Source: Methylococcaceae bacterium (GTDB taxonomy: Bacteria; Pseudomonadota; Gammaproteobacteria; Methylococcales; Methylomonadaceae). Taken from it: a stretch of 61,476 nt of DNA. Numbering within the stretch: the stretch's first letter is position 1; each line of letters begins with the position of its first letter. Made by a program: the position numbers and the translations under genes. The stretch lies in NCBI GenBank assembly GCA_006844585.1, contig SPJM01000348.1:1-61476 (forward strand), in the 5' to 3' direction. The notes beneath the pieces were generated by a model. The model made no database searches. It saw only the letters and a program-made list of their open reading frames with translations, and had not been told where the DNA came from. Shown here piece by piece: positions 1-61,476 of the stretch.

Positions 1-316
1 CAGAATAAGTGGTCATCTTTAATGATAAGGGTTGATTGTTATTGTAATCTTTGACGATTTTGTTATAAACGCCTTTATGTAAATCCAGATTGCCGTCGAT
101 TTCAAAGGCGGTTTGCGATTCGCCGCTAAAGCTCTCGCCGCGATCGGTGGTGGCGAAAACCACTTGATTATCATTACTGGCTTCTAATGTGCAGTAAGCA
201 TACATATCTATGGTGGCGTTTAATACATTGCCGCCGTATTCATCACAATAAGGGCTGAGGTCGGTGCCTCCGCCGGCCAGGCCGATTCTTAACGGCGCTT
301 TAGTTCTAATGATCAT
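1..316 (-). CDS. hddA: D-glycero-D-manno-heptose 7-phosphate kinase-like GHMP kinase (partial)
   Basis: Only the first 105 codons are present; the gene runs off the left edge. The N-terminus begins [20 protein letters not shown], the signature of GHMP-family sugar kinases of the HddA group, which phosphorylate D-glycero-D-manno-heptose 7-phosphate on the way to GDP-heptose. The glycine-rich GLAGGGTDL stretch belongs to the start of the fold. The gene is the last visible member of the leftward polysaccharide operon and begins about 70 bp after the upstream stop codon. GDP-heptose supply for the polymer is inferred from context. A related GHMP sugar kinase (for example a fucokinase-like enzyme) cannot be excluded from the fragment. 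Confidence 0.8.
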
Positions 317-384
317 GCTTGGATAATTCCTGATGTTTGATGACTGTATAACGACCTGAAAAACGTGGACGTTTAATTTTCCAT

Positions 385-1596
385 TTATATAAGTTTTAGC
401 ACAAAATTAATGCCGGAGTATTTAGCATAACGGTTGAATTTAAAAAACTGTTTGATGCGAGCCAAAATGAATTGAATGCGTTTTATCGGCGTCCGGATAA
501 TATAGTCTGATTCGATACCCTGATGATAGTTTCTGTATAATTCTGATAGCTGTTCAGCAGAAAGGAAGCGAATATCGGTGAAATGGTCATTAATCATTTT
601 CAGCAAGCGTTCAAGTTCATTTAGGGATTGCGCATTTTTTGTCGCGCCGCTAATGAAATTGAAGCGGTGCATTTCTAATAAAGCGGGGCGTCCGCAAGCC
701 GTTTTGTCCTTGATGTTGTGTAAGGTTTTTTCCGCTTTATGCCCCAAAGCCGGTTCAAAGTAGTCGTTCCTGACTAAAAACAGCAAGTCGTTTTTAATTT
801 CGCCATTGTAGAATGTCCGTCCATTAGCGGCGGGGTGTCCGTTTGAGTCGCGACCGTCGCATTGTCTGCCCGGGGTAATGAAGGTTTTAAAATCATGTTT
901 TGCATAGGCGGATTCGACAGTATCCGTCCATACGAATGTCGGTGGCACAACGGTTGTCGGTTTGATCTTAAAAATTTGTTGATAAAGTTTGATTTCTTCA
1001 GTTATGGCTTGATCAATGTCATCGCTATTATGATGCGATGAAGGTAATGTAACGCTATTGACCCAGCGACTTTGCATATGAGACGGCAAGTCTTCCGTCA
1101 TCAACTGCTTATTGCCTGTAAGCCATTGTTTAATATTTTCATTTTCTGCCGCGCCGAGCATAATAGAAGAAGGCCAATAGTGCTCCAGGCCATGTAAATG
1201 CAAAGATAAGACGCCTTGCTGTTGTCCTGATTGAATGGCGGTGAGCAACGCTTGATAACGAATGTCTAACAAAGTGCGTTTGAAGTATTGGCTAAAATCT
1301 GCGGCGGCTATTTTTTCGGCATCCGGTTCAGCTAAAATCAACCCTAAGGTCATTACCGGATGGTTGCCGTTTTGATCTTGAAAACCTGAAAGTAATTGAT
1401 TAATTTGGAGCAGGGCTTGTTCTTGTTCCAATGGACCCGGTCCCCAGTCATCGCTTTCAAAAATGACCACTGGATGTTTTAAAACCGGCTCTCGAATAAG
1501 ACGCACAATGTCGTTTCGATAGCGGAAATACAGCAATAGGCAGCAGACGAATAACCAGAACAGTAAAAATAATAAGCTACTTATGATGATCGACAT
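385..1596 (-). CDS. Membrane-anchored polysaccharide deacetylase-like protein
   Basis: A protein of 403 residues with an N-terminal membrane segment (about residues 3-24), probably a signal anchor that leaves the rest in the periplasm. Residues 42-53 read [12 protein letters not shown], where the acidic pair sits at the end of a beta strand as in NodB/CE4-type deacetylase barrels. A His-rich [12 protein letters not shown] motif follows near residue 130. The classical TFDDG and HxxxH motifs are not present in canonical form, so the fold assignment is tentative. It lies 7 bp from the preceding GT4 gene in the same operon. Removal or editing of acetyl groups on the polymer is plausible but unproven. 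Confidence 0.5.
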
Positions 1597-1603
1597 GGTT
1601 TAG

Positions 1604-2758
1604 CTATTGTTTTCTGGCTAAGTGGTCTTGCAATTGTTTAATGCGCCGTTGATGGGTGAAATTCGCCAACACTCTAGCGCGCGCTTGATCGCCCATTTTT
1701 TGGGCTTCATCGGGGTTACTCAGTAAGTAATCAATAGCCTTGGTTATTTTCGAAACCTGTTCGCCGTCTATGCGCAAGCCGGTTTCGCCATTAACGACTG
1801 CCGAGCCGGTGCCGCCGTCGATCCCTGAAACACAGGGTTTAGCGGTAGCGCCGGCTTCCAAAAAGACCAGACCGAAACCTTCGCTGTCTCCGTCGATGTT
1901 GCGATTGGGCATGGCGAATAAATCGCAGCTTTTGTACCAACGCGGTAAATCATCATAACTGACATGACCGAGAAAATGTACCCGGTCAGCGACATTAAGC
2001 TCTGTCGCCAATTGTTTCAGAAATTCCATTTCCTCGCCAATGCCGATCAGCGCATAGTCAACATCATGCCCCTGTTCGATCAATAACGGCAAAGCGCGGA
2101 TAGTATGATCAAAGCCTTTGCGGAGTTGTAAGCGGCCGACAGATAAAATGAGTTTTTTATTCGCAGCTATCCCTGCGGCTTGTTTGACATTGCCTGCATC
2201 TAGATCCGGGTGGAAACGGTTTTCATCCACAGTGGGTAAGGTAATAACGATACGTTCAGGGGCAACGCCGATTAAATTGATTAAGGTGTCGCGGGTGTTT
2301 TCGCTATTGGCTAACAACCAATTGGCGCGTTGTAGGGTAAAGCACATCGCTTTGAATTTTTTCCCCCTTCCCCAGCCGGTTAATTCTTCACCGTGGGCAT
2401 AAATGAGTACATTGCGGCCGGTCATGCGGCCGACCAATAAGGCAATGAACCCTTCAGGCAAGGCTCGACCCGCAAACACGGCTTGTACTCTTTTAGTGAG
2501 CGCCAGCCAAAGTGATTTTTGAAATAAATTCAGATACATGAATAAAGACTCCGGCTTTATCCACGGATGCCTTTTTAAGGTCAGACGATAAATGCTGTTG
2601 GGGTGATTGCGATCAAATTCTTTATCGCCTGGAACCGCCTTGGTGACGATGTGGACTTCTTTGTCGCCCAGTCTTCTAAAATCATCATCAAAAGACACGG
2701 CGGAACCGCCTTTGGTCGGCAGGAACAATTCGGTAATCATTAATAAAGCTTGCTTCAT
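1604..2758 (-). CDS. GT4-family glycosyltransferase
   Basis: A 384-residue GT-B fold enzyme. The N-terminal half contains a glycine-rich acceptor-side loop (FLPTKGGSA, residues 12-20). The C-terminal half begins at about residue 200 with KLILSVGRLQLRKGFD and contains the retaining E-x7-E motif EGFGLVFLE at residues 293-301, followed by the GGTGSAV sugar-nucleotide loop. These are diagnostic for GT4 retaining transferases such as WcaL or PimB-like enzymes. No membrane segment is visible, so it is probably cytoplasmic or peripheral. It adds one sugar to the lipid-linked repeat unit of the locus; donor and acceptor cannot be read from sequence. Confidence 0.88.
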   Translation of the reverse strand: MKQALLMITELFLPTKGGSAVSFDDDFRRLGDKEVHIVTKAVPGDKEFDRNHPNSIYRLTLKRHPWIKPESLFMYLNLFQKSLWLALTKRVQAVFAGRALPEGFIALLVGRMTGRNVLIYAHGEELTGWGRGKKFKAMCFTLQRANWLLANSENTRDTLINLIGVAPERIVITLPTVDENRFHPDLDAGNVKQAAGIAANKKLILSVGRLQLRKGFDHTIRALPLLIEQGHDVDYALIGIGEEMEFLKQLATELNVADRVHFLGHVSYDDLPRWYKSCDLFAMPNRNIDGDSEGFGLVFLEAGATAKPCVSGIDGGTGSAVVNGETGLRIDGEQVSKITKAIDYLLSNPDEAQKMGDQARARVLANFTHQRRIKQLQDHLARKQ

Positions 2759-2814
2759 CGCGTTTCGTGTGCTGTTTATGTTTTGTTTCAGGATTTCTGA
2801 TCAGTTCGCAAAAA

Positions 2815-3729
2815 TCAGTCTACTGATTGATTAAATAGGATTGCAGCCAGCAAACTAAGGCAAAGCCTGCCTTTAGCTAACGGCGCTAACCATAAGGCCT
2901 GCAATAAATGCCGGGTTGCGGTTATTTTGTCTCCGTTGCGGATTTCCCATTTGGCGTAATCGCATAACATGGTGGCGTAACATTGCGGCCATAAACTTTT
3001 TTGTGCGGATTCATTGAGCAATGTTTTATTTTTGTTCAGTACTTGCATAGCGCTTTCCCGCATTGTACTTAGGTGGCGGCTCATGCTGTCTGGGCGTTTG
3101 GTAATCACGGTATGAGTTTCCGGTATGCAGCAATACTCTCCATGCGCGGCGTAGCGCATCCACATATCGATATCTTCCAGGCTTTTCAGGGATTCGTCAA
3201 AGAAGCCGGCTTGCTCTTGTAATTGTTTGCGCACCATGACTCCGGAGCCGCTGCCGGTAATCGCAGCATTATGGGTGAAAATGGTTTCCAAAGTTGAATC
3301 GATAATTTCCGGACAAGGCCAGTCATTCAAAAAATCGCCTTCGGGCGTCTCGACGCGGGTTTGGCTGGAACAAAAACCGATTTCCTTATGCGCCTGCATC
3401 AAGCCAGCCTGTTTTTCCAGTTTGTCGGCGACCCAGTAATCATCAGCATCCAAAAATGCTAAATATTCGCCTTTGGATGCTTGAATGCCGGTGTTACGGG
3501 CATTGCTTAAGCCGCCGTTAACTTGGCTAATCAAGCGGATTCTCGGATCCTGATATTGTTCGACTACAGTCGGTGTGTTATCCGTGCTGCCGTCATTGAT
3601 TACCAAACATTCAAAATGCGGATAACTTTGCGCTAAAACGCTGTCTATCGCTTTTTCAATAAATGCGGAGGCGTTATAGGCCGGAATGATAACGCTGACC
3701 AACGCAGTTTTATTTTTTTCAGTTTGCAT
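2815..3729 (-). CDS. GT2-family glycosyltransferase
   Basis: A 304-residue GT-A enzyme. VSVIIPAYNASAFIEKAIDS (residues 11-30) is the typical N-terminal nucleotide-binding start. ECLVINDGSTD holds the donor-binding Asp, and AFLDADDYW (residues 91-99) is the metal-binding DxD region. A later SLEDIDMWMR stretch near residue 183 carries the ED pair expected for the catalytic base. It is one of four GT2 genes in the locus with the same architecture, and it is soluble. It sits between a sulfotransferase gene and the GT4 gene, in the same orientation. Confidence 0.88.
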   Translation of the reverse strand: MQTEKNKTALVSVIIPAYNASAFIEKAIDSVLAQSYPHFECLVINDGSTDNTPTVVEQYQDPRIRLISQVNGGLSNARNTGIQASKGEYLAFLDADDYWVADKLEKQAGLMQAHKEIGFCSSQTRVETPEGDFLNDWPCPEIIDSTLETIFTHNAAITGSGSGVMVRKQLQEQAGFFDESLKSLEDIDMWMRYAAHGEYCCIPETHTVITKRPDSMSRHLSTMRESAMQVLNKNKTLLNESAQKSLWPQCYATMLCDYAKWEIRNGDKITATRHLLQALWLAPLAKGRLCLSLLAAILFNQSVD

Positions 3730-3771
3730 GATGAGAGTTGACCGTTTGCTTTTCCTGCCATTAACAATTGA

Positions 3772-4704
3772 TTATAGATTGTATCCCAATGTTTTCATCA
3801 TCGGTTCGATAATCGGTAAAATCCGGTTGATCGCTTCCGGGTTTTGGGTTTTCCACTTTTCTTTTTTGGGTGGGCCGTTGACAATGCTGGTGGGACGCTT
3901 GTTTAGTGTTGCACAACGGTTTTTCAAGGCATCGCCGAACGGCAGATCCAGTTTATCGAAAACGTTTTCAAACATTTCCACCGGCGATTCAAATATATCT
4001 TCATAACGAATCTGAATCCATTGATTATTGGCAATTTCCGGTTTAGCTTCCAGCGCCATGCGGTTGGCGGTAATCCATTGATAAGCGCAAGCTTCTTCCA
4101 GGCTGGCGTGATTATAGTTACGCCAATCCGGCGGCAGAAAAAAACACCAATCATCAAATTCGCCGTTATTGATGGCGACTGTTTCCGGCAGTTGTCCTAA
4201 GTATTGTTTCAAATCAAAGCGACCGCGTTGTTTCCAGCCTTCCATCAAGGAGCTGATATTATCGCGTCCGTCGCGTTGTAAATAGATAAAGCGCGCGTTT
4301 GGGAATAAGGCGTGCAGATAAGCTATGCGCATTACATTTATGCAACTTTTATCCAACATCAGGCCTTGCCCCAAACGGGCGTAAAAATGCGCAAAAGCCT
4401 GGCTGCGATGCTCTGCTTGCGCATCATCTTTCTTCACCGCTTCGGACGCCCATTGTTTATCCCAGGGACCGACCAGACTATGCCAGAACTGGGGGATTTC
4501 GTAAGGAAAGGAAATCAAATCGGGAGAGCTGCGGATAGTTTCAAAAGTGACCGTGGTGCCGGCCCGCGAACAACCGATAATAAAAACCGGATCCGGCATA
4601 TCGGGGTGGGATAAGCGATACCACTGTTCTTTACCCTGATAACTTAAAGCCGTCAGGTTTTTTTTTATAAATTCCGGATCTGTTAATTTCTGAAATAAGC
4701 TCAT
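3772..4704 (-). CDS. PAPS-dependent sulfotransferase family protein
   Basis: About 310 residues with a 5'-phosphosulfate loop, PVFIIGCSRAGTT, at about residues 39-51. The 3'-phosphate-binding arginine/serine motif FIYLQRDGRDNISS lies about 90 residues later. These two motifs identify the sulfotransferase fold that moves sulfate from PAPS to hydroxyl or amino groups. I start at the ATG at 4704 rather than a TTG two codons upstream, which would overlap the preceding stop. It is the first of four sulfotransferase-fold genes within 16 kb. The substrate is unknown; a sugar of the surface polymer is the obvious inference. Confidence 0.82.
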   Translation of the reverse strand: MSLFQKLTDPEFIKKNLTALSYQGKEQWYRLSHPDMPDPVFIIGCSRAGTTVTFETIRSSPDLISFPYEIPQFWHSLVGPWDKQWASEAVKKDDAQAEHRSQAFAHFYARLGQGLMLDKSCINVMRIAYLHALFPNARFIYLQRDGRDNISSLMEGWKQRGRFDLKQYLGQLPETVAINNGEFDDWCFFLPPDWRNYNHASLEEACAYQWITANRMALEAKPEIANNQWIQIRYEDIFESPVEMFENVFDKLDLPFGDALKNRCATLNKRPTSIVNGPPKKEKWKTQNPEAINRILPIIEPMMKTLGYNL

Positions 4705-4706
4705 GG

Positions 4707-5648
4707 TCAATTTTTTTCCGCTAACAGAAAACCTTTCATTTCACCGATGGAGGCGGCTAAGCGCACTAAATAAAATCGCCGGGCTGAATTATTAAAGCTT
4801 GTCAGCGCACTGAATAAATAGCCTAATGTTTTTCTGAGCAAATAACGGGGAAACATGAAGCCTTTAAAGTTTTTCGCCTCGTCTCTTAAGCGCACTGTTG
4901 AAGATGAACGCTCATAGGCTTTTTTGATAACATAGCCCAGCGTCATGCGCTGGGATTCCACATAATGGTATTGAATAATAGTCGGTATATATTGCAGATG
5001 CGCGTCGGATTGATAAGCTCGAACTACCCAGTCGAAATCTTCAGCGCCGCCCAGATTATGACCGACCGGGCCGAGATCAGTTGAAAATCGGCCTATTTTT
5101 TTTAATAGCGGTCGTCTGATAACTAAATTGCCGCCGCCGGGTACGGCAATATCACGGTTAACCTGTAATGATTCTTCGCCTAGTTCAAAGCGCGGTACGG
5201 GTAAAGGATATATGCGATATTGGCCGCTATCATGCACCCATTCAGGCTCGCTGCCGTCCCAATCGGGAATGATTTTGCCGCAGAAAAAATCCGCCTGTGG
5301 ATAGTGTTCCGCAGCCTCGGCAATGGCGGTAAGATAATGCTCGTCAATGCGATGGTCGTCATCAACCATGGCGATCAAGTCGGCGGTTAATTGTGGGATT
5401 GCGGTGTTTAAAGCGTTGGACTTGCCCGGTGTCGGCTCTTCTATCCAGATTAGCGGAATATTGTTAGCTTGCTTGGATTGAGCATAATTATGCAAATATT
5501 CGGCGGTTTTGTCGCTACAGGCGTTGGCGACAACGAACAGTGAAACGGTATAATTTTCAGGGCGCGGAATTGCATTTAAAAAACTGATTGTGCGTTTCAG
5601 CAAATCGACCCGGTTATGGGTGCAAATTAGAATGCAAAGACTATTCAT
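4707..5648 (-). CDS. GT2-family glycosyltransferase
   Basis: About 313 residues when started at the internal ATG at 5648, which gives MNSLCILICTHNR, the normal beginning of a GT2 domain. A longer frame from 5693 would overlap the upstream gene by 44 bp and adds nothing recognisable. LIAMVDDDHR (residues 91-100) is the DxD metal site. The hydrophobic C-terminal third could associate with the membrane. It begins 1 bp from the stop of the upstream GT2 gene and its stop lies against the next sulfotransferase gene, so translation is probably coupled. Confidence 0.85.
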   Translation of the reverse strand: MNSLCILICTHNRVDLLKRTISFLNAIPRPENYTVSLFVVANACSDKTAEYLHNYAQSKQANNIPLIWIEEPTPGKSNALNTAIPQLTADLIAMVDDDHRIDEHYLTAIAEAAEHYPQADFFCGKIIPDWDGSEPEWVHDSGQYRIYPLPVPRFELGEESLQVNRDIAVPGGGNLVIRRPLLKKIGRFSTDLGPVGHNLGGAEDFDWVVRAYQSDAHLQYIPTIIQYHYVESQRMTLGYVIKKAYERSSSTVRLRDEAKNFKGFMFPRYLLRKTLGYLFSALTSFNNSARRFYLVRLAASIGEMKGFLLAEKN

Positions 5649-5649
5649 T

Positions 5650-6597
5650 TCAAGAAGACGATTTGTTGAAGTATTTTTTTGCATAACAAACAATCTGACC
5701 TAAAAAATGATTGACAGTCATTCGTTGCCTGAATGTAGCATTGAAGCCTTGGGTGAGAACCTGAGCCCCGTATTTACCGATACTTTTCACAAATTGGACA
5801 TATAAAAATAGCGGGACGCCGATAAACGTGCGTTTATATTGCTTATGGTCAAATTTGGCTTTTTGAAAGCCGGCGTTGTAGTGAACGGTGAGAAAAAAAT
5901 CTTTTTTCAGTTGATAAGGTAAAATTTTGTGCTGCACAATGGCGTCTGGTTCATACCAAATTACCCCTTTACGGTCAGTCAGTTGGTGAAAAAAAACGGT
6001 TTCTTCGCCTTTAAACAGTTCTTCTTTTTTATTGCCTTCGCCTTTGCGCCCCATGTCGGTGTTAAACCCGCCTAATTCGACAGTAATATCGCGGCGTATC
6101 GCCATATTGCCGCCATAAGGAAACTCGTCCTGACCGTTCATTCTAAACGCTTTATCGCCAAAATCATTTTGGCCGAGAAAGCCGTATAATTCCGGGGTCA
6201 GCCATTTGGGAAAAGCCTCGGGGCTTTCAACGTAGATGCGACCGCCGACGGCATCACACTGTTCGCTTTTGAAGCGATCATATATGGATGCTAGCCAGTT
6301 AGGGGTGACGCGAATATCATCATCGATAAAAATGACATATTCAGCTTTCGAAGTGTGAATGCCGCAGTTGCGGGCAAATGACAAGCCCTGATTTTTCTCG
6401 AATAAATAGCGAATGTTAATAGGATATTTTTTTTGCTCTTGTTCAACGACGGAGCGAGTCGCATCGGTGGAATTGTTATCGACAATCAACGCTTCCCACT
6501 GAAAATGATCGGTATTTTCCTGAGCCGCTAAATGACTAATGCAATCTGGTAAATTATGACTGCGATTGAAAGTGCTGACAATGATGCTGATATCCAT
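5650..6597 (-). CDS. GT2-family glycosyltransferase
   Basis: A 315-residue GT-A enzyme that begins MDISIIVSTFNRSHNLPDCI. EALIVDNNSTD is the donor-binding strand and YVIFIDDDIR (residues 87-96) the metal-binding site. FPYGGNMAIRRD and GEETVFFHQL later in the protein fit the acceptor region of succinoglycan-type GT2 enzymes. It is one of three glycosyltransferase genes separated by at most a few base pairs, clearly one transcription unit. The donor sugar is not predictable. Confidence 0.88.
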   Translation of the reverse strand: MDISIIVSTFNRSHNLPDCISHLAAQENTDHFQWEALIVDNNSTDATRSVVEQEQKKYPINIRYLFEKNQGLSFARNCGIHTSKAEYVIFIDDDIRVTPNWLASIYDRFKSEQCDAVGGRIYVESPEAFPKWLTPELYGFLGQNDFGDKAFRMNGQDEFPYGGNMAIRRDITVELGGFNTDMGRKGEGNKKEELFKGEETVFFHQLTDRKGVIWYEPDAIVQHKILPYQLKKDFFLTVHYNAGFQKAKFDHKQYKRTFIGVPLFLYVQFVKSIGKYGAQVLTQGFNATFRQRMTVNHFLGQIVCYAKKYFNKSSS

Positions 6598-6601
6598 AGA
6601 T

Positions 6602-7372
6602 TTATCTCAAACGGGCGAGCAAGCGATTAAAATAGTATTTTAGCGGATAAGTCATTTCAGCGTTATTAACGCCGAAAGTGATTTTTTGATTCAACGCGCG
6701 CACCGAATCTGTTCCATACACCTCAAGTCTTCTTAAGCTCAATCGATTGGTCTTGAGGTTGTTGAATCCGGACAATGTTGAACAAGCGCTGCTGAAGCCG
6801 ACCTTAGCGGCCATTTCAATCGCCGTGTCATTCAACAATCCATAAGGGTAAGCAAAATGCTTAACGGTGATATCCAGTTTGTCCTCTATTTGGCGTTTGC
6901 TTTCCTGTAGCTCAACAAGCATTTGTTCGGCGCTTAATTCAGGCAATTTAACATGATTGACGGTATGAGCGCCGATGGAAATGCCTTGATCATACATTTG
7001 TTTGACTTGCGCCCAGCTTAACATATCGCGTTTTGGGTAGCCGTTTTCATGCATCCAGTGGTTAGTGCCTTCAATGACGCCGGTAGCCAGGAAAATGGTT
7101 GCCGGTATGTCGAACTTTTTAAATATAGGCAGGGCGTTTTCATAATTGTCGCGGAATCCGTCATCCAAAGTAATGGCGATGGTTTTTTCCGGCAGTGCTT
7201 GTTCCCGGTCGAAATGATCTATGATGGCGTCCAGGCTGACGATGTTGTAACCTTGTGCGCGTAAAAACTGCATGTGTTTATGCAGGGTTGCTGGCGGGCA
7301 GGCATAACGTTTTTCCTGAGAGGTCTCAGGTTCTGAAACCATATGGTACATTAAGATAGGAAATCGGCTCAT
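6602..7372 (-). CDS. Polysaccharide deacetylase (CE4/NodB family)
   Basis: A 256-residue NodB-homology enzyme with all main motifs visible. ITLDDGFRDN (D70-D71) contains the catalytic base and metal Asp, GAHTVNHVKL (H136 and H140) the metal histidines, and FAYPYG the groove-forming motif. It begins MSRFPILMYHMVSE with no signal peptide, as is common in enzymes that act on lipid-linked sugars in the cytoplasm or in capsule loci. The reaction is hydrolytic removal of N- or O-acetyl groups. A freed amine could be the target of the N-formyltransferase-like protein or of N-sulfation by one of the sulfotransferases; that link is inference. Confidence 0.9.
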   Translation of the reverse strand: MSRFPILMYHMVSEPETSQEKRYACPPATLHKHMQFLRAQGYNIVSLDAIIDHFDREQALPEKTIAITLDDGFRDNYENALPIFKKFDIPATIFLATGVIEGTNHWMHENGYPKRDMLSWAQVKQMYDQGISIGAHTVNHVKLPELSAEQMLVELQESKRQIEDKLDITVKHFAYPYGLLNDTAIEMAAKVGFSSACSTLSGFNNLKTNRLSLRRLEVYGTDSVRALNQKITFGVNNAEMTYPLKYYFNRLLARLR

Positions 7373-7386
7373 TGTTCCTGTTCGCT

Positions 7387-8334
7387 TTAAGTTCTTTGGG
7401 ATAATTGTAATAGTTTTTGTAAAAAACGTGCGGGCAGCAGGCTTAGCAGAATATATTTCAAGTCTTTAAAATGCCAATAGCCGTTTTTAAAACACTGTTT
7501 GAATAAGATACTGGAAGTGTCAATATCGCGCCGCCAATAGGCTCGGTAAGCGTTTAATAATAAGTTGCCGTTGATTAACTCATTGAGCGTTGCTTTGGAA
7601 AAATGGGTTAGCATTTCGGGATGTTCCGCAGCGTAATCTTTTCTGACTTTCCAGGCGTCCAACACCTGTCGGGATTTGATGGCGGAAATTTGGCCGCTGT
7701 CATGCCATCGATAATAGGCCAGTACCTTAGGCGTATGGACGATTTTTTGCGTCACAGCCGTCATCCGCAACCAAAGGTCGAAATCCAGGGCTGTAAAATA
7801 GCGCTCGGAAAAACCGCCTAATTGTTTGACGATATCATGTTTAATCAAGGCGGCGTGAATCGGCCACGGGCACGATTTCATAAAGGCGGCGACAATATCG
7901 CCTTGTTCATAAATCGGCGGAGTATAAGGGTCGGTGCTGCCGCCGCCATCGTGTCCGACATTTTGCCAGCCGCAGTAGGCGACATCGGCTTGTTGTCCTG
8001 TTAAAGACTGATAAAGCTTTTCCAAACAGTCTGGTTCCCAATAATCGTCGGCGTCCAGAAAAGCGATATATTCGCCTTGCGCATAGCGGAGCGCATGATT
8101 CCTGGCCGGATAAGGCCCCTGATTACTTTGTTGGTAACTGCTGATGTTGATTTTTTTTTCATTGACAAAGCTTTGGCAAATTTCAAAACTGTCATCAGAT
8201 GAACCATCGTCAACAATAATCAACTCAATATGCGGGTAGCTTTGCTTGATCACGCTGATAATGGCTTCTGCGACATAGTCTGCCGCATTATAGCAGGGCA
8301 TGATGACGGAAATGAGTGGATAGGCGGTATTCAC
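7387..8334 (-). CDS. GT2-family glycosyltransferase
   Basis: 315 residues starting with a GTG codon at 8334. LISVIMPCYNAADYVAEAI opens the GT-A domain, LIIVDDGSSDDS is the donor site and AFLDADDYWE (residues 91-100) the DxD region. FTALDFDLWLRM, near residue 185, carries the expected catalytic acidic residue. It closely parallels the GT2 protein encoded at 2815-3729, which suggests duplication within the locus. It is followed after 14 bp by the deacetylase gene. Confidence 0.87.
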   Translation of the reverse strand: MNTAYPLISVIMPCYNAADYVAEAIISVIKQSYPHIELIIVDDGSSDDSFEICQSFVNEKKINISSYQQSNQGPYPARNHALRYAQGEYIAFLDADDYWEPDCLEKLYQSLTGQQADVAYCGWQNVGHDGGGSTDPYTPPIYEQGDIVAAFMKSCPWPIHAALIKHDIVKQLGGFSERYFTALDFDLWLRMTAVTQKIVHTPKVLAYYRWHDSGQISAIKSRQVLDAWKVRKDYAAEHPEMLTHFSKATLNELINGNLLLNAYRAYWRRDIDTSSILFKQCFKNGYWHFKDLKYILLSLLPARFLQKLLQLSQRT

Positions 8335-8358
8335 AAGAATTGCTCAATGAGTGGTTGA

Positions 8359-9489
8359 TTAAACGTTGCCCAGGAATTTCATGATCTTATAGCGAATATT
8401 GTCCGGGTCGGTAGGTATGGTTGTATCGCGCATCAAAACTGAATGTTTGTTTAACTTATCGCGATTGAAGGCGACATTGCCTTCCGTATAATAAAGGATG
8501 GTGACTTTATTTTGAGGCCTGGCTTCCAGTTTTTCGACAAAAGCGGCTTTTTTTAAATATTTTTCATAATATTCGATAGCGTTCTTTTTCATTTTTTGGA
8601 TGCTGGCGTCATCCATGCCAAACACGAAATCGATTTTTTCCATTAAATCTTGCTGACTATCAAAGGCAATACAGTTTACGCCATGTTCCAGATTGGGCTG
8701 CATCCATTCCGGGTAGTTGGTAAACGGGATGCTGCCTATCGCCATCGCTTCAGTAATATTATGGCACATAGGCATGACGATGCCGGGTGGGCTGAAGAAA
8801 AAGTCACATTTCGCCAGCGTGTCCAGCCAGAGTTTGCCATCAATGCGTTGCGTATCATTATCGATTATCACAAATTTATTGTTGAATTCACCGTTCATTA
8901 CCTGTTGGAAAGTATCTTCATCTTGAATAATTTGTAATTTATCTTGATCAAGATTGTCTTTGATTGATTCGACAATGATTTGTCTGGGTAACTTTTCTTC
9001 AGGATGCCGTATCCAAACACGTTTATATTTATCAATATCACCAGCAAATAAAATGCGAATATTTCTTTTTACTTCCCGTAGCTCAGGCAATCTGGGTATA
9101 TAGCCGTATATTTCCTGCAAAGGATGCACAGGAAAAGGCATGATCATCGGTTCTTCAAACCAGTATTTAGAATGTAAATCGTATTTTAAATAGATTTGTT
9201 TTTGCCATTTGGCGTTATTGAATTGTGAGTCTTTATGATCATATAAGTATACATAGTCTTCAGTATCCGCAGGCGCAGAGTCGACTATTTCAACATTTTC
9301 CAAATCAAAGGTGGGTGTTCCATAAACTTCTAGGTTGTGGAGTTCAGGTCTGTCGAGAATTGAAATAATATAACCGGATTCTTTAAACGTGTTGATAACG
9401 GAAAAAAATATTCTTCCCCATTCAGAAAACGTATATTTGGAGTTCAAATTAGCAAATAATAATTTTTTTCCTTCCATTTTGCCCACCAT
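8359..9489 (-). CDS. Putative GT-B glycosyltransferase
   Basis: 376 residues, soluble. The second half has features of the nucleotide-sugar half of a GT-B enzyme: NIRILFAGDIDKYKR, then FFFSPPGIVMPMCHNITEAM, where His and Glu sit as in capsule transferases, and AIGSIPFTNYPEWMQP. The canonical GT4 E-x7-E motif is absent, so the CAZy family is uncertain. An internal Met (codon 5) is an equally possible start. The position between a GT2 gene and a sulfotransferase gene supports a role in polymer assembly. A non-glycosyltransferase function cannot be excluded. Confidence 0.55.
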   Translation of the reverse strand: MVGKMEGKKLLFANLNSKYTFSEWGRIFFSVINTFKESGYIISILDRPELHNLEVYGTPTFDLENVEIVDSAPADTEDYVYLYDHKDSQFNNAKWQKQIYLKYDLHSKYWFEEPMIMPFPVHPLQEIYGYIPRLPELREVKRNIRILFAGDIDKYKRVWIRHPEEKLPRQIIVESIKDNLDQDKLQIIQDEDTFQQVMNGEFNNKFVIIDNDTQRIDGKLWLDTLAKCDFFFSPPGIVMPMCHNITEAMAIGSIPFTNYPEWMQPNLEHGVNCIAFDSQQDLMEKIDFVFGMDDASIQKMKKNAIEYYEKYLKKAAFVEKLEARPQNKVTILYYTEGNVAFNRDKLNKHSVLMRDTTIPTDPDNIRYKIMKFLGNV

Positions 9490-9579
9490 TGTTATTGTTT
9501 TTTGATATATCGAGTAAATTTAGCAGATATGATTAATCTCGCTTCAAAAATTGAGCGGATTAAATCGGGGCTGAATAAT

Positions 9580-10878
9580 CTAGCCGTTGTTTAACTTGGA
9601 CTGGCATAAAATATCGGAAAGCCGCCAGTCGCTATTATTGTATAGCGGTTCGTTACGATTCGTCCTGTCGACTAATTCAACGTTTAAGGACTTCAAAAGC
9701 GCATGGGAGGCGGCTAGTTGCCATTCCATGCAGTCTGCAATTGAAAAGCTAAAGGAATGGGTTTGCTCTATTTTTTGACAAATCAATGAGGCAATATTAT
9801 TCGAAGCTTTGATTTCAGTATGATTTATATTTGCAGAATTGTTTTCCTGTGTCGGAATCGGCGATAAAATTTTTTTCGTTTCTGACCCGGATATTTTAAA
9901 GGATCCTTTATTCAAGGCGCCATAGTATACGACATCATTGGCTGGAAAATAAATTATACCTAAATAAGGTCGACCGTCTTCAATTAAAGCGACATTAACG
10001 CTGAATGTCAAAGGGTCGGCTTCAGACTGAGCTAGGTATTCAGGGCAACTGATTAACCAAAAATGATTCCACTGATTTCGAATATCTAAAGGAATATCAT
10101 GATGGCTACTCGTTACAATGGGGATGTTTTTATCTAGATTTTTTAGCGCTTTTTCAATGTTATTTTGCGATCTTCGGACGGCCTTATAAATTCTATCAGT
10201 TGTGTTTATTTGAAATAATGAAAAAACGGATGTTTTGAGTTTTTCTAATGCCGAGTTTTTCGGCGAGGTTAATTGATGTAAATTATAGCTTTGGTTGCGG
10301 ATATTCTGCGACAGTTCATGAATATTTAGCCATCTGATTTGAGTGACGTTGCTTTTTGGAAAGGGTACGTTTGGAAAGGGTTTGCCCAAAAACGGGCAGA
10401 GTTTGTCCCATCCTTCTCCGCTGGTAATATCAATAATCAGCAAATCGTCAGGTCGATTTTGAAAGTAGGTTTTAACGTCTTTAATAAACTGTAGGTAACC
10501 CTGTTTAAATTTGTTTTCATCAAAAACAGCCGTGCCGTAAAGATCATAAATTAATTCGTTATGAGCTTCTGTTTGCTTGTCCGCGAGCTTTTGATTGAAT
10601 TGCTTTTTACAAGATTTTAACCAGCCTTCCATGCTGCGGATGGTTAAAATAAATTTAGAGCCTGGATAAGCTTGGTCAAGTTCTTTATAGTAGCTTGGGA
10701 TCGGAGTATCGGTTAATGCATTATATTCAGCTAATGCGTTTTGATTGATAGCTGTGATGTCTCCTTTTCTATAATTTTCTATGCCGAGACAGTCTTTAAC
10801 ATGGTAGCCAAGAATGGATAATGCTTTTGCTAGACTTGATGTGCCTGTTTTTGAAAGGCCTATGCCAAAAACTTTCAC
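9580..10878 (-). CDS. Sulfotransferase fused to a degenerate CysQ-like (PAP phosphatase) domain
   Basis: I start at GTG 10878 because GGAG lies 10 nt upstream; a TTG at 10938 would add 20 residues with no useful ribosome site. Residues 1-180 are a sulfotransferase domain with P-loop KVFGIGLSKTGTSS and KFILTIRSMEGWLKS as the 3'-phosphate motif. Residues 250-425 align with CysQ, which hydrolyses 3'-phosphoadenosine 5'-phosphate, the by-product of sulfotransferases. Shared landmarks are FSVNVALIEDGRPYLGIIY, MEWQLAASHALL and PLYNNSDW. The metal-binding motifs are lost: the expected TEED reads TSSH, DPLDGT reads SCPEYL and the Asp after EW is Gln. The second half is therefore probably not a phosphatase. 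A PAP-sensing or structural role is inference. Confidence 0.75.
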   Translation of the reverse strand: MKVFGIGLSKTGTSSLAKALSILGYHVKDCLGIENYRKGDITAINQNALAEYNALTDTPIPSYYKELDQAYPGSKFILTIRSMEGWLKSCKKQFNQKLADKQTEAHNELIYDLYGTAVFDENKFKQGYLQFIKDVKTYFQNRPDDLLIIDITSGEGWDKLCPFLGKPFPNVPFPKSNVTQIRWLNIHELSQNIRNQSYNLHQLTSPKNSALEKLKTSVFSLFQINTTDRIYKAVRRSQNNIEKALKNLDKNIPIVTSSHHDIPLDIRNQWNHFWLISCPEYLAQSEADPLTFSVNVALIEDGRPYLGIIYFPANDVVYYGALNKGSFKISGSETKKILSPIPTQENNSANINHTEIKASNNIASLICQKIEQTHSFSFSIADCMEWQLAASHALLKSLNVELVDRTNRNEPLYNNSDWRLSDILCQSKLNNG

Positions 10879-11025
10879 TATTGCATTGCTCCGTTTTATG
10901 TTGCTTAATTGAAAATTACACTTCCGTAAATTCGGCAATCGTTTTGCGTTTTTTGTATGCTGTATTCGGCGTACTAACGTTGTTGCGCCAAATATTTTAT
11001 AGAATTACCTTTTACCCCAAGCAGT

Positions 11026-11949
11026 TTATTCGTTCACGCCGTAATCCTTAAGTTTCCACAAATGAAAGCCTTTCCTGTCATCGAAATGCAAATATTCAAG
11101 TGTAACTCGAAAAGACGTTGTTTGATAAACGATTGATGGAATATGTATTTCTAAATCATCTTTGACTTGGCCGGTCATTAAGCCGGTGAATGGTGTTTTA
11201 TTGACGCCGAAGTCTGTTAATTGCCAGATTAGCTCATTCGGATCGCTGTCTAAATATTCCAGCTTAGCCCACAAGTTCAGCGTTTCCGAACCGTTTTGAA
11301 AATTTAAGGAAGGAGAATGTATATTGAGAGCTGCGGTTAGTACGCCGGAACTGTCCTCAGGGACAACGTCTCCATCGCGTACAGGCCATGCGTAGCGGGG
11401 GTTGCCGCCGCGCAGCGTTGTTTTGTGCACCCGTTCAAAAGACCATTGCCAATAAAAGTCTTTGCGCACGCCATTGTCGGTTGGCGTGGTGCAAGTACCT
11501 CGTTCTGCGCAAGGATCTATTCCATCCCTATAGGGCGTTGCCGTCCAGTAACGAATTGCCTGTACATTTTCAAACAGAGGATTGCGATAAGGGTCAGCGG
11601 TTGCCGTTAATAATTCCATTTCTCCACCGAGGCAATCGGCTCGGCGTTCGTAAAAGATAACGCTGCCGTAATTTGTGTCAGCTCTAACATCCTCAGTGCA
11701 AGTCGGGTCATCGTATCGAGTTGTGGAAGGTAGGCGCCAATCATCGAAACCTTGGTAAACCAAGGTTTCGGCCCATTCTACAGCTGTTTGTTGAGGCATT
11801 TTGCCATTGATATCGGCATTCTGAGTCCAGGTTAAATCCTGATTGCTATCATAAATGAGTCCGTTTCCTCGATCAATAATGTCGGCATAAGGCGTAACGG
11901 TTGAAAATAATAAAATGTTAAGAGTGCTTATGGATAAAACATTTTTCAT
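11026..11949 (-). CDS. Secreted DUF1566-type protein
   Basis: 307 residues with an N-terminal signal peptide (about 1-22, MKNVLSISTLNILLFSTVTP followed by YA). The body has the DUF1566/Lcl C-type signature: IDRGNGLIYDSNQDLTWTQN, GFDDWRLPSTTRY, then YWTATPY and RYAWPVRDGD. Such domains resemble C-type-lectin-like folds in exported proteins. The last 100 residues are a separate beta-rich region. It is the most upstream gene of the leftward polysaccharide operon, divergent from the flippase fusion gene. The function is unknown; binding to the polymer at the surface is a guess. Confidence 0.7.
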   Translation of the reverse strand: MKNVLSISTLNILLFSTVTPYADIIDRGNGLIYDSNQDLTWTQNADINGKMPQQTAVEWAETLVYQGFDDWRLPSTTRYDDPTCTEDVRADTNYGSVIFYERRADCLGGEMELLTATADPYRNPLFENVQAIRYWTATPYRDGIDPCAERGTCTTPTDNGVRKDFYWQWSFERVHKTTLRGGNPRYAWPVRDGDVVPEDSSGVLTAALNIHSPSLNFQNGSETLNLWAKLEYLDSDPNELIWQLTDFGVNKTPFTGLMTGQVKDDLEIHIPSIVYQTTSFRVTLEYLHFDDRKGFHLWKLKDYGVNE

Positions 11950-12024
11950 GGTGAAATATGAACCTTATTCATAAATTTAATATTTGAAATATAACATAAA
12001 AACTAAATTGGTGCCGCTCTTGTT

Positions 12025-12053
12025 TTGATATATAGTATTGCTTCCCTTATACT
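12025..12053 (+). promoter_or_regulatory. Sigma70-type promoter of the flippase fusion gene
   Basis: TTGATA (12025-12030) and TATACT (12048-12053) are separated by exactly 17 bp, and the start codon follows 50 bp after the -10 box. It lies in the 154-bp divergent region between the DUF1566 gene and the flippase fusion. Confidence 0.6.
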
Positions 12054-12103
12054 TCCGAAATTTGCGGTTTTAAAATAGCAAATTTATCTTACAAAATGGT
12101 TAT

Positions 12104-15100
12104 ATGGACTTAGGAAAAAACATTCGCTCTGGGGTTGGCTGGCTGATTATCGGCAATACCGGTTCCCGCATTACTGAATTTGTTTTTGGCGTTGTGTTGG
12201 CCAGGTTATTGGTGCCAGCGGATTTTGGAATGATTGTTACCATACAGGTGTTTACCGGTTTTGTCGGGATGCTGGCTGGCGGTGGAATGGGGCAAGCGTT
12301 AGTGAGGAGTAAAGAGGCTGAAGATGAAGATTTTACCGCTGTCTTTACCTTGCAGCTTGCTATCGCCATTCCCATTTATCTCGGATTTTATTTTAGCGCG
12401 CCTTGGTTTGCGGCATTTTTCGGCAATCCTTTATATGAGCAACTAGTGCCGGTATCGGCATTAATGTTTTTTTTGCGACCGGTGACCGGCATTTACAGTT
12501 CCTGGTTAAATCGGGATATGAAATTTAAGGAACGTTCATTAATAGGTATTTTGTCCCGCCTGGTTTCGAATCTAGTCAGTATTGTTTTGGCGTGGTATGG
12601 GTTTGGGGTTTGGAGTTTGACTCTGGCCGGTTTAGTGGGCGGCATGTTCACCAATTTGGCTTTATCTTTTGTGACGCCCTTAAAGTTAAAACTGCATTTC
12701 AATTTTTCTTTGATGCGTAAGCATGGAGAATATGGTTCAAAAATAGTAGCTAATGACTTTTTTACGCATGTGCGTAAAGAGTCTTTAAAGTTGATTTTAA
12801 GCAAACTGGCTGGGCCGACTTTTTTGGGCTTATTCAATAAAGCGGAGAGTTTGCATCGATTGCCTTATTGGATGTTGGGTCAGCCGGTTGCGCAACCGGT
12901 TTTCAGGGCAATGTCCAAAGCGCAGGATAATTTGGATCAAACCAAGTACATGTTTTATCGGGTAATTACGCTGCTGATGGTATATGTGCTGCCTTTCTTT
13001 GTTGGAATGTGGTGGGTGGCTCATCCTTTTATTCAAGTTGTTTACGGCGAAAAATGGATGTTGGCGGCGGAGCCGTTAAAAATTCTTTCTCTTGCGGGTT
13101 TTTTCTATATTATTTCCAGGCCTTCCGGTTTGCTGTTAATGGCGCAAAACCGCTTAAAACAACAAATCGTTGCGCAAGCGATCATTTTGGTATTTACTTT
13201 GGTCGCTTGCTATTTGGGCCTGGAATGGGACTTAGTCGGCGTTAGTTGGGCGTTTTTATTCAGTCAAGTGTTTACCGCTTTTTATTTTTACTTACTGGCC
13301 TATTTTACGATTCCAACGAGATTGAAAGATTTGTTAATCGCAATAAAGCCCGGTTTTTTATTAAATGTAGCGCTATTTTCGACGCTGTGGCTAACCGATT
13401 ATTTTAGTAATCATTTGTTGAATAATTATCCGGAATTGTATTTATTGCTGATGGTTTTTATCGGTGGTTCTTTTTATGCCGCATGTGTTTTATTGATAAA
13501 AATACCGGCGTTGGAAACTGAAAAAAAGCGTATTTTAGAAAAATTGAACAGCATATTCATCATTTTCAAAAAAATTGTGAAAAAATTTATTTTAATCGTT
13601 TTTAAATTATTAATATTTTTGCTTTTGCTGGCGGCTCTTGGCTTGGCCGGATCGTTAATCTATAAGCAATATATCGCTTCGAAAGGGTTTATTGAAGATA
13701 AAACTTTTCCATTAAATGAGATTTTTCGATTTTATGATCTAGGTATTGTAGATGCCAACAATGATGGGCGCTTGGACATTTTTACCGCTAACCATCATTT
13801 TCGACAATATTTACTGATTCAAGACGAACAGGGAGCTTATCAAGATCAGTTATTTGGTTGGCAGCTCGGTCAAAGCCGGGAATTTCCTCGGGCGGATTTG
13901 ACATTTACTGCGCCGGTGCTTGATGAGCCTGGGTTGTATATTTATTGGTACGGCACCAAGCTATTGATTCGCTCCCATAAAATGGCTGATCTGGGTAAAG
14001 CGGGCGGAAAGTTGGAAGTGCTCGATCCGGTTAACATTGAAAAAAACAAAGGCTTTGTGCTGGATAAGCAAGAAACAAGGGTTAAACAATTGGAGCATAG
14101 AAAAATTGTCAGGACGGTTCTGGAATTTTCAGCGGATAAGGATGCTTATTTAAGAATGATGCCGGGAGGACAAGGATTACCGTTAAATTTTACAATTAAT
14201 GAGGATTTCGATCTGGGACAGGTTTATGTCGGGTTGGGTAAGGTTTCACCAAAACAGCATCAATTTTCTTTAACTATGTTGGATCGCCATGCTATGGCTT
14301 GGGCTGATTACAATAGCGATGGTTTGCTGGATATTTTTATAGACCGTGGAGCGTTAAGTGGCACCTTGCGCGCATTTCCGGATGAAATTCGCGCTTTAAT
14401 TAAAGACGAATTATTGATTCGCAAGCCGACCGGCGGCTTTGATGATATTACGAGGCGGGTCGGAATCGAGAAAAAAGATTGTTCTGGACGTCACGCGCGC
14501 TGGTTGGATTTTAATCATGACGGACTATTGGATTTGTTTGTCAATTGTTATGACAGAGACCATGTGCCGGGCGATTTTCCAAAACAATTGTATATTCAAA
14601 ATCAACAGGGAAATCTGGAAGATAGGGCGCTGGCTGCGAACGCCGGACTATCGGATCAACAAATGGGCAGTTTTGCCTGGTTTGATGTTGATGATGACGG
14701 TGATATTGACTTAGTTAGTCTACAGAATGAAGGGTTTTTCTTGCACCGAAACGAAGGTGGCGTATTGAATCATGAATTGATACACCGGCGTCAGTTGTCC
14801 GGGAAACAAATCGGAAGTACGGCGGAAGCGGTTTGGCTGTACGATGGTAAGATTACGATTGCTGATTATGATAATGACGGCGATCTTGATTTTTTTGCGT
14901 CCTCAAAACGCGGTAATTTTATGTTTGCCAATCAACAGGGACACTTTAGCTACGTCGAACCGTCGTCAATAGGCTTGCCGGAATTTAGCATGAATGCGCA
15001 ATGGGTGGATTACGACAATGACGGGTTGATCGATTTACAAGCGGTTCCTCAGGGTCTTTTTAAGCAAGATGCTGAACATCGCTTTCATGTAACGGATGTT

Positions 15101-15565
15101 CTGGCGTTTAATTCACAACAGTATCAAGCGGCTGTCAGTAATTGGTTTGATATGGATAATGATGGGCTTATGGATATGATTGTGGCCTTGAATAAAAATC
15201 TGGATTATAAGCCGTGGTGGGAATTTAATCGAAAGCACAGTTTGCAAACAACATGGTATGCTAAAGTTTACCGAAATAGGATCAATTCGGAGAATCATTG
15301 GTTACAAGTAAAGCTAATCGGCAATTCCGGTAATAAGCAGGCTATCGGTGCGCGGGTGACGATATTTTCTGAAAACAGCATTCAAACGCAAGAAGTTGGT
15401 AGTAGTGAAGGCGCCTTCTTTTCACAAGGGCATTACCGATTATATTTCGGGCTTGGAAAAAACGAACAAGTTAAACGTATTCGAGTCAGGTGGTCTAATG
15501 GACAGGAACAAACCATTGAAAATATCAATGTTGATCAATTGTTGGAAATTAAACAGCTAGTATAG
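12104..15565 (+). CDS. Wzx-type flippase fused to FG-GAP beta-propeller and ASPIC/UnbV domain
   Basis: 1153 residues. Residues 1-475 are a complete MOP-superfamily exporter of the WzxC type (start MDLGKNIRSGVGWLIIGNTG, conserved AGGGMGQALVRSKE, SSWLNRDMKFKERS), with about 12 membrane helices. A basic stretch and a further helix occupy residues 485-520. After it come seven DxDxDGxxD-like calcium motifs near residues 549, 734, 802, 861, 921, 968 and 1016, typical of FG-GAP/VCBS propellers. An ASPIC/UnbV-like end (LQVKLIGNSGNKQAIGARV) follows at about 1064-1150. The frame is open throughout. With 12 helices plus one, the propeller would lie in the periplasm, where flipped glycans arrive. Flippases usually end at 400-500 residues, so this is an unusual fusion. 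Confidence 0.85.
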   Translation: MDLGKNIRSGVGWLIIGNTGSRITEFVFGVVLARLLVPADFGMIVTIQVFTGFVGMLAGGGMGQALVRSKEAEDEDFTAVFTLQLAIAIPIYLGFYFSAPWFAAFFGNPLYEQLVPVSALMFFLRPVTGIYSSWLNRDMKFKERSLIGILSRLVSNLVSIVLAWYGFGVWSLTLAGLVGGMFTNLALSFVTPLKLKLHFNFSLMRKHGEYGSKIVANDFFTHVRKESLKLILSKLAGPTFLGLFNKAESLHRLPYWMLGQPVAQPVFRAMSKAQDNLDQTKYMFYRVITLLMVYVLPFFVGMWWVAHPFIQVVYGEKWMLAAEPLKILSLAGFFYIISRPSGLLLMAQNRLKQQIVAQAIILVFTLVACYLGLEWDLVGVSWAFLFSQVFTAFYFYLLAYFTIPTRLKDLLIAIKPGFLLNVALFSTLWLTDYFSNHLLNNYPELYLLLMVFIGGSFYAACVLLIKIPALETEKKRILEKLNSIFIIFKKIVKKFILIVFKLLIFLLLLAALGLAGSLIYKQYIASKGFIEDKTFPLNEIFRFYDLGIVDANNDGRLDIFTANHHFRQYLLIQDEQGAYQDQLFGWQLGQSREFPRADLTFTAPVLDEPGLYIYWYGTKLLIRSHKMADLGKAGGKLEVLDPVNIEKNKGFVLDKQETRVKQLEHRKIVRTVLEFSADKDAYLRMMPGGQGLPLNFTINEDFDLGQVYVGLGKVSPKQHQFSLTMLDRHAMAWADYNSDGLLDIFIDRGALSGTLRAFPDEIRALIKDELLIRKPTGGFDDITRRVGIEKKDCSGRHARWLDFNHDGLLDLFVNCYDRDHVPGDFPKQLYIQNQQGNLEDRALAANAGLSDQQMGSFAWFDVDDDGDIDLVSLQNEGFFLHRNEGGVLNHELIHRRQLSGKQIGSTAEAVWLYDGKITIADYDNDGDLDFFASSKRGNFMFANQQGHFSYVEPSSIGLPEFSMNAQWVDYDNDGLIDLQAVPQGLFKQDAEHRFHVTDVLAFNSQQYQAAVSNWFDMDNDGLMDMIVALNKNLDYKPWWEFNRKHSLQTTWYAKVYRNRINSENHWLQVKLIGNSGNKQAIGARVTIFSENSIQTQEVGSSEGAFFSQGHYRLYFGLGKNEQVKRIRVRWSNGQEQTIENINVDQLLEIKQLV

Positions 15566-15632
15566 CGGCATGCGCATTTACAAAGGGACTATTCGTTTGT
15601 GATGAAGCGTTTATTTTAAGAGAGCAGGGTTA

Positions 15633-16355
15633 ATGGTCATATCACATAGCTATAAATTTATATTTATTAAATCATTTAAAACCGCAGGAACTAGTATAGA
15701 TTCTACGCTTTCCACTTTTTGTAGCGGCGACGATATTGTTTTGCCGTTGAATGATTTTAAGCATAATCGTAATGAAAAAGGCGAATTTATCCATAAGGCG
15801 ATGAACGCTGAAGAGTTTATTAAATTGGATTTGCCCAATCTTCAGCATGTAAACGCCGAAATAATTAAACAAATGGTTGTGCCGGAAGTATGGGAAAATT
15901 ATTTTAAATTCAGTATTGTTCGAAACCCATGGGATAGAGCTATTTCCTACTTTTTTTGGCATAACCGCAATAATCCGGCTCTTAAGCCAAAAAAGAAGTT
16001 CTATCATTATTTAGGCGTCCCATTAGATGAATTGTCTCACTTGAAAAAGCTGTTTTCTGAATATATCAGAAACAGGGAATTGCCGAGTAATGAACCCTTT
16101 TATATGATCGATAATGAGTTGTGTGTTGATCAGGTGATTCGTTACGAAAACCTGGCTGAAGATTTTAAATCTATCTGTCAAAATTTAGGATTGCCAATAG
16201 CGGAGTTACCACATTTGAAAGGCGGAATGAGATCAGGAGGGTATCATTATTCGCAATTTTATGATGATGAAACTCAGGAGATTATTGCTAGAACACATCA
16301 GAATGATATTCGATTATTCAATTATGCATTTGAAAGTCAATCGGGAAATGTTTGA
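15633..16355 (+). CDS. Sulfotransferase family 2-like protein
   Basis: 240 residues. FIFIKSFKTAGTSIDSTL (about residues 8-25) is the 5'-phosphosulfate-binding loop in the form found in membrane-glycan sulfotransferases of the Sulfotransfer_2 group. FKFSIVRNPWDRAISYFFWH near residue 95 is the 3'-phosphate motif. A ribosome site, AGAGCAGGG, lies just upstream of the ATG. It follows the flippase fusion by 67 bp on the same strand and its 3' end overlaps the convergent heparinase-like gene by 19 bp. It is probably a polymer sulfotransferase. Confidence 0.82.
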   Translation: MVISHSYKFIFIKSFKTAGTSIDSTLSTFCSGDDIVLPLNDFKHNRNEKGEFIHKAMNAEEFIKLDLPNLQHVNAEIIKQMVVPEVWENYFKFSIVRNPWDRAISYFFWHNRNNPALKPKKKFYHYLGVPLDELSHLKKLFSEYIRNRELPSNEPFYMIDNELCVDQVIRYENLAEDFKSICQNLGLPIAELPHLKGGMRSGGYHYSQFYDDETQEIIARTHQNDIRLFNYAFESQSGNV

Positions 16356-18532
16356 TAGGCGCTGGATTCAGAAGCAGTTGAGTTTATCGATATGGTCGTT
16401 GAACGAAAAAATGACCCGCTTAAAAATCCTGTAGAAATAACCTTTTCCGCTTTTTCTTTTTGATAAGCGGCGAAAGCATCCCATTCGAAGCCTTTGTGGC
16501 GGATTATTTGCTTTTGAGGGTTAATAAAAATTGTCCAACTTATATTGTTTTCAATGATCTTGAGCTTAAAGAAATCAATATTCTCGGTTTTTATCCGAAT
16601 GAATTCCTCAAGTTGAGGAGTATCTTGTTGTTCGGCTAACAATAGCGTAATTAAAGTCGCTTTAGCCGTGCTAGGAATTTTTAGTCGTACTGTTTTAGAA
16701 GGGTTTTTCTTATTATAAATATGCGAGACCCAGTCGTCATCGATTTTGATTGAATGGCTCGTCGGGTGATCGCTTAAAAAATGCATTGAATGGTCGCCGC
16801 CCGGGGTTTTCAGCATAATTGAGCCGTTTTGTGTTTGGCTGGCCTCACCTCCAGCGTCTAAGTGGTAAGAGCTGGTCCAATCACCGGTTTCAGTTGAAGT
16901 GAGCTGATCGATAATTATCCAAATATTGGGCAAAATACCTAACAAACTACGCTCATGTTGATAACCCCCGGCGTGTTTTTTGTTCTCGATGTTATCGTCG
17001 GACTCAATAGAGGTGTCAAGATAGCCTTTTAATAATATTGTTGAATCGGTAGTTTCGGGTTTTTCGTATAATGTTAATGAGCGCGGATCTAAACGGTTCT
17101 GATAGCCGGGTTGGTCGAGTCCGTTAAAGCTGATAGTGTTATGCGCCAATGTCCGTTTGAAACTGGCTCTCCAGTTTTTTTTCGCTAACAACTTGAGCAT
17201 TGGTCGCCAGCCGTTTTTGATAAGCGTGACCGGAATTTGCCGAAGTGAAACAAAATGCTTGGGTTGTGGGCAATAAGTGAATCGCCCTGGATCGGTGAAA
17301 ACAGCTCCCGAACTGGTATGTAAAAGGAATTGCAGATCATCGCAGTGTGAGTGACCGCTTTTTTTATTTTTTGGTTTTCCTGAGCAATCAAAAAATAAAT
17401 ACCCCAGTTTTTGATTGTCGTAGAGCCAACGAACAATTAGCCAGCCGCTTGCCTCCATGGTCGTCAGGTGCTCTTTTTGATGGCTATTGGACTTAATTTC
17501 AGCGAAATAGTCTATTTTGTTGATAATACGTTTTGAGGCAAACACTTCATGATAAAAGTCCACGAGATAATCTATTGTGAAGCGATCAGAATCTCCGATA
17601 GCCGGTATTGCGCTTTGAGGGTCGCAAATAGCAGCCAACGCTTCCAACATGGCGGCGATAGTGTGCTCCAATGTTGTGTCAATCGGCTGATCATTGGCTT
17701 TAAGAGCCACGCAATAGTCGAGTAAGGCCAGCGCTACTTGGCCGTGATACATAGGTACTTGTTCAACTTCAATGGCGTCAGACTGTATTTCCGTTTTAAT
17801 GGTTTGATCAAGCTTGGTTTGCGCTTTAATGCGCCATGTTTCGACATCAACATATTCTTTCAAAAATTCCGCTGCGATAAGAAGGGCGGTGGAGGCAAAA
17901 AAAGCGCCGTTAGCCCGCGTCTCCTCTAATGCATTCAAAAGGAATTCGACATCCAGAAAAATATTTTCTAGGACTTCAAAATGTGTTGATTCAGGGAAGT
18001 GTTCAACTCGACAAATTAAGTCGTATGCGCGAATTAAATTGATTAATCTGACAGCGACATTGATCAGGAATTTCCAATGCCTACCTTTTTTTTGTCTGGA
18101 TTCATGAAAGCTACTCAAATAGGATTGAAATGAAGCAAGATATTTGCAATTGGCCGTTAGTTGGTAGGCGGCGGCCAAGTCAATCATATGGTTGAATCTA
18201 ACTAATGAATCAATCCATTCATCATCGCCATTAGGGGGCGAAAACCAGTTTATGTTTTTTTTCAGGCGGTAAGGCTTGTGGGTAACCTCCATGTGCCATG
18301 GATGCCAATAAATTATTCGCCGTTGGCAGGCCATGTCGGCCATTTGAACTAATGTTTCAATGTCCGGGAAGCGTTGATTGAATACAGTTGAATGAGCGCC
18401 GTCTTTCGGCCAGTAGCGAGATGCATTAAATTTTAAGAATGAAGAAGGAATCTCGGCGTTGTCTAGTTGCAGCCTGTAGTTTTGTTTTAGTGCTTTGTAG
18501 GTTGCCAGGTATTTAAAGGACTGTTGTTGCAT
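16337..18532 (-). CDS. Heparinase II/III-family polysaccharide lyase
   Basis: 731 residues. The N-terminal half is helical and resembles the alginate-lyase/heparinase toroid (YWHPWHMEVTHKPYRLKKNI, FNHMIDLAAAYQLTANCKYL). The C-terminal half carries the heparinase II/III hallmark GHSHCDDLQFLLHTSSG at about residue 391, then VFTDPGRFTY, and further beta strands. No signal peptide is visible at the chosen start. Family members cleave uronic-acid-containing polymers by beta-elimination. In capsule and EPS operons they trim or clear the product. Together with the sulfotransferases this points to a glycosaminoglycan-like polymer, which is inference. Confidence 0.82.
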   Translation of the reverse strand: MQQQSFKYLATYKALKQNYRLQLDNAEIPSSFLKFNASRYWPKDGAHSTVFNQRFPDIETLVQMADMACQRRIIYWHPWHMEVTHKPYRLKKNINWFSPPNGDDEWIDSLVRFNHMIDLAAAYQLTANCKYLASFQSYLSSFHESRQKKGRHWKFLINVAVRLINLIRAYDLICRVEHFPESTHFEVLENIFLDVEFLLNALEETRANGAFFASTALLIAAEFLKEYVDVETWRIKAQTKLDQTIKTEIQSDAIEVEQVPMYHGQVALALLDYCVALKANDQPIDTTLEHTIAAMLEALAAICDPQSAIPAIGDSDRFTIDYLVDFYHEVFASKRIINKIDYFAEIKSNSHQKEHLTTMEASGWLIVRWLYDNQKLGYLFFDCSGKPKNKKSGHSHCDDLQFLLHTSSGAVFTDPGRFTYCPQPKHFVSLRQIPVTLIKNGWRPMLKLLAKKNWRASFKRTLAHNTISFNGLDQPGYQNRLDPRSLTLYEKPETTDSTILLKGYLDTSIESDDNIENKKHAGGYQHERSLLGILPNIWIIIDQLTSTETGDWTSSYHLDAGGEASQTQNGSIMLKTPGGDHSMHFLSDHPTSHSIKIDDDWVSHIYNKKNPSKTVRLKIPSTAKATLITLLLAEQQDTPQLEEFIRIKTENIDFFKLKIIENNISWTIFINPQKQIIRHKGFEWDAFAAYQKEKAEKVISTGFLSGSFFRSTTISINSTASESSAYQTFPD

Positions 18533-18567
18533 AAATGTTAAATAATACCTAAGAAGGAAAAGACGCC

Positions 18568-19377
18568 TTAATCAATTAATTGGTAACCTGCGCGTTCAAC
18601 AATTTGCGGGTTTAAAAAATGGTTGATCGTTAATATATCCTCTTCGCTCAGTTGATCCTTCCAACGCTGATTTAAATAGTAATCTTGATAATATTCAAAG
18701 TCTTTTTTGCCTTCGTCTTCTTTTTTTGTTGAATGATTTAAGAAGAATACTTTTTTGGGCTTCCTTTCCAAATAATGTTCAATTGAAATTAAGAAATTTT
18801 CCGAGTCATTAATGACATCTTCATAGCGTATGTTCAGGACATGATAGCCTTGCAGGGCGAGTTGTTGGTAGCCATTGGTTTTTAAGTTCCAAAGTTCAAT
18901 CGGACTGTTTAACAAAGAAGGGCAATTATCTCGTTGCGCGGTAATCCAAGGTTCAGTTAAAAAATGGCTGAAATTATCCGGTTTATTAAGCGAAAAGTCT
19001 CCATAAGGGCGTCGAAACATGGATAGCGCCCAGGCATAGGGGTTTTTTGTTACGGTTACAAAGAGTACTTGGTGACGATCAGGGTGAGTGGCAATTGTCT
19101 CCAGTGGGGGGACGCTATGTTTCCAACCCAGCATTAGCCATTGGTTTCCCGCGAAAAACTCGTCTACTTTTATGCTGTCCGCCAATTTTCTTTTAAATTC
19201 ATCCTGGATAGAATTTTTAAGTTCAACTTCTAATAGGTGTCTGTATTTTACTGTTTCAAATTTTTCGGCGTCGGCAAGTGTGCCCGGAATGGTGCTGCAT
19301 TTAAAATTTCTTTGAATTAAGCGGGTAATGAAGTGAGTGCCGCTGTTTCGTTCGCCGTAAATTTTTAATTTATCCAA
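18568..19377 (-). CDS. Sulfotransferase-like P-loop protein
   Basis: 269 residues starting MDKLKIYGERNSGTHFITRL, with a P-loop variant (GERNSGT) like the 5'-phosphosulfate loop of sulfotransferases. VLFVTVTKNPYAWALSMFRR, near residue 115, matches the position of the 3'-phosphate motif, with Asn-Pro and a Ser in place. ILNIRYEDVI near residue 180 is another conserved sulfotransferase strand. It is the fourth sulfotransferase-fold gene of the locus. It lies 35 bp upstream of the heparinase-like gene in the same orientation. Confidence 0.75.
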   Translation of the reverse strand: MDKLKIYGERNSGTHFITRLIQRNFKCSTIPGTLADAEKFETVKYRHLLEVELKNSIQDEFKRKLADSIKVDEFFAGNQWLMLGWKHSVPPLETIATHPDRHQVLFVTVTKNPYAWALSMFRRPYGDFSLNKPDNFSHFLTEPWITAQRDNCPSLLNSPIELWNLKTNGYQQLALQGYHVLNIRYEDVINDSENFLISIEHYLERKPKKVFFLNHSTKKEDEGKKDFEYYQDYYLNQRWKDQLSEEDILTINHFLNPQIVERAGYQLID

Positions 19378-19413
19378 GATTAGGCTCCGTTTATTAGACT
19401 TTAGAAAAATACT

Positions 19414-19998
19414 TTATTGTAATTTCTTTAATTTATATTGGAGGCGTTTTGATTTTGGTTTAATGGCTTTGGCTTTTAGCAATATTTCCTTGGCTTCTTT
19501 TTTCATTTTCGATTCCATATAAATATCGGCAAGTAGTAAATAGGGGTTCAGATATTTTTTTTTGGCTTCTATTGATTTATTGGCGAATTGAATGGCTTCT
19601 GCGGTATTACCTTGTTCTTTGGAAACGATGGCCATGCGATAATACAAATCCGGCAAAAGAATAAATTTAGGATTAGTTACTCGATGCAATACATACCTGA
19701 AATTAGATTTAGCCGCATTCAATTTTGAGTTTCGGTGTCTGTCGCGAATATTTGAGCGAAATAATAAAACCAGTCCGTCACAGTAATGGTGAATATGTAT
19801 GGCTTCCGGTCCTAAGCGTACTCTCCAAGGTTTAAATTCTTTAGAGTCTTTACCGTATTTGAACCTTAACTGACATAGTTTAGGCAGCATTTGCATTTCT
19901 GATTCGGTTGCGCGCGGACCTTTTTGAGCGTGGCTGTTAAAGGCAAGTTGCCAGAATAACAAGATTAATATTAAACGGATAAATGTATTTTGCTTCAT
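19414..19998 (-). CDS. Secreted TPR-repeat protein
   Basis: 194 residues with a signal peptide (about 1-24, ending NSHAQ). The C-terminal half contains TPR-type helical pairs: YYRMAIVSKEQGNTAEAIQF and LLLADIYMESKMKKEAKEIL. The basic tail is rich in Lys. TPR proteins of EPS loci often act as periplasmic scaffolds or co-polymerase partners. No enzymatic motif is present. It lies in the middle of the leftward gene group, between the formyltransferase-like and sulfotransferase genes. Confidence 0.65.
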   Translation of the reverse strand: MKQNTFIRLILILLFWQLAFNSHAQKGPRATESEMQMLPKLCQLRFKYGKDSKEFKPWRVRLGPEAIHIHHYCDGLVLLFRSNIRDRHRNSKLNAAKSNFRYVLHRVTNPKFILLPDLYYRMAIVSKEQGNTAEAIQFANKSIEAKKKYLNPYLLLADIYMESKMKKEAKEILLKAKAIKPKSKRLQYKLKKLQ

Positions 19999-20028
19999 TT
20001 TTAGATTCGCTGAGAAGTCACAATGTTG

Positions 20029-20832
20029 TTATTTAAACCACTTGATTCTTGTAGGCATTATAAAGTTTTTTAATAAGCCGACGTCCATCGAGTCATCTAA
20101 AGCTTGTTCGTGTTTTAGTTGCCGGTCTTTAACCTGGTACAAACTGCCTTTATCAGTTTGCAATTGGCCTAATTTTTCACCCGCTTCAAATTTATCCATT
20201 AACTCGGCATAAACCGGCGCGCTTTCTTTAACTGCTCGCCAAAACAAGGTGAGTTCGTCGTCGTCAGCTTTGATTTCAGGAGAAATATGGGCGATTAATT
20301 TGCCGGTGTCTATGCCTTCATTGATGTAGTGCAAGGTGCAGCCGACTTGATCAGGTTCTCCGTTATACAGCGCCCAGAATGTGCAGTCGGCGCCCCGATA
20401 GTGGGGTGATAAACCGCCGTGTAGATTAACGATGCCGTATTTGCCCATTTTTAATAACGGACCCTTAATTAATGAGGCGCCGAACACCGCAATGACGTCC
20501 GGCTGTTTCTCTTCCGCCAGTTTCACTACATCGGGATGGTTGATGTGGGGTACATTGACGACTAAATCTTCCCGTTCAAGGCGCGCTTTATTTTCGCCGA
20601 AAAAAAACTTTTCTTCTTTATTGCCGGTGTAACGTTTTCTATCTCGCAACCAGCGCCAAAGTTTTCGGTAAAAATTAACCGGGTGCAATAACTTCAGTAT
20701 TTTTTTTAGCGTCCAGTGTGAACCTGTTTCATGAACGATGGCGATAGTTTCGCCAGCTTCACTTAGTGCGTTAGCAACATAGAGATGGCGCGGCGATTGC
20801 CCGCACAGGATCAGAATCGATAAGTTAGACAT
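20029..20832 (-). CDS. Formyltransferase-fold enzyme (sugar N-formyltransferase-like)
   Basis: 267 residues with a formyl_trans_N core. GIVNLHGGLSPHYRGADC carries the catalytic Asn-x-His pair and the SPxYRG loop. LHYINEGIDTGKLI supplies the conserved Asp. These match enzymes that use N10-formyltetrahydrofolate, such as methionyl-tRNA formyltransferase, ArnA and sugar-amine N-formyltransferases. It lacks the tRNA-binding C-terminal domain expected in Fmt (about 310 residues) and lies in a polysaccharide operon, so an amino-sugar substrate is more likely. It is 10 bp from the upstream toroid gene. Confidence 0.72.
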   Translation of the reverse strand: MSNLSILILCGQSPRHLYVANALSEAGETIAIVHETGSHWTLKKILKLLHPVNFYRKLWRWLRDRKRYTGNKEEKFFFGENKARLEREDLVVNVPHINHPDVVKLAEEKQPDVIAVFGASLIKGPLLKMGKYGIVNLHGGLSPHYRGADCTFWALYNGEPDQVGCTLHYINEGIDTGKLIAHISPEIKADDDELTLFWRAVKESAPVYAELMDKFEAGEKLGQLQTDKGSLYQVKDRQLKHEQALDDSMDVGLLKNFIMPTRIKWFK

Positions 20833-20842
20833 GATGAAAGTG

Positions 20843-22021
20843 TTATTTTGTATTGTTTGCCGCTAAGTCGGATAATATTGCTTCTGCGAAAAATTTTGCC
20901 GCCCAATTCGGGTATTCAAACATCGAATAGCGTCCCCACAGCGGAAATGACCCGGCGATAGCGCCGTCATTGACGCTCTGTTTATTATTGATTTGGTGTT
21001 TTTGTTTTAAATAGTTCAAAGCCTGGTCAACATGCGGCTGTAATTCAGATTGATTTTGGGTTTCAATCAGCCGCGACCAAATAATACTGGTTTGCGCCAA
21101 ACCGGTTAAACAAACGTAATAAGCGCCGGATTGCCAATTACTGTCATAAGTGCCTTTGAGTGCGCCGTCGTCTGACTGCAATGAAGCGAGTTTAGCCGCC
21201 GCTTTTGTCGCTGATTCGATATATTCAGCTTTATTTAACAACAAGCCGCATTCCAAAATGCCGCGTATGGCATAGGCGATGGTATGGGTGAATGGTTCAG
21301 CGCCGGTGGTAAAAGCATTGTTTTCATACCAGCCGTTTTTCAGTTGTTGGGTAAGCGCCCAGTTAATATTTCTTTCCGCAGCTGAAGTCAGTGTTGATTC
21401 GTTGGCCAAAATGCCGGTTTGCATTAAAGCCCATGCTGCGCGAGTGTTATAGGTGTGAATGACGCCGTTATGGGTGCTGCGCCGCCAACAGCCGTCGTCA
21501 TCTTGCTGTTTAATCAGCCATTTTCCGGCTTTGACTGCCGCAGTCAAACATTCATCTCGCTTGAGTTGCGCATAGCCGCAGTTCATACCGTGCATAATCT
21601 GGCCGGTGTTGAAAATAACCGGTTTGCTGCCGACTTCGCCGAAATGACCGGGAAAAGAGCCGTCGTCATTTTGAATCGACAACTCCCAGTCAATAATTTT
21701 ATGAGCGCGATCAATAAGTTCTGTTTGATTCAGCGTTTCCGAGGCGGCCACAAAAGTTTCGACAATATAACCGCTGGTTTCAGGATAGCTCGGCAGCCAA
21801 CCGTCTTCAAAACTCCAGCCTGCGGAAACACCGCCTGTGTCGGTTTGTCCTTGGCGTATATCTTGCGCACGGGATAGCCAGTCGATAGTCGCGCGTAAAT
21901 GCGCTGAATGATCGAAAATCGGTTGATTAGGTTTTAAAATATCTGAAGCCAATAGTTGGATATGCTGCGGTTTCCAAATTTTATAGCGGCAAGGTAAGGC
22001 CAGGTATTTATTTAAGGACAT
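20843..22021 (-). CDS. Alpha/alpha-toroid protein with terpene-cyclase-like repeats
   Basis: 392 residues, soluble. It has repeated helix-loop units with QW-like turns: SIQNDDGSFPG, KQQDDDGCW, TQQLKNGWY and SLQSDDGALKG. These mark an alpha/alpha barrel as found in prenyltransferase/squalene-cyclase-type and glucuronyl C5-epimerase folds. Triterpene-cyclase catalytic motifs are not evident. As the first gene after a strong promoter at the head of the leftward polysaccharide group, it more likely acts on the glycan, for example as an epimerase or lyase. The assignment is open. Confidence 0.55.
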   Translation of the reverse strand: MSLNKYLALPCRYKIWKPQHIQLLASDILKPNQPIFDHSAHLRATIDWLSRAQDIRQGQTDTGGVSAGWSFEDGWLPSYPETSGYIVETFVAASETLNQTELIDRAHKIIDWELSIQNDDGSFPGHFGEVGSKPVIFNTGQIMHGMNCGYAQLKRDECLTAAVKAGKWLIKQQDDDGCWRRSTHNGVIHTYNTRAAWALMQTGILANESTLTSAAERNINWALTQQLKNGWYENNAFTTGAEPFTHTIAYAIRGILECGLLLNKAEYIESATKAAAKLASLQSDDGALKGTYDSNWQSGAYYVCLTGLAQTSIIWSRLIETQNQSELQPHVDQALNYLKQKHQINNKQSVNDGAIAGSFPLWGRYSMFEYPNWAAKFFAEAILSDLAANNTK

Positions 22022-22117
22022 GATGTAAGGCAGTGACTCATACAGTTTAAGAATTGATTTATTGAAGAACGTCTTGCATTAAAGCATGGTTTAAATTTCG
22101 CCAACAAGTGCAGGCAG

Positions 22118-22146
22118 ATTATAAATAATTGAAAATTTAAATACAA
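22118..22146 (-). promoter_or_regulatory. Near-consensus sigma70 promoter of the leftward polysaccharide operon
   Basis: Read on the minus strand, TTGTAT (22146-22141) and a perfect TATAAT (22123-22118) are 17 bp apart. The 22021 start codon lies about 95 nt downstream, leaving a leader of about 90 nt. This is the only clear promoter I see for the 20843-22021 gene and the four that follow. Confidence 0.65.
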
Positions 22147-22178
22147 AGTATAGATCAGCTAGCTTAGATTTTCCTGAA

Positions 22179-22616
22179 TTATCGTTCCGCCATATTATGC
22201 GTGGTTATCTCCAACCCCGACTGCTTATAAAATCGATACCGATTTCTCCCCATTTGCTTGGTCGTTTCACTGTTATCCAAAATTTCCAGAATCCTACGGC
22301 ATTGCTCGGTTTGTTGAGGTTGTAAGGATGATAAATTGACGACCACTTGTCGCCAGCCTTCCGGAATCGGTTGCTCGCCGATTAAAATGGTTTGTTGGAA
22401 TTCCGGAATCTGTTGGCGAAAGAGTTGGTGAGGAATGAAGCTGCCGGGACGGAAGCTCCACAACATATTGTCCATTTGTTGGCTTTGTTGCGGATTATCC
22501 GTTAAGACATAGCAAAACTGGCCGCTGCGATAGACTTTTTCCACCAATTTACAGGCGAAATTCTGCCGCTCCATTTGCGATTGGCTCGGCAGAATATAAA
22601 AAGTAACCTCAGGCAT
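22179..22616 (-). CDS. holC: DNA polymerase III subunit chi
   Basis: 145 residues, the usual size for HolC. MPEVTFYILPSQSQMERQNF, then ACKLVEKVYRSGQFCYVLTD and LWSFRPGSFIPHQLF, follow the chi-subunit pattern. Chi links the clamp loader to single-stranded DNA-binding protein through the psi subunit. The start overlaps the end of pepA by 8 bp. The pepA-holC order, divergent from lptF-lptG, is conserved in many gammaproteobacteria and supports the call. Confidence 0.92.
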   Translation of the reverse strand: MPEVTFYILPSQSQMERQNFACKLVEKVYRSGQFCYVLTDNPQQSQQMDNMLWSFRPGSFIPHQLFRQQIPEFQQTILIGEQPIPEGWRQVVVNLSSLQPQQTEQCRRILEILDNSETTKQMGRNRYRFYKQSGLEITTHNMAER

Positions 22617-24096
22617 CTGCCCGGGTAATCAAATATTGGCACAGTAAGGGTACGGGTCTACCTGTAGCGCCTTTATTATTGCCGGTGCGCCATGCGGTGC
22701 CGGCAATATCCAAATGCGCCCAGCGCAAATCTTCGGTGAAGCGCGATAAAAAGCAGGCGGCGGTAATCGTGCCGGCGTCGCGGCCGCCTATATTGGCCAT
22801 GTCGGCGAAATTAGATTTTAATTGATCCTGATATTCATCCCACAAAGGTAAGCGCCAAACGCTGTCGCAAGCACTGTCGCCAGCCTCGATCAGCTCATCG
22901 CAAAGCGCGTCGTCATTGCCTAAAAGCCCGCTGGGCACGCGCCCTAATGCGACCAGGCAAGCGCCGGTCAAGGTCGCCATGTCGATGATCACTTCCGGGT
23001 TGTATTTTTTAGCGTAAGTTAATGTGTCGCATAAAATTAAGCGGCCTTCGGCGTCGGTGTTTAGCACTTCAATGGTTAAGCCCGACATGCTGGTTAAAAT
23101 ATCGCCCGGCTTATTGGCGTCGCCATCCGGCATGTTCTCGGAAGAGGGCACCAGGCCGATGATGTTTAACGGCAGTTGCATTTGCGCAACGGCTTGCAAC
23201 ACGCCCAATACGGTAGCCCCGCCGCACATATCGTATTTCATTTCATCCATGCCTGCGCCGGGCTTGAGGGATATGCCGCCCGCATCGAAAGTCAGGCCTT
23301 TGCCGACTAAGATAATCGGTTGAGTGTTCTCGTCCGCGCCTTGGTAAGTCAGGTTAATTAATTTGGCCGGTTGTCTGCTGCCGCGGGAAACGGAGAGCAA
23401 AGAACCCATTCCCAGAGCTTCCATATCGCTTTCTTCCAAAATTTCGGCGGATAATGCAGAAAACTGTTCAGCTATTTTTTCCGCTTGTTTGGCAAGATAG
23501 TTCGGCGTACAGATGTTGCCGGGCAAGTCAGCTAATTTTTTGGTCAGGTCCATCGCTTGGCCGATAGCGACGCCTTGATTTAAACCGGTTTCCGCTGCTG
23601 CGGAATCATCTTCCGCGCAAAGGACGGTGATTTTTTTCAGGTCGTTTTCTTTTACGTCTTTAGTTTTGGTGTGCTGATATTGGTAAAGACCGTCGTTAAA
23701 GACTTCAATTTGCAGGCGGGTTTTCCATTGCGGGTCGGCGTCAATGACCGGAATATCCAGCAATGCGCTGTGGGCGGAGCTGATTTTGCCGGCATTTAGG
23801 GTATTGATGGCGCTCGCTGATGCTTTTTTATAGCGTTTACGCGTAATTTTGTCTTGTTGACCGAATCCCACTAATAATATGCGCTTAATTGTGCTATTCG
23901 GAATAAAATTGATTAATAAGGTTTCGCCTTGTTTGCCCTGAATATCGCCCCGTTCAATAATAGCGCTAATGAGTTTGTCTGTGGTTTGGTCAACTTGTTC
24001 GGCGGATTGACTAAGTTTACAATTTTCGTAAATGCCTAAAATTAAGCATTCACTTTCAAGTTTGTCTAATGCTGAGCTTTCTATAGAATAGTCCAT
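22609..24096 (-). CDS. pepA: Leucyl aminopeptidase (cytosol aminopeptidase, M17)
   Basis: 495 residues, typical for PepA. The metal- and substrate-binding region is intact: LVGKGLTFDAGGISLKPG with the catalytic Lys, MKYDMCGGATVLG, and the family signature NTDAEGRLIL. The N-terminal half is the macro-like domain. The enzyme removes N-terminal residues from peptides with two metal ions; in E. coli PepA also binds DNA as an accessory factor in recombination. It is divergent from lptF and translationally overlapped with holC. Confidence 0.95.
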   Translation of the reverse strand: MDYSIESSALDKLESECLILGIYENCKLSQSAEQVDQTTDKLISAIIERGDIQGKQGETLLINFIPNSTIKRILLVGFGQQDKITRKRYKKASASAINTLNAGKISSAHSALLDIPVIDADPQWKTRLQIEVFNDGLYQYQHTKTKDVKENDLKKITVLCAEDDSAAAETGLNQGVAIGQAMDLTKKLADLPGNICTPNYLAKQAEKIAEQFSALSAEILEESDMEALGMGSLLSVSRGSRQPAKLINLTYQGADENTQPIILVGKGLTFDAGGISLKPGAGMDEMKYDMCGGATVLGVLQAVAQMQLPLNIIGLVPSSENMPDGDANKPGDILTSMSGLTIEVLNTDAEGRLILCDTLTYAKKYNPEVIIDMATLTGACLVALGRVPSGLLGNDDALCDELIEAGDSACDSVWRLPLWDEYQDQLKSNFADMANIGGRDAGTITAACFLSRFTEDLRWAHLDIAGTAWRTGNNKGATGRPVPLLCQYLITRADA

Positions 24097-24182
24097 ATGG
24101 AATAAGTTTTAGCTGTATTGGTGGATGACGGTATGGGTAATGTTGATTGCATAAATTATACATGATTGTAGGAGGAAGTTGT

Positions 24183-25307
24183 TTGGACATCAATGGGGTG
24201 AAGAAACCACAGCGTAGCGCATTTCGCTTGCTGACGGTGCTGGATAAAATGATTATGAGCGATTTGTTGAAAACCATTATTGCGGTGGCTTCGGTGATTG
24301 TCATTATTATTGTCAGCCGTAAATTTATTAAAATTCTGGCGCAAGCCATCGATGGCAGAATTTCCGGCGAAACGGTGATGAACGTTTTAGGCTTAAAAAC
24401 CTTGGTTGTGGTGACTGAATTTCTGCCGGCATCGGTTTTTATGGCGGTTTTGATGGTGTTGGGGCGCATGTATCGAGATCAGGAAATGGCGGCGATTGCC
24501 TCCGCTGGCGGCGGCGCGGGCGTTATTTATCGGGCTGTTTTTATATTGATTTTGCCTTTTTCAGTGGCGGCGGCCGGTTTGTCATTTTTCTCAGCGCCTT
24601 GGGCGGAGGCGCAAATACAAAAAATGTTTACTGCTGACCTCAACTCCGAACAAATGCGCGGCGTAGCGGCAGGTCGATTTAATGAGTTCAGCTATGGCGA
24701 TATTGTTTTATATGCTGAGCATGTTGATCGTGAAGGGCGCATGAAAGAAATTTTTGTACATGATAGAACCAAGTCGCAATCCTCCGTCGTTAATGCGCGA
24801 GCCGGACGCACTGAGATGCGCTCAAACGATATGTATTTAGTGTTGGAAAAAGGCGAGCGCGTACAAGGTCAAGCCGGTCGTCAGGACTATATTTTCGAAG
24901 AATTTGAGGAATATGGCATACGTTTGGAATATCACAGCGCTCAAGTCAATTTCAAGAGAGAGTCTTTAAAAACAGAAACTCTGTGGGCTTCAAAATCACA
25001 AGCTGATCAAGCTGAGTTGCAAAATCGTTTTTCCATACCGTTAGGCATCATATTTTTAAGTTTTTTGGCGATTCCATTGGCTAAGTTATCGCCGCGCGGC
25101 GGGGTATACGGCAGTTTATTGGTGGCTTTCGGCATTTATTTTATCTATGGAAATTTAAAGCGAATCGGCCATAGTTGGGTGGCGAAAGAAGTGTTGCCGG
25201 TCTGGGCCGGTTATATTTGGATTTATCTCATCATGTTGTTGTTGGGCATTATTTTGTTAATACGTTTATATAGTTGGGAATGGATTAGAGAGCAGGTGAA
25301 AGGATGA
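24183..25307 (+). CDS. lptF: LPS export permease LptF
   Basis: An inner-membrane permease of the LptB2FG complex, which extracts LPS and feeds it to the LptC-A-D bridge. YjgP/YjgQ-family features include IVSRKFIKILAQAIDGRISG in the first periplasmic turn, LMVLGRMYRDQEMAAIASAG (coupling helix facing LptB) and the C-terminal helices after FSIPLGIIFLSFLAIPLAKL. I choose the TTG at 24183 because a perfect AGGAGG ends 7 nt before it; ATG 24162 or TTG 24147 would place that site inside the gene. About 374 residues result. The 3' end overlaps lptG by 4 bp. Confidence 0.93.
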   Translation: MDINGVKKPQRSAFRLLTVLDKMIMSDLLKTIIAVASVIVIIIVSRKFIKILAQAIDGRISGETVMNVLGLKTLVVVTEFLPASVFMAVLMVLGRMYRDQEMAAIASAGGGAGVIYRAVFILILPFSVAAAGLSFFSAPWAEAQIQKMFTADLNSEQMRGVAAGRFNEFSYGDIVLYAEHVDREGRMKEIFVHDRTKSQSSVVNARAGRTEMRSNDMYLVLEKGERVQGQAGRQDYIFEEFEEYGIRLEYHSAQVNFKRESLKTETLWASKSQADQAELQNRFSIPLGIIFLSFLAIPLAKLSPRGGVYGSLLVAFGIYFIYGNLKRIGHSWVAKEVLPVWAGYIWIYLIMLLLGIILLIRLYSWEWIREQVKG

Positions 25308-26371
25308 AAGTTTTAACCCGCTATATCGTCCGTGAAGTCATTAAAGGCTCGTTATTGGCCGCCTTATTGTTGTTAACGCTTTTCAATTTATTTACGCTGA
25401 CAGATGAATTAAAAGAGCTGGGCGTAGGGCGTTACGGTTTGCAAGAAATTTTCATGTATTTGGCGTTAACTTCACCGCGCGTATTTTATGAATTAATTCC
25501 TTCTTCCGCTTTATTGGGCAGTTTGTTTGTGGTTGGCGCGATGGCCAATAATCGTGAAATCGTCGCCATGCGCACATTAGGCTTATCGCTGTTTTGGATA
25601 ATTCGATCGATTATGTTGGCCGGATTGGCGTTGGTCATTATTGCATTATTGGTCGGTGAGTTGGTGGCTCCGACTGCTGAGCGCACCGCTCAGTTAATCA
25701 AAACCACGGCGCAGAATGACCGGGTCATGATGCATTCGCAATATGGCATGTGGTTGCGGGAAGGACAGCGCTTTATCAATGTGCGGCAAGTTGTTGATGA
25801 CGGCCGATTGGCGAAGATCAGCATTTTTCAATTTAATGATGATCAGCGCATTGAAAAGATCACTCATGCTGAGCAGGCCGACTACCATAGCAAAGGTTTA
25901 TGGCGTTTGCAGAATATTAAACGTTCAAATTTTGCCGGACATCAAGTGGAGGCGGAAGAGCTGCCGGAAGAAATGTGGAAAAGTACGATGGATCCCAATT
26001 TGGTCAACATTGTGGTGGTGAAGTCTGAAAATCTGTCTCTATATGATCTTTATCTTTATATCGACTTTTTAAAAACCAATAATCAGAAATCGCAGACCTA
26101 TGAATTAGCTTTTTGGAGTCGTTTAGTGAATCCGCTGGTGACTTTTGTGATGCTGATGGTTTCGGTTCCCTTTGTGATCGGTATCCGCAGAGGCATGGGA
26201 ACCGGCGGGCGATTATTGTTGGGGATTGTCATCGGTATGATGTTTAATATTTTTGACAAAATCGCCGGGAATTTGGGTATCGTATATGGCTATAATCCAT
26301 TATTAATGGCGGTATTGCCGAGTGTGGCGGTTTTTTGCGGGGCGCTATTGGCGATACGACGCGCCAGATGA
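25304..26371 (+). CDS. lptG: LPS export permease LptG
   Basis: 355 residues and the partner of LptF. It starts MKVLTRYIVREVIKGSLLA. SSALLGSLFVVGAMANNREI followed by VAMRTLGLS forms the cytoplasmic coupling segment that contacts the ATPase LptB. The periplasmic beta-jellyroll domain lies in the middle, and the last three helices include FVIGIRRGMGTGGRLLLGIV. The ATGA overlap with lptF ensures coupled synthesis of the two halves. Confidence 0.95.
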   Translation: MKVLTRYIVREVIKGSLLAALLLLTLFNLFTLTDELKELGVGRYGLQEIFMYLALTSPRVFYELIPSSALLGSLFVVGAMANNREIVAMRTLGLSLFWIIRSIMLAGLALVIIALLVGELVAPTAERTAQLIKTTAQNDRVMMHSQYGMWLREGQRFINVRQVVDDGRLAKISIFQFNDDQRIEKITHAEQADYHSKGLWRLQNIKRSNFAGHQVEAEELPEEMWKSTMDPNLVNIVVVKSENLSLYDLYLYIDFLKTNNQKSQTYELAFWSRLVNPLVTFVMLMVSVPFVIGIRRGMGTGGRLLLGIVIGMMFNIFDKIAGNLGIVYGYNPLLMAVLPSVAVFCGALLAIRRAR

Positions 26372-26437
26372 TGGCATGTTTAGGCGGCGGGAGTGGGGCT
26401 TTTGGCCTGGGCTGAACTTGTTAGTTGAATCTAAGAA

Positions 26438-26581
26438 TGTAATTACTCAGCGTATTTTGACATTTAATATCAGTCACTTGCTCCGGAAGACGCCGTAAAT
26501 ACATCCATGTCACATTCACTTCTTGCGTAAGCAACTGATATTAAATTATTTTTGTTATTTAAATTACGCTGAGCAGTTACA
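26438..26581. repeat. MITE-like inverted-repeat element
   Basis: A 144-bp stretch with imperfect inverted ends: TGTAATTACTCAGCGT at the left matches TGTAACTGCTCAGCGT read from the right on the other strand. Inner arms TTTAATATCAGT and ACTGATATTAAA also pair. No open frame is present. AA lies on both sides, a possible short target duplication. It sits between lptG and the following leftward gene and could fold as a transcription barrier. Confidence 0.5.
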
Positions 26582-26587
26582 AATCAA

Positions 26588-26989
26588 TTACATTTTTTTC
26601 ATGTAATAAAACAAAAAAGGACATTTGACGGTCATTTCTTTATCAGACATTCTGACCACGCCGCAGAGTTCATATTTTTCACGGCCCGGCGCTTTTTGAC
26701 GTTTGATTTGGCCGTTTTCGATCATGTATTTTATGTTAACGCTCATCTGGCCGGTGCGGCCGCTAACCTGGTCTTTGCCGGAGATGTTTAAAACTCCGTT
26801 TCTTTGGAAATTCCAGACTGAATCTTGCGCTCTTTTTTCTTTTTTTTCTGAAGGGGCGGCGGCGTAAACATGCCATTTGCCGAGAATTTTAGAATTATCT
26901 TCCAGTTCAACAAAGTCGATTTTAGCATTCGCTGCGGTTGCGGCGGCTAAGAATGCCGTTATCGATAAAATTTTAGTTATTTTTTTCAT
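26588..26989 (-). CDS. Small exported protein of unknown function
   Basis: 133 residues from the ATG at 26989, preceded by AAGG at suitable spacing; an upstream TTG would add 12 unlikely residues. The N-terminus is a clear signal peptide (MKKITKILSITAFLAAATAA, cleavage after ANA). The mature part has LGKWHVYAAAPSEKKEKRAQ and WNFQRNGVLNISGKDQ, a pattern like small beta-barrel or lipocalin-like lipid-binding proteins, and a Cys pair in YELCGVV and MTVKCPF. I do not recognise a named family. Confidence 0.6.
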   Translation of the reverse strand: MKKITKILSITAFLAAATAANAKIDFVELEDNSKILGKWHVYAAAPSEKKEKRAQDSVWNFQRNGVLNISGKDQVSGRTGQMSVNIKYMIENGQIKRQKAPGREKYELCGVVRMSDKEMTVKCPFLFYYMKKM

Positions 26990-27111
26990 AGTCGCATTAC
27001 CTTGTGTATTGGGCGGATAGGGCAAATATTATTTTAATCAGCCATGATAAAAGAGTAAAGGTGAATCAGGCGTGAATAGTGAGTCTTGTGCTTGTCATAA
27101 GGCCGGGAGCG

Positions 27112-27549
27112 CTATTTGTCATTGTTGGTCATAAATAAAGCCGTGCCTGAGAGTTTGTCATGCCAGCTCAATTTGTCTTTATCGAATAGCATCCATAAAA
27201 AGCCGAGTCCCAGACACGACCAGGATAACAATGAAGCGAGAAAACGGAGTGCGGCGTGTCGCCAGCTAATAGGGCGACCATCTCGGGTTAATAAGGTCAT
27301 TTTCCAGCTTTTTAAGCCTAAAGTTTGACCTCCGTGGGTCCAAAACCAGCCGTAAAAAAGAAAACAGGTGAGCAGAAGATAGAGGGCGAATAAAAATTGC
27401 CCGGATTCAAAGGCTTCCCCGGAATTGAACGGTAAGGCAATCGCAGTTGCAAAAAAAAGTACAGCGACGATTAATAAAGCGTCATAAACAATTGCGATGA
27501 GAATACGAAAAATTCCGGGCGCTTTGCGTTGAAAATTTTTTTCAGTCAA
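27112..27549 (-). CDS. RDD-family membrane protein
   Basis: 145 residues starting with TTG. The RDD pattern is seen in RILIAIVYDALLIVAVLFFA (helix 1 with the conserved Asp), TLGLKSWKMTLLTRDGRPIS between helices 2 and 3, and WHDKLSGTALF at the end. Three membrane helices are predicted. RDD proteins are small inner-membrane proteins, some linked to ion exchange; the role here is unknown. The small hydrophobic gene at 27560-27739 ends 11 bp upstream, so the two are probably co-transcribed. Confidence 0.8.
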   Translation of the reverse strand: MTEKNFQRKAPGIFRILIAIVYDALLIVAVLFFATAIALPFNSGEAFESGQFLFALYLLLTCFLFYGWFWTHGGQTLGLKSWKMTLLTRDGRPISWRHAALRFLASLLSWSCLGLGFLWMLFDKDKLSWHDKLSGTALFMTNNDK

Positions 27550-27559
27550 TGAGTTGTAA

Positions 27560-27739
27560 TCAAATTTTGAATAAAGCTAGCTTTTGTCCTAAAAACAAGC
27601 AGACGCCGACTAAAAAACCGAGTAATAGCAATGAGAATATAAAGGGAGGTTTATGCAGCAACAGAACAAAGAAATCACAAACCAATAAAGTCGTTAAAAG
27701 CGGGTGATCAACCAAACCATTCAGAAAGTTTTTAAACAT
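27560..27739 (-). CDS. Small hydrophobic membrane protein (59 aa)
   Basis: An ATG at 27739 follows GGAG by 5 nt and opens a 59-codon frame that begins MFKNFLNGLVDHPLLTTLLV. Two hydrophobic segments (about residues 14-28 and 32-51) are separated by HKPPF, a helical hairpin. It ends 11 bp before the RDD gene and shares its strand. I know of no named family. Frame length, ribosome site and position make it a likely real small protein. Confidence 0.5.
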   Translation of the reverse strand: MFKNFLNGLVDHPLLTTLLVCDFFVLLLHKPPFIFSLLLLGFLVGVCLFLGQKLALFKI

Positions 27740-28032
27740 GTTTTCTCCGAGGCAAAGTGTTTATTAAGTAATGCGACAGCGGTAACGCACTTTTAGATAA
27801 ATGGAAAATGTAAACGGCAACACGCTATTGCATCGCCTTAACCAGAAAAATTTAAGCTAAAAATGCCGACATCGCGGCCGAGCGAAGTAAAAACAGCATT
27901 ATATCGCTAAATCAACTAGAAACTAGCAAAATAATGAATCTTGCTAATTCTACTATATTCAAAAGGGTTATGTATACTTATTAGCTTTCCGGAAGAGCGA
28001 CCGTGATGGAATATTTTCTCTACATCTGTCGA

Positions 28033-28062
28033 TTGAGTAAAAAAGCGGCAAAATGCTATGAT
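28033..28062 (+). promoter_or_regulatory. Sigma70-type promoter upstream of pcnB
   Basis: TTGAGT (28033-28038) and TATGAT (28057-28062) are 18 bp apart. The pcnB start lies about 48 bp downstream. The rest of the 27740-28110 gap shows no gene. Confidence 0.5.
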
Positions 28063-28110
28063 ATGTACAATTAATCCTCAAGGCGCGGTTTCGAATGCGC
28101 TTTAAGTAGG

Positions 28111-29499
28111 ATGCTGAATTTTACTTCATATAATAAAGGTACTAAGACCATTTTAAACTTTTTTAAAAAAATTTTTCAGGCGACAGATGAACAAGCGCTT
28201 GTTCCACAGGGTGAAGTGAAAATTTACACCCGAGATGAGCATAACGTTTCCAGATCACAGATCAGTGAAAATGCTTTGAAAGTGTTGTATCGGCTGAAAA
28301 AATCAGGATTTCAAGCTTATTTGGTAGGCGGTTGCGTACGAGACTTGTTGTTAGGGCAAGAGCCGAAAGATTTTGATGTGGTTACCGACGCCAGCCCGGA
28401 GCAAGTGAAAAGTACATTTAGAAATTGTCGCTTGATCGGTCGTCGTTTCCGTTTGGCGCATGTGTATTTCGGCCGAGAAATTATTGAAGTCGCTACCTTC
28501 AGGGGTTCAGAAAATTTACAAAGCGAGCATCAGAAGGTGCATGAAGATGGTCGCTTGTTACGCGATAACGTATTCGGCACCTTGGAAGAAGATGTCTGGC
28601 GGCGGGATTTTACCGTCAATGCTCTTTATTACAACATTGAAGATTTTTCGATTGTCGACTATACAGGCGGCATGCAGGATCATGCTGACAGCCTTTTAAA
28701 GTTAATCGGCGATCCGCAAACGCGTTACCGGGAAGACCCGGTTAGAATGATGCGGGCGATTCGATTCGCCGCAAAGCTGGGTTTTAAAATGGATCCGGAA
28801 ACCGAACAGCCGATTGCCGAGCTGGCGAATTTGTTAGGCGGAATCCCGGCTGCTCGTTTGTTTGACGAAATTTTAAAGCTGTTTTTAAACGGTCAAGCGC
28901 AGCAAACTTTTGAGTTGCTCAGGCATTATGATGTGTTTGCCGTGTTGTTTCCGGCCACAGACCAGTGCCTGGCGACCCAAGAACACGAATTTCCGCGTTT
29001 GTTTTTAGCCAAAGCTTTGGAAAACTCCGACAAACGTATTGCCGACGGCAAAACGGTGACCTCTTATTTTCTGATGGCGGCTTTTTTGTGGGAGCCGTTG
29101 CAAATGCGGATAAAGGAAAAACTGGCGGCAGATGAAAATGAAACTGCCGCTTATCAGGATGCGGCTAATGAAGTATTGGCGCAACAAGTAAAAATAACCG
29201 CGATTCCAAAAAGAATCACGCAGTCTATGCGCGAAGTCTGGTTTATGCAGCCGCGCTTTCTCAGAAGAAAAGGCGTTAGGCCTTATCGATTATTGACTCA
29301 TCCGCGTTTCAGGGCGGCTTATGATTTTCTGCTGTTAAGAGCGGAAACCGGCGGCGCGGAAGCGGAATTGGCCGAATGGTGGACGCGTTTTCATCAGGCC
29401 GATGAGGCGGAACAAAAAAGGATGACCCGTCCGACTCGCAATAATAAAAAGAAACGCAATAGTCGGCGAACCGGCAAGCAAAAACAGCGTCAAAACTAA
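28111..29499 (+). CDS. pcnB: Poly(A) polymerase I
   Basis: 462 residues. The class II nucleotidyltransferase core is intact: AYLVGGCVRDLLLGQEPKDF with DFDV metal ligands, then RRFRLAHVYFG and the RRDFTVNALYYN motif shared with CCA-adding enzymes. REDPVRMMRAIRFAAKLGF follows. A basic tail after residue 430 (KKKRNSRRTGKQKQ) fits RNA binding in PcnB rather than CCA-transferase. It adds 3' poly(A) tails that speed RNA decay. A pcnB-folK order is common in gammaproteobacteria; panB and panC follow. Confidence 0.94.
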   Translation: MLNFTSYNKGTKTILNFFKKIFQATDEQALVPQGEVKIYTRDEHNVSRSQISENALKVLYRLKKSGFQAYLVGGCVRDLLLGQEPKDFDVVTDASPEQVKSTFRNCRLIGRRFRLAHVYFGREIIEVATFRGSENLQSEHQKVHEDGRLLRDNVFGTLEEDVWRRDFTVNALYYNIEDFSIVDYTGGMQDHADSLLKLIGDPQTRYREDPVRMMRAIRFAAKLGFKMDPETEQPIAELANLLGGIPAARLFDEILKLFLNGQAQQTFELLRHYDVFAVLFPATDQCLATQEHEFPRLFLAKALENSDKRIADGKTVTSYFLMAAFLWEPLQMRIKEKLAADENETAAYQDAANEVLAQQVKITAIPKRITQSMREVWFMQPRFLRRKGVRPYRLLTHPRFRAAYDFLLLRAETGGAEAELAEWWTRFHQADEAEQKRMTRPTRNNKKKRNSRRTGKQKQRQN

Positions 29500-29521
29500 T
29501 TATTAACACATCTTTTTTACT

Positions 29522-30013
29522 ATGGTCACTGCAATGATTGGTTTGGGCAGTAATTTAGCCGACCCCAAACTGCAAATTCAAAACGCCAGAGAAGCTATAG
29601 CGCGTCTACCGGTTACCGAAGAGCGAGGTTTTTCTTCACTTTACGCCAGTCCGCCGATGGGGCCTCAAGATCAACCTGATTATGTCAATGCGGTGATGGC
29701 GATAACAACGGAACTTTCAGCGCGACAGCTATTGCAAGCTTTGCAAGGAATAGAAAATCAACAAGGACGGCTGCGTGAACGGCGCTGGGGTGAAAGAACG
29801 CTGGATTTGGATATCTTGGTCTATGGCGATGTGCTGATTGACGAGCCGGATCTTGTTGTTCCGCATTATGGCATTGCCGACCGTTCTTTTGTCCTTTATC
29901 CTTTGCAAGATGTGGTCGAGCAGGGTTTTGAGATTCCGGGTAAAGGCGCTTTGACGGAATTACTGAAAGACTGTCCTAAAAATGGTTTATATGAGTTGAC
30001 GGCAAATGGATAA
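29522..30013 (+). CDS. folK: HPPK, 6-hydroxymethyl-7,8-dihydropterin pyrophosphokinase
   Basis: 163 residues, standard for FolK. MIGLGSNLADPKLQIQNARE opens the fold, and RRWGERTLDLDILVYGD is the family signature with the two metal-binding aspartates. VPHYGIADRSFVLYPL ends the active site. The enzyme transfers pyrophosphate from ATP to the pterin in folate synthesis. It starts 22 bp after pcnB and overlaps panB by 8 bp. Confidence 0.95.
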   Translation: MVTAMIGLGSNLADPKLQIQNAREAIARLPVTEERGFSSLYASPPMGPQDQPDYVNAVMAITTELSARQLLQALQGIENQQGRLRERRWGERTLDLDILVYGDVLIDEPDLVVPHYGIADRSFVLYPLQDVVEQGFEIPGKGALTELLKDCPKNGLYELTANG

Positions 30014-30818
30014 GCGTTATCAGAAGACGACAAAGCCGTTGACCATTACCGATTTACAGGCGATGAAACAAGGCGGTGAAAAAATCAGCTGTTTAACGGC
30101 TTACGACGCCAGTTTCAGTAGCTTGTTGGATAAAGTCGGCATCGATTTGCTATTGGTGGGCGATTCTTTGGGGATGGTGATACAAGGGCAAGCCAGCACC
30201 GTGCCGGTGACCATGACAGATATGATTTATCACAGCCGTTGCGTGGCCAGGGCGCGGCGGAGAGCCTTTGTGGTGGCGGATTTGCCGTTTATGAGTTACG
30301 CGACCTTAAAGATGGCTTTGCAAAACGCCGCCGCCTTAATGCAAAGCGGCGGCGCACAGATGGTCAAGTTTGAGGGCGCTAAGCCGGAAATTATCAGCGC
30401 CCTGGTGGCTGAGGGCGTTCCGGTGTGCGGTCATCTCGGCCTGCTGCCGCAATCAATCAATCAACTGGGCGGTTATCGGGTGCAAGGCAAGGACTCTCAA
30501 GCTGCGCAAAAAATCATTGAAGATGCGCAAAAGATCGAGCAAGCCGGCGCTAGCCTGCTGGTTTTGGAATGCGTGCCATCCAGTTTGGCTCAGCAAATAT
30601 GCCGTCAATTAAGCATTCCGGTGATCGGCATCGGCGCAGGTGCTGATTGCGACGGTCAGATTTTGGTGTTGTATGATATTTTAAATATCGACAGCGGCAG
30701 AAAACCGCGTTTTTTCAAAGACTTTTTGGCGGAATCGGGAAGCATAGAAAGCGCTGTGCAGCTCTATCATTCTGAGGTTAAAGAGGGGCTGTATCCGGGT
30801 CCGGAGCATAGTTATTAA
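30006..30818 (+). CDS. panB: Ketopantoate hydroxymethyltransferase
   Basis: 270 residues. The (beta/alpha)8 enzyme makes ketopantoate from alpha-ketoisovalerate and methylene-tetrahydrofolate. ISCLTAYDASFSSLLDKVG, LLVGDSLGMVIQGQASTVPV and VKFEGAKPEI contain the Mg ligands and active-site residues. VIGIGAGADCDGQILVLYD is the C-terminal signature. It overlaps folK and lies 2 bp before panC, so folate and pantothenate genes form one operon. Confidence 0.96.
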   Translation: MDKRYQKTTKPLTITDLQAMKQGGEKISCLTAYDASFSSLLDKVGIDLLLVGDSLGMVIQGQASTVPVTMTDMIYHSRCVARARRRAFVVADLPFMSYATLKMALQNAAALMQSGGAQMVKFEGAKPEIISALVAEGVPVCGHLGLLPQSINQLGGYRVQGKDSQAAQKIIEDAQKIEQAGASLLVLECVPSSLAQQICRQLSIPVIGIGAGADCDGQILVLYDILNIDSGRKPRFFKDFLAESGSIESAVQLYHSEVKEGLYPGPEHSY

Positions 30819-30820
30819 TC

Positions 30821-31663
30821 ATGCAGGCAATCCGAAATCGACAAGCTTTGACAGAATTGGTTCAGCAATGGCGGCGACTTGGTGAAACAATTGCTTTTGT
30901 GCCGACCATGGGAAACCTACATGCGGGACACCTGGCTTTGGTTAAACAGGCGGCCAGTCTTGCTGATCGTGTCGTGGTCAGCATTTTCGTCAACCCTACT
31001 CAGTTTTGCCCCGGAGAAGACTTTGATAATTATCCGCGCACCGAACAGGCTGATGCGGAAAAATTAGCTGCGGAAAATGTAGATCTTTTATTCTTGCCGA
31101 TGTTGGCGGAAATGTACCCGCAGCCCGCTATGGTCAGTCTGACCGTGGGCGAATTGGCGAATCGCTATTGCGGAAATTCGCGACCGGGACATTTTGACGG
31201 CGTGGTTACCGTGGTTTGTAAATTATTCAATATGGTGCAGCCGGATTTGGCGGTATTCGGTGAAAAGGATTTTCAACAATTGGCGATTATTCGCCGCATG
31301 GTCGCTGATTTGAATATGCCGGTTCAGATTATCGGCGCGCCGTTGGTGCGGGAATCTGATGGTTTGGCGATGAGTTCTCGAAATGGCTATTTAACGGCTG
31401 AACAAAGAAAGCTTGCGCCCGTGTTGTACCAATTATTGCAGCGATTGCGGAATGAAATCCTTGATGGACGTGAGGATTGGGATGATTTGCTGGAACAATA
31501 TCGACAACATTTAAATGCCGCCGGTTTTAAAACGGATTATTTGGCGATTTCCCGGGTTGATGATTTATTGCAAGCTACGCCTAAAGATCATGATTTGGTG
31601 ATTTTGGCGGCGGCTTGCCTGGGCAAAACCCGATTGATTGATAATCTGCCTTTTCATCGATAA
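30821..31663 (+). CDS. panC: Pantothenate synthetase
   Basis: 280 residues, normal for PanC. VPTMGNLHAGHLALVKQA contains the HxGH nucleotide-binding motif, FVNPTQFCPGEDFDNYPR the pantoate site and AVFGEKDFQQLAIIRRM the KxxxQ region. The MSSRNGYL motif, equivalent to KMSKS, is intact. It condenses pantoate with beta-alanine using ATP. Last of the pcnB-folK-panB-panC run. Confidence 0.96.
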   Translation: MQAIRNRQALTELVQQWRRLGETIAFVPTMGNLHAGHLALVKQAASLADRVVVSIFVNPTQFCPGEDFDNYPRTEQADAEKLAAENVDLLFLPMLAEMYPQPAMVSLTVGELANRYCGNSRPGHFDGVVTVVCKLFNMVQPDLAVFGEKDFQQLAIIRRMVADLNMPVQIIGAPLVRESDGLAMSSRNGYLTAEQRKLAPVLYQLLQRLRNEILDGREDWDDLLEQYRQHLNAAGFKTDYLAISRVDDLLQATPKDHDLVILAAACLGKTRLIDNLPFHR

Positions 31664-31702
31664 AAATAATATCGATTCATACTCTTTGAACTAATACCTT
31701 AG

Positions 31703-33532
31703 ATGAATAAAATCATATTGCTATGGTTTCTATTGTTTCATGCGGCGGCGTCGGCGGGAACAAATCCGCAACAACAAGAAATTCTGGATATTGTTGATAA
31801 ACTGGAAAGTTATAATCAGCAAATCGCTGCAACTGAAGAAGATGAGGCGATTAATAAGCTGATTGTTCAGCGTGACGCAACTTTGCAGGCCTTGTTATTG
31901 CAATTGCAGACCACCAGTGTGGAAAGCTTGCCGGACCTGTCGGACCAAAAGCAACAAAATTTACTGTCATCCCGGATCAATATCAATCAACAACGTGGTC
32001 ATAAAGTGGCGGTGTTAAGGGATAAGGCGGAGATTGCCGCATTACAAACCCAGCAGGCCGTTAACGATTATTTGCAGTATTTAATTCAGGCTTCCGATCA
32101 TTACGCGCGTAGCGAAGCCATCATTCAGCACAGCCAGGTAAAGCTTAGCGCCAGCCAGGCCTTAGCTGAACAATTTAAGGTTAAAGAAATTGCTAAAGAA
32201 GGGCCGGTTTTCCTGAATTTTGAAAAAAACCTCAGTCGTTTTACGAGAGTTAATGAGACTTATCAAACCATTCTCAAATATGTAATGAGTCGTCCTCGAT
32301 TAATTGTATCCACCCATTGGTCGCAAAATTTTTCATTATTAAGCGCTATTGCAACGATTAATCGTTTGGACAGCGTTAAAGCCATTAATCAACATCTAAT
32401 ACCCTTTAAAATCGATGTGGGCGGCGTCGGCGTATCCTTGTTAATTGTGTTGCTGGTGTATTTTACCTATCCCTTGTTTATTAAAAGCGCCGGGTGGTTA
32501 ATTGAACAATATTTGATTGATGACGGCTCCGAGCATCAAACCCTAATCTATCATGAAATCAGGCGACCGGTATGGGTGTTGGTGTTCTTTTTCGGCGTTG
32601 ATTTAGCCACTTATGCGTTTTTTTATAAAACCGATTTTCGCGCCTCAATCGAAAACATCACTTTTGTGATCTATGCGCTGATCTATATTTGGCTGCTATT
32701 CAAAATTCTCGACACCGTGGTATTGGTGCAGATTCAAAAGCTCAGTCGCAAGCATAAAGAGCTGCGCAGAGGCTTGTTTAATTTGGCCGTACAAACCAGC
32801 AAAGGCGTCATATTAGTCGCCGCTTTGGCAATCGGTTTGAATCATTTCGGCATCAGCATCACCGCGATTATGTCCACTTTAGGCATAGGCGGCTTGGCGT
32901 TCGCATTGGCGGCCAAAGACACCTTATCTAATTTATTCGGCGGCATTACCATTCTTTTCGATGATGTTTACCGAATGGGCGATTGGATCAAAGTCGGCGA
33001 TGTGGAAGGTACAGTGGCCGATATCGGCTTGCGCAGCACGACCATTAGAACCTTCGATAACGCCTTAATCACCATTCCCAATTCGCAAATATCCATATCC
33101 AGCGTCAAAAATTACAACCGCCGGGTGGTAGGGCGCAGAATCAAGTTGTATGTCGGCGTCACCTATGAAAGCAACATGGATGATATTCGCCAGGCGATAG
33201 AAGAAATACGGGAAATGTTGTTGAACCATCCTGATATTGCTCACTCCGCTCAAAAACACAATACCCGGCGCAGCCGTAAATTGAAATTAGCCTCCGACGA
33301 GGACACTCACGGCATTAAAGCCACCCAATTGGTTTATATGGATCGTTTTAATGATTTTTCCATCGACATTCTGGTGTATTGCTTTTCACGCACAGTGAAA
33401 TGGTCGGAATGGCTGGCGGTGAAGCAGGATGTGCTATTTGAAATAGCCGAGATATTGCAAAACAATCATCTGGAATTCGCTTATCCGACCGAGGTTAGGA
33501 TTCAGCGCGTGGAGCAAGGTACTATGCCTTGA
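31703..33532 (+). CDS. MscS-family mechanosensitive ion channel
   Basis: 609 residues. A signal peptide (1-18) is followed by a helical, Gln-rich periplasmic segment of about 200 residues, then four or five membrane helices. The pore helix and upper MscS domain read IMSTLGIGGLAFALAAKDTL and LFGGITILFDDVYRMGDWIK, and VEGTVADIGLRSTTIRTFDN follows. The C-terminal part is the alpha/beta domain of MscS. Larger than MscS (286 residues), it resembles YbdG/YnaI-type or plant-like multi-helix homologues. It releases solutes on osmotic downshock. Confidence 0.88.
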   Translation: MNKIILLWFLLFHAAASAGTNPQQQEILDIVDKLESYNQQIAATEEDEAINKLIVQRDATLQALLLQLQTTSVESLPDLSDQKQQNLLSSRININQQRGHKVAVLRDKAEIAALQTQQAVNDYLQYLIQASDHYARSEAIIQHSQVKLSASQALAEQFKVKEIAKEGPVFLNFEKNLSRFTRVNETYQTILKYVMSRPRLIVSTHWSQNFSLLSAIATINRLDSVKAINQHLIPFKIDVGGVGVSLLIVLLVYFTYPLFIKSAGWLIEQYLIDDGSEHQTLIYHEIRRPVWVLVFFFGVDLATYAFFYKTDFRASIENITFVIYALIYIWLLFKILDTVVLVQIQKLSRKHKELRRGLFNLAVQTSKGVILVAALAIGLNHFGISITAIMSTLGIGGLAFALAAKDTLSNLFGGITILFDDVYRMGDWIKVGDVEGTVADIGLRSTTIRTFDNALITIPNSQISISSVKNYNRRVVGRRIKLYVGVTYESNMDDIRQAIEEIREMLLNHPDIAHSAQKHNTRRSRKLKLASDEDTHGIKATQLVYMDRFNDFSIDILVYCFSRTVKWSEWLAVKQDVLFEIAEILQNNHLEFAYPTEVRIQRVEQGTMP

Positions 33533-33635
33533 TTATTGATGGTGAATTGAAATTAATGAGCTCTATATGGGGTTGTTGTTATCGCGCCAAACAGGTATTT
33601 TATGTTTTAAATAAGCTGCTTAGTTAGTATGTGAT

Positions 33636-34050
33636 ATGGGGGGTAATGCTCCAAGATACAATAAATCCAAATCCAGAGAGGTTTTAGATCAAATTAGAGG
33701 GTTAACGACTAAAGATCCAACACATTTTGTCCCTGCTATACAAGAGCTTTGCTCGATGGCTGACTTTTGTTCAGGCTCTTCCAAAAACAGGCGTTAGTGG
33801 GGCTACTCGTTGGTTAAATAAGGATATTGTAATCAGCAATTTTAAAGGTTATTTACTTGGAACCAACCATGGGGTATCAGGGCAATATGTACAGGAATAA
33901 TGGGATGAATTTTGTTACCGACTTAACTGGCGGTTCTGGGAAGAGCAAATCCCTAATAGGTTATTAAGGGTTTGCATAGCTCATAAACCAATTTTCTCAA
34001 ACCTGTGGTTTGTTAATAGCCATGTAAAAAAAATACTGCTAATTCAGTAA
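33636..34050 (+). pseudogene. Decayed IS1595-like transposase remnant
   Basis: From 33811 one frame reads WLNKDIVISNFKGYLLGTNH, GVSGQYVQE, stop, WDEFCYRLNWRFWEEQIPNR. This matches the C-terminal region of IS1595-type transposases, where a Tyr is expected at the TAA (33898-33900). The frame closes at 34050 with no intact N-terminal half. A separate 53-codon frame at 33636-33797 precedes it in another frame and is not recognisable. The rest of the 33533-34090 gap holds nothing else I can identify. Confidence 0.55.
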
Positions 34051-34090
34051 ATAAAAGATAAACCATTAAGATTTTCAGATTATTCGCCAA

Positions 34091-34131
34091 AAATAAAAAA
34101 GCCCCTTTTGCATTAAATTACAAAAGGGGTT
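34091..34131 (-). terminator. Rho-independent terminator of the hflK-hflC-ftsH operon
   Basis: On the minus strand a stem of CCCCTTTTG and CAAAAGGGG with an 11-nt loop is followed by CTTTTTTATTTTT. It starts 22 bp after the ftsH stop codon. Confidence 0.85.
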
Positions 34132-34152
34132 AAGAGGATGACCTCTGAGCGC

Positions 34153-36057
34153 CTAGTTGGCTAAACCTGGGGTATCAAGGGCTTGGTTTTCAATTTCCGG
34201 GTTTGTGTTTTCAGGTTGAGCCTTGTTTTCTTTTTCCTCCAATGGCGGCAAAGGAGGGGGCGGAGCTAATTTTTGCCCTGCCATTAATTGTTCGATTTGA
34301 AATTTGTCTATCGTTTCCCATTGCATTAAAGCGTTCGCCATGTTGTGCAAAATTTGCTCATGATCAATCAAAATTTGTTTGGCTTTTTGATAATTGTCAT
34401 CGATAATCCGACGAATTTCTTCATCAATCTGTTGAGCAGTTTTTTCCGACATGGATGAAGATTGCCCCCCGAAATAAGGTTGTTGATTCTTGTCGCCATA
34501 ATCCAGTGGACCTAAACGCTCTGATAAGCCCCATTTGGTTACCATGTCGCGTGCAAATTGAGTGGCTCTTTCAATATCGTTAGATGCGCCGGTGGTGATT
34601 TTATTTTTGCCGTAAATAAGTTCTTCCGCCACGCGACCGCCAAAAAGGCTGGCGATTTGACTTTCCAGTTTATCTTTACTGGCGCTGTGAGTATCTTGTT
34701 CAGGTAAAAACATGGTGATGCCCAAAGCTCCGCCTCTTGGCATAATGCTGACTTTATAAACCGGGTCATGCTCAGCTAAGAATGTCCCAACAATCGCGTG
34801 GCCGGCTTCATGATAGGCGGTCATTAACTTATCTTCTGCCCGCATGATCATGGATTTTTTTTCGACGCCCATGATGATTTTATCTCTCGCTTTGTCGAGA
34901 TCTTCCATATGGATCAGTTTCTTATTGCCGCGCGCGGCAAATAATGCAGCTTCGTTAATCAAGTTGGCTAATTCTGCTCCGGAAAATCCCGGCGTTCCTC
35001 GCGCTAAATCGTGTAGATTGACATCATCGGCTTCCGGCACGTTGTTGATATGAACATTCAGGATTTGTTCCCGGCCTTTAATATCGGGCAGGCCTAATGT
35101 GATTTGGCGATCAAAACGTCCTGGTCTAAGTAAGGCTTTATCCAGCACGTCCATACGATTTGTGGCGGCAATAACAATAATGCTCTCATTGCCGCTAAAA
35201 CCATCCATTTCTACCAAGAGTTGGTTCAGCGTTTGTTCACGTTCATCGTTACCGCCGTGTCCAGCACTACTACTGCGATGTCGGCCAACGGCGTCTATTT
35301 CGTCGATAAAGATGATGCAAGGCGCTTGTTCTTTGGCTTGCTTGAATAGGTCTCGCACTCTTGATGCGCCGACCCCGACAAACATTTCGACGAAATCTGA
35401 ACCCGATAGCGAAAAAAATGGAACTCCGGCTTCGCCAGCGATGGCTTTGGCTAGCAGGGTTTTACCTGTGCCGGGAGGGCCGACCATTAAAATCCCACGC
35501 GGAATTTGACCTCCTAACTGTTGATATTTTTCCGGAGCTTTTAAAAAATCAACGACTTCGACTACATCTTGTTTCGCTTCTTCGACGCCGGCAACATCAT
35601 GAAATTTGATTTTGATTTGATTTTCGACGATCAATTTGGCTTTGCTTTTGCCGAATTGGCCTTGTTGGCCGCTCATGGCGTTTTGCTGTTTACGCATAAA
35701 ATATATCCAGACAGCGATTAACAGTAATATAGGCCCCCAAGACATCAGGATCTGCATCAAAAATGACGGTGGTTCAGGCTTATTGACATCAATTTCAACC
35801 TCGTATTCCAATAATTCATCTATCAACTTGGCGTCGTTTGGATTATAGGTGACGAAAGGTTCACCGTTTCTACGTTTGCCGCTGATTTGGTCATGCTGTA
35901 TGTCCACCTTGTTAATCATGCCTGTACGCACCGATTCTATGAAATCCGAATAGGAAATTTGATAGTTTTGTTCGCTGCGGAAATTAATTTGCTTAAAAAG
36001 TGAAAAAACGGCTATTGCCAGCAATAGCCAAAACGACATTTTGAGAATTTTTTTCAT
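34153..36057 (-). CDS. ftsH: ATP-dependent zinc metalloprotease FtsH
   Basis: 634 residues from the ATG at 36057, which has GGAG 6 nt upstream; a TTG four codons earlier lacks that. Two membrane helices (about 7-22 and 101-120) flank a periplasmic loop. The AAA domain has Walker A GPPGTGKT (193-200), Walker B IIFIDE (248-253) and the arginine-finger region RPGRFDR. The zinc site HEAGH is at 416-420. A Pro-rich acidic tail follows. It degrades membrane and regulatory proteins. Lying in one operon with its inhibitors HflK and HflC is unlike E. coli and suggests a second, dedicated copy, which is inference. Confidence 0.94.
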
Positions 36058-36081
36058 ATCAATCTCCAATATGATTGCCTG

Positions 36082-36942
36082 TTAATTTTCTTTTGAAAAA
36101 TATTTGAAAAAGTCGGTGTTCGGTTCCAAGAGCATTGTGTCTTGAGTGTTTTCAAAGGATGCTTGATAAGCGTTTAAGCTTCGGTAAAAAGCATAAAATT
36201 CAGTATCTTTGCCGTAACTCTTCGCATAAACTTCAGCTGCCTTGGCATCGCCTCTCCCTCTTCTTTGTTCAGCTTGACGAAAGGCTTCTGCGATGATGAT
36301 GTTCTTTTCTTTATCCGCTTGTGCTTTGATGCGCTCAGCTATTTCCGAGCCTTGAGAGCGAAATTCTCTCGCCACCCGTTCTCTTTCCGCTTCCATACGC
36401 CGATAAACTGAAGCGCTGACCTCGTTGGGCAGGTCGATGCGCTTGATGCGGATATCAATCAATTCGATGCCATACTCTTCGGCCATAGGGGCAAGTTTAT
36501 CCAATAAAACCTTGCGTAGATTGCCGCGATCTTCAGCAACCAGTTCTTTGATGGTGCGTAAGCCGAATTCGCTACGCATGGCGTCCTTTAGAATTTGATC
36601 CAAACGAAGATTAGCTTGGAATTCATTACCGCCGACGGTGGTGTAGAAAAGACCGACATTGCCGACCCGCCATTTGGCAAAAGAGTCAACAATGACATTT
36701 TTCTTTTCCGATGTTAAAAAGCGTTCGGAGCGGGCGTTTAGCGTTAACACTCTTGAGTCGAATTTATTCACATTGTTGATCAATGGGAATTTAAAATGGA
36801 TACCGGGTTGATAATCAGATTTTACAATCTCTCCCAATCTGAATTTAATGGCTTTTTCATGCTCGGCCACATAAAAAATCGACATGAAGGCTAAAATGAC
36901 CGCAGTTAAGCTGGTTGGTAGCAGGATATGAGATGAATTCAT
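36082..36942 (-). CDS. hflC: Protease modulator HflC
   Basis: 286 residues: an N-terminal membrane helix (about 6-25), then the SPFH/prohibitin domain with FYVAEHEKAIKFRLGEIVKS and QPGIHFKFPLINNVNKFDSR. A coiled-coil region (ERERVAREFRSQGSEIAERI, AQADKEKNIIIAEAFRQAEQ) and RGDAKAAEVYAKSYGKD near the end follow. With HflK it forms the cage around FtsH hexamers in the inner membrane. It overlaps hflK by 4 bp and is 25 bp upstream of ftsH. Confidence 0.95.
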   Translation of the reverse strand: MNSSHILLPTSLTAVILAFMSIFYVAEHEKAIKFRLGEIVKSDYQPGIHFKFPLINNVNKFDSRVLTLNARSERFLTSEKKNVIVDSFAKWRVGNVGLFYTTVGGNEFQANLRLDQILKDAMRSEFGLRTIKELVAEDRGNLRKVLLDKLAPMAEEYGIELIDIRIKRIDLPNEVSASVYRRMEAERERVAREFRSQGSEIAERIKAQADKEKNIIIAEAFRQAEQRRGRGDAKAAEVYAKSYGKDTEFYAFYRSLNAYQASFENTQDTMLLEPNTDFFKYFSKEN

Positions 36943-38090
36943 GATTTACTCCGGCTGCTTCGAATGGACGATCCATTTTTTCTAAATTGGGAAGCAGAGC
37001 GCTTCGCGTTGTTATGGTTGACTGGTTGATTGTTTGGAGTGGTCTGGTTAATGGGGGGCGGTTGCAGATGATTAATGGGAAGATAAAACATACTGTTGCC
37101 GCCATCGACATTGACCAGGACTTTATTGGTATTCCGGTATAAGTTTTCTTTGGCTTCCAGATAAAGACGTTTACGGGTGATTTTGGGCGCTTTTTGGTAT
37201 TCAACTAATAAATGGTCAAAGCGTGCGCTTTCACCTTGCGCTTTAGCAATAATTTCTTCTTCATAAGCTTCTGCCTCCAAGAGCATGCGGCTGGCCGCAC
37301 CTCTTGCTTTAGGGATGACCTCGTTGGCATAGGCTTGAGCCTCATTGATCAAACGCTGTTTGTCTTCACGCGCTCTAATCGCATCTTCAAAAGCGTTTTG
37401 CACCTCTTCCGGCGGTTGTGCGTCTTGTAAATTAACGCTGGCGATTCGTAGACCTGTTTGGTATTGGTCCATCGCATCCTGCACTGCTTGTTTGATTTCA
37501 CTGACAATTTGGCTGCGCCCTTCAGTGAGGATAAAATCCATATCATTACGCCCGATGACGCCGCGTTCTATACTTTCTGTGACTTGTTTTAATGTGGTTT
37601 CATTGGCTTTAACATTAAACAAATAATCCCGGGCATTATTGATTTGATACTGAATGGCTAATCTGACGCTGACAATATTTTCATCTTTGGTCAGCATCAA
37701 AGAATCGGGTTGTTCCGAGCGGCCTACGTTTGAACGCAGATTAGTTTTGTAGCCGACTTCGATATAACGTTGTTTTTCAACATTGACTATCCTAACCTCT
37801 TCTATTGGATAAGGTATATGCCAATGAGGGCCGGGTAAAGTGGTCTCCAAATAAGCCGAAAAACGGGTAACTACGCCGCGATTGCCTTGATCGACGATAT
37901 AAATTCCGCTTGCCAGCCATGCCATGAGAAATACTAACGGCGTATATATCAGTAGTTTTTTATGGTGTCGTTCATAGAAAGATTCCACTTTATGGAAGTA
38001 ATTTTGACTGAAATCTTTAACTTTTTTTTCCCATTCGTCGTCGCTGTTCTGACTGCTTTGAGAGTTATTTTTATTATTATTCCAGGACAC
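36939..38090 (-). CDS. hflK: Protease modulator HflK
   Basis: 383 residues starting with GTG after a strong GAGGAG. An Asn/Ser-rich cytoplasmic tail and a helix at about 48-65 precede the SPFH domain (IVDQGNRGVVTRFSAYLETT, PGPHWHIPYPIEEVRIVNVE). The coiled coil contains NEAQAYANEVIPKARGAASR. The C-terminal tail is rich in Pro, Asn and Gln. It is the partner of HflC. The start codon lies inside the end of a small upstream frame (38077-38391), so expression may be coupled to it. Confidence 0.95.
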   Translation of the reverse strand: MSWNNNKNNSQSSQNSDDEWEKKVKDFSQNYFHKVESFYERHHKKLLIYTPLVFLMAWLASGIYIVDQGNRGVVTRFSAYLETTLPGPHWHIPYPIEEVRIVNVEKQRYIEVGYKTNLRSNVGRSEQPDSLMLTKDENIVSVRLAIQYQINNARDYLFNVKANETTLKQVTESIERGVIGRNDMDFILTEGRSQIVSEIKQAVQDAMDQYQTGLRIASVNLQDAQPPEEVQNAFEDAIRAREDKQRLINEAQAYANEVIPKARGAASRMLLEAEAYEEEIIAKAQGESARFDHLLVEYQKAPKITRKRLYLEAKENLYRNTNKVLVNVDGGNSMFYLPINHLQPPPINQTTPNNQPVNHNNAKRSASQFRKNGSSIRSSRSKS

Positions 38091-38391
38091 TGTTATCTCC
38101 TCGTTGCTTGGGTTCTGTATTCTTCTTGTTTACGCTCAATAGCGCTTTCGGTTTACCGAAATAGTGGCGGCGATTGCTTGAATAATGTTGATGCGGGGAA
38201 ATCGTGGTAAACAACGGAAGCGAATTTTGAGTATTTGGGGTATTATTTCCTTGTACAAAAGAAATTATTTGTACAGGCTTGTTTAACTGTTTGGCTTTTT
38301 GTTGCAACCATACGAAGAAAGTAAATAAACAGTCTTTTATCGCACTGGATGGGTTATATTTCCTTTTAATACAGTTGTTTGTAGTTGTCAT
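38077..38391 (-). CDS. Possible small leader protein ahead of hflK
   Basis: A 104-codon frame from the ATG at 38391, with AGGAG 7 nt upstream. It runs MTTTNNCIKRKYNPSSAIKD and ends 14 bp inside hflK. It has one hydrophobic patch (CLFTFFVWL) and an Asn/Gln-rich, basic C-terminus, without a recognisable domain. The ribosome site and the overlap with hflK argue for translation. Its low-complexity composition and the operator-like TGTACA pair inside it argue that this may simply be a long 5' leader. Confidence 0.35.
   Translation of the reverse strand: MTTTNNCIKRKYNPSSAIKDCLFTFFVWLQQKAKQLNKPVQIISFVQGNNTPNTQNSLPLFTTISPHQHYSSNRRHYFGKPKALLSVNKKNTEPKQRGDNSVLE
38252..38275. promoter_or_regulatory. 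TGTACA-N12-TGTACA operator candidate
   Basis: Two perfect TGTACA boxes at 38252-38257 and 38270-38275 are exactly 12 bp apart, the arrangement I recall for LitR/PplR-type B12-dependent MerR regulators. It lies 240 bp upstream of the carH-like gene, within the transcribed leader of the hflK operon. Confidence 0.55.
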
Positions 38392-38455
38392 TTTATGTCT
38401 CCTATAGGGCTGTTTAGAATTAAAGAAGAAAAACTTTAAGCAACCCTTGGGTTTT

Positions 38456-38499
38456 AATTTACAACTATGTACAATGTTTGTCAATGACAAAATTGTACA
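38456..38499 (-). promoter_or_regulatory. Leftward promoter overlapped by TGTACA boxes
   Basis: Minus-strand TTGACA (38484-38479) and TAAATT (38461-38456) are 17 bp apart. One TGTACA box (38468-38473) lies within the spacer and another (38494-38499) just upstream. A third, looser box (TGTATACA, 38516-38523) covers the start of the divergent regulator gene. This fits light- and B12-controlled repression by the adjacent regulator of both itself and the hflK operon. Confidence 0.5.
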
Positions 38500-38514
38500 A
38501 ACCATAAACATACT

Positions 38515-39456
38515 ATGTATACAATCAAAACAGTTAGCACATTAACGGGCTTGTCGACTGAAACCTTAAGAGCCTGGGAAAGGCGTTATCAAACGATCAA
38601 GCCGAAGCGGGATGGCAAAGGGCGTAGAGTCTATTCGCAAGATGAGGTTGAACGGCTAAAGGTGTTGTATAAGGCCACTAACCAAGGTTTTGCTATCAGT
38701 AAAATCACCGGTTTGGATATGCTTGAGTTGGAACAATTACTAGCTTCAGGCAAGGCAGGGCAAACACAAGAGCAACAGCAATTTTATTTACAAATCGTCG
38801 ATGCCTTAATGCATTATCGTATGGATGTTTGTGAAGCTTTATTAAAAAGAGCTATTGTGGCAATGGAGCCGTTGGTTTATGTCGAGGAAGTTTTATTGCC
38901 GACTTTACATAAAGTCGGCGATTTATGGCATAACGGCGAAATTTCCATTGCTCAAGAACATTTGTTTTCAGCGACTGTAAAACGTATTTTGATGAGCTTG
39001 ATTAATGCTGGTTCCTTTAAAATTGCAACATACCCCTCGTTGATGTACGCCACACTGAGCGGCGAACGGCATGAGTTTGGAATATTGACGACCTGTTTAT
39101 TAGCTGCTTCTAAAGGTTGTACAACACATTATTTGGGTGTTGATCTGCCGGTTGCCGATATGTTAAATGCGATAGAAAATATACAGCCGACGGTCCTGGT
39201 TATCAGTTGCATTAATTCCCCCATGAGTGAGTCGATGTCGGCGGAATTGCTTCGGCTAAGGAATGAGGCTCCGGAATCACTAAGGTTTTGGATTGGGGGT
39301 AAGGGCGGTGCTTCATTATTAAGTGATAAACAGGAATTGTCGAATAAGTATGTTTACCTGAAAGACCTGACCGGTTATGTATGGCATCTTCAACAATTGA
39401 TGGGGGCTTTCAGTGGCGAAGTAGGTACTAAGGCGGTCTCAATGGCTAAGGGTTGA
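38515..39456 (+). CDS. CarH/LitR-type B12-dependent photoreceptor regulator (MerR family)
   Basis: 313 residues. Residues 1-70 are a MerR DNA-binding domain (YTIKTVSTLTGLSTETLRAW). Residues 85-165 are the four-helix cap, with the W-x9-EH motif W138 to E148-H149 that packs over adenosylcobalamin in CarH. Residues 172-300 are the Rossmann B12 domain, with E-x-H-x-x-G at 184-189 whose H186 would be the lower cobalt ligand. CarH proteins repress in the dark as tetramers and release DNA when light breaks the Co-C bond. The gene is divergent from the hflK operon, with TGTACA boxes between them, and a lipocalin gene follows. Confidence 0.85.
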   Translation: MYTIKTVSTLTGLSTETLRAWERRYQTIKPKRDGKGRRVYSQDEVERLKVLYKATNQGFAISKITGLDMLELEQLLASGKAGQTQEQQQFYLQIVDALMHYRMDVCEALLKRAIVAMEPLVYVEEVLLPTLHKVGDLWHNGEISIAQEHLFSATVKRILMSLINAGSFKIATYPSLMYATLSGERHEFGILTTCLLAASKGCTTHYLGVDLPVADMLNAIENIQPTVLVISCINSPMSESMSAELLRLRNEAPESLRFWIGGKGGASLLSDKQELSNKYVYLKDLTGYVWHLQQLMGAFSGEVGTKAVSMAKG

Positions 39457-39512
39457 TATCTCACAGAGGAAAACAACAGGCTTACGTTTTGGAATATTTA
39501 AGGGGTGGATTA

Positions 39513-40034
39513 ATGCGTATTATTTTAATTTTACTAATGGTTGCTTTAGGCGGGTGTACATCTATCCCGAAGGGTTTAACAGCGGTTGATGATTTCAATC
39601 TGCAACGGTATTTAGGCGAATGGCATGAAATTGCGCGATTAGATCATAGTTTCGAGCGCGGTTTAAGCCGTATTACTGCAGAATATCGTTTGAATGAAAC
39701 AGGCGGAATTACGGTTATAAACAGCGGTTATAACGATAAATCCGGCGAACGTGAATCGGCTGAAGGGGTTGCTTATTTTATTGACGAGCCGGATAAAGGG
39801 AGTTTGGAAGTTTCTTTTTTTTGGCCTTTTTACGGGGGATACCATATTATTGAATTAGATAAGGTGGATTATCAATACGCTATGATTTCCGGCCCGAACC
39901 GAGATTATTTTTGGATTTTGGCGCGCAAGCCCACTTTACCTGAGTCCCTTTTAAAGGCTTTAGTTAATAAAGCCAAGATGCTGGGTTTTGAGACAGAGCA
40001 CTTAATTTATAACGAATTAATGTCAAAGCCATGA
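39513..40034 (+). CDS. blc: Outer-membrane lipocalin Blc-like lipoprotein
   Basis: 173 residues from the ATG at 39513, which has AAGGGG upstream; a longer frame from 39453 would bury the signal sequence. The lipoprotein signal MRIILILLMVALGGC ends in lipobox LGGC. LQRYLGEWHEIARLDHSFER holds the GxW lipocalin signature, and YAMISGPNRDYFWILARKP matches the second conserved region of Blc. Blc proteins bind fatty acids or lysophospholipids at the outer membrane. Its position right after the photoreceptor gene suggests light-linked membrane lipid repair, which is inference. Confidence 0.88.
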   Translation: MRIILILLMVALGGCTSIPKGLTAVDDFNLQRYLGEWHEIARLDHSFERGLSRITAEYRLNETGGITVINSGYNDKSGERESAEGVAYFIDEPDKGSLEVSFFWPFYGGYHIIELDKVDYQYAMISGPNRDYFWILARKPTLPESLLKALVNKAKMLGFETEHLIYNELMSKP

Positions 40035-40349
40035 AGATATTTTGCACTATGTGATGTCGGCGATACCTTGTTTGTCAATGGGTGGGAATTATCGATCACG
40101 GATGATAATAATAAGGTGATTTGCCGTATACTTTTGCTACCGGTTATCCTTAACCTTGGCAGCGCGAAGCATAAACAGGGTTAAATAAACAAGATCAGAG
40201 GCGTCTTATTAATTTGACCTCTTTGATTTTTATAGGATTTTAGAGAGTCGATAGGGCGTTAATTTTTCGATAGCTTGTGATAGTTTTGTGATATTTGTTA
40301 AATAAAATAAAGCCGTAGTAATTTATTTTTTTGTGACAAGGACAAGACT
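40035..40349. other. Gap without a gene before the spondin-like gene
   Basis: 315 bp with no convincing frame. A weak pairing (TTAACC with GGGTTAA, near 40150-40186) and an imperfect stem before a T-rich tract near 40193-40231 may end the blc transcript. The right half is AT-rich and probably contains the promoter of the next gene, but I cannot pick unique boxes. Confidence 0.3.
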
Positions 40350-41180
40350 ATGAAAATTTTTCAAAAAAGTTTAAAAAGCGCAGCTATATACTTGGCAGTG
40401 GGTATTGGTTCCATTCATGCAGCGCCGGTATCTATTAAAGTAAGCATTGATAATTTGGCGCCTGCCGGTGGTGTTGCATTAACCCCGGTTTGGGTTGGGT
40501 TTCATAATGGCAGTTTTGATAGCTATGATCCTGGCGTCGTGAGCTCAGCCGCTTTGGAAGCGTTGGCGGAAGATGGTAACACCGCACCTATCTCTGCTGA
40601 TTTTGCAGCAACGCCTAATGGTGTTGACGGCGCTATTTTGGGAAATGCGCCTCCTTTAATTCAGTCGGGAATGAGTGGACAGTCGATATTTACCCTGGAT
40701 GATGGCGGTGATAACCGTTATTTCTCATATGCCTCAATGGTACTGGTGAGTAACGATTATTTTATTGCCAATGGTAATCCGCTTGCTCATGATCTTGCCG
40801 CCTTGTTGAGTGGGGCAGTCGATGAAATTAGTTTTTTTATTGGCATGCCCGGCGCTGTTCGTGATGCCGGAACGGAAATTAATGATTTTAGCACCTCAGC
40901 GGGTAACGGCTTATTCCCCGGCTTGCCGGCTGGTCAAGGCGCCCCCGGTGTTGGCGTGGATGAAAACGGAGTGGTCACTGCGGTCACAAACCCTTATGCC
41001 GGTTTCCTGAATACTCCACCTGGATTTGATTTTTCCGCTCTGGATTTTAGTCAATACCCCAATGGTATCGCGGAAGTAACCATTAGTGCGGTGCCTGTTC
41101 CACCATTAGCGGCGATGACTCTCCCCGGATTTGCCTTAGTCTTTGGTGCGATGCGTTCAGGGCGTAGTAAAAAATCCTAA
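40350..41180 (+). CDS. Secreted spondin-domain protein with VPxxP-type C-terminal sorting tail
   Basis: 276 residues with a signal peptide (about 1-24, ending IHA). The body has a spondin-N-like pattern: VSIKVSIDNLAPAGGVALTP, VWVGFHNGSFDSYDPG and FSYASMVLVSNDYFIANGNP. The C-terminus reads VPVPPLAAMTLPGFALVFGA then MRSGRSKKS: a VPxxP motif, hydrophobic helix and basic end, the plan of PEP-CTERM/VPxxxP sorting signals processed by exosortase-like enzymes. That would link the protein to the polysaccharide locus; no exosortase gene is in the window. Confidence 0.78.
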   Translation: MKIFQKSLKSAAIYLAVGIGSIHAAPVSIKVSIDNLAPAGGVALTPVWVGFHNGSFDSYDPGVVSSAALEALAEDGNTAPISADFAATPNGVDGAILGNAPPLIQSGMSGQSIFTLDDGGDNRYFSYASMVLVSNDYFIANGNPLAHDLAALLSGAVDEISFFIGMPGAVRDAGTEINDFSTSAGNGLFPGLPAGQGAPGVGVDENGVVTAVTNPYAGFLNTPPGFDFSALDFSQYPNGIAEVTISAVPVPPLAAMTLPGFALVFGAMRSGRSKKS

Positions 41181-41332
41181 GCCTAAAAATATCAGTATTT
41201 AAATCAAAGCAAGCGTATAGTGGATGGCTGGCGTTAGGTAAGGTGCAGTAAATAAACGCCCACGTTGTAGTTTACCTTAGGGGGAGGCTGCACTATTCGC
41301 TGATAATTTTAAACGATTTACGAGACAGGGCA

Positions 41333-41352
41333 AGGTGAGGCACTCCTCACCT
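41333..41352 (+). promoter_or_regulatory. Hairpin in the 5' leader of the response-regulator gene
   Basis: AGGTGAGG and CCTCACCT pair perfectly over 8 bp with a CACT loop. It ends 22 nt before the chosen ATG and could affect translation or mark the end of an upstream transcript; no T tract follows. Confidence 0.35.
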
Positions 41353-41374
41353 ACCGGTAAGATTGAAAAGTTTA

Positions 41375-42091
41375 ATGCAAAATAAACATATTTTGATTAT
41401 TGAAGATAATAGAGACTTGGCGCAATTGCTGGCCATTCACTTGAGAGATCTTCATCATCAGGTTGATTTATGTTTTGATGGTCGTTTGGGACTACAAAAA
41501 GCAAGCAGCGTGAATTATGATTTGGTGGTATTAGACTTGATGTTGCCGGGTTGTGATGGCTTGACGATTTGTCAATCTATTCGTGCTCAGGCCGGTTACA
41601 CGCCTATCCTTATGTTAACCGCAAAGGACACGGAATCAGACCGAGTGCGGGGTTTGGAAACCGGCGCTGATGATTATGTCACGAAACCTTTTAGTGTGAT
41701 TGAATTATTGGCGCGCATTAAAGCGATTTTTCGTCGCGCCGATGCGTTGGAATTTCATGCCGTTTCTGATCCTCTGCAAAAAATGAGGTACGGCGCTTTG
41801 CATGTGTGCCCGGAAAAACGCACGGTTAACATTCATGATCAGACGGTTGAATTGACAGCTAAAGAGTTTGATTTACTGTTATTTTTTTGTCAACATCCCG
41901 GTCGGGTTTATTCGCGCAGTGAGCTACTCGACCACGTTTGGGGGTATGGTCATGATGGATATGAACATACGGTTAATTCCAATATCAATCGATTAAGAGT
42001 CAAAATAGAAGATAATCCCAAGCAACCCCGTTATATTCAGACCGTATGGGGTGTGGGGTATAAATTTTCAGGTACGAAAAGCGATGTTTAA
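41375..42091 (+). CDS. OmpR-family response regulator
   Basis: 238 residues from the ATG at 41375 (a TTG four codons upstream is possible). The receiver domain has the acidic pair IIEDNRD, phosphorylation Asp in VVLDLMLPGCDG, Thr in LMLTAKD and Lys in DDYVTKPFS. The C-terminal winged helix ends HTVNSNINRLRVKIEDNP and YIQTVWGVGYKF. The stop overlaps the start of the histidine kinase gene by 8 bp. Targets are unknown. Confidence 0.92.
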   Translation: MQNKHILIIEDNRDLAQLLAIHLRDLHHQVDLCFDGRLGLQKASSVNYDLVVLDLMLPGCDGLTICQSIRAQAGYTPILMLTAKDTESDRVRGLETGADDYVTKPFSVIELLARIKAIFRRADALEFHAVSDPLQKMRYGALHVCPEKRTVNIHDQTVELTAKEFDLLLFFCQHPGRVYSRSELLDHVWGYGHDGYEHTVNSNINRLRVKIEDNPKQPRYIQTVWGVGYKFSGTKSDV

Positions 42092-43553
42092 GACTTTGTT
42101 TGCAAAACTAACCCTGAGTTTATTGTTTATTTTCATTTTGTTGAGTGTTATGACGATTTCCGTGACGTTTATTGCGACGGGTTTGTATCAACAAGAGGTC
42201 ATGCAAAAGCTCAATAGTGAAGTCGCCGGACATATCGTCAAGGAAATTGAAATATTGCAGGATGATCGCATCAATCATCCGGCGCTGCGAAAACTATTTC
42301 ATTCTTTGATGATATTAAACCCCAGTCTTGAAATTTATCTGCTTGACCATGAAGGTTATATTCTCGCTTTTTCGGCGCCGCCCTGGAAGGTGGTTCGGTT
42401 AATGGTCGATACAGACCCGATTAAACGCTATTTTACCCAGAAAAATTTTATCCCCATTCAAGGCGATGATCCGCGCGATATGGAAAAAACCAAAGTTTTT
42501 TCAGCCGCCAAAGTAGCTTTTAAAGATAAGCCTGACGGATATCTGTATGTGATTCTCGGCGGCGAAGAATATGATTCAATTGAGGAACGAATCAAAGGCA
42601 GTTATATTTTATCACTTAGTTTAATTATCACCGCAGTAGGGCTTCTGATTGCCTTTATGGTGGGTGTGTTATTGTTTGCCGCGCTGACTCGGCGATTAAA
42701 GCGGTTAACTTACGTCATTGCTGAATTTGAACAAAATCCGCAGATCATTCCCGACTTTCCAGCGGTGCGCGTCCGGGGAGATGAAATCGACCAGCTTACC
42801 GGCAGATTCCAGTCCATGGCGGGGAAAATACATCACCAGCTGGATGATTTACAAACTACCGACCACTTGCGCAGAGAGTTGGTGGCCAACGTTTCGCATG
42901 ATTTACGAACACCATTGGCAACTTTACAGGGCTATATAGAAACCTTGCTCATCAAAGAGGTGACTTTAAGCGAGCAGGAGCGGCGAGAATATTTACAAAT
43001 TGCGATCCGGCATTGTACCCGCTTGAATAAACTGGTTGCCGAGTTATTTGAGCTGGCCAAGCTGGATGCCAGTGAAACACGGCTAAAACCGGAAATTTTT
43101 AATCTTGTTGAACTGGCCGAAGATATTGTTCAAAAGTTCTTATTGAGTTTGCGCAAAAAAAACATTCAATTAACCCTGGATTATGCATCGACAGAGCTTT
43201 TTGTCTATGCCGACATCAGTTTGATAGAAAGAGTGCTGGAAAACTTATTGGAAAACGCCTTGCGTTTTGTGCCTGACAATGGCGCTGTGGTGATTGCGTT
43301 AGAGGCGGCTGAGCAACAAGTTCAAATCAAAGTGATTGATAACGGCATGGGTATTCCTGAAACCGAATTGCCTTATATTTTTGATCGTTTTTTTCAATTA
43401 GAAAAAAATCGTAACATCGAGTCTAACCACAGTGGGTTAGGCTTGTCCATCGTCAAGAAAATTATTGAACTTCATCATTCTTTTATTGAAGTGAGTAGTA
43501 AGCCCGGTGAGCAAACCCAGTTCACCTTTTCGTTGCCGGTGAATCCGCTTTGA
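42084..43553 (+). CDS. Sensor histidine kinase
   Basis: 489 residues from the ATG at 42084. Two membrane helices (about 8-30 and 175-200) enclose a periplasmic sensor of about 140 residues, followed by a HAMP region. The HisKA box is LVANVSHDLRTPLATLQGY. ATP-binding boxes are NLLENALRFVPDNG (N), VIDNGMGIP (G1), IFDRFF (F) and SGLGLSIVKK (G2). It partners the overlapping response regulator. The periplasmic ligand is not predictable. Confidence 0.92.
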   Translation: MFKTLFAKLTLSLLFIFILLSVMTISVTFIATGLYQQEVMQKLNSEVAGHIVKEIEILQDDRINHPALRKLFHSLMILNPSLEIYLLDHEGYILAFSAPPWKVVRLMVDTDPIKRYFTQKNFIPIQGDDPRDMEKTKVFSAAKVAFKDKPDGYLYVILGGEEYDSIEERIKGSYILSLSLIITAVGLLIAFMVGVLLFAALTRRLKRLTYVIAEFEQNPQIIPDFPAVRVRGDEIDQLTGRFQSMAGKIHHQLDDLQTTDHLRRELVANVSHDLRTPLATLQGYIETLLIKEVTLSEQERREYLQIAIRHCTRLNKLVAELFELAKLDASETRLKPEIFNLVELAEDIVQKFLLSLRKKNIQLTLDYASTELFVYADISLIERVLENLLENALRFVPDNGAVVIALEAAEQQVQIKVIDNGMGIPETELPYIFDRFFQLEKNRNIESNHSGLGLSIVKKIIELHHSFIEVSSKPGEQTQFTFSLPVNPL

Positions 43554-43572
43554 TCCAAACCCGTTCCCGGAG

Positions 43573-43599
43573 AGGAATGGGGAACTCATCCCCATTCCT
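43573..43599. terminator. Strong intergenic hairpin between convergent genes
   Basis: AGGAATGGGGA pairs perfectly with TCCCCATTCCT around an ACTCA loop. It lies 20 bp after the kinase stop and 10 bp after the end of the opposing gene, so it probably acts as a two-way terminator. No long T tract follows on either strand. Confidence 0.6.
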
Positions 43600-43608
43600 A
43601 GGCGCTTA

Positions 43609-45621
43609 TTATTCTGCAACTTTATAAACCCAATTTATGTAATATCCAGGGTCCCAGCCGAATTTACCGCCGATGACAAAGCCATCGTCAGCGGTTAAAG
43701 GAATAGTAATTTCGGTAAAGCTATAATCATCAATACTGCCTTCGAAACGCCCGTTTTCAGAGTTATAGGGTAAATTCCGATTAAGTAAATAAACATCCGT
43801 TTCATCTAAATATTGATTTGAGTAACCCGTATTCAGGTAATAAACAAAGCCCCTGTTAAGGTAACTTCCAGGGATGAAGCCTTCGGCTACCGCATCTATT
43901 TTTAATGCGGGCAGGGTTTCGCCAGCGGTAATGTTTTCCGGGGGCGCTTCGAATTGAAAGGTTGCTGAATAATCAGCGATAAGGTTATTTGCGTAATTGG
44001 TTTCGACATAATTAAAGACGGCTTGGTTATGGTTTAAATAATAAGACGTTGTCCATTCGTTGCCGCTGCCTGATCGAGGATATTCCCCGCAAATTTCGGT
44101 TGAAGTCTCGGTGGCGTCTTCGCAAATGTCGCCGGTATTTCCGTTGTATTTGGATAATACAATTTTATCCAACACCAGAGTGGGAGCCTTGACTTCAAAT
44201 TTCACCGTCGCTGTGTTTTCAAGCTCACCGTCAGAGACGGAAAATTGAATGCTGTCTTCGCCCAGATAATCGCTGTCTGGATAATAATATCTCAAGCTTC
44301 CGGAACCGCTTAAACGACCATGTTTGGGTTGTTCGGTGATTTGATAAGTCAGCGGGGGGCAAACTATATCCGGAGTTATCGCATCACAGTCCATATCATC
44401 GGCGTGGAGTTCAAAAGCGACTCGGACATTCGGCCTGACCAGCTCAGAAGAGTCATGCGCCATCGGGGCCGTGTTGCGTAATAAGCCATGCACTGAGCCT
44501 TTAGGTTTGATGAAACGATTGAGAGCATCCGGGGTAAGCGCATAAGGGTTGGAAAATAGGGTAACTAACCGTTCGCTATTAACGTCACTGAATTTGTGTT
44601 TTTTTAGGATGATGGCTTCCAATAATTCAGACCAGGCGGCTTTAGCGTCAAATTCCTCAACCTCATATGCGCTTTTGGAAATTTGAGCAGCTCTTAATAG
44701 GGCTGCCACTAAAGCGATTTTTCCGGCTTTATTTTTTTCTTCGCCCTCAGCTTCCGGGTAGTCTTCAACCGCTTTTTCTGCGCCTTCCCGGATTTTAGAA
44801 TATTTTTTAAAAAAATCATCAATGACTTTTTCTTTACTCTGACTGTTGTCTCGGTCATCCTCAATGATGGAAAAAGCGTTAAAGTCCGGGGTTAGCTTTG
44901 TTTCTGTATTGTCGACAATGTGCGTGGGTTCCTGAAAATGTCCTGCTAAGACGGCATCAATGATTTGCGCCATTGAATATCCGTAATCCACCGATTGAAT
45001 GATGGCCATTGCGCTATCTACGCCTTCCGGGAATTGCGCCAGTAGTTTATCGCTGATTTGTTGCCCGGTGGGCGTTAGCTTCCAAATAGTGGACCATAAA
45101 TAGAAAGGCGAGGATAGAGGGGGATTGCCGGTCTCGGTGGCCAGTAAATAAAAGGTATAAGTATCGCCCGGCAGCATTTTGAGCGGGATATCGTTAAGCA
45201 GGCTTTCGTTAATGCGTCTGCTATTACTTCGCCAGGGTGTTAAGCCATTTTTGAACGATTGCAGCGCGCCGGTTTCAGTGATCAGCATTAAATCATCGCC
45301 AAAAATCTCGGGGGCGGTCAGGCCTAAATAAAAATCCATTGAACTGAAGAATGAATTGCTGCGTAGCGTTAAAGTCAAGTCGCCGCTTTCATTTGCAGCC
45401 TCATTAACAGCAATCGGGCGGGCTAGTTCAGGATTATCATGAGTTGTCGTCTTAGCCACAGCTTCATAGGGGGCAATAATTTTGATCTGATCCGGAGCCG
45501 AGATTCGCGCTATTGCCGCGCCGGGTAAAAGTAAGCTGCATATGATCGATAAAATGGCAAATTTGAAACCATTGCAGCTATAATGGCATGCGTTGCTTGT
45601 TTTCGGGTTTGTATAGAACAT
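43609..45621 (-). CDS. Large secreted protein with a cadherin-like (tandem-95) domain
   Basis: 670 residues with a signal peptide (about 1-39) and a good GGAGG site at the start. Residues 420-480 carry an Ig/cadherin-like repeat: YQITEQPKHGRLSGSGSLRY, then SDYLGEDSIQFSVSDGE, as in tandem-95/VCBS adhesion proteins. A highly charged stretch lies near 260-300 (KEKVIDDFFKKYSKIREGAE). The C-terminal 160 residues are beta-rich with two Cys pairs. It may be a surface or matrix protein; I do not recognise the full architecture. Confidence 0.68.
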   Translation of the reverse strand: MFYTNPKTSNACHYSCNGFKFAILSIICSLLLPGAAIARISAPDQIKIIAPYEAVAKTTTHDNPELARPIAVNEAANESGDLTLTLRSNSFFSSMDFYLGLTAPEIFGDDLMLITETGALQSFKNGLTPWRSNSRRINESLLNDIPLKMLPGDTYTFYLLATETGNPPLSSPFYLWSTIWKLTPTGQQISDKLLAQFPEGVDSAMAIIQSVDYGYSMAQIIDAVLAGHFQEPTHIVDNTETKLTPDFNAFSIIEDDRDNSQSKEKVIDDFFKKYSKIREGAEKAVEDYPEAEGEEKNKAGKIALVAALLRAAQISKSAYEVEEFDAKAAWSELLEAIILKKHKFSDVNSERLVTLFSNPYALTPDALNRFIKPKGSVHGLLRNTAPMAHDSSELVRPNVRVAFELHADDMDCDAITPDIVCPPLTYQITEQPKHGRLSGSGSLRYYYPDSDYLGEDSIQFSVSDGELENTATVKFEVKAPTLVLDKIVLSKYNGNTGDICEDATETSTEICGEYPRSGSGNEWTTSYYLNHNQAVFNYVETNYANNLIADYSATFQFEAPPENITAGETLPALKIDAVAEGFIPGSYLNRGFVYYLNTGYSNQYLDETDVYLLNRNLPYNSENGRFEGSIDDYSFTEITIPLTADDGFVIGGKFGWDPGYYINWVYKVAE

Positions 45622-45747
45622 GGCAAGCCTCCCTCTGTATATGATTGTTTTCTTATATACTGCGCTTTTTAGGCTTTTCTGACTTGATCTCGGTCAATAA
45701 TTCAGTTGGTTTTGTCAGGAAAAGTTAAGAATTAGCCGTCATGTGGT

Positions 45748-45777
45748 TGACAGATTGGCTGTGTTTGCCGTATCATC
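45748..45777 (+). promoter_or_regulatory. Promoter of rpmH-rnpA
   Basis: A perfect TTGACA (45748-45753) and TATCAT (45772-45777) are 18 bp apart, with the rpmH ATG 53 bp downstream. Confidence 0.6.
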
Positions 45778-45829
45778 CCAGCTCTTTTTTTATCCGTTTT
45801 TGTTCAATATTAAATAAGGCTGTAGGCAA

Positions 45830-45964
45830 ATGAAAAGAACTTATCAACCCAGTAAAATCAAACGTGCAAGAACTCATGGTTTTCGCGCTAGAATGGCGAC
45901 TAAAAGCGGTCGCAAAGTGCTGAATGCGCGTAGAGCAAAAGGTCGCGCTTCTTTAACCGTATAA
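45830..45964 (+). CDS. rpmH: 50S ribosomal protein L34
   Basis: 44 codons, the usual length. It begins [20 protein letters not shown] and contains the invariant [19 protein letters not shown]. It is a very basic protein of the large subunit, close to the exit-tunnel base. It abuts rnpA without spacing, the near-universal arrangement; dnaA, often divergent, is not seen at the left, where a secreted-protein gene stands instead. Confidence 0.98.
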
Positions 45965-46327
45965 TTGTTGGCGGAAAAATTTGGTTTCCCCGGTCAGCTG
46001 AGATTAAGGACGCCGGCTGATTATAAAAACGTATTTGCAAATCCGGTCAGGTCGGCAGATAAATATTTTACCCTGTTGGCGGTAAGAAATGACTTGGCGC
46101 ATCCCCGGCTGGGTTTAGCGATTGCAAAAAAAACGATAAGAAAAGCAGTTACAAGGAATGAATTAAAAAGAACTGTCAGGGAAACTTTCCGATTGCAGCA
46201 ACAAGATTTAATAAATATAGATATTGTTGTATTGGCAAGGAAGGATGCAGCAGACGCACCTGCGGTTGTTTTAAGGAAGTCGTTGGATAAACATTGGCGT
46301 AAATTAATGAATCGATGCCGGTCATAA
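45965..46327 (+). CDS. rnpA: Ribonuclease P protein component
   Basis: 120 residues starting with TTG directly after the rpmH stop (a second TTG follows at once). The RNR signature region is clear: KKTIRKAVTRNELKRTVRET, with YFTLLAVRNDLAHPRLGLAI before it. It binds the RNase P RNA to mature tRNA 5' ends. The downstream gene is normally yidD, which is missing here. Confidence 0.96.
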   Translation: MLAEKFGFPGQLRLRTPADYKNVFANPVRSADKYFTLLAVRNDLAHPRLGLAIAKKTIRKAVTRNELKRTVRETFRLQQQDLINIDIVVLARKDAADAPAVVLRKSLDKHWRKLMNRCRS

Positions 46328-46355
46328 ATGCGCCCGAAAACCTTTCATGATGATT

Positions 46356-46390
46356 AAGCATTTTCGTTTCCAAAAGGACTGAAAATGCTT
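46356..46390 (+). promoter_or_regulatory. Perfect 10-bp hairpin in the rnpA-yidC gap
   Basis: AAGCATTTTC and GAAAATGCTT pair perfectly around a 15-nt loop, 29 nt after the rnpA stop. No T tract follows. It lies where yidD is expected and may be a processing or attenuation structure. The remaining 200 bp up to yidC show no frame I trust. Confidence 0.4.
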
Positions 46391-46590
46391 ATGGCTTTAA
46401 AAGCCGACATTGAATGGGTTATCGCCTCCTGGCAACCGTGGCCGCGCGAAGTAAAACTCCCCTCCCTATACAGCAACACATCCAATTCTTGTCTGTTCCA
46501 AGGATAAGTTTGGAATCACCCGTAAAGACCTTAATTATAAGCCGGAAAACATTGACAACTTAACTGTCCCGGAAAAATTGGTAAATAACA

Positions 46591-48294
46591 ATGGATAACC
46601 TAAGATTCGTCCTCATCATGGCTTTCGTGATGATTAGTTTTTTGATTTGGGAAGCATGGCAAATTGATTACGGACCTAAACCTGTACAACCCATCATCTC
46701 TGAAACGCCAACGGTTAGCGACCCAAGCGGCGACTTGCCGGTAACTGCTGATAATCAAATTGTTGACGACGGTGAAAACAGTGCAGAGGGCGTCCCATTA
46801 AAAACCATCCCTACCGGTAAAATCATCACCATCAAAACGGATGTGCTTGCATTGGAGCTGGATACTAAAGGCGGCACCCTGCTTAATCTGGATTTATTGC
46901 AATATCCGCTGGAAAAGAAAAATACCGTTGTTCAAAAAATCTGGGATACTATCGGCATGGAAGCGCAGCCGGTCGATACCTCGCCGGTCAGACTTTTTGA
47001 CGGTAGCAAAGAAAAACTATTTTTGGCGCAAAGCGGCTTAATTGCCTCAGCGGGCAGCGCAGGCGCGCCGGATCATCATGAGAATTTCACCAGTGAGCAA
47101 GATGCTTATGAAATGCATCTGGGTGAAGATACGTTAAATGTGCCGGTGACCTGGACGAATAACCAAGGTTTGACGGTTACTAAAAACTATGAGTTCACCC
47201 GCGGCAGTTACAATATCAAGGTGACCCAAACAATCAGCAACCAAAGCGGACAAAGCTGGGTGGGCAGACAATATAATCAATTGTTGAGAGTGCCTTACAC
47301 GGATAAAAAAGACAACAACTTTATCCGCACTTTTGCCGGCGGTGTTATTTATACTCAGGAAGAGAGATACCAAAAAATTGAATTTGAAGATATGGCCGAG
47401 GAGAACCTGGCCGTTGAAACGCAAGGCGGCTGGACCGCCATGAGTCAGCATTATTTTGCGTCAGCCTGGGTGCCGCCTGCGGATCAAATCAATTCTTTCT
47501 ACACCAAAGAGTTAAGTGATTGGCGTTATGTTATCGGCTCTTATTCGCCGGCCGTCAGCGTTGCTGATAATTCACAACACAGTTTCCATTCTCAGCTTTT
47601 CGCCGGTCCGAAAATTCAGCCGGAAATGGAAAAAATTGCTGAAGGCTTGGAATTAACCGTCGATTATAGTTTTTTGACTGTTGTCGCCAAACCGATTTAC
47701 TGGTTGTTGAATAAATTTCACACTCTGATTGAAAACTGGGGTGTGGCGATTTTGTGCGTAACTTTTTGTATTAAATTGCTGTTTTTTCCGCTTTCCCAGG
47801 CCAGTTATCGCTCCATGGCGAAAATGCGCAAAATTCAGCCTAAGCTGAAAGCGCTGCAAGAAAAATACAAAGATGACAGACAACGTTTCAATACTGAAAT
47901 GATGGCCATGTATAAGCGGGAGCAGGTGAATCCGCTCGGCGGCTGTTTGCCGATTATGGTGCAGATTCCAGTGTTCATCTCCTTGTACTGGGTATTGGTG
48001 GAAACCGTTGAATTGCGTCAGACAGAATTTGCCTTATGGATCCAGGATTTATCGGCGCAAGACCCGTTCTTTATTCTGCCGCTTTTGATGGGCTTGACCA
48101 TGAAGATTCAGCAAAGCTTGAATCCGCCCCCTATTGATCCTTTACAAGCGAAAGTAATGAAAATGTTCCCGATTGTTTTCACGGTATTCTTTCTGTTTTT
48201 CCCTTCAGGATTGGTTTTATACTGGGTTTGCAATAACACCCTTTCGATTCTGCAGCAATGGTATATCACCCGTCAGATCGAAGCGGGTAAATAA
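46591..48294 (+). CDS. yidC: Membrane protein insertase YidC
   Basis: 567 residues. It starts MDNLRFVLIMAFVMISFLIW with the N-terminal helix of gram-negative YidC, followed by the large periplasmic beta domain (to about 350). The Oxa1 core has five helices: NWGVAILCVTFCIKLLFFPL, YRSMAKMRKIQPKLKALQEK, NPLGGCLPIMVQIPVFISLY, and FPIVFTVFFLFFPSGLVLYW. It inserts membrane proteins with or without SecYEG. It precedes mnmE by 6 bp. Confidence 0.97.
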   Translation: MDNLRFVLIMAFVMISFLIWEAWQIDYGPKPVQPIISETPTVSDPSGDLPVTADNQIVDDGENSAEGVPLKTIPTGKIITIKTDVLALELDTKGGTLLNLDLLQYPLEKKNTVVQKIWDTIGMEAQPVDTSPVRLFDGSKEKLFLAQSGLIASAGSAGAPDHHENFTSEQDAYEMHLGEDTLNVPVTWTNNQGLTVTKNYEFTRGSYNIKVTQTISNQSGQSWVGRQYNQLLRVPYTDKKDNNFIRTFAGGVIYTQEERYQKIEFEDMAEENLAVETQGGWTAMSQHYFASAWVPPADQINSFYTKELSDWRYVIGSYSPAVSVADNSQHSFHSQLFAGPKIQPEMEKIAEGLELTVDYSFLTVVAKPIYWLLNKFHTLIENWGVAILCVTFCIKLLFFPLSQASYRSMAKMRKIQPKLKALQEKYKDDRQRFNTEMMAMYKREQVNPLGGCLPIMVQIPVFISLYWVLVETVELRQTEFALWIQDLSAQDPFFILPLLMGLTMKIQQSLNPPPIDPLQAKVMKMFPIVFTVFFLFFPSGLVLYWVCNNTLSILQQWYITRQIEAGK

Positions 48295-48300
48295 GCAATC

Positions 48301-49644
48301 TTGAATCAGGCTTCTCAAGATACGATTGCAGCAATCGCAACGCCGCCGGGTAACGGCGGCGTTGGCATTATTCGCATATCCGGCGCATTGGTTTTAAAAA
48401 TCGCCGAACAAATCTGCCCAAAAAGCTTAAAACCCAGACAAGCACACTTCACAGACTTTCTCGACGCCGAACAAAATCTGATTGATACCGGCATCATTCT
48501 CTTTTTTCCGGGTCCTGCTTCCTATACCGGCGAAGATACCCTTGAACTACAAGGCCATGGCGGCGCCGTAGTTTTGGATATGCTGTTGAAGCGAGTGTTG
48601 TCTTTAGGCGCGCGGCTGGCTAATCCCGGCGAATTTACCGAAAGAGCCTTTCTTAACAATAAAATGGATTTGGCGCAAGCGGAAGCCGTCGCCGACTTAA
48701 TTGAAAGCAGTACCGAACAATCGGTGCGGTCGGCGCAAAAATCCATGCAAGGCGTCTTTTCCGAACAAATCCATGAATTGGTCGATGAACTGATTGAGCT
48801 GCGCATTTATATCGAAGCGGCGATAGATTTTGTTGAAGAAGAAATAGACTTTTTAGGCGATGGCGTTGTCGCCAATAGAGTTCAAAATATCTATGACAAA
48901 ACCACGCAAATTTTGAAAACGGCCTGTCAAGGCCGTTTATTGCGCGATGGCATGACTGTCGTTTTGGCGGGCAAACCGAATGCAGGCAAATCCAGTTTAC
49001 TGAATGCATTATCGGGCTACCAAGCGGCGATCGTTACCGATATACCCGGCACCACCCGCGATGTTCTCAAAGAACGCATCCAAATAGACGGTATGCCGCT
49101 GCATATTATTGACACCGCCGGTTTGAGAAGCAGCGAAAATGCGGTTGAGCAAGAAGGGATTAAACGCGCTCATGCAGAAATCGAAAAAGCCGATAAAATT
49201 TTGCTGCTGATTGAAAGCCAAAACCCGGAAATCAACTCCATACTGAAAACATTGCCCCCTGACGCCAGCATTACCAAAGTTTACAACAAAATCGACCTGC
49301 TCGGAATAGAACCGGAAATGGTTGAAAATGAATATGGCGCGCAAATTTATTTATCGATTAAGACCGGGCAAGGGATGGACTTGTTGATTCAGCATTTAAA
49401 AGACAGCGTTGGCTATGAAGCGGCGGCGGATGATGTATTCATTGCCCGGCGCAGGCATATTGAAGCCTTGGAAAAGGCGCAACAAGCCATTGTTAATGCG
49501 CAAAAGCAATTGCAGCACAAGGCCGGAGAGTTGGCGGCGGATGATTTGCGGCAAGCGCAAAATAGTTTGGCGGAAATTACCGGTGAATTCAGCTCTGATG
49601 ATTTGCTGGGCAAGATTTTTTCGTCTTTTTGTATTGGTAAATAA
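48301..49644 (+). CDS. mnmE: tRNA modification GTPase MnmE
   Basis: 447 residues, TTG start. The N-terminal folate-binding domain begins DTIAAIATPPGNGGVGIIRI. The G domain has VVLAGKPNAGKSSLLNAL (G1), DIPGTTRDV (G2), DTAGLR (G3) and NKIDL (G4). The protein ends in FCIGK, the invariant C-terminal Cys motif. With MnmG it modifies the wobble uridine of several tRNAs. It closes the rpmH-rnpA-yidC-mnmE block. Confidence 0.97.
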   Translation: MNQASQDTIAAIATPPGNGGVGIIRISGALVLKIAEQICPKSLKPRQAHFTDFLDAEQNLIDTGIILFFPGPASYTGEDTLELQGHGGAVVLDMLLKRVLSLGARLANPGEFTERAFLNNKMDLAQAEAVADLIESSTEQSVRSAQKSMQGVFSEQIHELVDELIELRIYIEAAIDFVEEEIDFLGDGVVANRVQNIYDKTTQILKTACQGRLLRDGMTVVLAGKPNAGKSSLLNALSGYQAAIVTDIPGTTRDVLKERIQIDGMPLHIIDTAGLRSSENAVEQEGIKRAHAEIEKADKILLLIESQNPEINSILKTLPPDASITKVYNKIDLLGIEPEMVENEYGAQIYLSIKTGQGMDLLIQHLKDSVGYEAAADDVFIARRRHIEALEKAQQAIVNAQKQLQHKAGELAADDLRQAQNSLAEITGEFSSDDLLGKIFSSFCIGK

Positions 49645-50007
49645 TGTAAAAATAGCATGACTCACTGACATTAGCGCCGATGACGGGGGTGTCAAAGAGG
49701 ACGTTGGCGTCACCTCGGCTGACAACAGTGTCAGCTCGGTTCTTTGATATAAAGGCTTGAAGGTTAAAGGGTTTTTTCGGTTTAATTACATTAAAAAGAA
49801 TTAACTTAATGATAGGTTGTTGATTTACAGACATGAAAATGGATGGCCAAATCCATCGGTCAATAATGAGAGTTTGTAAATAGTGGATTTTGTGTTTTGT
49901 GAACTACATCACGCATGTTGGCATTAAATATGCCTAAGTAAGAGATGAGGTTAGGAATAACGGGGGGAACTTCTTAACAATTCATCTTTTCATATTAGGA
50001 AATTGCC
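49645..50007. other. Gap with a short perfect hairpin
   Basis: 363 bp without a convincing gene. GCTGACA and TGTCAGC pair around an ACAG loop (49718-49735), a possible mnmE terminator though no T tract follows at once. The second half is AT-rich and leads to the next gene, which has AGGA 7 nt before its ATG. Confidence 0.35.
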
Positions 50008-50535
50008 ATGAAAAAATTACTTTCTTTAGCTGCATTAATTTTTTGTCTTTATACCAACGAGGTTATTGCTTTTCAAGGCGATCAGGTTGAAGCGGCAATG
50101 ATTAAAAAGGGTTTGGACTATCCTTTGATTGACTTCATGGTTGAGGGAGACTTCGACGGAGGGTGTCGGCATTTAATTCAAAAGCTGGGCAATACATATC
50201 TCGAATTAGACAAAACAACTGAAATTGTTAATGCTGCGCAGGATTCCTTTTTCCCCACCTTGGCCGAAGGCTATTATGACATTGTAATACCTGAGTTTGA
50301 AAGCATGTCGGTTTCAGCCAACACACAAGCTCGTTTTATGAATGTCAGCACAAAAGCCTATCAATTAAATGAATATTTGCATCGGAATCCTAGCCGCGCA
50401 CCGGGCAAATTGGCAGAATGGGTGCATAAAATCGCTCAGCCTTTTCCGGGGCTTCCGCTCAGTCTAGCTTTTTTCGCAATGTGTATTGTTTTCGGCAGAA
50501 AGAAAGTTGAATCTGAGATAGCTTTACATCAGTAG
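50008..50535 (+). CDS. Exported protein with a C-terminal membrane anchor
   Basis: 175 residues with a signal peptide (about 1-21, ending VIA) and a C-terminal hydrophobic segment, FPGLPLSLAFFAMCIVFGRK, followed by a short charged tail. The middle is mixed helix with IKKGLDYPLIDFMVEGDFDG. The plan (signal, body, helix, basic residues) resembles sorting-tail proteins but lacks a PEP or VPxxP motif. I do not recognise a family. It marks the beginning of the accessory region after mnmE. Confidence 0.55.
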   Translation: MKKLLSLAALIFCLYTNEVIAFQGDQVEAAMIKKGLDYPLIDFMVEGDFDGGCRHLIQKLGNTYLELDKTTEIVNAAQDSFFPTLAEGYYDIVIPEFESMSVSANTQARFMNVSTKAYQLNEYLHRNPSRAPGKLAEWVHKIAQPFPGLPLSLAFFAMCIVFGRKKVESEIALHQ

Positions 50536-50655
50536 TAAAATGAAGTGAGCAAATAACGGAGCTTTATTTTGTTCAAGTAGATGTGATTGTTAGTAGTTTC
50601 TGCTATCATTTCCCCGTTATATTTGTCCAAAAATGAAAACATTAGGGAGGTAATC

Positions 50656-51090
50656 ATGGCGCAAATAAACGATGTAGCTAAATGCTTCTTGTATTTGGAT
50701 GATACGAATGAAGGTGATGGTCTTTCAAATTTAAAGCTACAAAAGTTAGTCTATTATGCTCAAGGGTTTTATAGTGCTATTTTTGGAAAAGCTTTATTTA
50801 GCAATGATATATCTGCTTGGACTCATGGCCCTGTTGTGCAAACCTTATATCATTCATATAAAAAATATGGTAGCAATAGAATACCTATTCCAACCGACTT
50901 TGACCCAAGCTCGCTTGAAAAGGAAGAGTTTGAATTAATTGAAGAAGTTTTTGAAGTATTTGGTCAGTATTCCGCTTGGAAGCTACGAAATATGACTCAT
51001 GAAGAAAGTCCGTGGTTAAATCATGAGGTAAACGCAGAAATTATTCCGTTGACTGAAATTACTGACTATTTTAAAACCAGACTTAATTAA
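50656..51090 (+). CDS. Panacea-domain (DUF4065, SocA-like) antitoxin
   Basis: 144 residues from the ATG at 50656, preceded by GGGAGG. SNLKLQKLVYYAQGFYSAIF, SAWTHGPVVQTLYHSYKKYG and WKLRNMTHEESPWL are the three conserved blocks of the Panacea domain. Panacea proteins neutralise diverse toxins in PanTA pairs, and SocA is the Caulobacter example. The next gene starts immediately after its stop codon, as expected for a toxin partner. The usual autoregulatory DNA-binding domain is absent. Confidence 0.82.
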   Translation: MAQINDVAKCFLYLDDTNEGDGLSNLKLQKLVYYAQGFYSAIFGKALFSNDISAWTHGPVVQTLYHSYKKYGSNRIPIPTDFDPSSLEKEEFELIEEVFEVFGQYSAWKLRNMTHEESPWLNHEVNAEIIPLTEITDYFKTRLN

Positions 51091-51507
51091 ATGGCAAAGC
51101 CTAGAAGGATTAAAGGCAAATTTGGCAAACAAGGGAGCTTGGTTAAATCTCAAGAGCCTATTAATTATGATGAAAACCCGCCAGTTTTTTCACTAGAAAA
51201 GCTTCAGTCAGGGAAATATTGTTTATCTTCTCTTGATCAAGAAAATAAAGCGAAATTTGCAGATGCTATTTTTCGTAGAAAATCGATAACTTGGAATCAA
51301 ATTAAGCAACAAGATCGGCATGGATTGGGAACAGAAAAAATTCCGAAAACTCAAATAAAAGCCCCGATTCCAAGATTCATCACCGAAGATTTTGAATCTT
51401 TTCTGGTGTTCAGATATAACGGACACAAGCCTATGGTTGGATACAGGCAAAGAGACATATTTTTTGTTTTGTGGTTTGATCACGATTTCACGCTATATGA
51501 CCACTAA
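51091..51507 (+). CDS. Putative PanT-type toxin partner
   Basis: 138 residues whose ATG directly follows the antitoxin stop. It is basic at the N-terminus (MAKPRRIKGKFGKQGSLVKS), then SGKYCLSSLDQENKAKFADA and WNQIKQQDRHGLGTEKIPKT. It ends with the compact KPMVGYRQRDIFFVLWFDHD and FTLYDH. The conserved RHGLGxEKI and the aromatic C-terminal strands recall small proteins found next to Panacea genes, probably toxins acting on translation. The activity is inferred from pairing only. Confidence 0.62.
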   Translation: MAKPRRIKGKFGKQGSLVKSQEPINYDENPPVFSLEKLQSGKYCLSSLDQENKAKFADAIFRRKSITWNQIKQQDRHGLGTEKIPKTQIKAPIPRFITEDFESFLVFRYNGHKPMVGYRQRDIFFVLWFDHDFTLYDH

Positions 51508-51522
51508 CATTGAGGATAAAAT

Positions 51523-51708
51523 TTAAAACATCCGTACGAAATCCTTAACCAAGCGTTCTTTTTCTTCCCCGGCGTTTTGTAATTGTTCGAATAATTTAAT
51601 GGCCTGATTCGGTGAAATATAAGCATAGGCTCCGTAACCTTTGTGGATAAGAAACATATCGTGTAAATACTCGATAAATGCAAGACGTTGCTGAGCCAAT
51701 TCAGACAT
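51523..51708 (-). CDS. Small protein of unknown function (61 aa)
   Basis: A 61-codon frame, MSELAQQRLAFIEYLHDMFL onwards, with AAGGA about 12 nt upstream of its ATG. The composition is protein-like (amphipathic helices, FEQLQNAGEEKERLVKDF). It is convergent with the toxin gene, ending 15 bp from it. There is no recognised domain. Chance coding is possible but the residue pattern looks real. Confidence 0.45.
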   Translation of the reverse strand: MSELAQQRLAFIEYLHDMFLIHKGYGAYAYISPNQAIKLFEQLQNAGEEKERLVKDFVRMF

Positions 51709-51764
51709 GATAATGAAGTCCTTGCTAAAAAGTTAATAATCACTCTATCAAAAAAATAAAACAA

Positions 51765-52003
51765 TAATGTGAAAACGGCGGCAAAAACACATAATGCCGC
51801 TATTTCACAGCTAAAACAGCGTCCGTTGAGTGATTCTTGGCTTGTGGCGGATGATTTGAGCAGTTAATCTTATGCTAAAGTCACTGAATGGAGGTGTGTT
51901 ATGTCGTCAAACCAAAATATAGCCGATGAAACCGCCAGCGGTGAATATCCGATCTAGCCGTTCAATGCCAACTCGTTGAATCCGGAAAACAATCAATAAA
52001 TGC
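51765..52003. other. Intergenic stretch with an 18-codon frame
   Basis: Upstream of the MerR promoter there is only a very short frame at 51901-51957 (MSSNQNIADETASGEYPI) after a good GGAGG site. It may be the broken start of a lost gene. Nothing else is recognisable. Confidence 0.3.
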
Positions 52004-52034
52004 TTGACCTGTGAGCGGCTCATAGGTTTAACAT
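52004..52034 (+). promoter_or_regulatory. MerR-type promoter with 19-bp spacer and dyad operator
   Basis: TTGACC (52004-52009) and TAACAT (52029-52034) are separated by 19 bp, longer than the normal 17, as in promoters that MerR proteins untwist. The spacer holds the near-perfect dyad CCTGTGAGCGGCTCATAGG (52008-52026). It stands 34 bp before the merR-like gene, suggesting autoregulation and control of smbP. Confidence 0.8.
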
Positions 52035-52067
52035 CAGAGTCAGGAAGTTAAAAAAGGAGCGGTTGAT

Positions 52068-52481
52068 ATGTTGTATCAAGTAAAAGATTTAGCCAAGCTT
52101 TGCAAAGTGCCGCCCGATACGGTGCGCCATTACACGCGAATCGGTTTGTTAAAACCGGAGCGCGATCCCGAAAACGGCTATTTTCAATATCACATCAGCG
52201 ACTCCAGACGACTGGAATTTATTAAAAAAGCCAAAAGTCTGGGCTTTAGTTTAAAAGAGATAGAACATATCTTAACCGAGAGTCGAAAAGGAAAATCGCC
52301 GTGTCCGATGGTGCGTGAAATAATCAGTCAGCGCATACAAGAGAATCGGGTGCATTTGGAGCAATTAATGGAATTGCAATTGCGCATGGAACACGCGCTG
52401 GCGAGTTGGGAAAAAATGCCGGACGGCGCGCCTAATGGCGAGCATATATGTCATCTCATCGAATCAGCGGGTAACAGTTGA
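52068..52481 (+). CDS. MerR-family heavy-metal-responsive regulator
   Basis: 137 residues. The N-terminus is a MerR helix-turn-helix (YQVKDLAKLCKVPPDTVRHY, then TRIGLLKPERDPENGYF). A dimerisation helix follows, and the metal region includes C79 (KSPCPMV) and, near the end, H126-C128-H129 (EHICHL). This is the ZntR/CadR/PbrR subgroup plan with a mixed Cys/His site, so zinc, cadmium or a similar divalent ion is likely; the exact metal is not readable. It lies behind its own 19-bp-spacer promoter and ahead of smbP. Confidence 0.88.
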   Translation: MLYQVKDLAKLCKVPPDTVRHYTRIGLLKPERDPENGYFQYHISDSRRLEFIKKAKSLGFSLKEIEHILTESRKGKSPCPMVREIISQRIQENRVHLEQLMELQLRMEHALASWEKMPDGAPNGEHICHLIESAGNS

Positions 52482-52569
52482 TTCATGAATTTTTGAGTTG
52501 ACGGCAAGGCATTGATACCGGCTCAATCAAAATCAAGCGTAAGCTTGCCAAATTATGAGGGCTAAGACT

Positions 52570-53058
52570 ATGAATATTCTAAGCAAAGTAATCAACCCCG
52601 TCATTTACTCAATCATATTAAGCATTGTGATGTATACGGCGGCGTATGCCGACGCGCCGCATGCCGTATTAGCACTAGAACACGCCATTAGCGCATCAGT
52701 ACATGGCGAACAAGGGCATGCTGATGAATGTAAACAACATTTGGAAGAAGCGATGAAGCATGCGCGAATGAGTGAAAAACAACATGCGACAGCGCATAAA
52801 CATGCAACCGAAGCCGTTAAACACCTGAAAAAAACCGCCTATCAAAAAGGCATGGATCACACCATGACCGGCATTTATTCTAATGAAGCGTTAAGACATG
52901 CTAAATCCGCCGAAAAAGCACACGCAGAAGTACACGAGCATGTATCCACCGCCCTGAAACATTTTACCAAGGTGAAAAAACACTCAAAAGCCGGTCATAA
53001 CGACCAAGCGATGGAACATTTACAAGAAGCCATAGAACATTTGGAAGATGTACTTTAA
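52570..53058 (+). CDS. smbP: Periplasmic histidine-rich metal-binding protein SmbP
   Basis: 162 residues from the ATG at 52570 (GAGG upstream). A signal peptide (to about residue 28, AAYADA) is followed by repeated heptad-like units with spaced His: HAVLALEHAISASVHGEQGH, KQHATAHKHATEAVKHL, and EKAHAEVHEHVSTALKHF. This matches SmbP, the small metal-binding protein of Nitrosomonas, although longer (a duplicated repeat set). It buffers copper and other divalent ions in the periplasm. Pairing with the MerR gene suggests metal-induced expression. Confidence 0.8.
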   Translation: MNILSKVINPVIYSIILSIVMYTAAYADAPHAVLALEHAISASVHGEQGHADECKQHLEEAMKHARMSEKQHATAHKHATEAVKHLKKTAYQKGMDHTMTGIYSNEALRHAKSAEKAHAEVHEHVSTALKHFTKVKKHSKAGHNDQAMEHLQEAIEHLEDVL

Positions 53059-53096
53059 GCGTGGAAAAAACAGAATGACTTGATTGTTGGTAATTA

Positions 53097-53127
53097 CGGC
53101 ATTCCCATGAGGTTAGTGGGAATGCCG
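53097..53127 (+). terminator. Hairpin after smbP
   Basis: CGGCATTCCCA pairs perfectly with TGGGAATGCCG around a 9-nt loop, 38 bp after smbP. There is no T tract, so it may be a REP-type hairpin rather than a simple terminator. The arms resemble the CATTCCCA core of the palindromic elements at the right of the window. Confidence 0.5.
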
Positions 53128-53256
53128 GTATGACGACTTAACTTAATGGCAGTGATACAGAGAGGTTGTGAAAATATTTGATGAAGGAAGGAGTTCGCAA
53201 GCTTACCCACAATCTAAGCATTCATCTAACAAATCGCCGGATTTTTATAAAAACTT

Positions 53257-56200
53257 TTTCTAGGCTGCCTGTGCGGCAGTGAACGGATTATGCTGTGTCG
53301 TGAGCTGATCTTGTACTTTCTAAGCTGCCTGTGCGGCAGTGAACGAAAATGCGCTTCCGGAACAATTCAAAGAACATTTCTAAGCTGCCTGTGCGGCAGT
53401 GAACAATCTTAATGGGTGGTCGTTCACGGGAACCTCGTTTCTAAGCTGCCTGTGCGGCAGTGAACAGTATTCAGGAGGATTTTAACGACATAACAGATTT
53501 CTAAGCTGCCTGTGCGGCAGTGAACACAGCAAAATAGCCCCGCACATTGATATTAAATTTCTAAGCTGCCTGTGCGGCAGTGAACAATTGATCCGTGATG
53601 GTTTGCGCCCAGCGCTTGTTTCTAAGCTGCCTGTGCGGCAGTGAACTTATTGTTGTAGATAAATGCGAGCCAAGAGATTTTCTAAGCTGCCTGTGCGGCA
53701 GTGAACTGAATCGCTAGACCAACTTTATAAAGAATACGTTTCTAAGCTGCCTGTGCGGCAGTGAACATTTTAAAACGTATTCAGCAACAATATCATCATT
53801 TCTAAGCTGCCTGTGCGGCAGTGAACACCCCACCCCCTACAGCCACGCGGCTTAAGATTTTCTAAGCTGCCTGTGCGGCAGTGAACGGGAAAACAAGTGA
53901 TGATTTGAGTTGTGGAATTTTCTAAGCTGCCTGTGCGGCAGTGAACTACTGCGTGATCTGCAAAAAAAACGTTACTTTTTTCTAAGCTGCCTGTGCGGCA
54001 GTGAACTTGACTCGACGGCTTTAATAAATTCCTTGCTATTTCTAAGCTGCCTGTGCGGCAGTGAACGTAACCGCCAATGGCTCCGCATTCGATTGGACTT
54101 TCTAAGCTGCCTGTGCGGCAGTGAACGCCGTCAGACGACTCAATGCCGCCGCCTGATATTTCTAAGCTGCCTGTGCGGCAGTGAACAAGTTGTGAGTCGG
54201 TCGGCGGCTAGCCTGATTTTTCTAAGCTGCCTGTGCGGCAGTGAACAAGTTGTGAGTCGGTCGGCGGCTAGCCTGATTTTTCTAAGCTGCCTGTGCGGCA
54301 GTGAACGCTTGTCATCCAGAAACTCAACAACAGTCACCTTTCTAAGCTGCCTGTGCGGCAGTGAACACTTGATTGTGGTGGCTGCGCGTCCGTCGATGTT
54401 TCTAAGCTGCCTGTGCGGCAGTGAACGCTTTTGGCTTGCTAGTTGACAGTTTAGCAAATTTCTAAGCTGCCTGTGCGGCAGTGAACACAAAGCGAAACTT
54501 ACGTTAACCAAAACTCCCTTTCTAAGCTGCCTGTGCGGCAGTGAACGTGTTTGCGTTATCACAGTTAAATCGGAATTTTTTCTAAGCTGCCTGTGCGGCA
54601 GTGAACAAAATCATGCCGCAGGCCTGCCGGAATTAACCTTTCTAAGCTGCCTGTGCGGCAGTGAACTGTGCCGGACGCCTTGCTGGCTGTTCCGTGAGTT
54701 TCTAAGCTGCCTGTGCGGCAGTGAACTGAAAACGCGCAAATCGAACTAAAAAAAGTGCTTTTTCTAAGCTGCCTGTGCGGCAGTGAACACTTGGGTTAAT
54801 CGCTTCACGTCGTCAATGCTTTTCTAAGCTGCCTGTGCGGCAGTGAACTCTAAGCGCCTGAACTATTTCTGTTAATCCTTTTTCTAAGCTGCCTGTGCGG
54901 CAGTGAACATTTTCCGGGGTTCGGCTTCAACGGTGTTAATTTTCTAAGCTGCCTGTGCGGCAGTGAACTAAGCGCGATTAACGCTCTGGCCGATAGCGTC
55001 TTTCTAAGCTGCCTGTGCGGCAGTGAACAAGAAAGGTGACGGGGTTAAAGCGATTACTGCTTTCTAAGCTGCCTGTGCGGCAGTGAACTATCAGCTATTC
55101 AATACGCGAGTTATCAAAACTTTCTAAGCTGCCTGTGCGGCAGTGAACAGCAGATAGCTCGCCGATTAATTGCAGCCAATTTTCTAAGCTGCCTGTGCGG
55201 CAGTGAACATTGCTAAAAGCGGCATGAGTATCAGGAAAACTTTCTAAGCTGCCTGTGCGGCAGTGAACAGCATGCAGCGGTACGCCTGCATAATGCATCA
55301 TTTCTAAGCTGCCTGTGCGGCAGTGAACGTAATCGATTAACAAAATTAGCATGTGCTCTTTTTCTAAGCTGCCTGTGCGGCAGTGAACAAGTTGGTTTTA
55401 CTCATTCATTATCAATAATATTTCTAAGCTGCCTGTGCGGCAGTGAACGATCACAAATGGACGTTTAATAATAATTATACTTTCTAAGCTGCCTGTGCGG
55501 CAGTGAACGTGTAGGCGAGGCTCTGGCCTGATAACGCGATTTTTCTAAGCTGCCTGTGCGGCAGTGAACTAGCGCCTGCTTTCGTTAATGTGGTCAATTT
55601 TTTTCTAAGCTGCCTGTGCGGCAGTGAACGCAACGGGGGATGGAGCTAAGTTTTTTCCGTTTTTCTAAGCTGCCTGTGCGGCAGTGAACTGGGTTGGATT
55701 TATGCCCCCATTTGCCATCTGTTTCTAAGCTGCCTGTGCGGCAGTGAACCCACACAAATTGCATTTAACGCACGGGGAGACTTTCTAAGCTGCCTGTGCG
55801 GCAGTGAACAACAGCGATTTTTTCGTCCATTGAATCGCCCATTTCTAAGCTGCCTGTGCGGCAATGAACTGAATCATGCTCTTCCAATTACAACCAAGCA
55901 TTTTCTAAGCTGCCTGTGCGGCAGTGAACCCATCAAATACGCTTGCCGCATGGCATTCAAATTTCTAAGCTGCCTGTGCGGCAGTGAACGCCGCGGGGAT
56001 TATTCCCGACAGCATGCAAGTTTTCTAAGCTGCCTGTGCGGCAGTGAACTCTTTTCCATGGTGATTCCTGATTTAGTTAATTTTCTAAGCTGCCTGTGCG
56101 GCAGTGAACTAACCAATCTTTTCTTCCAGCTTGGATAAACCTTTCTAAGCTGCCTGTGCGGCAGTGAACTGAATTAAAGTCTGCTTTATCTGAGTTGGAC

Positions 56201-58458
56201 ATTTCTAAGCTGCCTGTGCGGCAGTGAACTAACTGGTTCGGTGTCATCTCAAGCATGGCTTCTTTCTAAGCTGCCTGTGCGGCAGTGAACCCATTGACGT
56301 ATTGATCAAAATAAAAACCGCTTTTCTAAGCTGCCTGTGCGGCAGTGAACGTTTATATCGTTCCTATGCTAAATCGAGAAAATTTCTAAGCTGCCTGTGC
56401 GGCAGTGAACAATCAAAACTGATCCAAATAAAGGGATTATTCTTTCTAAGCTGCCTGTGCGGCAGTGAACAAGCAGATGATGACGCCGCCGCCGGTGAGC
56501 CTTTTCTAAGCTGCCTGTGCGGCAGTGAACTCCAGCCTTGCAACAACCTTGAAGACGCAATTTTTCTAAGCTGCCTGTGCGGCAGTGAACATGAACCCTG
56601 TCCGTTTCCGGGGTGGTGAGCTTTCTAAGCTGCCTGTGCGGCAGTGAACTGTGCAATCGTCAGCGAGTTTAATCGGGGTGGCTTTCTAAGCTGCCTGTGC
56701 GGCAGTGAACAAAAACCGCTACAATCATTGGCGTTAACGAGCTTTCTAAGCTGCCTGTGCGGCAGTGAACGGCCTGGGAGGTTGTGGGCAGAATACCAAG
56801 CGATTTCTAAGCTGCCTGTGCGGCAGTGAACGGCAAAAATGGCCGGGTTAATCAGCGCCCTAAATTTCTAAGCTGCCTGTGCGGCAGTGAACGGGGTCGT
56901 GATTCAATGGGGTCGGACACCTTTGTTTCTAAGCTGCCTGTGCGGCAGTGAACCTCTGATTGATTTTTCTAGTAGTCGCATTTCTTTTCTAAGCTGCCTG
57001 TGCGGCAGTGAACTTCTCCGCGGATGAGGCGCTGGCGATGGGATTGTTTCTAAGCTGCCTGTGCGGCAGTGAACAATGAGGTACGGATAACCAAACATAC
57101 AAACAAATTTCTAAGCTGCCTGTGCGGCAGTGAACACCGTCTTGCTCAAACGGTTTTTTTCCGTACTTTTCTAAGCTGCCTGTGCGGCAGTGAACAGTTT
57201 TCAATTGAATGAATACCTGTACTGTTATTTCTAAGCTGCCTGTGCGGCAGTGAACCATATGATGAGCGCGGTGGCCGATTCAATCACTTTCTAAGCTGCC
57301 TGTGCGGCAGTGAACCAGCTATTAATAATCAGACAAATGAATTAAGTTTTCTAAGCTGCCTGTGCGGCAGTGAACAAGTCGGTTGATTCTGTGATTGATT
57401 CAATCACTTTCTAAGCTGCCTGTGCGGCAGTGAACTGGAACGCCAGGATATTCGCGATGAAATAGAGTTTTCTAAGCTGCCTGTGCGGCAGTGAACTGAT
57501 CGCCGCCACCGGCGTTACCCTAAACAAATTTCTAAGCTGCCTGTGCGGCAGTGAACATTATAACGATACGCCTAAAGATTCCTTAAGCTTTCTAAGCTGC
57601 CTGTGCGGCAGTGAACCCGTTTTAGCAGACATTGTTGAATTATTAAATTTTCTAAGCTGCCTGTGCGGCAGTGAACATAGAGCGCGTGAGTTGGCGAGAC
57701 GTGCTCAATTTCTAAGCTGCCTGTGCGGCAGTGAACTGCGGCGGACATCGAAACGACCGAAGACCAGTTTTCTAAGCTGCCTGTGCGGCAGTGAACTGCT
57801 GAGTTTGTTAACTCGGCAGCTAATGATTTTTCTAAGCTGCCTGTGCGGCAGTGAACTGCCAAGATCACCACCTCGCCATCAATATGCATTTCTAAGCTGC
57901 CTGTGCGGCAGTGAACAAAACAGGCTGGTTCATGAGGTGTTTGTTAACTTTCTAAGCTGCCTGTGCGGCAGTGAACCAAGCGTAGAGTAACGATAGCATT
58001 CGATTAGCTTTCTAAGCTGCCTGTGCGGCAGTGAACAAACAGTGACAACACTGCACGTCTGTTCTAACTTTCTAAGCTGCCTGTGCGGCAGTGAACATGG
58101 CAAAGAGCAAACTTTCTTTAGCTTGATCTTTCTAAGCTGCCTGTGCGGCAGTGAACTGTTAGGCAAGGAAAAGGCAGTCATGAGATTTTTTCTAAGCTGC
58201 CTGTGCGGCAGTGAACTAAATATATCAGGTTTGGCTTAGGCGAATCAGTTTCTAAGCTGCCTGTGCGGCAGTGAACAAAACAATGGAATTTTCCGCCAGT
58301 ATCCGAGTTTTCTAAGCTGCCTGTGCGGCAGTGAACACATCAAAAAATATTTAATGGTGTCGGGTGTTTTTTCTAAGCTGCCTGTGCGGCAGTGAACATT
58401 GATTGATACGCCTGACACGTCTGTTTTTGTTTTCTAAGCTGCCTGTGCGGCAGTGAAC
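53257..58458 (-). CRISPR. Type I-F CRISPR array, 87 repeats and 86 spacers
   Basis: A 28-bp repeat, whose minus-strand form starts GTTCACTGCCGCACAGGCAG and ends CTTAGAAA, recurs with a period of 60 bp (spacers mostly 32 nt, a group of 33, one of 34 at 54727-54760, one of 31). Counting the period shifts gives 87 repeats. The repeat matches the I-F consensus with its CTGCC/GGCAG stem. The leftmost copy (53257-53284) has one substitution in the loop-side arm, marking the old trailer end; the leader is on the right and transcription is leftward. A G-to-A variant lies in the copy at 55842-55869. No cas gene is in the window. Frames through the array that encode FLSCLCGSE-like repeats are not genes. 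Confidence 0.98.
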
Positions 58459-58590
58459 AGTAGTATAAACGTAAAAAAATAAGTTACAACAAGCATTTGG
58501 ATAATTTTTTTAAAAAATACCCATGTTTTTATGCCGCGTTGTAACTAATTGATTTTATTATTTTGTTAAAGAGCGTTAAAAAAATAGGTT
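58459..58590 (-). promoter_or_regulatory. CRISPR leader with candidate promoter and IHF site
   Basis: AT-rich DNA directly at the right end of the array. On the minus strand TTGTAA (58489-58484) and TATACT (58467-58462), 16 bp apart, would start transcription at the first repeat. TAACTAATTGATT (58542-58554) fits the IHF consensus, and IHF is known to assist I-F spacer insertion. The boxes are inferred. Confidence 0.6.
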
Positions 58591-58687
58591 GTTTTTAACC
58601 TAAATAATCAATCAGCAACATTTTTACCCATTTCGGTATTGCTTCAATTCTTGAAACTAGCTTTCCATCATACACAATTGAAACCTG

Positions 58688-58885
58688 TTAAAAAGGGTTA
58701 TCAATGCGTGAGTTATCTAATAAGTAGCTATGATTACACAGTGGTAAAGCCTGTTTAATATTCTGTAAGGTTCTAGAAATACGGCTGCCCACCTTATTTT
58801 CGGGCACATTGTGCCCGCCTTCACTCAAGCACTGTACAATACGCGCCTGGTTGAGGGATACATTATCTAAATGAATAAAAACCAA
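58688..58885 (-). pseudogene. C-terminal remnant of a zeta-toxin-like kinase
   Basis: 65 codons reading MVFIHLDNVSLNQARIVQCL, then SEGGHNVPENKVGSRISRTL, and PLCNHSYLLDNS near the end. This matches the end of zeta-toxin-like P-loop kinases (the LNQARVxQRVxxGGHDVP region). The nucleotide-binding half is missing: 22 bp upstream begins the first palindrome-ended element. Probably truncated by that element or by an associated deletion. Confidence 0.55.
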
Positions 58886-58907
58886 GAAAATTTATATCCT
58901 ATTTTAA

Positions 58908-59257
58908 TCGTTCCCACGCTCTGCGTGGGAATGCATGAGAAACCGCTCTGCGGTTACTAAAAAGCAGATAAAGAGCCACAAAATAGCGACCAAGCATGCA
59001 ATCCGCTTGTTTTCCAAAAATCACATAAGTATATAGCTGTAATCCATCTAAGATTGAAAAACGCAATGACTCCGGCGACACATCAACCGTTGCCATGCTT
59101 TAGATTCATAGGCATAAGCAGCGGAGGCGGTGGCAACGAGAAAACGCATGATTAACCCTTCTGTGATTCTCCCGGTAATGCAACAATCGACAATGAAATG
59201 AGTCCCTCACGACGCAGAGCGTCTTAACCGGCATTCCCACGCAGAGCGTGGGAACGA
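58908..59257. mobile_element. Palindrome-ended repeat element, copy A (350 bp)
   Basis: The left end begins TCGTTCCCACGCTCTGCGTG and the right end is its inverse, giving a 27-bp perfect terminal inverted repeat. Each end is itself a hairpin (TTCCCACGC, TCT, GCGTGGGAA). Two inner hairpins, AACCGC-TCT-GCGGTT (58941-58955) and GACGC-AGA-GCGTC (59211-59223), use the same three-base loop. It has no transposase gene; the short frames through it are almost certainly not proteins. Copies B to E follow in the same orientation. Confidence 0.8.
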
Positions 59258-59417
59258 TAAAATCGAATGGTTGTTCTCACGCATCACCTCATTTATTTGT
59301 GCATCAATATGTCAAACATAACATAGATTCCCGATGTGAATAAGGTTCATCACTTAAAACCACGGAACGGTCGCGGTATTACTGAGGCCAAACGAATCGA
59401 ATTTTCCAGCAATTGCC
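59258..59417. repeat. Linker repeat S1, first copy
   Basis: 160 bp between elements A and B, nearly repeated at 60381-60532. Landmarks are TGGTTGTTCTCACGCATCAC and ACCACGGAACGGTCGCGGTA. No gene seen. Confidence 0.75.
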
Positions 59418-59740
59418 TCGTTCCCACGCTCTGCGGTTACTAACAGGCTGATAAAGAGCCACAAAATAGGGACCAAGCATGCAATCCACTTGTTTTCCAA
59501 AAATCACATAAGTATATAGCTGTAATCCATCTAAGATTGAAAAATGCAATGACTTCGGTGAAACACCAACCGTTGCCAAGCTTTAGATTCATAGGCACGA
59601 CCAGCGGAGGCGGTGGCAACGAGAAAACGCATGATTAACCCTTCTGTGATTCTCCCGGTAATGCAACAATCGTCAATGAAATGAGTCCCTCACGACGCGG
59701 AGCGTCTTAACAGGCATTCCCACGCAGAGCGTGGGAACGA
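59418..59740. mobile_element. Palindrome-ended repeat element, copy B (323 bp)
   Basis: Same element as copy A, but a deletion has fused the left-end hairpin to the inner hairpin (CACGCTCTGCGGTTAC), probably by recombination across the shared TCTGCG. It carries several substitutions shared only with copy D (for example the CACGACCAGCGGAGG stretch). Confidence 0.78.
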
Positions 59741-60030
59741 TAATAAAACGTAATAAATCCAATAGAATGTCCACCGTTGCCGGACGAGTAAAAACCGGAA
59801 TCCAGTGTAAAACCGTACAAGTGACAAAGTTCGGTAGCTTGGGATTTACTATTTTATAGCGGCTTCTGCCCATGTTTTAGCTGTGGTATGCATTCCCACC
59901 GGGGTCGGTGGAAACGAGAGGTGTGGTTAAAACCAAGGAACAGCGGCTGTTTTACTAAGACCATAACAATCAAACCAGCCCTGAGCAGCTTCATCGTAAA
60001 ATGTTTGCTCTATAAACAATCGAAATTTAA
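59741..60030. repeat. Linker repeat S2, first copy
   Basis: 290 bp repeated at 60884-61173 with few changes. It contains CCACCGTTGCCGGACGAGTA and a short hairpin CCACCGGGGTCGGTGG. No gene seen. Confidence 0.75.
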
Positions 60031-60380
60031 TCGTTCCCACGCTCTGCGTGGGAATGCATGAGAAACCGCTCTGCGGTTACTAAAAGGCTGATAAAGAGCC
60101 ACAAAATAGCGACCAAGCATGCAATCCACTTGTTTTCCAAAAATCACATAAGTATATAGCTGTAATCCATCTAAGATTGAAAAACGCAATGACTCCGGCG
60201 ATACATCAACCGTTGCCATGCTTTAGATTCATAGGCATAAGCAGCGGAGGCGGTGGCAACGAGAAAACGCATGATTAACCCTTCTGTGATTCTCCCGGTA
60301 ATGCAACAATCGACAATGAAATGAGTCCCTCACGACGCAGAGCGTCTTAACAGGCATTCCCACGCAGAGCGTGGGAACGA
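60031..60380. mobile_element. Palindrome-ended repeat element, copy C (350 bp)
   Basis: Full-length copy with intact terminal hairpins, closest to copies A and E. It begins the second round of the composite unit. Confidence 0.8.
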
Positions 60381-60532
60381 TAAAAAATGGTTGTTCTCAT
60401 GCATCACCTCATTTACTTACGCATCAATATGTCAAATATAACATTGGCTCCCGATATTAATAAGGCTCTTCAATTAAAACCACGGAACGGTCGCGGTATT
60501 ACTGAGACCAAACGAATCGAATTTTCCAGCAA
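60381..60532. repeat. Linker repeat S1, second copy
   Basis: 152 bp; matches 59258-59417 with small deletions and substitutions. Confidence 0.72.
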
Positions 60533-60883
60533 TCGTTCCCACGCACTGCGTGGGAATGCATGAGAAACCGCTCTGCGGTTACTAACAGGCAGATAAAGAG
60601 CCACAAAATAGCGACCAAGCATGCAATCCGCTTGTTTTCCAAAAAATCACATAAGTATATAGCTGTAATCCATCTAAGATTGAAAAATGCAATGACTTCG
60701 GTGAAACACCAACCGTTGCCAAGCTTTAGATTCATAGGCACGACCAGCGGAGGCGGTGGCAACGAGAAAACGCATGATTAACCCTTCGGTGGTACTCCCG
60801 GTAATGCAACAATCGACAATGAAATGAGTTCCTCATGACGCAGAGCGTCTTAACCGGCATTCCCACGCAGAGCGTGGGAACGA
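60533..60883. mobile_element. Palindrome-ended repeat element, copy D (351 bp)
   Basis: Full-length copy sharing copy-B-specific substitutions, but with an undeleted left end. The left hairpin has one change (ACTGCG for TCTGCG). Confidence 0.78.
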
Positions 60884-61173
60884 TAAAAAAACGTAATGAA
60901 CCCAATAGAATGTCCACCGTTGCCGGGCGAGTAAAAACCGGAATTCAGTGTAAAACCGTACAAGTGACAAAGTGTGGTAGTTTGGGGTTTACTATTTTAT
61001 AGCGGCTTCTGCCCATATTTTAGCTTTGGTATGCATTTCCACCGGGGACGGTGGAAACGAGAGGTGTGGTTAAAACCAAGGAACAGCGGCTGTTTTACTA
61101 AGACCATAACAATCAAACCAGCCCTGAGCAGCTTCATCGTAAAATGTTTGCTCTATAAACAATCGAAATTTAA
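60884..61173. repeat. Linker repeat S2, second copy
   Basis: 290 bp; matches 59741-60030, including the AAAATGTTTGCTCTATAAAC end. Confidence 0.75.
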
Positions 61174-61476
61174 TCGTTCCCACGCTCTGCGTGGGAATGC
61201 ATGAGAAACCGCTCTGCGGTTACTAAAAGGCTGATAAAGAGCCACAAAATAGCGACCAAGCATGCAATCCACTTGTTTTCCAAAAATCACATAAGTATAT
61301 AGCTGTAATCCATCTAAGATTGAAAAACGCAATGACTCCGGCGATACATCAACCGTTGCCATGCTTTAGATTCATAGGCATAAGCAGCGGAGGCGGTGGC
61401 AACGAGAAAACGCATGATTAACCCTTCTGTGATTCTCCCGGTAATGCAACAATCGACAATGAAATGAGTCCCTCAC
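61174..61476. mobile_element. Palindrome-ended repeat element, copy E (cut by window end)
   Basis: First 303 bp of a further copy, nearly identical to copy C. It shows that the tandem array continues to the right. Confidence 0.78.

Follow-up and report, generated by a model that had tools for sequence, protein, structure and literature searches.

A flippase fused to a calcium-motif beta-propeller next to sulfotransferase genes in two bacterial genera

Structure of the fused gene

The window (the whole 61,476-nucleotide stretch analysed here, from contig SPJM01000348.1 of a Methylococcaceae bacterium) carries a fused flippase-propeller gene of 1153 amino acids at positions 12104-15565 of the plus strand. 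The original prediction of one 1153-codon frame was confirmed: the gene is a single ATG-to-stop frame, and the same fusion occurs in a second genome, G798. The MOP/Wzx flippase half spans residues 1-477 (12104-13534, +), with a Pfam match to Polysacc_synt_3 (PF13440) at residues 31-319 (E 4e-64, 217 bits against a cut-off of 23) and a match of the NCBIfam MOP flippase model PRK10459 to residues 3-475 that scored under the model's own cut-off. The protein thus resembles MOP flippases of the Wzx/WzxC/TuaB type in its N-terminal half, but runs on into one more helix and then a propeller about 620 residues long. A basic loop, predicted to be cytoplasmic (residues 466-495, 13499-13588, +; nine K/R and three D/E), precedes the extra transmembrane helix at residues 496-514 (13589-13645, +). 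This hydrophobic segment, which had also been anticipated, has the highest hydrophobicity of any 19-residue segment found (Kyte-Doolittle 2.99); a hydrophobic segment also stands at the N-terminus of the six stand-alone propeller orthologues tested. An in-frame GTG at codon 492 (13577-13579, +) lies near the start of those stand-alone genes, without Shine-Dalgarno-like pairing upstream.

The predicted beta-propeller follows at residues 531-1076 (13694-15331, +). Exactly seven DxDxDGxxD motifs were counted, as claimed, all on the plus strand, starting at residues 550 (13751-13777), 735 (14306-14332), 802 (14507-14533), 861 (14684-14710), 921 (14864-14890), 969 (15008-15034) and 1016 (15149-15175). 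To judge from these motifs, which fit the Dx[DN]xDG pattern of calcium-binding blades in the CRTAC1 family, the propeller is probably calcium-binding. A beta insert is predicted at about residues 610-698, between motifs 1 and 2. FG-GAP_3 matched four stretches of the protein (E 1e-25, 90 bits, above the Pfam cut-off), and the expected ASPIC/UnbV C-terminus was recovered as a UnbV_ASPIC domain at residues 1080-1147 (15341-15544, +; E 1e-19, 70 bits, above the cut-off).

The surrounding cassette

A sulfotransferase gene (Sulfotransfer_2; 15633-16355, +) lies 67 bp 3' of the fused gene, and its homologues adjoin the propeller gene in G798 and at locus L059. The remaining cassette genes described here are on the minus strand. 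They encode a second sulfotransferase (Sulfotransfer_4) with an inositol-phosphatase-like C-terminal domain (9580-10938; homologues in L044, L059 and G798), a third (Sulfotransfer_3; 3772-4710), GT2 glycosyltransferases (2815-3729, 4707-5693, 5650-6597 and 7387-8334), a polysaccharide deacetylase (6602-7372), an Lcl_C-domain protein (11026-11949) and a 376-amino-acid protein with no Pfam match whose G798 counterpart is 70% identical (8359-9489). The scan of the cassette genes turned up no Wzy polymerase.

Distribution of the fusion

G798, an assembly of two contigs from another genus of the same family, encodes a fusion of the same architecture that is also 1153 amino acids long. The two proteins are 66.4% identical across 1151 aligned residues with zero gaps, and the cassette around the G798 gene is syntenic, with 53-77% identity between its genes and those of the window. 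The fusion is conserved between these two genomes, which belong to different genera; both hosts are probably methane-oxidising bacteria. Because architecture and length are shared with G798, and because both halves have close homologues, the fusion goes beyond chance.

The fusion is rare. It was found in 2 of 237 genomes of the family, and the only full-length match in a search of 101 genomes was the window's own, so the idea of a widespread fusion was rejected. Alignment searches with the propeller, made in overlapping draws of genomes, gave matches in 5 of 369 genomes from the class (apart from the window's own, these were four open frames of 674-838 amino acids), 1 of 299 from the phylum (that of the window itself), 2 of 237 in the family, 1 of 18 in the G798 genus (G798 itself), 2 of 94 relatives of G384, and 2 of 3 and 1 of 4 genomes in two small families. 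Across the order, ASPIC proteins were listed at 50 sites, spread over 38 of 301 genomes; the genome of the window holds two of these sites. The remaining 48 comprise 42 in the 40 regions that were examined, one in L034, and five that were left out (G062, G870, G913, G843 and G769). An open reading frame matching the propeller profile was present in 36 of the 40 regions, some of them cut by contig ends, and only at L098, the G798 locus, did the same frame also match the flippase profile; the other ASPIC proteins of these regions were accordingly rejected as fusions. A frame of 1009 amino acids in G055 was likewise rejected, the flippase there being 487 amino acids long when counted from the first start. 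A plasmid search with the whole protein returned 297 records with partial matches and none covering 80% of it. In the titles and abstract beginnings listed by literature searches, mostly outside subscription journals, neither a flippase-propeller fusion nor a role of CRTAC1 in sulfated polysaccharides was described.

Separate genes in relatives and evolution of the junction

At L045 and L046 the flippase and the propeller are separate adjacent genes (gaps of 206 and 45 bp), and at L044 they are separated by a sulfotransferase gene. The flippase half is 58-59% identical to the separate flippases of these three loci. Separate flippases measure 484-496 amino acids in the nine closest relatives, and 403 and 477 in two more distant ones. 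In trees built from each half the fused pair is monophyletic, with support of 100/100 and 97/98. Among eight regions with more distant flippases (L034-L039, L041 and L042), only L034 has a propeller gene, so flippases of the distant type generally function without a propeller.

No part of the protein evolves faster than the linker and helix (28-37% identity). Residues 478-530 have a dN of 0.72, compared with 0.23 and 0.25 for the two halves; dS was saturated and no dN/dS ratio was obtained. Poor conservation of the linker would suit a fused frame that still yields two working proteins, by an internal start or a cut after synthesis, the fusion then altering expression more than function. In-frame starts near the ancestral propeller start exist in both genomes (GTG at 13577 in the window; ATG at codon 493 in G798). 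Weak Shine-Dalgarno pairing would be no bar to their use, being common among window genes, and the stand-alone genes of L059 and L034 (+0.2 each) and the listed start of L047 (+2.2) also lack such pairing. Against this, the internal starts pair little or not at all (+2.2 kcal/mol for the GTG; -2.2 and -0.4 in G798), whereas the separate genes in L044, L045, L046 and L048 pair at -4.2 to -8.1. A TTG at codon 514 of the window gene scores -4.8 but falls within the helix, and the gap-free alignment with G798 argues for one continuous product. Production of two proteins therefore seems unlikely, while keeping some weight.

Linkage to sulfotransferases and exporters

A sulfotransferase gene was found within 3 kb of the propeller orthologue at 8 of 11 loci (9 of 12 with the window), a count made with ten queries that were all taken from orthologue loci and is therefore biased toward them. 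No sulfotransferase gene was found within 3 kb at L047, L048 or L046, where the contig ends 689 bp past the gene. L049 additionally has, in its vicinity, an inositol-phosphatase-type gene and a fusion for PAPS synthesis (ATP sulfurylase plus APS kinase). As a control, 57 immediate neighbours were collected at loci carrying other ASPIC proteins; 34 of the 35 loci contributed and one gave none. Of the 60 families matched by these neighbours, the 25 listed include no sulfotransferase; one of the neighbours, at L110, does match one of the sulfotransferase queries. Together with the G798 counterparts of each of the cassette's three sulfotransferase genes, the frequency of sulfotransferases near propellers upholds the proposed sulfated-glycan setting.

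Exporter genes lie within 3 kb of the propeller at 5 of the 11 orthologues, namely Wzx in L044-L046 and Wzt/Wzm-like ABC exporters in L059 and L060; counting both fused genes, 7 of 12 propellers are linked to an exporter. The propeller family is thus linked to sulfotransferases and to two kinds of exporter. Because some orthologues adjoin Wzx and others ABC exporters, the propeller follows sulfated-glycan export and not Wzx alone, and probably serves the exported sulfated glycan, not flipping as such. The fusion first put forward is real; the ABC-linked orthologues speak against a role confined to flippases. Since the separate genes of relatives lie mostly near sulfotransferase genes, the propeller is probably a helper for sulfated polysaccharide export. 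In one published account (PMC13125312), cyanobacterial sulfated-polysaccharide systems (synechan and the xss genes) similarly combine Wzx/Wzy or ABC exporters with sulfotransferases; the words "Propeller" and "CRTAC1" are absent from its main text.

Fold of the propeller and likeness to known proteins

AlphaFold models were of low confidence for the propeller alone (pLDDT 61, pTM 0.49) and for the fused protein (pLDDT 51, pTM 0.34), and the latter was set aside as too uncertain. The top Foldseek match of the propeller model was murine CRTAC1 (9etn), at a TM-score of only 0.28-0.32; a second fold search gave CRTAC1 a Z of 13. The propeller shares FG-GAP_3 and UnbV_ASPIC, both above cut-off, with the CRTAC1 family, and differs in being fused to a flippase, in its probable membrane tether and in the insert that follows the first motif. 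The seven-bladed GlcNAc lectins of Psathyrella and Agrocybe (PVL, PAL, AAL) aligned with the low-confidence model over 313-315 residues at Z 15.4 (rmsd about 5). They are fungal and soluble, are 13-15% identical to the propeller and are likened to it by fold alone. All 50 matches listed in the second search had Z of 12 or more, unrelated propellers among them, so the fold gives no proof of sugar binding.

One of these matches, the propeller enzyme aldos-2-ulose dehydratase (Z 14), raises the prospect of a propeller that does more than bind: a periplasmic lyase, epimerase, ligase or similar enzyme with the sulfated glycan as its substrate. Many polar residues outside the calcium motifs are invariant across six propeller orthologues, which fits such an activity. 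Lectins, however, scored as well or better in the fold searches, and Pfam and NCBIfam found no catalytic family in the propeller half; we regard an enzymatic role as unlikely.

A comparable joining is seen in Mycobacterium tuberculosis MviN, a protein of the MOP type that is not known to carry a propeller. In the description published for it, MviN is a transmembrane peptidoglycan-synthesis protein that carries a carbohydrate-binding domain and also a pseudokinase domain; pathway and pseudokinase set it apart from the present fusion, and the joining of such a membrane protein to a carbohydrate-binding domain is, on that description, already known (PMC12599244).

Membrane topology

MOP flippases have 12-14 transmembrane helices. 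Twelve hydrophobic segments precede the extra helix in the window protein on the Kyte-Doolittle scale, a crude method that gives 11 in G798 and 10-11 in relatives; the GES scale gives 11 in all for the window protein. Because these counts vary between the proteins, the segment number alone is a weak argument. The loops alternate in charge, and the one leading into the extra helix carries 9 K/R in the window protein and 6 in G798; all six stand-alone propeller orthologues tested begin with a hydrophobic segment. This charge pattern, with the N-terminal anchors of the relatives, suggests that the propeller is periplasmic, as originally proposed. Sulfotransferases use cytoplasmic PAPS, and the linkage of propeller genes to sulfotransferase genes would also accord with a cytoplasmic propeller that couples sulfotransferases to the flippase. 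That arrangement has little probability given the twelve preceding segments, the basic loop and the anchors of the stand-alone proteins.

Discussion

An assembly or sequencing error that merged two genes might be suspected from the 376-contig assembly, the run of seven A at the junction and the stops that the remaining frames hit nearby, but is very unlikely and deserves hardly any weight, because two-contig G798 carries the same 1153-residue gap-free fusion in a syntenic cassette with a different junction sequence, so that G798 would have to be wrong as well. The idea that the poly-A run had gained or lost one base, merging two overlapping genes, was dropped on the same ground. The window's listed open reading frames contain 56 homopolymer runs (at least 7 for A/T, at least 6 for G/C), and in passing no broken gene was noticed among them.

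The best explanation, to which we assign a probability of roughly 0.55 as a whole, is that a Wzx-type flippase and a propeller encoded by separate genes in relatives became one protein, in which a tethered periplasmic propeller holds sulfated glycan as it leaves the exporter, within a sulfated exopolysaccharide cassette. The cassette's sulfotransferases would probably sulfate a lipid-linked repeat unit in the cytoplasm before it is flipped, and the flippase half, set among glycosyltransferases and sulfotransferases, is predicted to move it to the periplasmic face. The extra helix would take the chain across the membrane and keep the propeller, stabilised by calcium, at the exit of the flippase. 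At that point the propeller may bind the emerging sulfated glycan, so that it neither slips back nor diffuses away, and may pass it to polymerisation or secretion; the periplasmic site, calcium binding, sugar binding and hand-over we infer. As first proposed, the propeller might also order repeat units or bind calcium bridged by sulfate.

More tentatively, the propellers could represent an unrecognised family of periplasmic sulfated-glycan receptors that partner whichever exporter is present, Wzx or ABC, and that in two methanotroph genera were built into the flippase, physically coupling export and capture. To our knowledge, the retention of flipped repeat units and their transfer to the polymerase are poorly understood. 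By tying a flippase to a second component, the natural fusion hints at the protein at work in these steps and offers one gene to test, and the linkage of propellers with sulfotransferases draws attention to what may be an overlooked element in the way bacteria make sulfated polysaccharides.

The fused gene and its protein

The frame at 12104-15565 (+) of the window encodes 1153 residues, with Pfam matches to Polysacc_synt_3 (residues 31-319), FG-GAP_3 (four stretches) and UnbV_ASPIC (residues 1080-1147). The DxDxDGxxD motif occurs exactly seven times in the protein, and residues 496-514 form a strongly hydrophobic segment preceded by a loop that holds nine basic residues. The original prediction of a flippase joined by an extra helix to a seven-motif propeller with an ASPIC/UnbV end was accurate by Pfam, motif count and hydrophobicity. 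Both halves are, by sequence, members of known families; the literature searched yielded no flippase-propeller fusion with an added helix. MviN of Mycobacterium tuberculosis is presumably a membrane protein of the flippase half's type. MviN is described as carrying a carbohydrate-binding domain, a precedent for such a joining (PMC12599244). The window's own genome encodes a second ASPIC protein of 1203 aa with FG-GAP, ASPIC and HEAT repeats (L043:6025-9636, contig G000:C153). Another genome of the bacterial family encodes an 888-aa flippase (L024:133-2799, G043:C11) with PF13440 at its start and a long C-terminal extension of ~390 residues without a Pfam match; no significant similarity was found between this extension and the window's ORFs.

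The window is an entire contig of a 376-contig genome, so assembly error needed consideration, and a seven-A run and an in-frame GTG at the junction, near the start position of separate propeller genes, made a frame error plausible at first. Scanning the order's genomes for ASPIC proteins turned up the same fusion in a genome of the same family and a different genus, assembled in two contigs (G798). That protein also has 1153 residues and is 66.4% identical to the window protein over 1151 residues, gap-free, with a different junction sequence. An artefact joining two genes is therefore very unlikely, and the second fused gene backs the proposal of one genuine gene.

Both fused genes have internal start codons near the old propeller start. 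Shine-Dalgarno pairing there is little or none (window, +2.2 kcal/mol; G798, -2.2 and -0.4); separate genes at L044, L045, L046 and L048 score -4.2 to -8.1. Since the stand-alone genes at L059 and L034 score +0.2, the listed L047 start scores +2.2, and weak sites are common among window genes, the evidence only leans towards a single polypeptide.

Origin of the fusion and its cassette

Propeller-half homologues are present in public genomes. At L045 and L046 the flippase and propeller are encoded separately, with 206 and 45 bp respectively between the genes; the flippases (492 aa) share about 60% identity with the window half, and the propeller proteins, of 654 and 667 aa, share about 54%. At L044 a sulfotransferase gene sits between the two. 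The fused proteins cluster together in both half-trees (propeller, 100/100; flippase, 97/98). The separate L044 propeller is sister to the fused pair (98/97); the flippase tree gives no settled order for L044 versus the L045/L046 pair. A single fusion event between neighbouring genes would explain the grouping in both trees.

The cassette contains three sulfotransferase genes, four GT2 glycosyltransferases and one deacetylase. Each gene from 2815 to 16355 is kept in G798 (53-77% identity), and window genes just outside have no counterpart there. This, taken with a cassette present in 2 of the 237 family genomes searched, suggests lateral transfer. Both fusion-carrying genomes most likely come from methanotrophs, because each has an AMO/PmoA-family gene (PF02461). 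The gene at 9580-10938 (-) encodes a sulfotransferase fused to an inositol-phosphatase-like domain, with homologues in L044, L059 and G798; one polypeptide would perhaps make the sulfated product and clear PAP. A Heparinase II/III-like gene at 16337-18532 (-) is convergent with the sulfotransferase gene that ends at 16355 and overlaps its end; in G798 the place beside the counterpart sulfotransferase gene is taken instead by a gene whose 655-aa product has no Pfam match.

Linkage to sulfotransferases and exporters

Eleven orthologous propeller genes were defined by a profile score > 300, the window left out. At 8 of these loci a sulfotransferase gene is found within 3 kb (9/12 with the window); it overlaps the propeller gene or lies within 111 bp of it at 8/12, window included. 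The neighbour is a sulfotransferase by Pfam in the window, L045, L049, L060, L061 and L062, and by homology to one of the window's sulfotransferases in G798, L059 and L044. At L046, L047 and L048 no such gene turned up within 3 kb; the L046 contig ends 689 bp past the propeller gene. The L049 orthologue (5842-8040), from a Nitrospira assembly, is broken into two ORFs; the same stretch also holds an ATP-sulfurylase/APS-kinase fusion together with an inositol-phosphatase-type gene, a kit for PAPS synthesis and perhaps PAP clearance.

Among 46 other propeller-profile ORFs, six have a sulfotransferase within 3 kb, a comparison biased by all ten sulfotransferase queries having come from orthologue loci. 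Five of the six share loci with an orthologue (two in L060, two in L062, and, in L049, the second fragment of the broken orthologue); L110 is the only locus without one. As a less biased control, Pfam was run on 57 immediate neighbours at 34 of 35 other ASPIC loci, the L110 neighbour included; no sulfotransferase was among the 25 families listed of 60 matched, a list that includes only some of the families with a single matching neighbour. The distant ASPIC protein at L110:4122-8869 (G096:C8) is flanked by a sulfotransferase-like and an ABC-type gene, so the linkage may extend beyond orthologues. Among the order's other ASPIC proteins (L093-L132), the cytochrome c554 and MtrC/MtrF-like families each match 11/57 immediate neighbours; by gene neighbourhood, these proteins form a separate ASPIC group with links to multihaem cytochromes.

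Exporter genes within 3 kb of the propeller are a Wzx flippase at L044, L045 and L046 and an ABC exporter (Wzt_C + ABC2_membrane) at L059 and L060; judged by these neighbours, the propeller accompanies polysaccharide export of either kind. In G071 (L034) the gene for a more distant ASPIC propeller is separated by 77 bp from that for a flippase sharing 40% identity with the window's; no propeller gene is present in the seven remaining distant flippase regions that were examined (L035-L039, L041, L042). Cyanobacterial sulfated-polysaccharide systems are reported to pair either exporter kind with sulfotransferases, matching the propeller loci (PMC13125312).

Proposed role of the propeller

A low-confidence model gives the propeller half a fold similar to those of CRTAC1 and the seven-bladed GlcNAc lectins; motifs 1 and 2 are predicted to be separated by a beta insert. 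All six stand-alone propellers tested have an N-terminal hydrophobic segment, which, with the charge pattern of the fused protein, suggests the periplasmic side, as originally proposed. PAPS for sulfotransferases is cytoplasmic, so the repeat unit would probably be sulfated before flipping. Most likely the propeller acts as a tethered receptor, which would hold the sulfated glycan where the exporter releases it, may bind calcium and may pass the glycan on. The wider link between a propeller family and glycan sulfation may be of more interest than the fusion itself.
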